Notes under the pieces: generated by a model | Told to the model about the DNA's origin: nothing | Seen by the model: the letters and a program-made list of their open reading frames with translations, nothing else | Database searches by the model: none | NCBI GenBank assembly: GCA_903866825.1 | Contig: CAIPPE010000323.1 | Coordinates: forward strand, 1-49,449 | DNA from: an uncultured Methylococcaceae bacterium | Lineage (GTDB): Bacteria > Pseudomonadota > Gammaproteobacteria > Methylococcales > Methylomonadaceae | DNA length: 49,449 bases | Direction: 5' to 3' | Shown: positions 1 through 49,449 of the stretch, one piece after another | How the letters are laid out: each line of letters begins with the position of its first letter | How positions within the stretch are numbered: position 1 is the first letter of the stretch | Made by a program: the position numbers and the translations under genes

Positions 1-37
1 TAATACTATCTGTAAAATTATTATAGGAGATATAACC

Positions 38-610
38 ATGAAAATAGACGAACATGCAGAGCAATTAAAATCTAAGGCTGAAAAAATTATAGATTTTTCT
101 CCGCAAGAAATCAGCAGTATCACCCCTGATGAGATTCAACGTTTATTTTATGACTTACAGGTGTATCAAATTGAGCTTCAAATGCAGAATGACGAACTTC
201 AAAAAACGCAATTTGAGTTATCTGAAGCCAACAATCGCTTAAACTTTATCTACCATTCTGTTCCGGTAGGTATTTTAACATTGGACTATCAAGGTTTTAT
301 TGAGAAGCTAAACCGTGGCTTTGCGGAGATGTTGGATACGACTCAAAATAAACTTTTAAAAAAGCATTTTTCAAAACTCATCTATGAAGAGGATAAAAAT
401 ATATTTATCCAACGCTTTGATCCTTTTTTTAAATCTCCTCTGAATAAAAGCATTCAATTGCGCTTACAAACGGAAAAGAATACCGTTTTCGATGTGCTGA
501 TAAAAGGACAAATTGATGATGGATCAGATTCTTTTAATAACTACGCTGATCTTAAGCAAAGAAAACTTGTTATAGCGGTAACCGATATCAGTGAAGTACT
601 TAAACATTAG
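38..610 (+). CDS. PAS-domain protein with N-terminal coiled coil
   Basis: A 190-residue soluble protein. Residues 1-70 are charged and predicted helical, with a coiled-coil stretch (LQMQNDELQKTQFELSEAN, about 50-68). Residues about 70-185 look like one PAS sensory domain, starting at NFIYHSVPVGILTLD and ending at the usual PAS-exit motif AVTDISE. No kinase, GGDEF or methyl-accepting domain follows, so it is a stand-alone sensor or adaptor, or the remnant of a longer sensor. The start is supported by an AGGAG Shine-Dalgarno sequence seven bases before the ATG. It lies 86 bases upstream of the CheB-CheR-PAS gene on the same strand, so co-transcription and partnership are plausible but inferred. 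Ligand and partner are unknown. Confidence 0.8.
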   Translation: MKIDEHAEQLKSKAEKIIDFSPQEISSITPDEIQRLFYDLQVYQIELQMQNDELQKTQFELSEANNRLNFIYHSVPVGILTLDYQGFIEKLNRGFAEMLDTTQNKLLKKHFSKLIYEEDKNIFIQRFDPFFKSPLNKSIQLRLQTEKNTVFDVLIKGQIDDGSDSFNNYADLKQRKLVIAVTDISEVLKH

Positions 611-696
611 CGCCAAGATCGCCATTCAATTGTCATTGCCCTGTTATCCAAAGACATCGCAAAATTAATCCACTTGATATTACCGGTGATCGATTT

Positions 697-3600
697 ATGG
701 ATAGTAATGAAGCTGAAAAACACCCCATTCGCTATATAGTTGGTATTGGTGCTTCTGCAGGTGGCTTAGAAGCAATAGAAGCCTTTTTCAAAAACATGCC
801 TGCCAATACCGGGCTTTCATTCGTTGTTATCCAGCATTTATCGCCTCAGTATAAAAGCTTAATGGCAGAATTACTGTCCAAACACACTGCCATGCCGGTT
901 GAGCGTATCGAAGATGGTGTGCGACTCGAGTCTAATAGAGTCTATTTAATCCCCCCCAGAAAGAATGTCACCGTTTTTCACGACCAGTTATTTTTAAAAG
1001 AGCAAGATCCCAGCAAAGGCATTAACTTACCGATTGATATCTTTCTTCGCTCACTGGCCGAAGATGCTAAAGAAAGAGCCATCGGAATCATATTATCTGG
1101 CACCGGCAGCGATGGGACCCGTGGCATAAGGGCTATCAAAGAATTCGGGGGGATGGTCATGGTACAGGATGAGCATTCAGCTAAATTCGATGGTATGCCA
1201 AAAAATGCCTTCGCAACAGGGTTATCCGACTTTAATTTACCCCCAGAACAAATGCCTGAGCAATTACTCGCTTTTGTTAAACATCCCTATGCGACATTAC
1301 AGGAAAAAACCATAGCGCCAACCGACGACACGGACTTAAACAGGGTTTTTTCGATATTACGTGAAAAATGCAAAATAGACTTTACTTTTTATAAACCCAA
1401 TACTGTTGTGCGACGTATTGAACGGCGCATCAGTATTAATCAACTCAATGATCTCGCCGAATACTTATCCTATTTACAGGCTAATCCGCATGAAGTCACT
1501 GTGCTATATCAAGAATTACTCATTGGAGTAACCAGTTTTTTTCGCGATGAGTTTGTATTTGATGAAATTCGTGAACACTGGCTTAAAAAGATCGTCAAAC
1601 TGTTACAGGGCGATGAATTACGAATCTGGGTGACTGCCTGCTCCACGGGTGAAGAAGCTTATTCGCTAGCCTTGCTATTATCTGAATATCGCGAGCAATC
1701 CGGGCATTATTTTAGAGTAAAAATTTTTGCAACAGATGTTGACCAAACCGCAATAGAAAAAGCCAGCAACGGTAAATATTCAGAAAGCATTATTGCCGAC
1801 ATCCCTCCTAAGCTGTTGTCAAAATACTTTTTACGTCGAGAAGATTATTTTCAGGTAAGTCAAAAAATTAGGGAAATGGTCGTTTTCGCTCAGCATAATT
1901 TAATAAAAGATCCACCGTTTACCAATATTCATATTCTCAGTTGCCGGAATGTATTGATCTATTTGCAACCCGTGCTACAAAAAAAGATATTGGAGCTGTT
2001 TAACTTTTCTTTAGTTAAGGATGGCCTGTTGGTTTTAGGCACCAGCGAAACGATTGGTGACATGGCTGAATATTTTGATGTCGTTAGTCCTAAATCCAAA
2101 CTGTATCGTTCCAAGGGAAAACAAAAATCTCTTGGGTTTGCGGCCTCTGCAACTTCTCTCTTAAATTATTCATCTTATTCTTCCTCAAATAGCAGGAGTA
2201 ACGCACTCATTGCCCAACATGAAGACCGAGTGCTGGATCGATTTATTCGATGTATTTCAGACGATGTATTGCCTTTTACGATCTTAGTCAATGAAAGCAT
2301 GGAAATTTCGCATATTTTTGGCAATCCTAAGGATTATTTAAGCTATCCCAGCGGAAAACTGGTTAGCACCGTTAACAAAATTGTTAAAAAAGACTTATCT
2401 ATTCCTATTGCTACGGGCATCCAAAAAGTATTAAAAGGCACTACTGACATCGCCTTATCTAACATACGTATTCGCGAAGATGACCGTTTAAGGACCTTTC
2501 GACTTCAGTTCAAATTGCTACTTGGCAAGAAAAGCCAGGAAACACTGGTCGCTGTGATGATCAGCGAGACCGTGGAGTCTGCCAATTTTGTTGAATCGGA
2601 GTTAGTGACCTACGATGTCAACCTTGATGCGAAACAGCGAATTTATGATCTTGAACAGGAATTACAGTTTACCCGCGAAAACTTACAAGCAACCGTAGAA
2701 GAACTGGAAACTTCGAATGAAGAATTGCAGGCAACAAATGAGGAACTCCTCGCCAGTAACGAAGAATTACAAAGTACCAATGAAGAACTGCAATCAGTCA
2801 ATGAGGAGTTATATACAGTTAATGCTGAACACCAGGGCAAAATTGTCGAACTAACGATGCTCAATAATGATTTAGATAATTTATTTAACAGCACCAATAT
2901 TGCAACGCTTTTTTTGGACGAAAACCTGGATATACGCCGCTTTACACCTAAACTGCAAGCAATCTTCCACATTTTGGACAGTGATTTAGGACGGCCATTT
3001 TTTCACTTAACTCATACAATCAAAAATCTGGATATCCTGGGTATTGTCAAAAATGTTAACGACGCTCACACTAGTTTTGATCAGGAAATTCAATTAGACA
3101 ACGATAGCTGGTATTTGCTGAGAGTTATTCCTTATGCAGTATCGGCTAAAATAAATGCCGGAGTCATCCTGACGTTTGTTGACATTACGCAATTAAAAAA
3201 GGCTCAGAATGAATTGCATAAACGGGAGCAATCAGAAACCCAGCGCCTAGCTAAGTTTGTGCAATTTTCAAATGATGCTGTTATTTTAATGGAATTGGAC
3301 GGCACCATCATTACCTGGAATCAAGCCGCTCAAAAGTTATATGGATGGAGTGAGCAGGAAGCTTTAAAAATGAATTTTAATAACCTCATACCGCCTGAAG
3401 AAAAACCCTTTGCCCCAGAGCGAATTGCTAATCTTAAAACAGGCAAGACATTACCTTCTTTTCTAGCGAAACGCCTACATAAAAACGGTCAAGTCATCCA
3501 TGTACTAGCATCAGCTTGTATTTTCTATCCCGAAAATTCTGTTCGAGAATTAATAGCCTTGACAGAAAGAGATTATTTTTTCGAGCACCAACAAGAAAAA

Positions 3601-3996
3601 ATTCAATGTATGAGTTGTCTGCAAAAACTTGCTTCGATTGTTATGGATACTGTAGAGGCTGTCATTATGTTTGATGTCTCAGGAAAAATTGTTGCCTGGA
3701 ATAAAGGCGCAGAAAAGTTATATGGCTGGAAATATGATGTTGCCGTCACCCTATCAATCAGCAATATTGTCCCCGAAAATCAATTAATGCTTATGCAGCA
3801 AATTATTAATCAATTGGTTGACGGTAAGGTTTTGGAGCCAATTAATATGCAACGCTTAACAAAAAATCAGGATGTTATTACTGTCAGTATGAATGCAACC
3901 GTTTTGGGGAATCAGTCAGGGGAAGCGTTATTAATTATATCGACTGAACACGACTTAACTCACGCTCACCCAAAAACTCAATCGCCAGGGATTTAA
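697..3996 (+). CDS. CheB-CheR-PAS hybrid signalling protein
   Basis: A 1,099-residue protein. Residues 10-200 are a CheB methylesterase domain with the triad Ser20 (GIGASAGG), His47 (IQHLSPQ) and Asp139 (GTGSDGTRG). Residues about 208-475 are a CheR methyltransferase with the SAM-binding motif WVTACSTGEEAYSLAL. A long heptad coiled coil follows (about 648-718), then three PAS domains (about 735-840, 860-965 and 985-1090). CheB/CheR pairs set the methylation of chemoreceptors; hybrids like this are common in environmental proteobacteria and are thought to link PAS sensing to methylation or to a partner kinase. No receiver domain precedes CheB, and no kinase or GGDEF domain closes the protein, so the output is unclear. 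No chemotaxis operon is nearby. The start has only a weak ribosome-binding site, but the CheB domain begins 12 residues later. Confidence 0.9.
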   Translation: MDSNEAEKHPIRYIVGIGASAGGLEAIEAFFKNMPANTGLSFVVIQHLSPQYKSLMAELLSKHTAMPVERIEDGVRLESNRVYLIPPRKNVTVFHDQLFLKEQDPSKGINLPIDIFLRSLAEDAKERAIGIILSGTGSDGTRGIRAIKEFGGMVMVQDEHSAKFDGMPKNAFATGLSDFNLPPEQMPEQLLAFVKHPYATLQEKTIAPTDDTDLNRVFSILREKCKIDFTFYKPNTVVRRIERRISINQLNDLAEYLSYLQANPHEVTVLYQELLIGVTSFFRDEFVFDEIREHWLKKIVKLLQGDELRIWVTACSTGEEAYSLALLLSEYREQSGHYFRVKIFATDVDQTAIEKASNGKYSESIIADIPPKLLSKYFLRREDYFQVSQKIREMVVFAQHNLIKDPPFTNIHILSCRNVLIYLQPVLQKKILELFNFSLVKDGLLVLGTSETIGDMAEYFDVVSPKSKLYRSKGKQKSLGFAASATSLLNYSSYSSSNSRSNALIAQHEDRVLDRFIRCISDDVLPFTILVNESMEISHIFGNPKDYLSYPSGKLVSTVNKIVKKDLSIPIATGIQKVLKGTTDIALSNIRIREDDRLRTFRLQFKLLLGKKSQETLVAVMISETVESANFVESELVTYDVNLDAKQRIYDLEQELQFTRENLQATVEELETSNEELQATNEELLASNEELQSTNEELQSVNEELYTVNAEHQGKIVELTMLNNDLDNLFNSTNIATLFLDENLDIRRFTPKLQAIFHILDSDLGRPFFHLTHTIKNLDILGIVKNVNDAHTSFDQEIQLDNDSWYLLRVIPYAVSAKINAGVILTFVDITQLKKAQNELHKREQSETQRLAKFVQFSNDAVILMELDGTIITWNQAAQKLYGWSEQEALKMNFNNLIPPEEKPFAPERIANLKTGKTLPSFLAKRLHKNGQVIHVLASACIFYPENSVRELIALTERDYFFEHQQEKIQCMSCLQKLASIVMDTVEAVIMFDVSGKIVAWNKGAEKLYGWKYDVAVTLSISNIVPENQLMLMQQIINQLVDGKVLEPINMQRLTKNQDVITVSMNATVLGNQSGEALLIISTEHDLTHAHPKTQSPGI
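2698..2823 (+). repeat. Six tandem 21-bp units coding heptad coiled coil
   Basis: Within the CheB-CheR-PAS gene, six consecutive 21-base units begin GAAGAA or GAGGAA/G and end in AAT or AAC. They code for heptads of the form EELxxxN. The period is seen directly. The units differ from one another at many third positions, so this is an old protein-level repeat rather than a recent DNA expansion. Confidence 0.75.
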
Positions 3997-4057
3997 AACC
4001 ATTGGTGGATTCCTTCGTTAATTCACGGAATTGAGGGTTTGCAGTTATCCATTTCAA

Positions 4058-4894
4058 TCAAGGTTTCACACTATGCGCAACATCATGTAAAAAACAAATC
4101 AATAACACACCCGCTGCAATCAAAGCGATTTGCTGTAATGATGTCTTCATATCTGTTTTTTTATGTAACGAAGGTATCAAATCCGCAACGGCTATATAAA
4201 TAAAGCTTGACGCAGCCAATGCTAAAAAGTATGGCAAGGTATTATGCAAATCTTCCAGGCTAAAGTAAGCTAAAACTCCTCCCAACACCGTCGTCAAAGA
4301 AGCTAATACATTATAAAAAAGGGCTTTACTGCGAGAATAACCACTATCTAATAAAATGGCAAAGTCACCGACTTCTTGCGGAATTTCATGAGCAGCAACG
4401 GCTAAGCTAGTGACTATGCCTAATTGCACATCCGTTAAGAATGCCGCCGCGATCAAAACCCCATCCACAAAATTATGAATACTGTCGCCTAAAATAATCA
4501 ACGTGCCGGCAGACTTTGCGCTCCCGTGAGCATGACTATGTACATGTGAATGACTTGATCCATGTTCATGTTGTCCTTCATCACCATGTGCCTCACAATG
4601 CCCGAAATGGCAATGCCGCCATATCAGTAACTTTTCCAAAACAAAGAAACCCAGTATTCCCGCCAATATCGTGCCTGATAACGTCTGAAACTGTTCCGGC
4701 TTTACTTGTTCAAATGCTTCAGGTATCAACCCCCAAAAAGCCACCGCCAATAAGGCACCTATTGCAAAACTGATACCATGCGGTAGCACTGCTTTTCTAA
4801 GATCTTCTCGCAGCAATAAAAAAATAGCCGCAGCCATTACACTTAAAACACCGCCAACAGCTGTAAAAATAATAATTAACGCCAATAAATTCAC
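4058..4894 (-). CDS. ZIP-family divalent metal transporter
   Basis: A 278-residue inner-membrane protein with about eight hydrophobic segments. The two ZIP metal-binding helices are clear: HNFVDGVLIAAAF and HEIPQEVGDFAIL. Between the third and fourth helices lies a His-rich cytoplasmic loop (HCHFGHCEAHGDEG and HSHVHSHAHG), the usual metal-sensing loop of ZIPs. Such proteins import zinc, iron or manganese; the exact metal cannot be read from sequence. Translation appears to start at GTG, four bases after the pgeF stop, with a GGA-type ribosome site inside the end of pgeF, so it is probably translated from the rluD-pgeF message. No Zur or Fur box was recognised. Confidence 0.87.
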   Translation of the reverse strand: MNLLALIIIFTAVGGVLSVMAAAIFLLLREDLRKAVLPHGISFAIGALLAVAFWGLIPEAFEQVKPEQFQTLSGTILAGILGFFVLEKLLIWRHCHFGHCEAHGDEGQHEHGSSHSHVHSHAHGSAKSAGTLIILGDSIHNFVDGVLIAAAFLTDVQLGIVTSLAVAAHEIPQEVGDFAILLDSGYSRSKALFYNVLASLTTVLGGVLAYFSLEDLHNTLPYFLALAASSFIYIAVADLIPSLHKKTDMKTSLQQIALIAAGVLLICFLHDVAHSVKP

Positions 4895-4898
4895 TTAG

Positions 4899-5663
4899 TT
4901 ATTCCATCCAAATTAACGTGGCCATCCGCCCAGTCTGACTATCCCTGCGATAAGAATAAAAACGTTCAGATTCGGTAAAAGTACAAAATGCTCCCCCGTA
5001 AATACCATCAATACCTAATGCAAATAATTCAATCCGTGCCAATTGATAAATATCAGCCATCCACTTATCATTACCCCATTCTTTAAATGCACTTGCATAA
5101 TCAGTCGACTTGTCTAAAAAAGCATCACGAACTTCACTGCCAATCTCAAAACAACCAGGCCCAATAGCAGGCCCTAACCAGACTAAAAAATCTTCTGGAT
5201 GATAGCTTGTTGACTTCACTTTTGTTTTTAAAGTGTGCACTGTATTACTAATAATACCCGCCAACAATCCTCTCCAGCCAGCATGAATCGCCGCGACTCT
5301 TAATCCATCTTTAGAACAAACCAACAAAGGTAAACAATCTGCCGTCATAACCGCACAGACAACACCAGTAACATCTGTAAAACTCGCATCGGCCTGTTCC
5401 GGTAGTACAGCTATATTGGTTGCTTCAACTGCCCTTGAACTGTGTATTTGGTCTAACCAAACCGGTTCAGAGGGCAAAGTCAAAATCTCTCTAATAATTT
5501 GTCTATTTTGCTTAACTAGCTTACTGTCATCTCCGACATGCTGGGCAGGGTTAAGACTCAAATACTGACCCTCACTAACACCGCCTGTACGTAACGTAGT
5601 TGCAGCATGAATGTTGGGGGGTGCCGGCCAGTCTGGCACTATATAATGTTCAGTCTTGCTCAT
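4899..5663 (-). CDS. pgeF: PgeF/YfiH multicopper-like purine nucleoside phosphorylase family
   Basis: A 254-residue cytoplasmic protein of the YfiH/LACC1 family, once called polyphenol oxidase. Members carry a zinc site and act on purine nucleosides; the E. coli protein is also credited with editing peptidoglycan precursors wrongly loaded with L-Ser. Family motifs are present: SLNPAQHVGDD, the Cys of ADCLPLLVC, the His of AAIHAGWRG, WLGPAIGPGCFEIG, and the C-terminal FYSYRRDSQTGRMA. Its first 14 bases overlap the end of rluD, the same rluD-pgeF order as in E. coli, so the two are likely translationally coupled. Confidence 0.9.
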   Translation of the reverse strand: MSKTEHYIVPDWPAPPNIHAATTLRTGGVSEGQYLSLNPAQHVGDDSKLVKQNRQIIREILTLPSEPVWLDQIHSSRAVEATNIAVLPEQADASFTDVTGVVCAVMTADCLPLLVCSKDGLRVAAIHAGWRGLLAGIISNTVHTLKTKVKSTSYHPEDFLVWLGPAIGPGCFEIGSEVRDAFLDKSTDYASAFKEWGNDKWMADIYQLARIELFALGIDGIYGGAFCTFTESERFYSYRRDSQTGRMATLIWME

Positions 5664-6594
5664 TATCTGCTAGTGCGGCTAATAGGCGAGTCATATCTTC
5701 AGGTAATGGTTGAACCCATTCACAATATTCATGGGTAACTGGATGCTTCAAGCCCAATTTTGCCGCATGTAAAGCCTGTCTTTTAAAGCCGCGTAATTCT
5801 TTCTCCAGCCATTCACTGCATCCAGCTGGCATCTGAAAACGCCCGCCGTACACTTGATCACCCACTAATGGATAACGAATATGAGCCATATGGACACGAA
5901 TTTGATGCGTACGGCCCGTTTCTAACTTTACTTGTATAAACGTATGTCGAGTAAAACGCTGCTCGACACGATAATGAGTCACCGAATCCTTACCAGACTC
6001 TCTCACTGCATAACGTTTACGGTCAGTAGAGTGTCTGGCAATCGGCTCATCTACCGTACCTCCAGCCGTCATCCTTCCCCGAGTGATTGCCAAATACTCC
6101 CTATTAATAGCTCTGTCCTGCAATTGCTGAGTTAAGCTATTATGTGCCTGCAAAGTTTTTGCAATCATCAACAAACCACTGGTTTCTTTATCAATTCGAT
6201 GAACAATACCTGCACGCGGCAAGGTGTCCAAATTTGAATCGTGATTCAACAAAGCATTCAGCAAAGTGCCACTCCAGTTTCCAACCGCTGGATGCACAAC
6301 CAAGCCTGCTGGCTTATTCACAATAAGCAGACTTTCATCTTCAAAAATAATATCTAAAGGAATAGGTTCGGCTTCTGATGAAATAACAACTTCTGCCTCA
6401 GCATCCAGCACTATTTCTTCACCTCCTTCTAGCTTATCTTTAGGCTTAAGCGCTAAACCATTGACCTGTACACGCCCGGATTTAACCCAGGATTGCAGTT
6501 TACTGCGCGAATAATCGGCAAATAATTCTGCAAGCACTTGGTCCAAACGCATACCTGCCATCTCATAAGGTACTTCTGCTGTTAATCTTGTCAT
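5650..6594 (-). CDS. rluD: 23S rRNA pseudouridine synthase RluD
   Basis: Makes pseudouridines in helix 69 of 23S rRNA (positions 1911/1915/1917 in E. coli). An N-terminal S4 RNA-binding domain (RLDQVLAELFADYSRSKL) is followed by the RluA-type catalytic domain. The catalytic Asp sits in AGIVHRIDKETSGLLM (residue 135 from the start chosen here), and GRTHQIRVHMAHI lies nearer the C-terminus. The reading frame is open to a GTG at 6651, but the extra 19 residues are unlike the family, so the ATG at 6594 (MTRLTAEVPYE) is preferred although its Shine-Dalgarno sequence is weak. It is divergent from bamD across a short shared promoter region, as in E. coli. Confidence 0.93.
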   Translation of the reverse strand: MTRLTAEVPYEMAGMRLDQVLAELFADYSRSKLQSWVKSGRVQVNGLALKPKDKLEGGEEIVLDAEAEVVISSEAEPIPLDIIFEDESLLIVNKPAGLVVHPAVGNWSGTLLNALLNHDSNLDTLPRAGIVHRIDKETSGLLMIAKTLQAHNSLTQQLQDRAINREYLAITRGRMTAGGTVDEPIARHSTDRKRYAVRESGKDSVTHYRVEQRFTRHTFIQVKLETGRTHQIRVHMAHIRYPLVGDQVYGGRFQMPAGCSEWLEKELRGFKRQALHAAKLGLKHPVTHEYCEWVQPLPEDMTRLLAALADNEQD

Positions 6595-6714
6595 AACAAG
6601 TTCTTCTGAATAACCCATTGTTAAGTTATACTCACATAAATAAACAACCACTTTTTAAGTATCGCCGTTTATCCTGCGAGAAAACCTCTAATATTACAAC
6701 GTGTCGTTAGTACT

Positions 6715-7560
6715 ATGCGATTAATTTTTATTAAATTTTTATTTATTTGCTGCTTAAGCATTTCCCTTGAAGGCTGTTCAACATTCAAAGACCTTTTTTC
6801 CAGTGACTCAAAAGCATCTGATGAAAATGAATATGCTGACTGGAATGCGGAGAAGTTTCGAACAGAAGCTAAAAAATCTGTGGATACAGGTGGTTATGAA
6901 AAAGCAATTAAACTCTACCAGGCACTAGAGTCTCGATATCCTTTTGGTGAAGACTCTGCACAAACGGAACTAGATATTGCTTACGCTTATTTCAAAAATA
7001 ATGATCCGGATTCGGCAATCGCTGCTGCAGACCGCTTCATAAAAACCAATCCTCGAAATCCTGCCATAGATTATGCGTATTATTTAAAAGGTCTGGTTAA
7101 TTACAATCGTGGAATAAGCTTTATCGATCGTTTTTTACCCTCTGACACGTCCCAACGCGATACTGGAACTTCAAAAGATGCGTTAAAAAACTTTGAAGAA
7201 CTTGTTCATCGATTTCCAGAAAGCAAATATGTACCTGACTCTAGATTACGCATGATCGCTCTAACCAATAACATAGCGATGCACGAAGTACATGTGGCTC
7301 GTTATTATTTAAAACGAAGAGCTTATGTAGCAGCTGTAGACAGAGCATCAACTGTCATTGACAAATATCAACGCGCTCCAGCGGTTCCTTATGCCTTACT
7401 TGTATTAAATGAGGCCTATACGAAGCTAAACCAACTTGATCTTGCCAGCGATATTAAACGTATTTACGACCTTAACTATCCCAATGGCCCAATAGTCCTT
7501 GACCAGGCAACCTCAACAACCTCTCATAAAATTTGGGATTTTATCGGCCTAGACAAATAA
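6715..7560 (+). CDS. bamD: Outer-membrane assembly lipoprotein BamD
   Basis: A 281-residue periplasmic lipoprotein of the beta-barrel assembly machine, which folds outer-membrane proteins together with BamA. It has a signal peptide and lipobox ending LEGC (lipidated Cys21), then five TPR-like repeats, for example AIKLYQALESRYPFGEDSAQ and ALKNFEELVHRFPESKYVPD. It is somewhat longer than the E. coli protein (245). The divergent neighbour rluD is the conserved context. The gene ends 10 bases before a perfect inverted repeat that lies between it and the convergent SCO1 gene. Confidence 0.94.
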   Translation: MRLIFIKFLFICCLSISLEGCSTFKDLFSSDSKASDENEYADWNAEKFRTEAKKSVDTGGYEKAIKLYQALESRYPFGEDSAQTELDIAYAYFKNNDPDSAIAAADRFIKTNPRNPAIDYAYYLKGLVNYNRGISFIDRFLPSDTSQRDTGTSKDALKNFEELVHRFPESKYVPDSRLRMIALTNNIAMHEVHVARYYLKRRAYVAAVDRASTVIDKYQRAPAVPYALLVLNEAYTKLNQLDLASDIKRIYDLNYPNGPIVLDQATSTTSHKIWDFIGLDK

Positions 7561-7570
7561 ATTTTGGCTC

Positions 7571-7607
7571 TGATCCTATCGCACTATAATATAGTGCGAT
7601 AGGATCA
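7571..7607. terminator. Perfect 18-bp inverted repeat, likely bidirectional terminator
   Basis: The stretch beginning TGATCCTATCGCACTATA is followed after one base by its exact reverse complement. It lies between the convergent ends of bamD and the SCO1 gene. Such a hairpin would stop transcription from both sides, but there is no clear U-tract on either strand, so a processing or repeat role is also possible. Confidence 0.6.
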
Positions 7608-7627
7608 AGAACATTTCAAACCACTCC

Positions 7628-8266
7628 CTAATCTGCATGAATCATTTTATAGTATTCACTAACCACCGTATCAGGACTTACAAAACCATCCAGCCTAAGC
7701 CAAGATTTATTGGGTGCTGATCGCATCAAAATAAGAGATGCGTGTTTCATCTTGTCGCCTTTATAAGCTTTAAATGCCTTTTGCAGAACCAGACTAGCTT
7801 CACGAGTTCCCGTGTAAAAATCCCAGCTTTCTCCTGCTGAAAATTTCTTTCCATATTCAATAAGTGAAGCCGGCGTATCATTTTCTGGATCAATAGAAAT
7901 ACTGATCAAATGATACTTCTGGCCGTCCTTAGTCAACTTCTCCTGTACCTTTGAAAACACATGACTGAGCATTGGACAAATTGCAGAACAAGAAACAAAA
8001 ACAAAATCTAGAATAACTGGACGCCCGTCATCTAGCTCTTTAACAAAATCTAGTTTTTGACCATCCTGTCGAATCACTTTGACATTAGGAATAGTATAAT
8101 CCGCTGTTGAACTTTGAAATTGCGGTGCCTCATCTTTCTGAGCAGCAACCTTAGATGTCGTATCAGCAATCGATAAATCTGACGCAAAGAAAATTATAAA
8201 ACAAGCAAAGACAGCAAGCAGTTGCCGTCGAAATGCTACGCTTTTTGTTGGAGAACTGTAATACAT
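7628..8266 (-). CDS. SCO1/SenC/PrrC-type copper chaperone
   Basis: A 212-residue membrane-anchored thioredoxin-fold protein that delivers copper to the CuA site of cytochrome c oxidase or acts as a thiol reductase. An N-terminal hydrophobic segment (about 14-34) is either a membrane anchor or a signal peptide. The copper-binding motif CSAIC supplies Cys93 and Cys97, and the conserved His is His175 (KMKHASLIL). The family strand LISISIDPENDTP is present. No cytochrome oxidase genes are nearby, so its target is not shown by context. It is convergent with bamD. Confidence 0.88.
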   Translation of the reverse strand: MYYSSPTKSVAFRRQLLAVFACFIIFFASDLSIADTTSKVAAQKDEAPQFQSSTADYTIPNVKVIRQDGQKLDFVKELDDGRPVILDFVFVSCSAICPMLSHVFSKVQEKLTKDGQKYHLISISIDPENDTPASLIEYGKKFSAGESWDFYTGTREASLVLQKAFKAYKGDKMKHASLILMRSAPNKSWLRLDGFVSPDTVVSEYYKMIHAD

Positions 8267-8366
8267 CGTTATGAATCCCTTATTTAATTATAACTAACTA
8301 CTTTCTAAAATACACTCGTTAAACAAATATACCTGCCGATTGTTCAAAGAAAAGAGAAATAAACTA

Positions 8367-9317
8367 TTAACACAATACTTCTGCAAATTTGTCCGTAGAG
8401 ACAACTAAAGCGTCAATCATTTCTGCACCCTGAGCAATATGCCCGGCATTGGGCAAAACAATATACTCCGCATGAGGCATTAATTGATGCAGCCTCATAC
8501 CCGCTTCTATTGGACACACAAAATCCTGTCTCCCATGAATAATAATAGTTGGTATAGTTGATAACGTTGCACAGCCAGCCAATACCTGACCTTCATTTAT
8601 AAAATATTTATTTTTGGCATAATGCAATTCCATTCGCGCTTGTTTAACCATTTTCTCGGTTACATGATCATTTTGACTAACTGGATGATAGTCCTTACCT
8701 AACGCAACCTGCCCTCCCCAAGCAAACCATTCTTTTGTAACACGTCGTTGAGCAACTTCATCATCACCCCATAGGGTTGCATACAATCCTTCGACCAAAT
8801 CATCCCGATTCACGCTAGGTATACTTTCAAGCAAACTCAACCATTGCTCTGGATAAATCCGATTAGCACCATCTTTTGCGAACCAATCCAAATCCTGTCT
8901 TCGGACTAAAAATACGCCTCGGATTATCAACCCTGTAACAAATTGATTGTATTGTTGGGCATATAATAAGGCCAAAGCTCCTCCCCAAGAACCACCAAAC
9001 AACAACCATTTGTCTATTTTTAGATTTTTTCTAATACGCTCCATATCATCAATCAAATCCTGAGTTGTGTTATTTTCCAAGGCACCAAAAGGCAATGATA
9101 ATCCGCAACCCCGTTGATCAAAAAGAATAATACGATAATATTCCGGGTTAAAAAATCTTCGATGATCTGGCTTAGTCCCCGAGCAAGGTCCACCATGTAA
9201 AAAAATAACCGGAATTCCATCTGGATTCCCACTTTGCTCAACATAAACAGAATGCTGGCAATCTGTTTCAAGAAAAAAATGATTATATGGGTATATCTCA
9301 GGATATAAAGTTTTCAT
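8367..9317 (-). CDS. pip: Proline iminopeptidase (alpha/beta hydrolase, S33)
   Basis: A 316-residue cytoplasmic serine peptidase that removes N-terminal proline from peptides. The oxyanion motif HGGPCSGT, the family motif FDQRGCGLS, the nucleophile elbow GGSWGG (Ser110), the acid in GRQDFVCP and the His in NAGHIAQ are all in order. Length matches the family. It stands alone between the SCO1 gene (100 bases on one side) and a small secreted protein gene. Confidence 0.93.
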   Translation of the reverse strand: MKTLYPEIYPYNHFFLETDCQHSVYVEQSGNPDGIPVIFLHGGPCSGTKPDHRRFFNPEYYRIILFDQRGCGLSLPFGALENNTTQDLIDDMERIRKNLKIDKWLLFGGSWGGALALLYAQQYNQFVTGLIIRGVFLVRRQDLDWFAKDGANRIYPEQWLSLLESIPSVNRDDLVEGLYATLWGDDEVAQRRVTKEWFAWGGQVALGKDYHPVSQNDHVTEKMVKQARMELHYAKNKYFINEGQVLAGCATLSTIPTIIIHGRQDFVCPIEAGMRLHQLMPHAEYIVLPNAGHIAQGAEMIDALVVSTDKFAEVLC

Positions 9318-9439
9318 GACTTAATCGACAGGGGCGGAATCAACTCATAAAATACAACAAATCCAGTTTGAAGCTTGTATCGAGTTATCAGCCATTAACA
9401 AAAAATATTGCGTAATATAAACAACAAATATTTACAGAA

Positions 9440-9760
9440 TTACTCTGGCTTATTCAAAATTTCCAACACCTTATCAGTTGCTTTTTGTTTAGCCTGATTC
9501 TTAACAGCACTAGGCGTATTTGCAACAGTACTCTTTAAATTATTAAGAACATCCTTACCTGCAGCAACTGCATCAGGATGCTTTTTAATAGCATTAACCA
9601 GGGACTTTACTGACTCAACGTTTTTTGAAGCATTAGGTACTTCAGCTGTAACAGCCTCTTTAGTTGACTGATCGGCTAAACTACCTACAAGATTTTGCTC
9701 CGCGAAAACAGCACTGGAAAAGAATAAAAATGTACTTATAAAAACTAATCGGTTGCGCAT
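9440..9760 (-). CDS. Small secreted protein of unknown function
   Basis: A 106-residue protein with a convincing signal peptide (MRNRLVFISTFLFFSSAVFA, cleavage near residue 20), so the mature product is about 86 residues and periplasmic or exported. The mature part is Lys-, Ala- and Val-rich, without cysteines, and looks like amphipathic helix (for example KSLVNAIKKHPDAVAAGKDV). I do not recognise a family. The ORF is small and unsupported by known homology, but the signal peptide argues that it is real. It sits alone between pip and lipA, with more than 100 bases on both sides. Confidence 0.65.
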   Translation of the reverse strand: MRNRLVFISTFLFFSSAVFAEQNLVGSLADQSTKEAVTAEVPNASKNVESVKSLVNAIKKHPDAVAAGKDVLNNLKSTVANTPSAVKNQAKQKATDKVLEILNKPE

Positions 9761-9862
9761 ATATTCATTATTTGTTAGGTTGACTTAAGGGATTAGTATA
9801 CAACAAGGAGCCTTAAATACACATAAACCAGTGATTTCAAAATACGAATAATGGTCTTTATA

Positions 9863-10819
9863 TCAAATTATAGACTTTGCTTGTAAATCAGCATGATATG
9901 AGGACCTAACCATGGGTGCGCTTGCAACCTGCTTAAATCCCAATTGTAATGCGAATGCACCGTAGTCATTAAATTGCTCAGGAGTTACATAACTTTTAAC
10001 CGGTAAATGAGATTTAGTAGGCTGAAGATATTGGCCCAACGTTAACATTGAGCATCCATGAGTAACCAAATCTCTCATCACTTGGTGCACCTCTTCCTTT
10101 TCTTCACCTACACCCAACATTAAACCCGACTTAGTCGGTGTTTGCGGCTGCGCTTTAGCATACTTGGTCAGTAATTCAAGCGAACCCAAATAATCAGCAC
10201 CTGGGCGAACTTGTTTATATAACCTGGGAACCGTTTCTAAATTATGATTAAACACATCACAAGGCTCTTCTGCCAAGATGCCTATGGCTTTATCAATTCG
10301 ACCACGAAAATCGGGCACTAAAATCTCAATCTTTGTACGGGGGGTTTGCTGGCGTATCTTATTAATACATTGAGCAAAATGTCCGGCACCGCCATCTCTT
10401 AAATCATCCCGATCGACTGAGGTAATAACAACATATTTTAATGCCATCGCCTGAATAGCATCCGCCAAACTCTTTGGCTCATTTGGGTCCAATGGCAAAG
10501 GCTTACCATGAGCCACATCACAAAAAGGACAACGGCGAGTACATAGATCTCCCATTATCATAAAGGTAGCTGTGCCATGCTGGAAACATTCAGACAAATT
10601 CGGGCAAGCCGCTTCTTCACAGACCGTATGCAATTTATGCTCACGCAATAAATTCTTTATCTGGGTAATCTCATCACTGGCGGACAACTTTACTCGTATC
10701 CACTCTGGCTTGCGCAGAACTGTTTCAGAATGCTCAACCTTAATGGGAATTCGTGCTAATTTTTTAGCGCTACGCTCATGTGATTCTGGAGTAGATCTTG
10801 AAGGTGCTTGATTAGTCAT
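9863..10819 (-). CDS. lipA: Lipoyl synthase
   Basis: A radical-SAM enzyme that inserts two sulfurs into protein-bound octanoate to make lipoate. Both iron-sulfur clusters have their ligands: the auxiliary cluster Cys67, Cys72 and Cys78 ([12 protein letters not shown]), and the SAM cluster Cys93, Cys97 and Cys100 (CTRRCPFC). The conserved Ser that ligates the auxiliary cluster is in the C-terminal VRSSYHA. At 318 residues it has the usual length. The start overlaps lipB by four bases (ATGA), so the pair is translationally coupled and makes up the complete de novo lipoylation pathway. Confidence 0.96.
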
Positions 10820-11439
10820 GACAACAGCGTTGAAGTGAGTGCCTGAATTACAGAATCAGCAAGTTGCTTTGAACTTACCCTGACACCCAAATCAGACAGT
10901 TGAGTGACTTTGAGGCCGGAATAGCCGCAGGTATTAATATAATCGAAAGGTTTTAAATCCATATCATTATTTATACTAAGCCCATGGTAACTACAATTCT
11001 TTTTTATTCTTAATCCGATAGACGCAATTTTAGCATCATTTACATAAACGCCAGGCGCTTCAGCTTTAGACATTGAAAAAACCCCATAAGCCATTAATGC
11101 ACTAACAACCGATTGCTCTAACGCAGTTACCAACTGGCGAACATTTAAATTTAATCGTTTAATATCTAATAACGTATAAATAATTAATTGACCTGGACCA
11201 TGATAAGTCACTTGACCACCCCGATCAGAATTAATTACTGGGATACTACCCGTATTTAGTAAATGCTCGCGTTTACCATTTAATCCAAGGGTATAAACAG
11301 GGGTATGCTCTACTATCCATAACTCATCGGGCGTTTCTGCATTGCGTTGCAAATTAAAAAGCTGCATCGCTTGCCAGGTAACTTCATAATCTTGCAATCC
11401 TAAGTGACGAGCAATCAAGATTAAACGGCTGTTAGCCAA
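10816..11439 (-). CDS. lipB: Octanoyl-(acyl carrier protein):protein octanoyltransferase
   Basis: Transfers octanoate from ACP to lipoyl domains, the step before LipA. Key motifs are [16 protein letters not shown], Lys137 ([10 protein letters not shown]) and the acyl-accepting Cys171 ([14 protein letters not shown]). The start must be a TTG at 11439, because a stop codon immediately precedes it in frame, and the N-terminus then aligns with E. coli LipB. An ATG four bases upstream is out of frame. The ribosome site is weak, which may keep LipB low. It follows ybeD in the standard dacA-ybeD-lipB-lipA order. Confidence 0.94.
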
Positions 11440-11474
11440 TCATAGGATATTATAAATAACAAAACCGAGGCTAA

Positions 11475-11738
11475 TTACAGCGCCATTAAAACATGGGGGT
11501 GATCGGTTAAATCCTGATAAATAGCGTCCAACTGTTGCTTACTAGAAGCCTCTATAATGATTGTTATCGCCATAAAATTACCGTCTTTACTCGGCCTTGC
11601 ACTCACTGCCCCCTCAGTAATAACAGGAACGTGTCGGCGAACAATGTCTACTACTAATAAATCTAGCTCAACATCCGCCTTACCCATCGCTTTTATAGGA
11701 AATTGACACGGAAATTCAAAGAGTGTTTCTTCTTTCAT
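11475..11738 (-). CDS. ybeD: DUF493 family protein YbeD
   Basis: An 87-residue small alpha/beta protein of the DUF493 family, whose fold resembles the ACT-like regulatory domain. E. coli YbeD sits in the same place, between dacA and lipB, and a role near lipoate metabolism has been suggested but not proved. Family motifs FPIKAMGKA and RPSKDGNFMAITI are visible, and the C-terminus (DHPHVLMAL) is typical. It overlaps the transaminase upstream by four bases. Confidence 0.9.
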   Translation of the reverse strand: MKEETLFEFPCQFPIKAMGKADVELDLLVVDIVRRHVPVITEGAVSARPSKDGNFMAITIIIEASSKQQLDAIYQDLTDHPHVLMAL

Positions 11739-12577
11739 GATAACGATTTTTTATACGATTGAAAAATATCGTTCATAGCATACCATACTGACCCCGGCTT
11801 ACCATCGGATACTGGATTAGAATCTAACTCAACAACAGGCACAATTTCACGCATTGAACTAGCAACCCAAATTTCACTTGCATATTGAAGCTCGTTAAAA
11901 GAAATCTTATCTTCAGAATAAGGAATATTATTTTTCTTTGCCAACACTAAAATAACGTCACGGGTTATTCCCGGCAATATCTGATGATCTTTAGGTGGTG
12001 TTTGCAGAATACCATCGATTACAGCAAAAACATTACTAGCAGCCCCTTCTATAAGGTAACCGTCTTTTACTAATAATGCCTCAGCACAGCTTTGACCAAT
12101 AGCCGCTTGTCGATGCAGGATATTAGCCAATAACGTGATTGCTTTAATATTACAAAACTTCCAGCGCGTATCATCCATGCTTATCGCTTTAATGCCCTGA
12201 TTTAATCCTGCAAAAGGCTCCAGATTCGAAGACATAGCAAAAACAGTCGCTGGCACATTCTCTGGAAATGCATGATCTCTTTTAAGACCAACACCTCTCG
12301 TAATTTGTAAATAAACAGACTGATCAATACTTGCATCTAACAATGGCTCTAAAATAGCCGCCCATTGGTCACGATTGTAGGGATTAGCCAAACGAATCCC
12401 AGCCAAACTATTTTCCAACCGCTGCAAATGATCCTGAAAATGAAACAAATGTCCCGAATAAGAAGGGATTACCTCATAAATTCCATCACCGAACAAAAAC
12501 CCACGGTCTAATACAGACACTTTCGCCTCATCAAGAGGCAAGTACTGCCCATTCAAATAGACAGTCTTATTTTCCAT
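11735..12577 (-). CDS. dat: D-amino acid aminotransferase (class IV PLP)
   Basis: A 280-residue fold-type IV transaminase that interconverts D-alanine and D-glutamate with their keto acids. It would supply D-amino acids for peptidoglycan. The PLP lysine is Lys145 (FCNIKAITLLANIL). The N-terminal LDRGFLFGDGIYEV and the phosphate-cup motif EGAASNVFAV are present. Branched-chain aminotransferase and aminodeoxychorismate lyase belong to the same fold; the match to the D-amino acid group and the position directly after dacA favour the call. It overlaps dacA by 11 bases and ybeD by four. Confidence 0.87.
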   Translation of the reverse strand: MENKTVYLNGQYLPLDEAKVSVLDRGFLFGDGIYEVIPSYSGHLFHFQDHLQRLENSLAGIRLANPYNRDQWAAILEPLLDASIDQSVYLQITRGVGLKRDHAFPENVPATVFAMSSNLEPFAGLNQGIKAISMDDTRWKFCNIKAITLLANILHRQAAIGQSCAEALLVKDGYLIEGAASNVFAVIDGILQTPPKDHQILPGITRDVILVLAKKNNIPYSEDKISFNELQYASEIWVASSMREIVPVVELDSNPVSDGKPGSVWYAMNDIFQSYKKSLS

Positions 12578-13739
12578 CTTCAGATTTTTCCAGCATCATC
12601 AAAACACTTTCAGAAAGTCTCTGAAATATATTACCTTGTTCCACTGACTTCAAAGCCACTAAATCTTTATCTGCAATAACAGCGTCATTCAGAGTCACTT
12701 TGACTGAACCTAACTTAGCACCTTCTTCCACAGGTGCAGTGATTTTTTTGTCGACAGTAACCACCGCCTTAAGATCTTTATATTGACGACGAGGAATAGT
12801 GACATAAATATCTTCGGCTAATCCTAAAGAAACAACTTTACTTTCTCCTTTCCAGATTCGGGCTTCATTTAAACTTGTTTTGCCTTGATAGAGACGATGA
12901 GATTCAAAAAACCGGAATCCATAATTTATCAAGGTTTGATTCTCGTTAGCGCGTGCGTTAGCATTTTTCGCCCCCATGACCACAGATATCAGACGCATCT
13001 CTTCCCTCAAGGCAGAAGCGACTAAACAGTAACCAGCGTCATCAGTAAACCCGGTCTTCACACCATCAACTGACTCATCACGTGAAAGTAATTTATTACG
13101 ATTCTGCTGAGTAATGTTATTAAAAGTAAATTCTTTCTGGGAAAACCAGCGATAGTACTCAGGAAACTCTTTAATTAATGCAGTAGTCAATGTGGCCAAA
13201 TCACGCGCAGTCGTGTAATGATCATCAATTGGCAATCCATCGCTGTTCTTAAAGTGACTATTGACCATACCCAACCGCTTGGCATGCTGATTCATCATAT
13301 CAGCAAAGGTATCTTCATTACCCCCAACATGCTCTGCTAGCGCAACACTGGCATCATTACCGGATTGAATAATGACCCCTTTTAATAAATCCTCAATCTT
13401 AACCTGATTACCCAACTCCACAAACATACGTGAACCTGAAGTCTTCCAAGCCTTTTCACTTATAGTAACCAAATCATCCAGATGTAAATGCCCGCTACTG
13501 AGTTCTTTAAATACAACATAAACGGTCATAATCTTGGTTAAGCTAGCAGGAGCAAGTCTAACATCCACATTATTTTCTGCTAAAACCTTGCCGGTATGAA
13601 AGTCTTGTAAGATATAGGCTGATGCGGCTATGGTTGGCGCAGGAGGAGTCGATATTTCAGTGTTTTCTGCAAAGGCATTAGACAAAAATACTAATAGGCC
13701 AAAAAATAAAAATAGGGGAGATTTTTTAAACGGGGTCAT
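12567..13739 (-). CDS. dacA: D-alanyl-D-alanine carboxypeptidase (PBP5/6 family)
   Basis: A low-molecular-weight penicillin-binding protein that trims the terminal D-Ala from peptidoglycan stem peptides. It has a signal peptide (residues 1-24) and the three active-site motifs Ser66-Leu-Thr-Lys69, Ser126-Gly-Asn and Lys228-Thr-Gly. A C-terminal beta domain follows, and the protein ends in a likely amphipathic membrane-anchor helix (NIFQRLSESVLMML). At 390 residues it matches PBP5. It follows rlpA after a 33-base gap, in a cell-wall cluster. Confidence 0.95.
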   Translation of the reverse strand: MTPFKKSPLFLFFGLLVFLSNAFAENTEISTPPAPTIAASAYILQDFHTGKVLAENNVDVRLAPASLTKIMTVYVVFKELSSGHLHLDDLVTISEKAWKTSGSRMFVELGNQVKIEDLLKGVIIQSGNDASVALAEHVGGNEDTFADMMNQHAKRLGMVNSHFKNSDGLPIDDHYTTARDLATLTTALIKEFPEYYRWFSQKEFTFNNITQQNRNKLLSRDESVDGVKTGFTDDAGYCLVASALREEMRLISVVMGAKNANARANENQTLINYGFRFFESHRLYQGKTSLNEARIWKGESKVVSLGLAEDIYVTIPRRQYKDLKAVVTVDKKITAPVEEGAKLGSVKVTLNDAVIADKDLVALKSVEQGNIFQRLSESVLMMLEKSEDGK

Positions 13740-13772
13740 GGCTCATTTATGTCTACAAGTAAAAATATTTAT

Positions 13773-14603
13773 TTACATTGTAGCATGTGGGCGCTGAGTT
13801 TGTTTGGATTCAGTAACAAATTGTGTATCTGTAATTCCAATTTCTGTTAATTGCTGATTGAGTTGATTGGCTGTTTCTGTTGAGCTTATCGGCCCTATTT
13901 GAACCTTATAAAGCGTTGACCGTTTATAACTGGACGATCGAATGTCTGGCTCTGGCAAATTTGATGCGGTTATTTTATCCCTTAAGCTCATTGCTTTTTC
14001 AACACTACCAAAACTACCAATCTGCAAGTATACATGCTGCTCCAGAGCAGCCGCAATCTGCTGTATCTCAGGTAAAGCCTGACTCGTTGAAATAGACTTG
14101 ATTTCAATTGAACCAATACCATCTTGTGCCATATCCAGGTTTTTCGCTGCGGCATAAGACAGATCCATCTCTCTATTTCCACTAAATGGCCCTCTATCAT
14201 TAATTCTGACGATAATACTGCGGTGATTTTCAAGATTAGTTACTTGAGCATATGAGGGTATAGGTAACGTTTTATGAGCGGCTGTCATGGCGTTCATATC
14301 AAAGATTTCGCCGGTCGCTGTTCTTTTGCCGTGAAAGCCTGGACCATACCATGAAGCAACTCCCTGTTTTATATAACGAGCAATTCGAGGTAAAAGACTT
14401 TCTTGTTGAGTACTAGCGACCTGCTTATCGCTTGCACTCTTGTTTAGTAACGCTAAATACTGACTTGTTTGATATGAAACTGAAGCTTGAATAGTTTCTA
14501 TATTTTCGGCTTGTTGCTGAAAATCAACGCCTGTTGTTTTCAATCGTTCTGTAGTACATCCAACTAGGGTAGTTAATACTATTGAAATTAAGAGTCTTTT
14601 CAT
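13773..14603 (-). CDS. rlpA: Septal-ring lytic transglycosylase RlpA, lipoprotein
   Basis: A 276-residue lipoprotein (lipobox LVGC, Cys16). Residues about 80-165 are a double-psi beta-barrel (GVASWYGPGFHGKRTATGE and VRINDRGPF), the catalytic fold that cleaves naked glycan strands. Residues about 197-270 are a SPOR domain (VYLQIGSFGSVEKA and LYKVQIGPISS), which binds denuded septal peptidoglycan. Its start overlaps mltB by four bases, so two peptidoglycan lyases are translated together. Confidence 0.93.
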   Translation of the reverse strand: MKRLLISIVLTTLVGCTTERLKTTGVDFQQQAENIETIQASVSYQTSQYLALLNKSASDKQVASTQQESLLPRIARYIKQGVASWYGPGFHGKRTATGEIFDMNAMTAAHKTLPIPSYAQVTNLENHRSIIVRINDRGPFSGNREMDLSYAAAKNLDMAQDGIGSIEIKSISTSQALPEIQQIAAALEQHVYLQIGSFGSVEKAMSLRDKITASNLPEPDIRSSSYKRSTLYKVQIGPISSTETANQLNQQLTEIGITDTQFVTESKQTQRPHATM

Positions 14604-15616
14604 GGGAATGTGCCTTTTTCATTTAAAATGGATTGGCTTAATTGATAAACAGCCATCGCATATAAAGGACTATGGTTGTAACGAGTGATAACATAAAAGT
14701 TGTCTAAACCAACCCAAAGCTCTTCACTTGTTTTTTGTCCTAATACTTCCTGCTCATAAGCCAGCAGCTTCACTTTTGTATTGAAAGGTAAGGTCCTCGA
14801 TATTTTTAAGTTGAGCGATTCTAACTGGTCAATCCTTAAATCCGGCTTAAGGTCCTTGCTTAATACGTATTTATAGCTTTCTCCAGTTGCGCTTACTGGT
14901 ATTGCAATAGCTTGCCCAACTTGCCACTGATGTTTAATAAAATAGTTTGCAACACTTGCAATAACATCGCTGTTGTTATGCCAAATATCACGTTGCCCAT
15001 CGCGATCAAAATCAACCGCATAATTCCTAAAACTGCTAGGCATAAATTGTGGTGCCCCCATGGCTCCAGCATAAGAGCCAATAGGACCTAAAGGATTGAG
15101 ATGCTCCTCACGACACAACAACAAAAAGCTTTCTAACTCACCCAGAAAGAATTGACTACGGGCCGGATACGCGAATGCCAATGTAGACAATGCTTCAAGC
15201 ACCTTAAAATTACCTGTCTTTTGACCATAAAACGTTTCTACCCCAATAATTGCAACAATTATCTCGGGGGGAACGCCTGTCTCCCTTTCCACAACAGCTA
15301 ACGCAACCGCATTTTCTCGCCAAAACTTTATACCTCCTTTTATACGTGCATCTGTTAGGAATATCTTTCGATACTTATACCAAGGCAATCCTTCCGCTGG
15401 GGTTGAAATTTTTTTTAGAATATCCTGATTTATTTCGACAGCCTCAAATAATTCATTAAGCTCAAACTTATCGAATTGATGCGACGTTACCATTTTATTT
15501 ATAAAGGCATTTACTTGATCCGTATCTTTTATATTGCCTGAACAAGCCATAAGCGACAGATTTAATGTCAATACAATAGATTTTAAGCCTAACACTTTAA
15601 TTAACTCTCTATTCAT
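14600..15616 (-). CDS. mltB: Membrane-bound lytic murein transglycosylase B
   Basis: A 338-residue lipoprotein (lipobox LMAC, Cys25) of the GH103 family. It cleaves peptidoglycan with formation of 1,6-anhydro-MurNAc. The catalytic acid is Glu127 in AIIGVETFYG, and the family motifs GAMGAPQFMPSSFRNYAVD and DRDGQRDIWHN follow. It sits seven bases after rodA and overlaps rlpA, so it belongs to the same cell-elongation message. Confidence 0.94.
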   Translation of the reverse strand: MNRELIKVLGLKSIVLTLNLSLMACSGNIKDTDQVNAFINKMVTSHQFDKFELNELFEAVEINQDILKKISTPAEGLPWYKYRKIFLTDARIKGGIKFWRENAVALAVVERETGVPPEIIVAIIGVETFYGQKTGNFKVLEALSTLAFAYPARSQFFLGELESFLLLCREEHLNPLGPIGSYAGAMGAPQFMPSSFRNYAVDFDRDGQRDIWHNNSDVIASVANYFIKHQWQVGQAIAIPVSATGESYKYVLSKDLKPDLRIDQLESLNLKISRTLPFNTKVKLLAYEQEVLGQKTSEELWVGLDNFYVITRYNHSPLYAMAVYQLSQSILNEKGTFP

Positions 15617-15623
15617 ATAATGA

Positions 15624-16748
15624 TTAACGAAATTTTTTATGCGTGTGAATTGACATTAAAATACCAAAGCCAGCCAACAAAGTGACAATAGAAGTACCTC
15701 CATAACTAATGAGTGGCAAGGGCACACCAACCACTGGAAGAACACCAATGACCATACCAATATTAACAAAAACATAAACAAAGAAAGTAAATGAAAGGCT
15801 ACTAGCCAATAGCCTGCTGTAACTATCCTGAGCTTGAGAGGCAATATATAAACAACGCACAATGATCAATAAATATAACGCTAACAAGCCTAGGCACCCA
15901 ACCAAACCAAACTCTTCAGCAAATACAGCGAATATAAAATCGGTAGAGCTTTCTGGTAAGAAATCCAATTCTGATTGAGTACTACCCAACCATCCTTTGC
16001 CATAAACACCACCAGAACCTATCGCTATTTTTGATTGAATAATATGATATCCACGACCCAGTGGATCAGCCTCTGGATTTAAAAATGTAAGCACCCGATC
16101 ACGTTGATAGTCATGCATGAAATGCCAAATAATGGGGGTCAAAGCAGCCAATCCAGTAACAATAGCCGCAATAATCCACCAGGAAAGACCTGCAAAAAAC
16201 AGCACACCTGCCCCCGAACTAGCAACCAATAAGGCAGTACCTAAATCGGGTTGCTTGGCAATTAGTAAAGTAGGAATAATGATAAGAATGACCGCTATCA
16301 ACAACTGTTTTGCTCTAGGAGGTAGAGGATATTCAGCCAAATACCAGGCAACCATCATAGGCGTTGTAATTTTAATCATTTCTGAAGGTTGAAAGCGAAA
16401 GAAACCTAATTCAAGCCAACGTTGTGCACCCTTACCAATCTGCCCCATGATTAACACGGCAATCAGCAAAATAATCCCCAATCCAAATAAAACTGAGGAA
16501 TAACGCTTGAATTGATACGGATCAATATGAGCTAATACTATCATTAAAGAAAATGCAAGCCCCACACGACTCAATTGGCGCATTAATACATCCATACTTT
16601 GCCCACCAGCACTATAGAGAATAACAAAACTTAATATCGATGTAAGTAGCAATACTATAAATAGTGGGATATCTATATGCAGTCTCCTAAGAAAATTCCC
16701 CAAAACTGAAGGCGCTTCAAACTGCTCATGACGTGTTTCAGTTTTCAT
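15624..16748 (-). CDS. rodA: Peptidoglycan glycosyltransferase RodA (SEDS)
   Basis: A polytopic SEDS polymerase of the elongasome, partner of PBP2. About ten membrane helices are visible. Family signatures are FQPSEMIKITTPMMVAWYLA, KQPDLGTALLVASSG and the C-terminal GVPLPLISYGGTSIV. The frame stays open to 16781, but the ATG at 16748 (MKTETRHEQF) has a strong AGGAAA ribosome site, whereas the upstream start lies further inside mrdA; the 16748 start is therefore used. It overlaps the end of mrdA by 11 bases. Confidence 0.95.
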   Translation of the reverse strand: MKTETRHEQFEAPSVLGNFLRRLHIDIPLFIVLLLTSILSFVILYSAGGQSMDVLMRQLSRVGLAFSLMIVLAHIDPYQFKRYSSVLFGLGIILLIAVLIMGQIGKGAQRWLELGFFRFQPSEMIKITTPMMVAWYLAEYPLPPRAKQLLIAVILIIIPTLLIAKQPDLGTALLVASSGAGVLFFAGLSWWIIAAIVTGLAALTPIIWHFMHDYQRDRVLTFLNPEADPLGRGYHIIQSKIAIGSGGVYGKGWLGSTQSELDFLPESSTDFIFAVFAEEFGLVGCLGLLALYLLIIVRCLYIASQAQDSYSRLLASSLSFTFFVYVFVNIGMVIGVLPVVGVPLPLISYGGTSIVTLLAGFGILMSIHTHKKFR

Positions 16749-18582
16749 ATTTTTCCTGTAAGAATTGCTTAATAACCTCACCTGCTATTGGAGCAGCAAC
16801 CGATCCGCCATGCCCACCATTTTCAACAACTACAGCAACTGCAATCTGGGGATCATCAACCGGTGCAAAAGACACAAACAGTGCATGGTCCCGATACTTA
16901 AAGTCGATGCTATTTTCATCATATTTTGCATTTTGTTTAATACCTAATACCTGTGCAGTCCCTGTTTTCCCAGCAATTTGATAATTTATATTTTTGTTAA
17001 TGCCTTTAGCGGTGCCATGATCGCTATGAACAACATTAACCATACCTTGAACGACCGAATTAACGTTCTCTTGTTTTAGGGGAATAGTATAATCACTATG
17101 TTCAATATCTAAGCTAGTACCTTGCGCACTGACCATTTTATCGACTAGAAAGGGTGTAATGACTTTACCATTACTTGCTAATGTAGCCGTCGCTTTTGCC
17201 AACTGTAAAGGAGTAACTTGTAGATAGCCTTGGCCTATACCTGTTATCAATGTCTCTCCAGGATACCAGGCTTGATTTTTTCGTTCGCGCTTCCACTCAC
17301 GCGACGGTAATAAACCCGACTTTTCACCGACAAGATCAATACCTGTTTTTTCTCCAAAACCAAATTTATGTAAGAAACTATACATATTATCTATACCCAA
17401 CGCAGAGGCCAGGCGATAAAAATAGACATCACAAGACTCAGTAATAGCCCGAGTTAAATTAACAGCACCATGACCATTTTTTTTCCAGTCTCGATAACGA
17501 TGAGACACACCCGGTAACTGATAATAGCCTGGGCAAAATAGTTTTTGCTCAGCACTAATCACATCAAACTCGAGTCCGCCCAAGGCAATAAAGGGCTTCA
17601 TTGTAGAACCAGGCGGATATAAACCTCGCAACGCCCGATTATAAAGGGGTTGGTTTTCTGAAGATTGTAATGCTTGATAAGCATCATTAGCGATACCCAC
17701 CACAAATGGATTAGGATCAAAACCCGGACGACTGACAAACACCAAAACGCCTCCGGTTTTAATGTCAATCGCTACCACAGCACCATTAAAAGAACCTAAA
17801 GCCTCATAAGCTGTTTTTTGTAAATCGATATCTAATGTTAAATAAAGATTTGCCCCTGACTCAGGATTAACTTCTTTCAATGTGTTAAGTAAACGAGCCT
17901 GAACATTCGTTTCTATCTCAGCATAACCCGTCTTACCATGTAATTGACTTTCATAAGAGCTCTCTATCCCTAACTTACCTATATGTGAAGATCCACGATA
18001 TTCAGCTATCGGCAAATCTTTCATTTCGGTCTCATTAATACGCCCAACATAACCAATAACATGAGCCGCTAAATCACTATAAGGATAATGCCGAACGAGT
18101 TGCCTGTGAATATCGACACCGGGAAAATATGGCCTGGCAACTGCGAACTTTGCCAACTGCTCATCATTCATGCTAACCAGCAAGGAAGAACTCACAAACC
18201 GTTTTTGGCGTTTCCGCAACTTTTGATACTGCTCGACTTCCTCATCAGATATATCAAGCAGTTTTTGCAAACGCAAAAGAGTATCGTCCATGTTACTCAC
18301 TTGCTCCGGGATAATTTCCAGACTATAGGACGGCATATTTTCGGCTAAGACTTTACCCTTTTTGTCTAAAATCATACCTCTCGTAGGAACTAAAGGAACG
18401 ATCTTAATACTATTGTCCTTTGCCAATGAAGAATAATGTTCATGTCCGGCAACTTGCAAATAGATAAGCCTGATAATTAAACCGGTTGTTAAGAGACTAA
18501 CAACAATGAACGCAGCAACAATCCTGTTAATGAATAAGCGCCTCTCCGATGAGTGGTCTTTGATAGCATATAGACGCGACAT
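16738..18582 (-). CDS. mrdA: Penicillin-binding protein 2 (elongation transpeptidase)
   Basis: A 614-residue class B PBP that cross-links peptidoglycan during side-wall growth. One N-terminal membrane helix (about 20-43) precedes a dimerisation domain and the transpeptidase domain with Ser326-Thr-Met-Lys, Ser383-Cys-Asp and Lys539-Thr-Gly-Thr. Length and motifs match gammaproteobacterial PBP2. It lies between mreD (16 bases upstream) and rodA, the standard order. Confidence 0.96.
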   Translation of the reverse strand: MSRLYAIKDHSSERRLFINRIVAAFIVVSLLTTGLIIRLIYLQVAGHEHYSSLAKDNSIKIVPLVPTRGMILDKKGKVLAENMPSYSLEIIPEQVSNMDDTLLRLQKLLDISDEEVEQYQKLRKRQKRFVSSSLLVSMNDEQLAKFAVARPYFPGVDIHRQLVRHYPYSDLAAHVIGYVGRINETEMKDLPIAEYRGSSHIGKLGIESSYESQLHGKTGYAEIETNVQARLLNTLKEVNPESGANLYLTLDIDLQKTAYEALGSFNGAVVAIDIKTGGVLVFVSRPGFDPNPFVVGIANDAYQALQSSENQPLYNRALRGLYPPGSTMKPFIALGGLEFDVISAEQKLFCPGYYQLPGVSHRYRDWKKNGHGAVNLTRAITESCDVYFYRLASALGIDNMYSFLHKFGFGEKTGIDLVGEKSGLLPSREWKRERKNQAWYPGETLITGIGQGYLQVTPLQLAKATATLASNGKVITPFLVDKMVSAQGTSLDIEHSDYTIPLKQENVNSVVQGMVNVVHSDHGTAKGINKNINYQIAGKTGTAQVLGIKQNAKYDENSIDFKYRDHALFVSFAPVDDPQIAVAVVVENGGHGGSVAAPIAGEVIKQFLQEKYEN

Positions 18583-18598
18583 ATGTTACTAAGTATTT

Positions 18599-19087
18599 TT
18601 ATTTTACAAATCTAAACAAACTGACAAAACGCATTAAGCCGTAAACTAATGGCCAGCATATCGTACCGGTAAAGACAGGCAACCAGAATGAAGCATGCAA
18701 CTGTGCTGGATGCTGAAGATTCTTTATAAAAAAAAGCAATAACTGAGACAATAATAAACAGAAAAAAATGAACAAGCCTTGCTGGAAAAAAGGAAATTGA
18801 CGCAAACGATTATGAAACTTAAGACACATGTAAATAATAAGTGAATACGCCAAAGCATATTGACCCAGTAAACGACCGGTTAGCACATCAGTCAACAACC
18901 CAAAAGTCCATGCATGGAAAATACCGACTCTTTCTGGTAAATTTAATGCCCAATAAACCAAAACTAAAAGCACCCAATCTGGATTTAACAAAGCCATTTC
19001 TTCCGATAGCGGAACAACCCTTAAGCACATTGCTAAAGCAAGAGTTAATATAATTCGGAAATAACTGACGTGATTATTTAACCTCAT
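18599..19087 (-). CDS. mreD: Rod-shape-determining protein MreD
   Basis: A 162-residue membrane protein with about five hydrophobic segments. Family features include NPDWVLLVLVYWALNLPERVG followed by FGLLTDVLTGRLLGQYALAY. MreD joins MreC and the MreB filament to the wall-synthesis enzymes. It overlaps the end of mreC by 14 bases, so it is translationally coupled. Confidence 0.93.
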   Translation of the reverse strand: MRLNNHVSYFRIILTLALAMCLRVVPLSEEMALLNPDWVLLVLVYWALNLPERVGIFHAWTFGLLTDVLTGRLLGQYALAYSLIIYMCLKFHNRLRQFPFFQQGLFIFFCLLLSQLLLFFIKNLQHPAQLHASFWLPVFTGTICWPLVYGLMRFVSLFRFVK

Positions 19088-19958
19088 CAGAAGACCTCTC
19101 TTTGGTGGTTATTGACTTCGTAATGAGAGGAACCGACACTGATTTACTCCAAACTATCATTAATTCCCTATTGCGATCTAATAATGCTTTTGGCGTTGCC
19201 GTAATAGTAGCAAACGCTTTATTAGGTTCTGCTGTGAACTCATCGACCACAGCAACCGGATAACCCTGAGGAAAAGTTCCCCCCAAACCCGACGTTATTA
19301 GTAAGTCACCAGGTCGAATATCAGCGTTACTGGGCAGAAAAGGTAAAACCAATCGATTCATCTGACCACTACCCATTGCAATAGTTAACAATCCATTTCG
19401 ATTTACCTGGACAGGAATCGCATGATTTGGATCAGTAATCAACATAATCTCAGACGTAAATGGCAATGCTCTAAAAACTTGCCCTACAACTCCGTTGGCA
19501 TCTAACACTGGCTGTTGGGGATGAACACCAAAACGCGTCCCTTTGTTAACTACAACGATATGTTCATAAGGCGCCATATTAACCGATAATAATTCGGCCA
19601 CCAGTACCTGTTCACCTAATTTAAAAGAGTTTTCTAATAGCGCCCGTAAGCGAATATTTTCATTTTCCAAGGCCTCAAACTTAAGTAAACGAGATTGATG
19701 TATGATCTGTTCTTCACGCAACCGTTCATTTTCCAGTTTTAATGCCTGATATGAGCTAATTGAATGGGCCGCCTGCTCAACTATAGCTGTGGGCAAATCG
19801 ACCAAATATTTTATTGGATCAACGACAATTGAAAGTGTGCTACGAACTCCACTTACTTGGGAAGTTCTATACTCAGTGACAAGTAAAATAGTCGATGCAA
19901 TAACGGCTACCAATAAGCGCGTATTAATTGATGGGCCAGTGGTAAATATAAGTTTTAT
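19074..19958 (-). CDS. mreC: Rod-shape-determining protein MreC, probable ATA start
   Basis: Bitopic inner-membrane protein that links cytoplasmic MreB to periplasmic PBP2. It has a short cytoplasmic tail, one membrane helix, a coiled coil (ALKLENERLREEQ to LRALLENSF) and the beta-rich MreC core (GVVGQVF, DPNHAIPVQVNRNG, SGLGGTFPQGYPVAVV). The first standard start codon is a TTG at 19913, but that begins inside the membrane helix and has no ribosome site. Reading further upstream gives KLIFTTGPSINTRLLVAVI, which aligns with the conserved N-terminus of E. coli MreC (KPIFSRGPSLQIRLILAVL). The codon at the Met position is ATA, preceded by GAGG at seven bases. I therefore place the start at ATA 19958; a sequencing error for ATG is the alternative. 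It follows mreB by 88 bases. Confidence 0.88.
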   Translation of the reverse strand: MKLIFTTGPSINTRLLVAVIASTILLVTEYRTSQVSGVRSTLSIVVDPIKYLVDLPTAIVEQAAHSISSYQALKLENERLREEQIIHQSRLLKFEALENENIRLRALLENSFKLGEQVLVAELLSVNMAPYEHIVVVNKGTRFGVHPQQPVLDANGVVGQVFRALPFTSEIMLITDPNHAIPVQVNRNGLLTIAMGSGQMNRLVLPFLPSNADIRPGDLLITSGLGGTFPQGYPVAVVDEFTAEPNKAFATITATPKALLDRNRELMIVWSKSVSVPLITKSITTKERSSDEVK

Positions 19959-20046
19959 AGCAGCGCCTCGTATCGGTTAAAAGATAGTGTAACTCCGATG
20001 AAATGAAAAATAAGTTACAACCACAATTATCAACTCTAAGAAGATT

Positions 20047-21093
20047 TTACTCTAGGGAGAAGGTTGAAAGTCCCTTTCTATCTAATAGCTCTAGCACCAT
20101 GCCTCCTCCTCTCGCAACACATGTTAATGGGTCATCTGCAATGTGCACTGGCAAGCCTATTTCTTCTGAAATAAGCAAATCGATGTTTTTTAATAAAGCC
20201 CCACCCCCAGTTATATAAACCCCCCGATTTGCCACATCTGCCCCTAACTCTGGTGGCGTTTGCTCCAAGGCGACTTTGACTGCACTAATAATACCAGCCA
20301 AAGGTTCTTGTAAAGCCTCCAGAATTTCATTGCTGTTTAAAGAAAAACTTCTAGGCACGCCTTCTGCTAAATTTCGGCCTTTAACTTCAACCTCTTTAAC
20401 CTCCTTACCTGGATAAGCAGAACCAATAGCTATCTTTATTTTTTCAGCAGTGACCTCACCAATCAAAGTACCGTAGTTTTTCCGCACATAATTAATAATG
20501 GCCTCATCAAAACGATCACCGCCAATACGAACAGAGCTAGAATAAACGACGCCGTTCAAGGATATAACAGCCACTTCAGAAGTACCTGCACCGATATCAA
20601 GCACCATTGATCCACTTGGTTCATCGACAGGCAAACCAGCACCTATGGCCGCAGAAATTGGTTCCTCAATTAAATAGACTTCACGCGCACCAGCCATCGA
20701 AGCTGATTCTCGTATTGCTCGACGCTCAACCTGAGTTGATCCTGAAGGCACACAAATTAAAATCCGAGGACTGGGCCTCAACAAACGATTTTTTTTGTGA
20801 ACTTTCTCAATAAAAAAACGCAGCATGCGCTCAGTAATAGCAAAATCAGCAATAACTCCATCTTTTAATGGGCGTATGGCAGTAATATTGTTGGGCGTAC
20901 GCCCCAACATCAATTTTGCATCAGCACCCACCGCCGCGATTGTCTTTGCGCCACGAACCTTATCTTCTTTGATAGCAACAACAGAGGGTTCATTCAGTAC
21001 AATTCCTTGACCAGGAATGTAAATCAGTGTATTGGCCGTTCCTAGATCTATAGAGAGGTCATTAGAGAAAAGACCGCGAATTCTTTTGAACAT
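20047..21093 (-). CDS. mreB: Actin-like rod-shape protein MreB
   Basis: A 348-residue bacterial actin that forms membrane-bound filaments directing side-wall synthesis. Nucleotide-binding motifs are clear: phosphate 1 ([10 protein letters not shown]), phosphate 2 ([13 protein letters not shown]) and the adenosine motif ([12 protein letters not shown]). The N-terminal [13 protein letters not shown] and [11 protein letters not shown] are typical. It is the first gene of the mre-mrd run and is divergent from gatC across 242 bases, which should carry both promoters; I did not find convincing -35/-10 pairs there. Confidence 0.97.
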
Positions 21094-21335
21094 CGTTACC
21101 TGTTTCCTGTAGGGAATAAAAACCGTGATACTTTATCAATCAAGCTGGTATTTGGGCAAGATATAAGTATCGTATTTGTAGTAATATACTAAGCAATGGC
21201 TGAAGGTACAAGGTTAAAAGATGATACCCTCTGACTGAAAACTTCAACTTTTAACTTCAACCCCTTTTCTGTTGTCTTAACTTACAATGTTAACAGAATA
21301 GCAATGAATCAAACCGAATTAAAAGGGAGACAAAC

Positions 21336-21623
21336 ATGTCGTTAACGGCAAATGATGTAACTCAAATTGCACACTTGGCGCGTTTGGGAATTGATAAGCA
21401 AGATATCGTGTCTTACACGAAAGATCTATCAGGCATATTGGACTTAATGACTCAAATGAGTGAACTCAATACTGATAATGTAGACCCTATGGCACACCCG
21501 ATGGATCAAGCGCAACGCCTAAGAGCCGATAGCATCTCGGAACCAGACAATCGCGAAAAATTTATGTCCATTGCGCCACAGGCAGAAGCAGGACTTTATC
21601 TTGTGCCCAAAGTGATAGAGTAA
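21336..21623 (+). CDS. gatC: Asp-tRNA(Asn)/Glu-tRNA(Gln) amidotransferase subunit C
   Basis: The 95-residue small subunit that stabilises GatA and GatB. Family motifs are VTQIAHLARLGI and DNVDPMAHP, and the C-terminus has FMSIAPQAEAGLYLVPKVIE. A GGGAGA ribosome site precedes the ATG. It is the first gene of the gatCAB operon, which makes Gln-tRNA(Gln) and/or Asn-tRNA(Asn) from misacylated tRNAs. Confidence 0.94.
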   Translation: MSLTANDVTQIAHLARLGIDKQDIVSYTKDLSGILDLMTQMSELNTDNVDPMAHPMDQAQRLRADSISEPDNREKFMSIAPQAEAGLYLVPKVIE

Positions 21624-21638
21624 AGGAAACCTATAAAA

Positions 21639-23090
21639 ATGCATACGAAATCATTAACAGAATTGGCCCATGGCTTACGTTCGGGCGAATTTTCAAGTGT
21701 AGAACTCACCCAACATTTTTTAAAGCGAATTCAACAGCATCAAGATTTAAACGCTTATATCACCGTCACTGAAGAAATTGCCTTACAAAATGCTATTGCT
21801 GCAGATACCCAGCTCGCTAACGGACAAGTTGCAGCTCTCACAGGGATACCGATTGCCCAAAAAGATATTTTCTGTACCTTGGACATCAAAACAAGCTGTG
21901 GTTCAAAAATGCTAGATAACTTCATTGCTCCCTATAATGCCACCGTCATTGAGAAATTTAATCAAGCCGGTGCGGTACTGCTAGGTAAACTCAATATGGA
22001 TGAATTTGCCATGGGTTCATCGAACGAAACTAGTTATTACGGTGCTGTTAAAAACCCCTGGAACGTTAACACCGTTCCTGGTGGCTCATCAGGAGGCTCG
22101 GGTGCGGCAGTTGCCGCACGATTAGCGGCCTGTGCAACGGGAACCGATACCGGGGGATCTATACGCCAACCAGCAGCTCATTGTGGTATTACAGGGTTAA
22201 AGCCTACTTACGGACGCGTATCCCGTTATGGCATGATTGCGTATGCCTCCAGCCTGGACCAAGGTGGCCCCATGGCGCGTAGCGCGGAAGATGCGGCCAT
22301 ACTTTTACAAACCATGGCTGGATTTGATCCCAAAGACTCCACTAGTGTGGACTTAATCGTACCTGATTATAGTGCAGGATTGAATAACTCTCTGGCTGGA
22401 TTAAAGATTGGCTTGCCTAAGGAATTCTTTAGCAACGATTTAAACAGTGATATGGCGGCAACACTTGAAACCGCTATTAATGAATACCGTAAGCTAGGAG
22501 CAGAAATCAAAGAAGTATCCATGCCTAATCTTAAACTGGCTATTCCAGCTTACTATGTTATTGCACCGGCAGAATGTTCAGCGAATTTATCCCGTTTTGA
22601 TGGCGTTCGTTTTGGCTACCGCTGCGAAAATCCAGTGGATTTAACTGATCTCTATACCCGCTCTCGTGGCGAAGGCTTTGGTAAAGAAGTAAAACGGCGC
22701 ATTCTGATGGGTACTTATGCTTTATCCACCGGCTATTACGATGCTTATTATGTTAAAGCACAAAAAATTAGGCGACTCATCAGTGACGACTTTAAAAATG
22801 CCTTGACCGAAGTCGATGTCATCATGGGGCCGGTGACACCCACTCCGGCTTTTGGCATTGGTGAAAAAATAGCGGATCCCATAAAAATGTACTTATCGGA
22901 TATTTATACGATTGCTATCAATCTGGCTGGCCTACCTGCTTTATCTATTCCCGCAGGCTTTATTAACGGCCTACCGGTAGGTCTACAAATCATTGGTAAT
23001 TACTTTACCGAAGACCGTTTATTGAACATTGCTCATCAGTATCAACAGGTCACCGATTGGCATCAACACACGCCTAAAGGCTTTGAATAA
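21639..23090 (+). CDS. gatA: Asp-tRNA(Asn)/Glu-tRNA(Gln) amidotransferase subunit A
   Basis: A 483-residue amidase-signature enzyme that releases ammonia from glutamine for the GatB kinase-transamidase. The catalytic Lys75 (IPIAQKDIF), the Gly-Ser loop GGSSGGS (148-154) and the nucleophile Ser174 ([11 protein letters not shown]) are in place. It begins 15 bases after gatC with an AGGAAA ribosome site. Confidence 0.96.
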
Positions 23091-23100
23091 GGAGATAACA

Positions 23101-24534
23101 ATGGAATGGGAAACAGTAATCGGCTTGGAAATTCATACCCAACTCGCCACACAATCAAAAATATTTTCCGGTGCTTCAACCGCATATGGTGCTGAACCCA
23201 ATACCCAGGCCTGTGCCGTTGATTTAGGCTTACCCGGTGTTTTACCTGTGTTAAACGAAGAAGCGGTAAGACTGGCGGTCATCTTTGGTATGGCGATTGA
23301 AGCCAACATTGAGCCTTATTCGGTGTTTGCCAGAAAAAATTACTTTTACCCTGACTTACCAAAAGGCTATCAAATTAGCCAAATGGATCATCCTATCGTG
23401 GGACAAGGTCACTTGGATATTGAGGTAGACGGAGAAACTAAACGCATCGGCATTACTCGTGCTCATCTTGAAGAAGATGCGGGCAAATCATTACATGAAA
23501 GTTTTCATGGCTTAACGGGTATCGATTTAAACCGTGCAGGAACACCGTTATTAGAAATCGTCTCAGAGCCGGACATGCGTTCGGCTAAAGAAGCGGTTGC
23601 CTATATGCGCAAATTGCATGAACTGGTTCGTTATTTAGGCATCTGTGATGGTAACATGCAAGAAGGCTCTTTCCGTTGCGATGCCAACGTCTCAGTACGC
23701 CCCAAAGGTCAACAAGCATTCGGCACACGCGCAGAAATCAAAAACATTAACTCATTTAAGTTTGTTGAGAAAGCCATCAATCATGAAATTGAACGGCAAA
23801 TTGAACTGATTGAAAATGGCGGTAAAGTAGTTCAGGAAACCCGCTTATACGATTCAGTCAAAGATGAAACCCGCTCTATGCGCAGCAAAGAAGAGGCTAA
23901 CGACTACCGCTACTTTCCAGACCCTGACTTATTACCCGTGCTGATAGATGAATCGTTTAAATCGCAAATTAAAGCAAGTTTACCCGAATTACCTCAGGCT
24001 AAAAAACACCGCTTTAAAACGGACTACCAATTAGATGATGAAAGCGCCACTATTTTAACGACTTCACGGCCCTTAGCCGATTACTTTGAATCCACGCTTA
24101 AAACATCAAAATCTGAGCCTAAATTGTGCGCCAACTGGATTACCGGTGATTTATCGGCTGCGCTCAACAAAGCAGGACTGGAAATTACAGACTCCCCCAT
24201 TAGTGATGAACGCTTGGCCGGTTTATTAACGCGTATTAGCGATAATACTATTTCAGGAAAAATTGCTAAACAGGTCTTTGACCTGCTTTGGCAATCGATC
24301 GCAACAGCGGATGAAATTATTGCAGAACAAGGCTTAAAACAAATTACTGACACAGGTGCCATTGAAGCCATCATCGATAAAATTATTGCTGATAATCAAG
24401 GTCAGGTTGAACAATACCGAAGTGGTAAAGATAAAGTATTCGCTTTCTTTGTAGGTCAGGTCATGAAAGAAATGAAGGGTAAAGCGAATCCAGCAGAAGT
24501 GAATAAACTGTTAAAAACTAAACTGCAAGCTTAG
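23101..24534 (+). CDS. gatB: Asp-tRNA(Asn)/Glu-tRNA(Gln) amidotransferase subunit B
   Basis: A 477-residue subunit that phosphorylates the misacylated tRNA carboxylate and transfers ammonia to it. The N-terminal catalytic core has [31 protein letters not shown] and EEDAGKSLH. The tail domain (YqeY-like, about 325-475) binds tRNA and ends [16 protein letters not shown]. The frame is open upstream to 23029 inside gatA, but the ATG at 23101 has an AGGAGA site and matches the family start. Confidence 0.96.
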
Positions 24535-24555
24535 AAACAGCTTGATTGGAAAGCA

Positions 24556-24585
24556 AAAAAACGGGAGCCTAGACTCCCGTTTTTT
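24556..24585. terminator. Bidirectional rho-independent terminator (gatB / amtB)
   Basis: A hairpin CGGGAG-CCTAGA-CTCCCG (24562-24579) is extended by an A-tract on its left and a T-tract on its right. It ends gatCAB on the plus strand and amtB on the minus strand, which converge here. Confidence 0.9.
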
Positions 24586-24605
24586 CAATTAAATAAGCAT
24601 TACAT

Positions 24606-26003
24606 TTACAAATGGTAAGCTGTTTCACCGTGCTCGGAAATGTCCAAACCTTCACGTTCGACTTCTTCACTTACTCTTAAGCCAATCACGATATCAATTA
24701 ATTTAAAAGCGACAAAAGACACAATGCCTGACCAAACTATACTAGTACCTACCCCCCAAAGCTGGCTAATAAACTGCGTTGAAAAGCTGTATTCAGCAAC
24801 ACCATTAGCAACATAATCCCAAACTCCTGTACCACCTAATGCTGGGTTTGCTACTACTGCAGTTCCTAACGCCCCAATAATTCCACCAATCCCATGAACA
24901 CCAAATGCGTCTAATGAATCATCATAACCCAGGAGGCTCTTCAGACTTGTCACAGCAATGAAACAAGCCACCCCTGCAACCAACCCTAATACGATAGAAC
25001 CCATTGGCCCTGCCCAACCACAAGCCGGAGTGATTGCAACTAAACCAGCAATCGCTCCAGAAGCCCCTCCTAACATACTTGGTTTACCCCGAATAACCCA
25101 TTCAGCTCCACTCCAAGCCAATGTGGCAGCGGCACTTGCTAATAATGTGTTAACAAAAACCAAGGTAGAAAGACCATTAGCTTCTAAATTAGAACCCACA
25201 TTAAAACCAAACCAACCCACCCATAACAAGGAAGCACCAATCATTGTCATAGGCACACTATGTGGAGCCAGAGATTCTTTGTTATAACCAATACGTTTAC
25301 CAACTATCAAACATCCTACCAAACCAGCAATACCAGCGTTGATATGGACAACTGTACCGCCCGCAAAGTCCAACGCACCTTTTTGAAATAGAAAACCTGC
25401 TGTCGCACCTGCAGTCGTACCCGCTGCTGCATCAGTATAGGCATCAGGACCTGCCCAATACCAAACCATGTGAGCAATTGGCAAATAAGCAAAGGTAAAC
25501 CAAATTACCATAAACAATAAAATCGCTGAAAATTTAACACGTTCAGCAAAAGCACCAATAATTAACGCTGGAGTGATACCCGCAAAAGTTAGCTGAAATG
25601 CGACATAGATATATTCGGGAATATAAACACCTTTGGTGAAACTGGCAGCCATCGAATCTGGCGTTATACCTGACAGAAACAACTTACCAAACCCACCAAT
25701 AAAAGGGCTACCTTCTGTAAAGGCTAAGCTGTAACCATAAAGAGCCCATAATACGGCTATCAAGGAAAAAATAATAAAAACCTGCATTAATACAGAGAGC
25801 ATGTTTTTGGCACGTACCATACCGCCATAAAACAATGCCAAACCTGGAATAACCATTAGAATAACAAGAACAGTTGCCACTATCATCCAGGCCGTATCGC
25901 CTTTATTAACACTAGGAGCTACTACCGTAGCAGGATCAGCCAAGGCAAATCCGGCAAAACTCAACAAAGCAACAAAAATAAAGCTATTAAATAAATGTTT
26001 CAT
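24606..26003 (-). CDS. amtB: Ammonium transporter AmtB
   Basis: A 465-residue trimeric inner-membrane ammonium channel. It has a signal peptide (MKHLFNSFIFVALLSFAGFA) and eleven membrane helices. The twin histidines of the pore are in VVHINAGIAGLV and FGVHGIGGIIG. The ATG at 26003 has a GGGGA ribosome site; an in-frame ATG five codons upstream lacks one. It lies 18 bases after glnK, the near-universal glnK-amtB pair in which GlnK plugs the channel when nitrogen is plentiful. It should be expressed from the sigma-54 promoter upstream of glnK. Confidence 0.96.
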   Translation of the reverse strand: MKHLFNSFIFVALLSFAGFALADPATVVAPSVNKGDTAWMIVATVLVILMVIPGLALFYGGMVRAKNMLSVLMQVFIIFSLIAVLWALYGYSLAFTEGSPFIGGFGKLFLSGITPDSMAASFTKGVYIPEYIYVAFQLTFAGITPALIIGAFAERVKFSAILLFMVIWFTFAYLPIAHMVWYWAGPDAYTDAAAGTTAGATAGFLFQKGALDFAGGTVVHINAGIAGLVGCLIVGKRIGYNKESLAPHSVPMTMIGASLLWVGWFGFNVGSNLEANGLSTLVFVNTLLASAAATLAWSGAEWVIRGKPSMLGGASGAIAGLVAITPACGWAGPMGSIVLGLVAGVACFIAVTSLKSLLGYDDSLDAFGVHGIGGIIGALGTAVVANPALGGTGVWDYVANGVAEYSFSTQFISQLWGVGTSIVWSGIVSFVAFKLIDIVIGLRVSEEVEREGLDISEHGETAYHL

Positions 26004-26021
26004 AATTCCCCCAATCAAAGA

Positions 26022-26399
<378 letters not shown>

Positions 26400-26407
26400 T
26401 TAAAGAA

Positions 26408-26423
26408 AGCAGAGACTGTGCCA
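26408..26423 (-). promoter_or_regulatory. Sigma-54 promoter of glnK-amtB
   Basis: On the minus strand the sequence reads TGGCAC-AGTCT-CTGCT, one base from the consensus TGGCAC-N5-TTGCW, with exact GG-N10-GC spacing. The predicted transcript begins near 26396, leaving a leader of about 36 bases to the glnK ATG. Confidence 0.85.
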
Positions 26424-26563
26424 AATACAATTTCATCATTATTTTATTACCCAAGCACATTCAAAAATGCACTATCCTTAAGGTAATAAATAAATCGTTA
26501 GTAGCATAAAACAAGAAAAATCCAGAGAAACGCTTAATTATCACCCCTACATTCCTAATTATG

Positions 26564-26609
26564 CGCACCGGATCAGAGCAATTAAACCATTTAGACCCAT
26601 ATTGGTGCA
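26564..26609 (-). promoter_or_regulatory. Two NtrC-like boxes upstream of glnK
   Basis: On the plus strand, CGCACC-GGATC-AGAGCA (26564-26580) and AGACCC-ATATT-GGTGCA (26593-26609) both resemble the NtrC site TGCACC-N5-GGTGCA. Their centres are 29 bp apart, close to the spacing of paired NtrC sites at E. coli glnA. They lie about 175-205 bp upstream of the predicted glnK start. With the sigma-54 promoter they account for most of the 358-bp gap before ntrC; I see nothing else there. Confidence 0.7.
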
Positions 26610-26718
26610 CTTATACATCTAATCTGGTAGAAAGATCATGATTGATAAAATCGATCAAAAAAACGCTATTAATACCAAAACACATTTATAAACAGGTCTT
26701 CAAAAGAATTGTTAGTAA

Positions 26719-28140
26719 TTACTCGTCTGATTCGATTCCCAACTCCTTTATCTTCCGCGTCAAAGTATTTCGACCATAACCCAACAAAATTGACGCTTCA
26801 TGACGCCTGCCATGAGTAAAATCAAGAGCTGCTTTAATTAAAATCGCTTCAACGGTGGGTATTGTATGTTTCGCAACTTCTGGTTCTTTTGAAAGAAGCT
26901 GCAGATCAACCCAATTTCTAAGTAACGTTTCCCAATCGGTTCCAGCATTATCTTTTTCGATTGGAGCACTCAGTAACTCAGGAGGCAAATCATGTAAATG
27001 TATTTCTCTACTAGAGGCCATTACCGTTAACCAACGGCAACTATTTTCTAATTGCCTGACATTTCCAGGCCATTCTAGAGTACTTAAATAAGTCTCTGCA
27101 TCAGGTTTCAAAACCTTATTCTCAACCCCTAGCTCCGAAGCGGCCTGCTGCAAAAAATGGCGCAACAACAAAGGAATATCTTGCTTTCTCTCACGCAAAG
27201 CAGGGATATGAATTCGAATGACATTTAAGCGATGAAACAGATCCTCACGGAAACGTCCCTGCTCAACCAGCACCTCAAGATTTTGATGCGTTGCTGCAAT
27301 AATACGTACATCAACCTTTATAGCTAAATGAGCGCCAACAGGATAAAACTCACCATCGGCCAACACTCTTAATAATCGGGTTTGTAGCTCTGCAGGCATA
27401 TCACCTATTTCATCTAGAAATAGAGTTCCCCCATTGGCCTGCTCAAAGCGCCCTGCTCGCCGTGCTTGAGCGCCAGTAAATGCTCCCTTCTCATGCCCAA
27501 ATAGCTCAGATTCCATCAAGTCTTTTGGAATCGCGGCCATATTCAAAGCAATAAAAGGACTTTTAGACCTAGGACTATGTCGATGCAATGCCTTAGCAAC
27601 TAATTCTTTACCTGTACCTGACTCACCATTAATAAGCACAGTAATATGTGACCTTGCCAAACGACCTATCGCCCGAAAAACCTCTTGCATCGCTGGCGCC
27701 TCACCAATAATTTCTGGTGTTGGCTCACTACTAACGTTCGCAGAACGGGAAGCATCATTTTGCTGCTGACGTCCGTGTAAACAAGCACGCTGCGCAAGAC
27801 TAACAACCTCCTTAATATCAAAAGGTTTAGGCAAATATTCGAAAGCCCCTCCATGAAAAGCAGATACTGCACTTTCCAAATCAGAATGCGCTGTCATTAC
27901 AATCACAGGCAAATTAGGATGGCTCAATTGAACTTTATCCAAAAGCTCTAAACCATCCATACCGGGCATACGAATATCAGTTATCAGTGCATCGGGTAAA
28001 TCACCGCTTAAAGCACTGAGTAAATCCTGTCCCGCTGAAAAAGTACGAGTGATAATATTGGCTTTTTGTAAAGCCTTCTCAACAACCCAACGAATCGATT
28101 TATCATCATCAATAATCCAGACAGTATCAGGCTTAGTCAT
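26719..28140 (-). CDS. glnG: Nitrogen regulator NtrC (NR-I), sigma-54 activator
   Basis: A 473-residue response regulator, also called ntrC. The receiver domain (1-120) has phospho-acceptor Asp55 ([14 protein letters not shown]). The AAA+ domain has Walker A GESGTGKE (172-179) and the sigma-54 contact loop GAFTGA (219-224). The C-terminal helix-turn-helix is of the Fis type ([21 protein letters not shown]). NtrC-P remodels sigma-54 polymerase at the promoters described in this window. It overlaps ntrB by eight bases, the usual coupled order. Confidence 0.96.
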
Positions 28141-29182
28141 GACCTACTCCCATTGGCAAAAATATTGAAAATATAGTATTTCCTGGCTGACTATTGCACT
28201 CTATTAAACCGTTATGCTGAGTAATCAAGGCTTGCGCAATTGACAAACCCAAACCAGTTCCTTCTGCCCGACCAGTAATCATGGGGTAGAATATTTGATT
28301 CATCATACTGGCATCTATGCCAGGCCCGCTATCAATAATGTCACATTTAACCGCTAATTTATAACGTTTACGACCAATATTCATATGCCGATGTATACGC
28401 GTTTTAAAAATTATCCTCCCCTTTCCCTCCATGGCCTGCACGGCATTTTTAGCAATATTTAAAATTGCTTGAATAAGTTGATCCTTATCCGCAAAAATTT
28501 CAGGAATACTGGGGTCATAATCATTTTGGATACTCAAACTCCCGCTCGATTCTGCTTGAACTAATTGCCTTACTCGCTCCAATACTTCATGAATATTGAT
28601 GGATTTTTTGTTCGGCAACTTATTTGGCCCTAACATTTTGTCTAACAAACCCTGCAAACGATCGGATTCGGCAATAATAATTTGGGTGTACTCTTTTAGA
28701 TCTGGATCATCCAACTCCAAATCCAGCAATTGCGCTGCCCCCCGCAACCCACCTAAAGGATTTTTGATTTCATGAGCCAATCCTCTAACAAGCAATCTAG
28801 CTGTATTCTGCTGTGTCAATAGCTGTTCTTCCTTAGAGATACGTAAATGATTATCGACTTGTTGAAATTCCACCAATATCTCATTCACTTTCTCATCAAC
28901 TAATAATGGTGTAGCGCTAAAATTAGTTGTTACATTATGCGGCATCCGACTTAAGGTCAATGCACGATCAACTAAAGGTTCAGACATCGCTAATGACTGC
29001 CTCAGATTGATAAGTAATGCAGGATCAGATGCCTTAAATAACTCATCAGCACTTTGCCCTACTAAATGATGAGCGCTATCAGCAAACAGAATTTCACCTG
29101 TTGTATTAATAAAAGTAAGTATTAATTCACGATCAAACAATAATATTGCAGTATTAAGATGATCCAACATTCGTTTATACAT
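28133..29182 (-). CDS. glnL: Nitrogen sensor kinase/phosphatase NtrB (NR-II)
   Basis: A 349-residue cytoplasmic histidine kinase, also called ntrB. An N-terminal PAS domain (about 1-110) leads to the H-box with His137 (RGLAHEIKNPLGGLRGA), the N-box (ILNIAKNAVQAME) and G-boxes (DSGPGID and GRAEGTGLGLSIAQ). PII proteins switch it from kinase to phosphatase when nitrogen is plentiful. A sigma-54 promoter about 50 bases upstream and an NtrC box suggest that ntrBC is autoregulated and separate from glnA, which ends at its own terminator. Confidence 0.95.
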   Translation of the reverse strand: MYKRMLDHLNTAILLFDRELILTFINTTGEILFADSAHHLVGQSADELFKASDPALLINLRQSLAMSEPLVDRALTLSRMPHNVTTNFSATPLLVDEKVNEILVEFQQVDNHLRISKEEQLLTQQNTARLLVRGLAHEIKNPLGGLRGAAQLLDLELDDPDLKEYTQIIIAESDRLQGLLDKMLGPNKLPNKKSINIHEVLERVRQLVQAESSGSLSIQNDYDPSIPEIFADKDQLIQAILNIAKNAVQAMEGKGRIIFKTRIHRHMNIGRKRYKLAVKCDIIDSGPGIDASMMNQIFYPMITGRAEGTGLGLSIAQALITQHNGLIECNSQPGNTIFSIFLPMGVGHD

Positions 29183-29232
29183 TGTCGTTTTAATCAGTCC
29201 TTTTTGATATAGCGATTTATTCCTTTTAATGA

Positions 29233-29248
29233 AGCAATTAATAGACCA
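29233..29248 (-). promoter_or_regulatory. Sigma-54 promoter of ntrBC
   Basis: The minus strand reads TGGTCT-ATTAA-TTGCT, with exact GG-N10-GC spacing and a perfect -12 element. The -24 element keeps the essential TGG. The predicted start is near 29222, about 40 bases before the ntrB ATG. Confidence 0.72.
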
Positions 29249-29310
29249 AGCTTAAAGGGAATGGAGCATTTAGAAATCTTTTATCATTATACCCACAATA
29301 AATACAAAAA

Positions 29311-29327
29311 CGCACCATAATGGGTCA
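29311..29327 (-). promoter_or_regulatory. NtrC-like box upstream of ntrBC
   Basis: CGCACC-ATAAT-GGGTCA on the plus strand has the same form as the boxes at glnK and the porin. Its centre is about 97 bp upstream of the predicted ntrB start, a normal enhancer distance. Confidence 0.7.
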
Positions 29328-29393
29328 AAAGATTGCCCACCAATAACATTTATTTATTAATTAACCAGTTAAAATCGGCAATATTAAGGGCAT

Positions 29394-29426
29394 AAAAAAC
29401 CCCGCTAAGCATTGAAGCTTGCGGGG
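29394..29426 (-). terminator. Rho-independent terminator of glnA
   Basis: On the minus strand a stem CCCCGCAAGCTT...AAGC..GCGGGG is followed by six T residues. It begins about 32 bases after the glnA stop and separates glnA from ntrBC. Confidence 0.88.
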
Positions 29427-29457
29427 TCTTTAAGCTCTGGGACTGTCTGAAACAGAC

Positions 29458-30867
29458 CTACAAGCTATAGTACAAATCGTATTCAGCTGGGTGAGTACTC
29501 ATACGTAAACGAGTCACTTCTTCCATCTTCAACGCGATATAGCCATCGATTACATCATCAGTGAAAACACCACCTTTTTTCAAGAACTCACGATCCACAT
29601 CTAATGCTTCCAGCGCTTGATCAAATGAATGACAAACTTGCGGGATAAGCTTCGCTTCCTCAGCGGGTAAATCATACAAGTCCTTATCCATAGCCTCGCC
29701 AGGGTGGATTTTGTTTTGAATACCATCTAAACCAGCTAACAACATAGCAGAGAATGCTAAGTAAGGATTAGCTGTTGAATCTGGGAAACGCACTTCGATA
29801 CGACGACCTTTTGGGTTGTTAACAAAAGGAATACGAATTGACGCAGAACGGTTACGAGCTGAGTAAGCTAACATAACAGGGGCTTCAAAACCTGGTACTA
29901 AACGCTTGTAACTGTTAGTAGAGGCATTAGTAAAAGCATTTAATGCTCTAGCGTGCTTAATGATGCCGCCAATGTAATACAACGCTGTTTCTGACAAGCC
30001 GCCGTATAAATCACCGGTAAACAGATTAACACCGTCTTTAGCTAAAGATTGGTGCACGTGCATCCCGCTACCGTTATCACCCACTAATGGCTTTGGCATG
30101 AACGTAGCCGTTTTGCCATAAGCATGAGCAATATTAGCTACTACATATTTTAACTCTAAAACTTCATCTGCTTTTTTTACTAGCGTGTTAAATTTAACAC
30201 CAATTTCACATTGACCTGCAGTAGCAACTTCATGATGATGCACCTCAACAACCAAGCCCATCTCTTCAAGCGTGTTGCACATTGCTGAACGAATGTCCTG
30301 AAAAGAGTCCACAGGAGGTACTGGAAAATACCCCCCTTTAACACCTGGACGGTGACCTGTGTTTCCATCAGGATACACTTTTTCTGAGTTCCAACCCGCT
30401 TCTTCAGAATCAATTTTATAAAATGAGCCACTGATATCAGTGCCCCAACGAACATCATCAAAGATAAAAAATTCATTTTCTGGACCAAAAAACGCAGTGT
30501 CTGCAATACCGGTTGATTTTAAATATTGCTCTGCGCGCTTAGCTAACGAACGCGGATCACGCTCATAACCTTGCAAATTTTTTGGCTCGATGATGTCACA
30601 ACGTAAAATTAAAGTGTTATCATCAAAAAATGGATCAATAACTGCTGTTGTTGGATCAGGCAATAAAATCATGTCTGATTCATTGATGTGCTTCCAACCT
30701 GCCACAGAAGAACCGTCAAACATATTACCTTCTTCAAAGGTATCTTCATCAATAGTATGAGCAGGAAATGTAACGTGTTGCTCTTTACCACGGGTATCAA
30801 CAAAGCGAAAATCAACGTATTTAATATCGTTTTCTTCAATCAACTTTAATACTTTTTCTACAGACAT
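29458..30867 (-). CDS. glnA: Glutamine synthetase type I
   Basis: A 469-residue dodecameric enzyme making glutamine from glutamate, ammonia and ATP. Signatures are [28 protein letters not shown] and the ATP-binding [10 protein letters not shown]. The adenylylation Tyr is in [12 protein letters not shown], so it is the GlnE-regulated type. A GGGGA ribosome site lies before the ATG. Upstream I could not find a GG-N10-GC sigma-54 promoter on this strand. A sigma-70-like TTGATT-N18-TATAAT is present, and an NtrC box about 215 bases upstream is shared with the divergent porin gene. Confidence 0.97.
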
Positions 30868-31036
30868 TTAAATAGTCCCCATTGTGTTAGTTGTTATTGT
30901 TATTGTTATGTGTGTGTTTTGCCAAACATTATAAAGATACCATTTTTCTTGCTCAATTAGCCACTAAAAAAGTAACAAGGCTATTTAAAGTATAATAAAT
31001 CAAAAGCACTAACAAACATTTGTTAAGACACAACAA

Positions 31037-31066
31037 ATTATAGCTTTTTGCACACTTTTAAATCAA
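31037..31066 (-). promoter_or_regulatory. Possible sigma-70 promoter of glnA
   Basis: The minus strand has TTGATT, an 18-base spacer and TATAAT. It would give a leader of about 160 bases. The region is A+T-rich, so chance matches are likely. The 397-bp gap between glnA and the porin holds this, an NtrC box and the porin's sigma-54 promoter. Confidence 0.4.
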
Positions 31067-31080
31067 AGCATCATTAAATA

Positions 31081-31097
31081 CGCACCATTACGGATCA
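31081..31097 (+). promoter_or_regulatory. NtrC-like box between glnA and porin
   Basis: CGCACC-ATTAC-GGATCA matches the box form seen at ntrBC and glnK. Its centre is about 96 bp upstream of the predicted porin start. A weaker relative, TGCACA-CTTTT-AAATCA, lies 32 bp further up (31049-31065). It could act on both divergent genes. Confidence 0.68.
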
Positions 31098-31158
31098 AAA
31101 ATAAATAAAAATTTTTGCATAATTAAGTAACACATTGTATTATAAAGATATAAATGAT

Positions 31159-31174
31159 TGGCACAAGTCCTGCT
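31159..31174 (+). promoter_or_regulatory. Sigma-54 promoter of the porin gene
   Basis: The plus strand reads TGGCAC-AAGTC-CTGCT, nearly identical to the glnK promoter (TGGCAC-AGTCT-CTGCT) with exact GG-N10-GC spacing. The predicted start is near 31185, about 80 bases before the porin ATG. Confidence 0.85.
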
Positions 31175-31264
31175 ATCGTTATTTCAGTGTTCTTTGTCTA
31201 GTTACCAAAGGAGTTGTTATTTAACAACAGAGCACCATTTTTTAAGTCATTAAGAGGAATTAAA

Positions 31265-32608
31265 ATGAAACAACTACCTATAAGCAAAAGCCAGGTAATC
31301 ATCGCTGCTGCGAGTGGACTTTTGTCACTTACACTTAGCGCAACACAAGCCCAGGCTGCAGGTGCAATACCATCACTGACAGGTTACGACATTAATGAAT
31401 CCAGCTTCTTGAAAGATAACGGAATAACAGTCAATGGCAACGCTAATGCTGGCATTACCTACAATGGTAACAACCCTACCAATGGCTTTAACGGCCCGGT
31501 TACTTTTGGCGATCGATCAAGCGAATTCCAGTTAAACCAATTAAACCTGTCCATCCAAAAAGCGGTCGCTACAGAAGGCGATAAATGGAGTTTCGGCGGT
31601 CGTTTTGATGCCATGTTTGGTACTGATTCCATCTTTACCCAAGCCTACGGCGTACCAGCTTTCAACCCCAATTCGCCTGGACAAGCACTTAGCAGAAACA
31701 ACTGGGATTTAAACATTTTAGGTACAGCAGGCAATCGCTTTTACGGCATCGCTTTACCCCAAGCTTATTTAGAAACCTACGTCCCTGTCGGCAATGGTCT
31801 AGATGTTAAACTGGGCCACTTTTATACACCTATTGGGTATGAAACTGTACCGGCCAATGAAAACTTCTTCTACACCCATGCTTACACCATGCAATATGGC
31901 GAACCTTTCACGCACACTGGCGCATTGGGTAACTATGCGTTCAGTTCAAACTGGTCAGCAATGGGTGGCGTTACAACTGGCAGTGCAACCGGTGGCTGGG
32001 ACGGCGGCTTTAACCAACAACTAAGCAACTGGAGTGGTATCGGTGGCGTAACCTGGACTAGCGATGACAAAGGCTCATCTGCTAATGTCAGCGGTACTTA
32101 TGGTGCAGCCTCATCATTAAGCAGTCATGCATGGGCGCTATACAGTATCGTATTAAAACATAACTTTACTGACAAAACCCATTTCGTACTACAACATGAT
32201 CACGGCTTTGCTAATGCAGTCTATGGCGCAGATGGGTCTATTCAAGATGCACAATGGTACGGCGTTAACTCTCACCTGTACTATGATATAAAAGACAACA
32301 TATCAGTCGGCATGCGTGCTGAATGGTTCCGCGATCAAAATGGTTTCCGAGTAGCTCAAGCTGGTCGTATAGCTGGCGCTGTTAATGGTAGCGGCTATAG
32401 TTACGCTGGCCAATATTATGGCGCAGCTGCAGCCAGCTATTACGAACTTACCTGGGGCGTAAACTGGAAGCCGGTGACATGGCTGAACTTACGTCCAAAC
32501 GTCCGCTATGACCGTGTCGATGGAACCCAAGCAGGCACTGCTTACACCCCATTTGGCGGACATAATGACCAAGTCTTATTCTCTAATGACTTTATTGTTA
32601 CCTTCTAA
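31265..32608 (+). CDS. Outer-membrane beta-barrel porin (BBP2/OmpL-like)
   Basis: A 447-residue protein with a signal peptide (about 1-33, ending ATQAQAAG) and a long series of alternating, aromatic-rich strands, ending in Phe (SNDFIVTF) as outer-membrane barrels do. The pattern FQLNQLNLSIQKAV, PQAYLETYVPV and KLGHFYTPIGYE is typical of the putative beta-barrel porin-2 family. The substrate is unknown. The ATG at 31265 has an AGAGGA ribosome site; the frame is open upstream, but those residues precede a normal signal peptide. A sigma-54 promoter and NtrC box upstream suggest it is made under nitrogen limitation, perhaps to admit a nitrogen source. Confidence 0.87.
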   Translation: MKQLPISKSQVIIAAASGLLSLTLSATQAQAAGAIPSLTGYDINESSFLKDNGITVNGNANAGITYNGNNPTNGFNGPVTFGDRSSEFQLNQLNLSIQKAVATEGDKWSFGGRFDAMFGTDSIFTQAYGVPAFNPNSPGQALSRNNWDLNILGTAGNRFYGIALPQAYLETYVPVGNGLDVKLGHFYTPIGYETVPANENFFYTHAYTMQYGEPFTHTGALGNYAFSSNWSAMGGVTTGSATGGWDGGFNQQLSNWSGIGGVTWTSDDKGSSANVSGTYGAASSLSSHAWALYSIVLKHNFTDKTHFVLQHDHGFANAVYGADGSIQDAQWYGVNSHLYYDIKDNISVGMRAEWFRDQNGFRVAQAGRIAGAVNGSGYSYAGQYYGAAAASYYELTWGVNWKPVTWLNLRPNVRYDRVDGTQAGTAYTPFGGHNDQVLFSNDFIVTF

Positions 32609-32634
32609 AGATAACAACCGCTCTATACCGCTTT

Positions 32635-32662
32635 AAAAATGCGCCTTCGGGCGCATTTTTTT
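32635..32662 (+). terminator. Rho-independent terminator after porin
   Basis: An 11-bp stem AAAAATGCGCC/GGCGCATTTTT is closed by a TTCG tetraloop and runs into a T-tract. It lies 27 bases after the porin stop and separates it from glnN. Confidence 0.93.
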
Positions 32663-32699
32663 GCTCAAACACAAAGCGTTACTTTCTATTCGCTGACAA

Positions 32700-32745
32700 C
32701 GCATCATCCTGGTGCAAAATAATATCAATGCACCAGAACAATTCA
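32700..32745 (+). promoter_or_regulatory. NtrC-like boxes upstream of glnN
   Basis: CGCATC-ATCCT-GGTGCA (32700-32716) is a strong box. A second, weaker one is TGCACC-AGAAC-AATTCA (32729-32745). Their centres are 29 bp apart, as at glnK. The inner half-sites form a perfect inverted repeat CTGGTGCA...TGCACCAG. They lie about 120-150 bp upstream of the predicted glnN start. Confidence 0.68.
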
Positions 32746-32831
32746 CCAGATAGACTTGTGCTTACTAGTAACTAACATCAACAGTTGGCTATTCCCAGAC
32801 TAGAGCACTTAATTCAGACAATTTTAATAAC

Positions 32832-32847
32832 TGGTTCAATAATTGCT
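32832..32847 (+). promoter_or_regulatory. Sigma-54 promoter of glnN
   Basis: The plus strand reads TGGTTC-AATAA-TTGCT, with exact spacing and a perfect -12 element, like the ntrBC promoter. The predicted start is near 32857, about 40 bases before the ATG. Confidence 0.75.
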
Positions 32848-32896
32848 ATAAATTTATAACAAACAAACCAAACTCACTAAGATACAGGGGAAAATT

Positions 32897-35071
32897 ATGA
32901 CTGGAAATGCCGCCCGCATTCAAGCTGTCCAAAACATCACTAACCGTCAACCAATGCCCGTTTCAAAGCCAGACTCGTTGGCTAATCTTTGGGCTAGTGA
33001 TGTATTTACTCTCAGTAAAATGAAAGAAAGCCTGCCTAAAGAAGTTTTTAAATCAGTCAAGAAAACAATCGAAACTGGAGAAGCCCTGGATGTTTCAGTT
33101 GCAGATGTAGTCGCCTTAGCCATGAAAGATTGGGCCTTATCAAAAGGTGCGTTATATTATGCCCACGTCTTTTATCCTTTAACCAATGCTACCGCAGAAA
33201 AACACGATGGATTTATTTCTGTCCAGAGCGATGGCTCGGTTATCTCTGAATTTGGTGGTAAAGTATTAGTACAAGGCGAACCTGACGGTTCATCATTCCC
33301 TAATGGTGGCATCCGCTCTACATTTGAAGCACGTGGTTATACAGCATGGGACGTAACCAGCCCAGCTTACATCATGACCACCGATAACGGTTCAACACTT
33401 TGCATTCCAACTGTTTTCGTATCTTGGACAGGTGAAGCACTGGATAAAAAAACACCTCTACTTCGCTCTAATGCGGCCATGAACAAAGCGGCAAAAAGAG
33501 TACTTTCCTTATTGGGCAATACTGAAATTGCTCCGGTTAATTCAAGCTGTGGAGCAGAACAAGAATACTTTCTGGTCGATGCAAATTTCGTCAATACCCG
33601 CCCTGACTTGCTGTTATCGGGCCGTACCTTATTAGGCGCATCGCCTGCCAAAGGCCAACAATTTGACGATCATTACTTTGGTGCTATTCCAGAACGTATC
33701 CAGGTATACATGCAAGATGTTGAAGAACAACTCTATCGTTTAGGCATTCCAGCAAAAACTCGCCATAACGAAGTAGCACCTGGCCAGTTTGAAATCGCTC
33801 CATTCCATGAAGCTGCAAATGTCGCCACTGATCATCAACAGCTCATCATGACTGTGTTAAAAAACACAGCCAAAAAACACGGACTCGTCTGTTTGCTGCA
33901 CGAAAAACCATTTAAGGGTATCAATGGTTCAGGCAAACACGTTAACTGGTCAGTGGGTAATGCTACACAAGGCAACTTACTCGATCCTGGCCACACTCCA
34001 CACTCAAATACTCAATTTTTGCTATTCTGTGGCGCAGTAATACGAGGCGTACATAAATACGGCCCACTGTTACGTGCCGCTATCGCCTCAGCCAGTAACG
34101 ATCATAGATTAGGCGCGAATGAAGCACCTCCAGCTATCATGTCGGTATACTTGGGATCACAACTAGATAATGTTTTTGAGCAAATTAGCCAAGGTAAAAT
34201 CACTGGTTCATTAAATGCAGGCATAATGGACTTGGGTATTTCCACCCTTCCCACTTTTAACAAAGATGCTGGAGACAGAAACCGTACTTCTCCTTTTGCA
34301 TTTACGGGCAACCGTTTTGAATTCCGTGCCGTAGGCTCAGGTCAATCGGTTGCAGGCCCATTAGTTTCAATGAACACTTTATTAGCTGATTCACTTAACT
34401 GGGTTGCTGATAGCTTAGAAGATCAATTATCAAAAGGTAAGGATCTTGATTCAGCCATATTGTCTACACTCAAAGAAATTATCGACAACCATGGCGCTGT
34501 TGTATTTAGTGGCAATGGTTATTCCGCTGAATGGCATAAAATAGCTGTTGAAGAACGTGGTCTTGCTAACCTCAAAACAGCAGCTGATGCACTCCCTGTT
34601 TTAAAAGAAAAATATATCGAAGAGTTATTTGACAAACTCGGCGTTTTATCACCCGTTGAATTAGCTAGCCGCTTTGAGATTTACGCTGAGCAATACATTC
34701 TAGCTATCGAAGTTGAAGCCAAATTAGTCGTCAGCATGGTTAAAACAGGGATTTACCCAGCTGTACTCAAATACTTATCAGATTTATCTTCTACATTAAG
34801 CAGCCTGAAAAGTAATGGCATTGAACTGGATAATAGTCGCTTAACACTGATTAGTGAGCAACTAAATTCATTAACAACAACTGTAGATACATTGAAATCA
34901 GCTATTGCTCAGCATGATTTTGAGAGTATTGAAGAGCACTTGCAATTCAGCGCAAAAACCATTCGTCCATTAATGGATGAAGCACGTAGCTATGCTGATG
35001 CGCTTGAAAGTGAAGTATCTGATGAATTATGGCCATTCCCAACTTATCAAGAAATGTTGTTTATTAAATAA
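32897..35071 (+). CDS. glnN: Glutamine synthetase type III
   Basis: A 724-residue enzyme of the GSIII family, which has the same reaction as GlnA but is much larger. It lacks the GSI adenylylation site. Family features include the N-terminal RPxPVSKP-like segment ([13 protein letters not shown]), [47 protein letters not shown] and [23 protein letters not shown], plus a long helical C-terminal part (about 560-700). Type III enzymes are typical of Bacteroidetes and cyanobacteria and are sporadic in gammaproteobacteria, so transfer in the past is possible, though base use does not look foreign. A GGGGA ribosome site precedes the ATG. The upstream sigma-54 promoter and NtrC boxes indicate induction by nitrogen limitation. 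Confidence 0.95.
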
Positions 35072-35090
35072 TTAACAACATCAATAGTAA

Positions 35091-35128
35091 AGAAACACGG
35101 TCGCCTATTAATAGATAACCGTGTTTCT
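35091..35128 (+). terminator. Hairpin terminator after glnN
   Basis: An 11-bp perfect stem AGAAACACGGT/ACCGTGTTTCT with a 16-base loop lies 20 bases after the glnN stop and before the convergent truD end. The T-run is short and inside the stem, so termination may be moderate. Confidence 0.7.
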
Positions 35129-35183
35129 CGTATTATCGTGCGCGATACTGTGTGAAATTGAAAGCTTTTAACCTAAACTCACA

Positions 35184-36209
35184 TTATTCTTTAATAATTT
35201 CACGTAATACAGAGGTCGCATAACTACCTGCTGGAAGAGTAAAAACTAATTCCAATACTTCTTCTGGAATAAATTGCCACTGTAAATCACTGACATTAAC
35301 CCGCAATGCCCGTCTATCAGTTTCAACGCCGAAAGCAACTAATCCTTCAACTAATTGTGGATAAGCATCAGCAATACACTTCTCAAGAGCCAATACATCA
35401 CCCGAAACACCGACATCTCCTTTGCCGAATAAAGCACCTGTAGGATGAATTTCTTTTTCAGCTAAACGTCGAATGATTTCAGGATCCGACTCACTTGATT
35501 TAAAACTACTATTTGATAAATCAAAGACGTAAGTATCACCCTTAAGCGGTTGATTCCAATTTTCATGGTCAACCCGATAAGCCAGGATTTGATTAAACAA
35601 ATAAGACCGCACCGCTGATAAATATAGACTGCGTTGCTCACGTCCAACCTTAGCCCCCAGAAACATTACCAGCGCTTTATTGACGTTTTGCCCTTCGTTG
35701 CCAAACCGTTGAGAGCCATAATAGTTGGCAATGCCATTGTTCTTCATGGCCTCTAGTTGCGCTATTGTTTGATCTTTATCACCCTGCCAATCCCGAACCC
35801 TCAGCTTAAAACTATTACCCGATAAGACACCACGCTTTAACTTACGGGCATGGCGTACACTTTGCAGTACTTTCATGCTGTCTGTTTCAAACACTGCCCA
35901 ATCGGGATCGGCTTTACCCGGCAACCAAACACTAAACCATTGTGTGGTGATGGCATGACGATCTTTTAATCCCGCATAACTGACATCACGCTGCCGAACA
36001 TTTGCAAACCTCGCTAACTGCCTGGCGACATACTCTGTATTTTCGCCTTTCTTTTCTATTTGGAGAAACGCATGTTCACCGCTTCCTGAAGGTTCAAAAG
36101 CCAAGTTTTCTTTAACAATAAAGTCCTCTGGTAAAGACCGTATCTTACCGGTACCCGCAGGTTGACCATAGACATAAGGCCAAAGAGGCATTTGAATAGT
36201 TTGCATCAT
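35184..36209 (-). CDS. truD: tRNA pseudouridine(13) synthase TruD
   Basis: A 341-residue enzyme that makes pseudouridine 13 in tRNA(Glu). The catalytic Asp is Asp83 in AGLKDRHAITTQWFS. Other family motifs are PEDFIVKENLAFEPSGSGEH, NYYGSQRFG and PLKGDTYVF. Two adjacent ATG codons make the exact start uncertain by one residue. It lies 138 bases after ispF in the ftsB-ispD-ispF-truD order; a REP-like element sits in that gap. Confidence 0.95.
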   Translation of the reverse strand: MMQTIQMPLWPYVYGQPAGTGKIRSLPEDFIVKENLAFEPSGSGEHAFLQIEKKGENTEYVARQLARFANVRQRDVSYAGLKDRHAITTQWFSVWLPGKADPDWAVFETDSMKVLQSVRHARKLKRGVLSGNSFKLRVRDWQGDKDQTIAQLEAMKNNGIANYYGSQRFGNEGQNVNKALVMFLGAKVGREQRSLYLSAVRSYLFNQILAYRVDHENWNQPLKGDTYVFDLSNSSFKSSESDPEIIRRLAEKEIHPTGALFGKGDVGVSGDVLALEKCIADAYPQLVEGLVAFGVETDRRALRVNVSDLQWQFIPEEVLELVFTLPAGSYATSVLREIIKE

Positions 36210-36287
36210 TTGATTTAGCTAATCCTTGTGGGCAACAAACTCACTGCCATTAAGTTAGAGGAATTCAGTAGGATTGACTCCATGATA

Positions 36288-36310
36288 ATCGTGGCTAAAG
36301 CCACTCCTGC
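36288..36310 (-). repeat. REP-like palindromic element
   Basis: On the minus strand the sequence reads GCAGGAGTGGCTTTAGCCACGAT: a GGAG tetranucleotide directly before a hairpin GTGGCT-TT-AGCCAC. This matches the build of bacterial REP elements (a GGAG or GTAG head plus a palindromic stem), which are mobilised by RAYT transposases. Only one copy is visible in this window. Confidence 0.6.
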
Positions 36311-36347
36311 AATAAAACCTTAACTTGAGACAGTAAGGCAAAGGTGT

Positions 36348-36821
36348 TTATTTTTCAATCAGCGCCACTGCTTGCACAGCAATGCCTTCTTTACGACCTT
36401 CAAATCCCAGCTTTTCTGTTGTGGTTGCTTTAACATTGATACAATCAATATCTACTTTTAAATCGTCAGCAATATTGGCACACATTGTCACAATATGCGG
36501 TGCCATTTTAGGTGCCTGCGCGATAATAGTAATATCAGCATTAACTAATAAATAGCCTTTCTGTTGCACGATCTGATAAACATGGCGTAACAATACCCGA
36601 CTATCAGCACCTTTAAACTCTGGATCTGTATCAGGAAAGTGTTTACCGATATCACCTAATGCAGCAGCACCCAATAAGGCATCACATAAGGCATGTAACA
36701 CCACATCTCCATCAGAATGCGCTTCCAGACCTTGTTCATAGGGAATCTTAACCCCGCCTAAAATAACATCACCGCCGTCTTTAAAACGGTGTACATCATA
36801 GCCCATACCTACTCTAATCAT
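36348..36821 (-). CDS. ispF: 2-C-methyl-D-erythritol 2,4-cyclodiphosphate synthase
   Basis: A 157-residue trimeric zinc enzyme of the MEP isoprenoid pathway. The metal ligands Asp9 and His11 (GMGYDVHRF) and His43 ([12 protein letters not shown]) are present, as are [15 protein letters not shown] and [13 protein letters not shown]. It overlaps ispD by eight bases, so the two enzymes of the same pathway are coupled. Confidence 0.97.
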
Positions 36822-37509
36822 GTTGATGCTCCATATAAAATTGCGCTAATGCCAAGTCTTCGGGCCGAGTAATTTTGATATTGTCGGGGCGACCCTCAAC
36901 AATCTTTGGCTGTAAACCTTGTAATTCAAGGGCACTCGCTTCATCAGTGATGGCTGGATTGCCTTCCGCTATTTCCAGCGCCAGCTTTAAACTGCCATAG
37001 CGAAACATCTGTGGCGTCAAAGCTCGCCAAATATGACTTCTGTCCAAGGTTCCTAGAATACTCCCACTCTGTACATTTTTTAAGGTGTCATGTGAGGATA
37101 AAGCCAGAATTCCTCCTACCGCATCATCAGCTAATGAATCGATAAGAAAATGGATATCTGTTGATGTAATACAAGGCCTGGCAGCATCATGAACCAAGAT
37201 CCAGTCATTATCAGAGGCTAAATCCCGTATTGATTTTAAAGCCGAAAGCACTGAATCTGCCCGTTCTTTTCCACCCGCTGCGGTGATAACCTTGTCGTGG
37301 GCTGAAACTTCGAGTTCAGGCCAATAAGGATCTTCTATCGATATTGCAACCGCAACAGCCTCAAAAACACCGGCGCTTAACAAGCGGTACAACGTATGTT
37401 CAATTACTGTCTTGCCCGCTAACTCTAAATATTGCTTAGGTCGATCTGCATTCATCCGCTTACCGACCCCCGCTGCAGGCACCACAGCCCAAAATTTTAC
37501 TGAATCCAT
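36814..37509 (-). CDS. ispD: 2-C-methyl-D-erythritol 4-phosphate cytidylyltransferase
   Basis: A 231-residue MEP-pathway enzyme that couples MEP to CMP. The CTP-binding motif [20 protein letters not shown], the VHDAARPCI motif and the C-terminal [16 protein letters not shown] are all present. A hairpin terminator lies between ftsB and ispD, so ispDF probably has its own promoter in the roughly 80 bases upstream. Confidence 0.96.
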
Positions 37510-37589
37510 TTTAAATCTTCTTAACTAAGTTACTCAACAGCCTACCCAATTGCTATAGGATAGTTAAATTGGCGTTGCTATCAAAAAAG

Positions 37590-37638
37590 AAAAGGCGGAA
37601 GACTAAGAGTATCATTCACTATTAATCTTCCGCCTTTT
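37590..37638 (-). terminator. Terminator between ftsB and ispD
   Basis: A 13-bp perfect stem AAAAGGCGGAAGA/TCTTCCGCCTTTT with a 23-base loop lies 15 bases after the ftsB stop. On the minus strand the stem is followed by CTTTTTT. Confidence 0.83.
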
Positions 37639-37652
37639 ATCTGTGTTCAATT

Positions 37653-37928
37653 TTATTCAAGAATCTGAAAAAAAGTCTCTCCTTCCCTAATCATCCCTAG
37701 CTCTTCCCTGGCTCGTTCCTCTAAGGTTTCCCGTCCATTTCTTAAATCCTCCACCTCTGCATAAAGGGCTTTATTACGGGCACTTTTCTTTTCAACTTCA
37801 ATATTCAGTTCATTAAGCTTCTGCTGATAAGCCATGACTTGCTTAACTCCCCCGTTGCCAGTGGCATACCACAGCCGATACTGCAACAAACCAATCAACA
37901 CAACGACAACAGCGAGAAGAATCTTCAT
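37653..37928 (-). CDS. ftsB: Cell division protein FtsB
   Basis: A 91-residue bitopic protein of the divisome FtsQLB complex. It has a membrane helix (about 2-20), a leucine-zipper coiled coil (about 28-65) and the conserved C-terminal RAREELGMIREGETFFQI. It lies between eno (about 75 bases upstream) and ispD, the standard context. Confidence 0.94.
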   Translation of the reverse strand: MKILLAVVVVLIGLLQYRLWYATGNGGVKQVMAYQQKLNELNIEVEKKSARNKALYAEVEDLRNGRETLEERAREELGMIREGETFFQILE

Positions 37929-38004
37929 AACTTTAAATTAAAATTAAACAACAAAGGATACAGGAAATAAATAACTATATCCTTTGCTTACACCCTAAAA
38001 AATC

Positions 38005-41758
<3,754 letters not shown>

Positions 41759-41822
41759 TTAAAATGTTTTGGATTCAGAGGAAAACTGATGACAGCTCAA
41801 GAAAATCTTAACTATTTTAATC

Positions 41823-41846
41823 GACAATGAACCTGTCGTCATTGTC
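41823..41846. repeat. Inverted repeat between tilS and pyrG
   Basis: GACAATGA and TCATTGTC form an 8-bp perfect stem around an 8-base loop. On the minus strand, the direction of both genes, no T-run follows, so it may be a weak terminator of tilS or a leader structure for pyrG. Confidence 0.45.
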
Positions 41847-41901
41847 TTTTATAAAGCATTAGTCAGATACCTTAAGCTAAACTGGTTAATTCACCCTAAT
41901 T

Positions 41902-43242
41902 TCAAGCAATAACAGCTTTCTCGCATTCCAAAAATAAACGAATACACCCATCTATTTGTTCACTGTAAAACTCTGCACTAACCCACAAACCACCCACAGC
42001 AGCGAGCTTATTATCCAAAAATACCAACGGTATCGCCTCTCTTTCCCAAGGTGGAACACCCACTTCCTGGAACAAGTTTTTCAAGGCATGAGATCCCTGT
42101 CGACCTGGCAAACAAATTTTCTCCCCCCCTTTGCGGGCCTTTACCGTAATAACTGAACTTTGCCACTGAACTACTGAAATACCTGCTGATGAAGGCTGAC
42201 AGGATAAACTCTGACCTGAAGACAGTCTGACAGATCCTGCTCCTACAGGCCAATGACTCTCTAAAATAGGGGCAAGTAGGTCACCTTTTAAACAATACAA
42301 TTTATCTCGATAACGCCGAACGCAATAACCTTGCCCTGATAACTTCGGAGCACTATCCGTTCTTGCCGAGATCACTTCAGCCTGCAGTCTCTCAATAAAT
42401 GCTTGTGACGGCATTTTTAAGTTAAGTGTCTGAAACCATTCTCTAATAACCAAGGCTTGTAAAGAAGGCTTGCATACTAGCAACTGACTCATACAAAGTG
42501 TTTGGTCAGTCTTATTAAATATATCGATAAATATAGATTGAGCCTGTTCAGAAATCAAAACCTGCGCATCAGCACAATGTCTTGCCGACCGAGCCACCGT
42601 TTTATCACACTGGGGCCAGCGCTGTTTTAATAAAGTTATAACTTCATTGCGTAAAAAATTACGATTATAAGCGCTACTATTATTACTGGGATCTTCAACC
42701 CACTTAAGATCATGGGTTTGCGCATAATCATTAATAGCCTGTTTTGTAACGTCAAGTAACGGTCTCAACAAAACTCCCTGACCAAAAGCTATGCAGTGAG
42801 GCATTCCTGATAAACCACGCAAACCACTTCCACGCATTAATTGCAATAAAACAGTTTCTAGCTGATCTTCCCGGTGTTGAGCGACCAAAAGCACATCATT
42901 ATCCGCCATTAATGACTTTAACGCTTGATAACGGGCATTTCTAGCGGCTTCTTCAGGGCTTTCTCCCTGACCAGCCTCAGCATTGACACGCAATACTCTA
43001 AAGCCAACGCCCAAACCCTCTGCTATATCCTGACAATGCCCAGACCAGGATTCCGCCTCAACTTGCAAGCCATGATGGATATAAACCGCAATTAACTTAG
43101 TTTTAAGGACTGAGTTACACGCACATAAATGTAATAAAACATGAGAATCAATCCCGCCACTGTATCCAATATAAACACGGGGTGCGTCATAACAATGTAC
43201 TAATGCATGCTCAATGGAATTTAGCGTCAGCAGCTCTGTCAT
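41902..43242 (-). CDS. tilS: tRNA(Ile)-lysidine synthase
   Basis: A 446-residue N-type ATP pyrophosphatase that converts C34 of tRNA(Ile2) to lysidine so that it reads AUA. The PP-loop is SGGIDS (28-33). The motifs HHGLQVEAESW, AQHREDQLETVLLQLMRGSGLRGLSGM and DPSNNSSAYNRNFLRN are typical, and a C-terminal TilS substrate-binding domain follows. Its presence fits the use of AUA codons here. Confidence 0.95.
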   Translation of the reverse strand: MTELLTLNSIEHALVHCYDAPRVYIGYSGGIDSHVLLHLCACNSVLKTKLIAVYIHHGLQVEAESWSGHCQDIAEGLGVGFRVLRVNAEAGQGESPEEAARNARYQALKSLMADNDVLLVAQHREDQLETVLLQLMRGSGLRGLSGMPHCIAFGQGVLLRPLLDVTKQAINDYAQTHDLKWVEDPSNNSSAYNRNFLRNEVITLLKQRWPQCDKTVARSARHCADAQVLISEQAQSIFIDIFNKTDQTLCMSQLLVCKPSLQALVIREWFQTLNLKMPSQAFIERLQAEVISARTDSAPKLSGQGYCVRRYRDKLYCLKGDLLAPILESHWPVGAGSVRLSSGQSLSCQPSSAGISVVQWQSSVITVKARKGGEKICLPGRQGSHALKNLFQEVGVPPWEREAIPLVFLDNKLAAVGGLWVSAEFYSEQIDGCIRLFLECEKAVIA

Positions 43243-43256
43243 GCCCGATTCAAATC

Positions 43257-43292
43257 GCTCAAGGCCAGTTGTTTGTTAAACAGACCTTGAGC
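43257..43292. repeat. Inverted repeat upstream of tilS
   Basis: GCTCAAGG and CCTTGAGC form an 8-bp perfect stem, with an inner TGTTT-GTT-AAACA stem. It lies just upstream of tilS and just after the cytochrome gene stop. It could end the cytochrome transcript or fold in the tilS leader; there is no T-run. Confidence 0.5.
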
Positions 43293-43299
43293 ACAGCCA

Positions 43300-44205
43300 T
43301 TACTTTTTAATCTTGCTTTCAATAAACGGCCAGGCATGAGTTAACCATTGTTCTTTTAAGTACAAACTAACAGGTACGATTTGTTTAGCAACACGCTTCA
43401 CAAAACCCCAGACTCTATCGGCAACAGACGCCCCAGGGCTATCCCGCCATTCTAAATACCGCGAACCGAATCCTTTAACAAACACAGTCTGATACAGCCA
43501 CATTTCGGTAATAGAAGTCACCCACATAAACATGAACGAAACGCCCATACCCATACCGGCAAAAATAACCAGCCAGGCAAAAACAGGGTGAATTTTGGTC
43601 AGCCACCAAGACATAATATCTGCCACTAGGAAAGCATAAGGCATTCCGATAGCAATACATTTATATTGCATGGTAGTCGTCTCAGCAAAGTTAAAAATCA
43701 ACCCCACAAACATGAAGATAAAACTTATGCCAAATAAATGAATATGAGATACGCGCGTTAGCGATGAAAAAGTCGCGCCGGTATCCTGTGCAGTGTAAGG
43801 CTTTAAGCCCTCAAATTCAGTAAAATTAGGAATGCCCGACGCCTCTTTGTTATGACACATAACACAGCGGGTTTGGACTATTGCTTCAATTCCATCACTT
43901 TTATAATTGGAAAGGTCAGCACCATCTCTGACCCAATCCATTATTTTGAAACGCTCCTGTTCAGGCGCATTTTCTTTCATGGAGCCATTCAATTTTTGTT
44001 CAAGCACGGTCCCCGAGCGGTTACCATAATAGCTATACACGATATCATCGACGGATAAACCGAATTTCCCATCGGCCATACCATGCGTAAATAAAATTTG
44101 GATTAGCGCAAAAAGATAGCCTATTCCAACAGCGCAGAGATACCCTGTAAACAAGACTTTAAGCGGTGTTTCGTGATCTTTTAAAGCGGTATATTTTGAA
44201 GTCAT
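43300..44205 (-). CDS. Membrane-bound c-type cytochrome, function unknown
   Basis: A 301-residue protein if started at the ATG at 44205; the frame is open to 44307 but the extra 34 residues look non-coding. One membrane helix (about 17-40) is followed by a periplasmic domain of roughly 110 residues with one haem-c motif, CVMCH (114-118). Three more membrane helices follow, each flanked by aromatic residues. His154 and His156 (SHIHLFGISF) and His206 (KIHPVFAW) lie at or near helix ends and could bind a further haem. I do not recognise a characterised family. It might carry electrons to or from the quinone pool. No oxidase genes are adjacent. The ribosome site is weak. Confidence 0.75.
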   Translation of the reverse strand: MTSKYTALKDHETPLKVLFTGYLCAVGIGYLFALIQILFTHGMADGKFGLSVDDIVYSYYGNRSGTVLEQKLNGSMKENAPEQERFKIMDWVRDGADLSNYKSDGIEAIVQTRCVMCHNKEASGIPNFTEFEGLKPYTAQDTGATFSSLTRVSHIHLFGISFIFMFVGLIFNFAETTTMQYKCIAIGMPYAFLVADIMSWWLTKIHPVFAWLVIFAGMGMGVSFMFMWVTSITEMWLYQTVFVKGFGSRYLEWRDSPGASVADRVWGFVKRVAKQIVPVSLYLKEQWLTHAWPFIESKIKK

Positions 44206-44483
44206 TGGTGTCAACTTTATGAATAAACTGGACTGAATATTAAGATTTATAGCACATTTCACACCATTCATTAATAATCTTCTTACATTAATGAAAAAAA
44301 CCGGCATAAAACTGCTAACACATTCTAATCAAACAACATTAAACAGCATACATTTTAAAATACTCAAATCACCCCTACAGAAAAAACAAGAGGGCTCTGT
44401 TATTTTGGTGCAAAACACACAGTCATGCACAAAACAAAGCACCGAAAATAGCCAAATTAAGAACACAGAAAACCACTGCTTAA

Positions 44484-45194
44484 TTACCCGGACTCAAATA
44501 AAGACCGGTAAGAAACATACATCATGGTAGATGTCAGCATATATAAAACAGGCGTTAACAACGGTGTTACGGTCATGCAGAGCATTGCTTGAGCCGCTAA
44601 AAAACCAAGCATTTTATAAATAGCCTGCTGATTTCTTCTCAACATCACATTACCCTGCTCTCTTGCCTGACTCCAGGCATAGTCTTTGAATAACATCAAA
44701 GGGTAACTAAACCAACTCGCAAAAGTTGTTAACATTAACAAAGTAAATATTAAAGTAACATTCGCATAAGCATAAATCCAACTGGCAAGCTCTCGTGTAT
44801 GACGATAACTCAGCTTTTCTGGTGTTAATTCCCAATAAAAAAAGAATCGACTCACCTTATAAAACTCACCCAAGAATAAATAGGCGACGACCATAAATGC
44901 AAACCAAAAGATCACAATGGCACCTGCGGCTAGAACCGCTAAAGGCAGACTTTTTCTCAACGCCCAAGGCAAGCTAACCGGATTTTCTACCGTATATTTA
45001 AGATCTATATACTTGGCAACACCCACACCCACAAACAAAGCCGTCACAGAAAACAAAATACCAAGCAGTAAAGACGCTTTGCCAAGGGGCATTAATACCC
45101 CCACGAGCACCGTATAGCCAACCCAAACAAAAGGTCCGCAAGTAATAAACAGCAGAGATTGGCGCAGCCAATCACTGAAGCTTTGCTTTTTCAC
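44484..45194 (-). CDS. Polytopic membrane protein of unknown function
   Basis: A 236-residue inner-membrane protein with about five or six hydrophobic segments (roughly 14-36, 41-60, 84-110, 143-168, 196-225) and short charged loops. I do not recognise a family. It overlaps the 3' end of trpS by four bases, so it is translated from the trpS message. The 278 bases after it, up to the cytochrome gene, hold no feature I can support. Confidence 0.78.
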   Translation of the reverse strand: MKKQSFSDWLRQSLLFITCGPFVWVGYTVLVGVLMPLGKASLLLGILFSVTALFVGVGVAKYIDLKYTVENPVSLPWALRKSLPLAVLAAGAIVIFWFAFMVVAYLFLGEFYKVSRFFFYWELTPEKLSYRHTRELASWIYAYANVTLIFTLLMLTTFASWFSYPLMLFKDYAWSQAREQGNVMLRRNQQAIYKMLGFLAAQAMLCMTVTPLLTPVLYMLTSTMMYVSYRSLFESG

Positions 45195-46204
45195 AATGAA
45201 ATCCTGGAAATCCCTACTGCTTTACGTAATTCTTTGATAAACGGCACACTGACAGCTCTGGCTTTAAGCGCACCTTCCAGTAACTGTTGTTCAATATGCT
45301 CAGGCGCTTGCATCAATGCCTCATAGCGCTCCCTTGCTGGCGTAATATGATCATTAATATGTTCAAATAAAACCCGTTTCATTTCTCCCCAGGCAATCCC
45401 CTCAGCATAACGCTGACGTATTTCAAGCACTTGCTCTGTCGTCGCAAACGATTTATAGATACTAAAGAGTGTGCAATCATCTGGATTTTTAGGCTCGCCC
45501 GGCTCTAAGGAATTGGTTTTAATTTTATTAATCAGTTTCTTTAATTTCTTCTCAGGCTCAAAAAGAGGAATCGTATTGTTATAACTCTTGCTCATCTTCC
45601 GACCATCTGAACCCAACAAGGTTGCACCGTGTTCATCAATCACCGCTTCAGGCAAGGTAAAATGCTCCCCGTAGATATGATTAAAACGCGCCCCAATATC
45701 CCTCGCCATTTCAATATGCTGTATCTGATCTTTACCGACCGGCACTTTATTGGCATTAAACATTAAAATATCAGCAGCCATTAATATCGGATAACTAAAT
45801 AACCCCATATTAATGCCTTTATCTTGATCGTTTTCACCGCTCTGCTCATTTTCTGCAACCGCCGCCTTATAAGCATGCGCTCTATTCATCAACCCTTTAG
45901 AGGCCACACAGGTCAGCATCCAGGCTAACTCCATAATCTCAGGCACATCTGATTGCCGATAAAACACCGCATTGGATGTATCCAAGCCTAAGGCTAACCA
46001 GGTTGCTGCAATTTCCAGACTAGACTGTCTGACGCGGTCTGGCTCCTGACATTTAATCAAGGCATGATAGTCTGCGAGAAAATAAAACGGCACCACATTC
46101 TCATCTTTGCTCGCGGCGATAGCCGGTCTAATTGCACCGACATAATTACCTAAATGCGGCGTGCCTGTCGTAGTAATACCTGTTAAAACGATTGCTTTAG
46201 TCAT
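45191..46204 (-). CDS. trpS: Tryptophanyl-tRNA synthetase
   Basis: A class I synthetase of about 337 residues that charges tRNA(Trp). The HIGH-type motif is TPHLGNYVGA and the KMSKS motif is GRKMSKSYNN. GKDQIQHIEMARDIGARFN is also typical. The ATG at 46204 has a GGA-containing ribosome site; a start three codons upstream lacks one. Confidence 0.96.
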   Translation of the reverse strand: MTKAIVLTGITTTGTPHLGNYVGAIRPAIAASKDENVVPFYFLADYHALIKCQEPDRVRQSSLEIAATWLALGLDTSNAVFYRQSDVPEIMELAWMLTCVASKGLMNRAHAYKAAVAENEQSGENDQDKGINMGLFSYPILMAADILMFNANKVPVGKDQIQHIEMARDIGARFNHIYGEHFTLPEAVIDEHGATLLGSDGRKMSKSYNNTIPLFEPEKKLKKLINKIKTNSLEPGEPKNPDDCTLFSIYKSFATTEQVLEIRQRYAEGIAWGEMKRVLFEHINDHITPARERYEALMQAPEHIEQQLLEGALKARAVSVPFIKELRKAVGISRISL

Positions 46205-46240
46205 ATCATCCATCTATTTATAATTATTGTGCGCGGAATA

Positions 46241-47536
46241 TTACCTAATTTCCGCCAGATAACCAACCATATAACCCTCTTCGGCCGTCACTAATTGCGT
46301 CATAAGCGTCTGGTTTTCTATTGATTCATCGCTATTGATGACACTAGCCACTTTAAGATAATTAGGCGTGTAACCAAACACCCGTTGCTTGCCATTATCC
46401 AAGGGCTCACTATAGCCTTCCCATAAGACTGGAAACGACTGGCCGATATTTTCCTGGCAAAACGCCTGCTTCATGGTGTTCGCTAAGCTATGTAATTGCT
46501 GGCTACGGCTTTTTTTAATTTCAGTCGCTACGGGGTTGGGCAGAGTCGCTGCTTTAGTGCCTTCTCGACTTGAGTAAGTAAAAATATGAATATGCCCAAA
46601 GCCAATTTGCTTAATAAAATCGTAACTGTCTTGCCACTCTTCTTCGGTTTCTCCCGGAAAGCCAACAATAATATCAGTGGTGATATTAAAGTAGGGGATT
46701 TGTAAGCGTAGCTGTTTAACGATAGTAGCAAACTCTTCTGTTTTACAGCGCCGCGCCATTCTTCTCAGCACAGTGTCCGAGCCACTTTGTAACGGTAAAT
46801 GCAAATGCGGCATCAACCGGGGATTCTCAAACAACGTAAAGAAATTGTCAGGCAATTCCCAAGGCTCTAAAGAACCCAGCCTTAACCGTGGAATAGTCGT
46901 TTCTGTTAAAATGGCACTGATCAAATCAGACAGATTATTGCCTAAATCACTGCCATATCCCCCTAAATGCACGCCGGTTAAAATCACTTCAGTAATACCT
47001 TGCTGATGTAGCGCGTTAATCTCATCAAGCACCGCTTGCACCGGACGACTCGATTCTTCACCCCGCGCAACCGTCACAATACAAAACGTACAGCGATAAC
47101 GACAACCATCTTGCACCTTAACAAACGCACGTTGTCGCCCACGTGTAAACAAAGAGATTTCACCGGGTTCTGTCGACATGGCCGGCATCACTTCCATGTT
47201 TAACTCGGTTAAAGTCCTTTCTACCAATTGATCTTTATCTTTATTGCTGATGACCAAATCAACGCCCATCAAAGACGCGGCTTCTTCCTGATTTAGGGTC
47301 GCATAACAACCACTGACAACCAGCTTGGCCTGCGGATTATCCCGATGGATACGACGTACTAACTGCCGCGATTTTCTAGCTGCATCCTGAGTCACTGCAC
47401 ACGAATTGATCACAATCAAATTAGCCGCCTCTGCCTGACGCGTTATTTGATGCCCAGACTTTTGAAACGCCTGAGCCCACGTTTCCAATTCGGCTTCATT
47501 AAGACGACAACCCAGTGTTTTAAGGTGAACTTTCAT
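46241..47536 (-). CDS. mtaB: tRNA t6A37 methylthiotransferase MtaB
   Basis: A 431-residue radical-SAM enzyme of the MiaB family that adds a methylthio group to t6A37. Numbering from the TTG just before the start, the auxiliary cluster ligands are Cys11, Cys47 and Cys78, and the radical-SAM cluster is Cys146, Cys150 and Cys153 (CRYRCTFC). The N-terminus (VHLKTLGCRLNEAE) marks MtaB rather than MiaB or RimO. A C-terminal TRAM-like domain is present. A TTG and an ATG are adjacent; the ATG at 47536 is preferred. It is three bases past the preceding gene's stop. Confidence 0.93.
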   Translation of the reverse strand: MKVHLKTLGCRLNEAELETWAQAFQKSGHQITRQAEAANLIVINSCAVTQDAARKSRQLVRRIHRDNPQAKLVVSGCYATLNQEEAASLMGVDLVISNKDKDQLVERTLTELNMEVMPAMSTEPGEISLFTRGRQRAFVKVQDGCRYRCTFCIVTVARGEESSRPVQAVLDEINALHQQGITEVILTGVHLGGYGSDLGNNLSDLISAILTETTIPRLRLGSLEPWELPDNFFTLFENPRLMPHLHLPLQSGSDTVLRRMARRCKTEEFATIVKQLRLQIPYFNITTDIIVGFPGETEEEWQDSYDFIKQIGFGHIHIFTYSSREGTKAATLPNPVATEIKKSRSQQLHSLANTMKQAFCQENIGQSFPVLWEGYSEPLDNGKQRVFGYTPNYLKVASVINSDESIENQTLMTQLVTAEEGYMVGYLAEIR

Positions 47537-47539
47537 CAA

Positions 47540-48769
47540 TTACCCAAAGAACCAATATCCCACTACGATTGCAGCGAAAATACCTGAAAAATCGGCTATT
47601 ATCCCACAAACAGCAGCATGACGAATACGTTTGATACCGACAGCACCAAAGTAAATGGCCAGGACATAAAATGTCGTTTCAGTACTGCCCTGCACAATCG
47701 AAGCTAACCGCCCCGCGAATGAATCCGCTCCGTGGGCCTTCATGGTATCAATCATCATGGCTCTGGCGCCGCTACCACTAAATGGCTTCATCAATGCCGT
47801 GGGTAAGGCATCAACAAAACGACTATCCAACCCCACAGAATTTACACCGACTCTCACTAAGTCAGCCAGTAAATCCAATGCGCCACTGGCTCTAAATACC
47901 CCAATCGCCACTAACATCGCAACCAGATAAGGCACTATTAATATAGCCGTTTGAAAGCCTTCTTTTGCACCCTCGATAAACGCATCATAGGCATTAATAC
48001 CTTTATACATCGCCCGGACAATAAAACAAATAATTAACGAAAATAAAACCACGTTACTGATAATAGACGATTGCTGAAGCATTTGTTCTTGCGACAAGTT
48101 AGAAAAATAGGCCAACAAACCACCTACTACAACAGTAAAGCCACCCAGATAAGCCAGCACCACTTTATCGAACAGGTTTATCTTTTGCACGAGTGATACC
48201 GAGAATAAACTCATCATTGCTGACACATAAGTGGCAATTAAGATGGGTATAAACACATCCGTGGGATTCGCTGCACCGAGCTGAGCGCGATAGGTAAAAA
48301 TAGTCACTGGAAATAACGTAACCCCTGCTGTATTAATCACTAAAAACAGGATTTGCGCGTTAGTAGCCGTGTCGTGTGTAGGATTTAATGTTTGTAACTC
48401 TTTCATGGCTTTTATGCCCAAAGGGGTTGCGGCATTATCCAGCCCTAAGGCGTTCGCTGCAATATTCATTACAATTGAACCTAACGCAGGATGACCTTTT
48501 GGTACTTCGGGCATTAACCGGCTGAATAAGGGTGTAAGACCCCGGGTGATTATCTCAATAAAACCGCTCTTTTCCCCGATCTTCATAATGCCTAACCATA
48601 AGGCTAAGATACCGGTTAAACCTAGAGATATTTCAAAGGCTGATTTCGATAGCTTGAATAGGGATTCTACGATCTGTGCGAAGACCTGCTGATCGCCTAG
48701 AATTAGCAGCTTAAAGAGCGCGGTGAGAAAAGCAATCAGGAAGAAAGAAATCCAAATGATATTTAGCAC
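47540..48769 (-). CDS. SpmA-SpmB fusion, nucleoside-recognition (Gate) membrane protein
   Basis: A 409-residue polytopic protein. The first half resembles SpmA (GLTGILALWLGIMKIGEKSG and NALGLDNAATPLGIKAM) and the second half SpmB (FRASGALDLLADLV, GSGARAMM, VQGSTETTFYVLAIYFGAV). In Bacillus the two are separate spore-maturation proteins; in non-sporing proteobacteria the fused form is common and its transport role is unknown. It is upstream of, and nearly abuts, mtaB. The 270 bases before it, up to the hicA remnant, contain no gene I can support. Confidence 0.88.
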   Translation of the reverse strand: MLNIIWISFFLIAFLTALFKLLILGDQQVFAQIVESLFKLSKSAFEISLGLTGILALWLGIMKIGEKSGFIEIITRGLTPLFSRLMPEVPKGHPALGSIVMNIAANALGLDNAATPLGIKAMKELQTLNPTHDTATNAQILFLVINTAGVTLFPVTIFTYRAQLGAANPTDVFIPILIATYVSAMMSLFSVSLVQKINLFDKVVLAYLGGFTVVVGGLLAYFSNLSQEQMLQQSSIISNVVLFSLIICFIVRAMYKGINAYDAFIEGAKEGFQTAILIVPYLVAMLVAIGVFRASGALDLLADLVRVGVNSVGLDSRFVDALPTALMKPFSGSGARAMMIDTMKAHGADSFAGRLASIVQGSTETTFYVLAIYFGAVGIKRIRHAAVCGIIADFSGIFAAIVVGYWFFG

Positions 48770-49039
48770 GTTAGGGGGGAGGAGAGAATTTGATTTAAGG
48801 TCGGATAGATGAAGTAATTATAATAGCTTTATCCGATAGAATGAGAGTTGTTAACGTTCGGCAACACGAAAGCTTGAAAATGGCGCTTGTGACAATGTTA
48901 TTAAGCTGGGATACTTTGGCAAAGACAGTTGAACTTTCTATCTGTTTTGTATTAATGTACGACTGCATAGTTGGGCGAGCAACTACACATTCGTGTTTCG
49001 CGACATCTCATTCCAAAAGCAAATAATTCGAATATAAAA

Positions 49040-49230
49040 ATGCCTCCTAAGATTAAAGAACTAGTTCGTGATTTAGAAATGGCTGGTTTTATTAATAGAG
49101 GTGGCAAAGGTATCATAGAAACTATGAACACCCAAACGGTAGCCGAATTACTATTTCTGGGCACCTATCAGATGATGCTAAACTCTATCAAATTCGCGAG
49201 ACAAAGAAAAAGATTGTGGAGTCAAAATAA
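49040..49230 (+). pseudogene. hicA: hicA toxin gene with a one-base frameshift
   Basis: The first frame reads MPPKIKELVRDLEMAGFINR-GGKG, the N-terminus of HicA mRNA-interferase toxins. The second frame then reads HRNYEHPNGSRITISGHLSD and continues DDAKLYQIRETKKKIVESK to a stop at 49228-49230. The two parts join at 49112-49113, where the codon for the Ser of the family motif GGKGSHRN has only two bases (AT). One base has been lost there, just before the catalytic His, so the toxin is not made in full length. Without the lesion it would be a normal-size HicA of about 64 residues. The original start has a poor ribosome site. Confidence 0.85.
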
Positions 49231-49325
49231 TGAAAGAAAGTGACCGCTATATTAAAATTGTTGAATGGCCTGATGAAGATGGATGTTTTGTTGGCTCTTG
49301 TCCCGGAATAACTGATGTTACGTAG
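49230..49325 (+). pseudogene. hicB: hicB antitoxin fragment, cut by an insertion sequence
   Basis: The ATG overlaps the hicA stop (TAATG), the usual hicAB coupling. The frame reads MKESDRYIKIVEWPDEDGCF and then VGSCPGIT, the N-terminal strand pair of HicB. Similarity stops near 49314 and the frame closes at a TAG. About 30 residues of a protein that is normally over 100 remain. The rest may lie beyond the insertion sequence, outside the window. Confidence 0.82.
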
Positions 49326-49449
49326 CTACATCTGAAAAGGTGTATTATTTCAGTATGGAAAAAATAAAATTAGAACTCTACACAGACTACCTGATATGCA
49401 ATAACGGATTCGCAACGGCGACCGGGTTGTCGGCCATGATAGACGGGGA
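49314..49449 (+). mobile_element. Left end of an insertion sequence with transposase start, running off the window
   Basis: From 49355 an open frame MEKIKLELYTDYLICNNGF followed by ATATGLSAMIDG continues to the window edge. It resembles the N-terminus of DDE transposases that begin with a similar LYTDYL...ATATGLSALL segment. Hinge and catalytic residues are outside the window. Its start lies about 40 bases after hicB homology ends, as expected for an IS with a short 5' end; the exact terminal repeat and target duplication cannot be defined from one side. Confidence 0.6.

Follow-up and report, generated by a model that had tools for sequence, protein, structure and literature searches.

A predicted NtrC/sigma-54 nitrogen regulon with four promoters, and with glnA outside it, in a Methylomonadaceae bacterium

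Four genes or operons serving ammonium uptake, sensing, and assimilation, namely glnK-amtB, ntrBC, a BBP2-type porin gene, and glnN, very probably form a nitrogen-starvation regulon controlled by NtrB/NtrC and sigma-54. They lie in an island of the window, i.e., the whole stretch of 49,449 nucleotides that we analysed, and the regulator, the sigma factor, the predicted boxes and promoters, the spacings between them, and their conservation can all be read from the DNA. The original prediction had described a local NtrC/sigma-54 nitrogen regulon with these four promoters, which is borne out by the NtrC profile score, the box consensus, and the footprints across relatives. It has to be amended in two respects: glnA falls outside the local regulon, and further members probably lie beyond the window. 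Taken alone, the four promoters make up an Ntr regulon that is well founded and of an ordinary kind. The unusual features are that glnA appears to have left sigma-54 control across the family, and that such promoters now stand before glnN, ntrBC, and the porin gene.

The island encodes the regulatory pair itself on the minus strand. The product of ntrC (26719..28140) has a receiver domain, an AAA+ sigma-54 activation domain, and a Fis-type HTH domain, and includes the GAFTGA loop. It scores 728 bits against TIGR01818 (cut-off 558.6) and, in the profile search, clears the cut-off for NtrC and fails the one for NtrX. The adjacent ntrB (28133..29182, minus strand) scores 357.6 bits against NF008293 (cut-off 240). 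The PII gene glnK (26022..26360, minus strand; PF00543; 181.4 bits for NF007946, with a cut-off of 181) is followed downstream by the ammonium transporter gene amtB (24606..26003, minus strand; PF00909, E = 2.3e-115), and glnN, for a type III glutamine synthetase, lies on the plus strand (32897..35071; PF12437, E = 2.5e-73). The genome also encodes RpoN (PF04552, E = 1.5e-65), GlnD, and GlnE, and the parts of the PII signalling cascade (the uridylyltransferase GlnD, PII, and NtrB) are all present. By analogy with known Ntr systems, NtrB would phosphorylate NtrC when nitrogen is short. Dimers of NtrC would assemble on GCACC-N5-GGTGC boxes and, by looping, contact the RNA polymerase-sigma54 at the -24/-12 sites, so that glnK-amtB, ntrBC, the BBP2 porin gene, and glnN would be transcribed; the activation of ntrBC would amount to positive self-regulation.

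All four sigma-54 sites were found where the original prediction had placed them, with exact GG-N10-GC spacing: before glnK-amtB (26408..26423, minus strand, TGGCACAGTCTCTGCT), ntrBC (29233..29248, minus strand, TGGTCTATTAATTGCT), the porin gene (31159..31174, plus strand, TGGCACAAGTCCTGCT), and glnN (32832..32847, plus strand, TGGTTCAATAATTGCT). We scored the candidate NtrC boxes with a matrix made of 54 boxes from relatives, the window being excluded. It combines 32 glnK boxes, contributed by 16 of the 28 relatives, with 22 porin boxes, from which duplicates and the deviant boxes of two loci (L033 and L048) were left out; ntrB and glnN promoters do not enter the training set. The predicted boxes are a proximal and a distal one at glnK (26565..26579, score 9.8, and 26594..26608, score 13.2, the latter fitting GCACCN5GGNTC), one at ntrB (29312..29326, 14.9), one at the porin gene (31082..31096, 15.5, the top score of the window), and two at glnN (32701..32715, 14.7, conserved, and 32730..32744, 8.75). 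By hand count, their centres stand at -175 and -204 (glnK), -97 (ntrB), -96 (porin), and -150 and -121 (glnN) from the predicted +1, i.e., 96 to 204 bp before the start, in keeping with the 95 to 205 bp previously given. The pairing of boxes with centres 29 bp apart holds at both glnK and glnN, and the second glnN box is indeed weak. A further weak element (31050..31064, score 0.7) lies 32 bp upstream of the main porin box; its GCACA...TTTAA sequence recurs at the same place in relatives.

The GG-N10-GC spacing is frequent by itself, with 281 sites in the 49-kb window, and the sequence match is moderate at the ntrB (8/12) and glnN (9/12) promoters, whose -24 elements (TGGTCT and TGGTTC) are off consensus. 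The argument therefore depends on how the sites pair with boxes and on their conservation. The abundance of such sites would suit a reading in which common GG-N10-GC and GCACC-like words happened to be picked upstream of nitrogen genes, and single boxes do also occur inside genes. A box scoring 13.4 inside eno (at 38738) has no sigma-54 site downstream, nor does one scoring 19.7 elsewhere in the genome (L004), which indicates that boxes alone arise by chance. They are too weak as predictors of the regulon: in three whole-genome pattern scans, most hits outside the island were inside longer frames, and most lacked a downstream sigma-54 match. The pattern GCACCN5GGNTC occurs 19 times in the genome (4 times when reversed), and 7 of the 19 sites have a sigma-54 match of at least 8 inside 350 bp, of which only the island's three are intergenic. 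The pairs tell against coincidence. When a box of at least 13 and a sigma-54 match of at least 8 are demanded, thresholds that were picked after the window scores were known, exactly four pairs occur in the window. They are the four that had been claimed as improbable by chance, all before island genes, and 200 dinucleotide shuffles gave 0.26 pairs on average and 2 at most. Three pairs are left at thresholds of 13 and 9 (shuffle mean 0.045, maximum 1), as well as at 9.5 and 9 (mean 0.435, maximum 2). Over all positions of the window, the matrix ranks the porin, ntrB, and glnN boxes first to third and the glnK box fifth. Since the sites are also kept at the same places in relatives, as detailed below, we regard chance coincidence as hardly credible.

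The footprints recur across relatives, which share ancestry and therefore do not count as independent draws. The sigma-54 element of glnK was found in every one of the 28 relatives whose glnK start could be recognised (29 loci fetched), and its paired boxes recur among them. The ntrBC promoter, 62 to 67 bp before ntrB, and the ntrB box are present in this genome and in 10 out of 10 relatives where ntrB was found. The porin promoter is present in all 26 relatives of the genus and family having the region, and the box, placed at -76 to -78 relative to the -24 element, is the best match in 23 of them and among the top three in 25; in one locus (L048) it sits at -89. The glnN promoter is found in 14 of 15 relatives (it is lacking in L226), and under a loose pattern the glnN box pair, spaced 29 to 32 bp, recurs in 11 of the 15. 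A survey of one porin homologue per genus of the family identified a sigma-54 site of at least 9 upstream in 17 out of 20 genera, 16 of these 17 also having a box of at least 8.4. By comparison, only 3 of the 59 other sigma-54-like sites of the studied genome have such a box. A convincing porin promoter was missing in three of the sampled genera (L252, L264, L266), and at L049 and L050, two loci that belong to another family, none was seen on the porin side.

The boxes might serve another sigma-54 activator, such as NtrX, NifA, or a different enhancer-binding protein. Other activators probably do exist in this genome, because 56 of those 59 sites lack the box. Yet the box of the relatives, with consensus GCACCATAATGGTGC, agrees with the NtrC box of Escherichia coli, given as TGCACCAnnnTGGTGCA (PMC8743547). 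Of the 78 loci examined, 71 also have a site that scores at least 12 with this matrix no more than 500 bp from glnA, and the island holds an ntrC whose product passes the NtrC cut-off and not that of NtrX. We therefore consider another activator very unlikely and retain NtrC. The enterobacterial Ntr regulon is the same as the one described here in its regulator, sigma factor, box consensus, glnK target, and paired boxes. Among the open-licence PMC articles searched, no title dealt with NtrC control in a gammaproteobacterial methanotroph.

The gene for the type I glutamine synthetase, glnA, is a textbook NtrC target, and sigma-54-like and NtrC-like sites have reportedly been described before the glnA of Methylococcus capsulatus. 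In the window, no sigma-54 promoter was recognised for glnA (29458..30867, minus strand; TIGR00653, NF007006): the interval between glnA and the divergent porin gene has no GG-N10-GC of any score on the glnA strand. Counting matches of at least 8, the promoter is present in none of the 26 genus members (this one included), in 1 of 12 others of the family, and in 14 of 21 members of other families of the order; a looser rule finds it in 66 of 78 loci retrieved by GlnA similarity, Methylococcales included. In this family, glnA thus lacks a recognisable sigma-54 promoter, whereas two in three of the members sampled from other families carry one. A sigma-70-like promoter, TTGAGC-17-TATAAT, precedes the gene (30928..30956, minus strand, 10/12 matches). 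It is a consensus match only, since such sites number 9 in the scanned region and 7.9 in shuffles. A terminator-like hairpin, read by eye 3' of glnA (29400..29427, minus strand) and not in the output of a terminator scan whose loop limit is 8 bases, would part glnA from ntrBC.

A degenerate sigma-54 promoter could still place glnA under NtrC. A TGGTATC-like block lies about 58 to 79 bp before glnA, at the position of the sigma-54 promoter of other families; one genus of the family (L258) retains TGGTATCGTAATTGCT; and a box of at least 7 survives about 125 bp before glnA in 15 of the 26 genus members, the studied genome excepted. Against this stand the uniform lack of a GG-N10-GC match of at least 8 in the genus and the change of GG to GT (TGTTAT) in several other genera. 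What is kept is an A-tract with TGNTAT, found in 25 of 26 genus members and 10 of 12 others of the family and absent in all 21 from other families. The sequence TGNTATNNT before glnA is one that we take to be a sigma-70 extended -10. A degenerate sigma-54 promoter is thus unlikely. We infer that a sigma-70-type promoter serves glnA, and that NtrC-dependent promoters are held by glnN and the divergent porin gene. This differs from E. coli, where NtrC activates glnAp2 and exerts negative feedback via glnAp1 and glnLp (PMC3870243); here it is ntrBC that has a sigma-54 promoter and glnA that has none.

The porin gene (31265..32608, plus strand; PF07642, E = 3.3e-94) might have its promoter for reasons other than nitrogen uptake, e.g., as a general envelope porin brought under NtrC by its adjacency to glnA. 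The lack of any PDB sequence match up to an E-value of 0.01 is in keeping with this. The promoter and box nevertheless precede porin homologues in six genera where glnA is not in the fetched stretch (L254, L260, L261, L265, L267, L268), and porins under NtrC are known: in an ntrC mutant of Burkholderia cenocepacia H111 under nitrogen limitation, the expression of several porin genes falls and that of one rises (PMC5491218). We find a role other than nitrogen uptake doubtful. The outer membrane porins of B. cenocepacia are not assigned to families there, whereas here a single BBP2 porin is divergent from glnA, and the B. cenocepacia glnA depends on NtrC, apparently unlike the present one. The FmdC porin of Methylophilus methylotrophus belongs to a gene cluster different from that of the BBP2 porin.

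Outside the island, we identified three further predicted sigma-54 sites with boxes: one upstream of a glutaminase gene, one upstream of a GH15 gene, and one in front of a small RNA. The glutaminase gene (contig C242) was found in 2 of 41 genomes, this one included, so that its contig could have been acquired or misbinned (contamination of the bin is 3.18%). The RNA gene, of about 70 nt, likely exists and is conserved in 23 genomes. By sequence, a sigma-54 site precedes it in 23 of 23 loci and a box of at least 8 in 20 of 23, and it is apparently a member of this regulon too. Its terminator hairpin has changes on both sides in 3 of 11 pairs. The studied copy has no match in Rfam 15 up to an E-value of 1, the window has none in Rfam at gathering scores, and no title among the open-licence PMC articles searched describes such an RNA. 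When 144 gene starts were compared, the ribosome-binding region of glnA came out as the best predicted partner of the RNA, which suggests the hypothesis that the RNA acts on glnA. Coevolution of the two gained no support from a species-swap test with full RNAs in 19 species (own pairs -19.4, swapped pairs -19.5 kcal/mol on average), in which 2954 of 5000 permutations did as well.

Two small RNAs invite comparison. NrsZ of Pseudomonas aeruginosa is induced by NtrB/C and RpoN under nitrogen limitation (PMC9308961); NrsZ is at least 226 nt long, is encoded next to ntrC, and targets rhlA, whereas the present RNA is about 70 nt and located elsewhere. The first bases of this genome's small RNA (ACAGGCAC), which relatives do not keep, are similar to the NrsZ motif ACAGGCAG. 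GlnZ, the 3' end of the enterobacterial glnA mRNA, links NtrC activity to post-transcriptional control of nitrogen and carbon metabolism, being cut from that mRNA and acting on sucA (PMC9731577). The RNA described here is preceded by a sigma-54 site of its own and has a predicted pairing with the glnA leader.

A bolder reading, which we offer as a speculation with the odds against it, is that the Ntr wiring has been turned round in the family. The old -24 element of glnA, TGGTAT, would have been reused as a sigma-70 extended -10, taking glnA off sigma-54. NtrC would drive glnN, the porin gene, ntrBC, and the small RNA, the RNA would cover the ribosome-binding site of glnA, and starvation would switch the cell from GSI to GSIII. 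The main ammonium-fixing enzyme gene, glnA, may then be controlled by the newly found RNA instead. The division of labour between the two glutamine synthetases becomes directly testable, and the glnA promoter may illustrate how, in a known lineage, one type of promoter decays into another.

The leaders of the two divergent genes were also considered as mutual partners, which we rejected: 16 of 26 loci have no complement of at least 8 bases, the longest being 15 bases (L036), with 8 to 13 in nine other loci (10 in this genome). The porin 5' leader itself includes a small hairpin, GTTGTT-ATTT-AACAAC (31213..31228, plus strand), whose innermost pair is T-A in 10, C-G in 8, T-G in 2, and other or unpaired in 7 of 27 loci.

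The window corresponds to contig C323 of a draft genome of 4.28 Mb (completeness 98.9%, contamination 3.2%). It very probably belongs to the Methylococcales, since the best named relatives of its GlnA come from Crenothrix polyspora and from drafts of Methylococcaceae/Methylococcales. Family searches confirmed amtB, glnK, ntrC, ntrB, glnA, the BBP2-type porin gene and glnN in the window, with NtrC scoring 728 bits on the NtrC equivalog (cut-off 558.6) and NtrB 357.6 bits (cut-off 240). RpoN, GlnD and GlnE are all encoded in the same genome. The sigma-54 consensus is TGGCACG-N4-TTGCW, and we scored sites by the number of its 12 letters that they match. The original prediction placed GG-N10-GC promoters before glnK (26408-26423), ntrB (29233-29248), the porin gene (31159-31174) and glnN (32832-32847); all four were located there, the first two on the minus and the last two on the plus strand, with 10, 8, 10 and 9 matches, respectively. 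Such scores alone are not rare in 49 kb, which holds 3 sites at 10, 19 at 9, and 45 at 8. The NtrC boxes predicted 95-205 bp upstream were also recovered, with centres (computed by hand from the coordinates) at -175 and -204 from the expected +1 for glnK, -97 for ntrB, -96 for the porin, and -150 and -121 for glnN.

We scored boxes with a matrix trained on 54 boxes from relatives, excluding the window. It includes 22 porin boxes from 26 relatives (leaving out duplicates and the deviant boxes of loci L033 and L048) and 32 glnK boxes from the 16 of 28 relatives with an opposed pair, a selection biased toward regular boxes; ntrB and glnN boxes were absent from the training. Its consensus, GCACCATAATGGTGC, agrees with the published E. 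coli NtrC box, TGCACCAnnnTGGTGCA (PMC8743547). The five highest-scoring positions in the window are at the porin (15.5), ntrB (14.9), glnN (14.7), a site inside eno (13.4) and glnK (13.2). The claim that four such pairs would be unlikely by chance held: requiring a box of at least 13 and a sigma-54 match of at least 8 at 45-230 bp, thresholds picked with the scores already known, returns exactly those four, and 200 dinucleotide shuffles of the window gave a mean of 0.26 and a maximum of 2. At thresholds of 13/9 and 9.5/9, three pairs are left (ntrB is lost) and the shuffle means are 0.045 and 0.435. Of the 80 loci found through GlnA, 78 were long enough to be scored near glnA (two were too short): with the same matrix, 71 have a box of at least 12 within 500 bp of the gene, 66 have a sigma-54 match of at least 9 no more than 300 bp from it, and 61 have both.

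The promoters are widely kept among relatives. Of 29 loci examined for the porin, one lacks the region (L028) and two from other families (L049, L050) are without such a promoter; the remaining 26, of which 25 belong to the genus and one to the family, all carry TGGC-N8-TGC. In 23 of them the best box sits 76-78 bp ahead of the -24 element, and in 25 a box at this spacing ranks among the three best. A second element, GCACA...TTTAA, is weaker and is seen repeatedly 32 bp upstream of that box. The glnK promoter is kept in 28/28 relatives, one of the 29 loci (L203) having no recognisable glnK start; its boxes form an opposed pair 29-30 bp apart in 16, two right-hand half boxes 44-45 bp apart in six, and forward boxes about 30 bp apart or a single box in the other six. 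For ntrB, found in 11 of 30 loci, the window and 10/10 relatives have the promoter 62-67 bp before the gene and a box of at least 9.6. The glnN promoter occurs in 14 of the 15 loci obtained from 16 relatives with a match (it is missing from L226), and two forward boxes 29-32 bp apart occur in 11/15, counted by eye with a loose pattern. Across 20 genera of the family, each represented by one porin homologue from a larger list, a sigma-54 site of at least 9 precedes the gene in 17; L252 and L266 have none at that score, and L264, whose site lies in or beside the coding part, was not counted. A box of at least 8.4 accompanies 16 of these 17 sites (L263 offers too little sequence), against 3 of 59 other sigma-54-like sites in the window's genome. 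The sequences strongly support activation of glnK-amtB, ntrBC, the porin and glnN by NtrC and sigma-54, and, by analogy with the family, these promoters would be expected to depend on nitrogen. Two hairpins flank the porin gene: one of six pairs in its 5' leader (31213-31228), with an innermost T-A or C-G pair depending on the relative, and TGCGCC-TTCG-GGCGCA with a T run 3' of the gene (32637-32660), a likely terminator also present in 4/5 aligned relatives.

The gene glnA appears to have left sigma-54 control. Its strand has no GG-N10-GC in the glnA-to-porin interval. A sigma-54 match of at least 8 at 45-135 bp before the start is found in 0/26 genus members (ours counted), 1/12 other family members and 14/21 from the order's other families (comparing 1/38 with 14/21, Fisher p is about 1e-7, although species do not count as independent). 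What the family keeps at this position is an A-tract and then TGNTAT, seen in 25/26, 10/12 and 0/21, respectively. One genus (L258) keeps an intact sigma-54 site there, TGGTATCGTAATTGCT, and other genera read TGTTAT, having lost the GG. The simplest reading is that the old -24 element of glnA became the extended -10 of a sigma-70 promoter. The window has a TTGAGC-17-TATAAT match that overlaps this position, but the region holds no more such matches than shuffles do. A box of at least 7 about 125 bp before glnA is kept in 15/26 genus members but not in ours, so in some species glnA may not have escaped NtrC altogether. In E. coli, NtrC activates glnAp2 and exerts negative feedback at glnAp1 and glnLp (PMC3870243); here, in contrast, ntrBC has a sigma-54 promoter and glnA has none, and this difference in wiring is what makes the system interesting.

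Across the genome we counted 61 instances of TGGCAYN6TGCW and 9 of its reversed form; this strict pattern misses sites of the ntrB and glnN kind, so the list is incomplete. Of the 59 sites outside the window, 37 fall outside longer frames and three have boxes of at least 11: the first precedes a glutaminase gene, the second a GH15-family gene, and the third has no gene behind it. The glutaminase gene (PF04960; L174/L237, contig C242, 12339-12454) has the strongest box preceding a sigma-54 site outside the window (GCACCATTCTGGTGC, score 19.2, 100 bp upstream), and was found in 2/41 genomes, ours counted. The GH15-family gene (L134:1283-1570, contig C38) has a sigma-54 site with boxes of 12.9 and 8.8, 29 bp apart; it shares its contig with glnD.

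The third of these sites, on contig C267 (41528-41543; L177:611-716, minus strand, with downstream sequence), precedes a candidate small RNA: a perfect 12-bp hairpin and then a T run end about 70 nt past the expected start. The promoter-to-terminator stretch was found in 23 of 61 genomes searched (ours counted; relatives L294-L316), all of the same genus. GG-N10-GC is kept in 23/23, and a box of at least 8 in 20/23, mostly 111-125 bp upstream (exceptions: L298, 7.9; L306, 6.7; L314, none). All copies share the core TCTCCTGT, and the terminator stem hardly varies; both-side changes at three of 11 stem pairs, one of them broken or gapped in six rows, are modest evidence of structure. A search of Rfam with our copy gave no match up to E 1. 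The next frame to the right resembles glutamate-1-semialdehyde aminomutase (hemL, named by eye) in 9/23 loci.

Precedents exist for every part, since porins of Burkholderia cenocepacia are under NtrC (PMC5491218) and NrsZ is a small RNA dependent on NtrB/C and RpoN (PMC9308961); our literature searches gave no description of the combination or of this small RNA. Without its terminator, our copy of the RNA is predicted to pair with the leader of glnA at -30.1 kcal/mol, the ribosome-binding and start region being part of the paired stretch. This ranks first among 144 gene starts, a small, mechanical sample of the genome (mean -15.5, sd 3.8, second -24.8). Among 16 window genes, shuffled RNAs reach the observed value in 0/200 cases for glnA only (gatA 1, ftsB 4, truD 5). 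In the 19 species with both parts, z against shuffled targets averages -2.11 for glnA (8/19 below -2), compared with -0.01 for the porin (19 species), 0.04 for glnK (18 species, of which one is below -2) and -0.76 for glnN (12). Three points speak against glnA as the target. First, the signal comes mainly from that branch of the genus to which the window belongs, and is weak or absent elsewhere, with z above -1 in genomes G004, G005, G008, G013 and G034. Second, swapping RNAs between species made no difference (own -19.4, swapped -19.5; 2954/5000 permutations as good). Third, the core is CU-rich and would pair with a large number of ribosome-binding sites. In two relatives, the porin leader holds GTGTTTTATGCC (12 bases in L035, 15 with flank in L036), and a sequence exactly complementary to it lies in the glnA leader, which could let the two messages pair there; in our genome, the two leaders share only a 10-base A/T-rich stretch.
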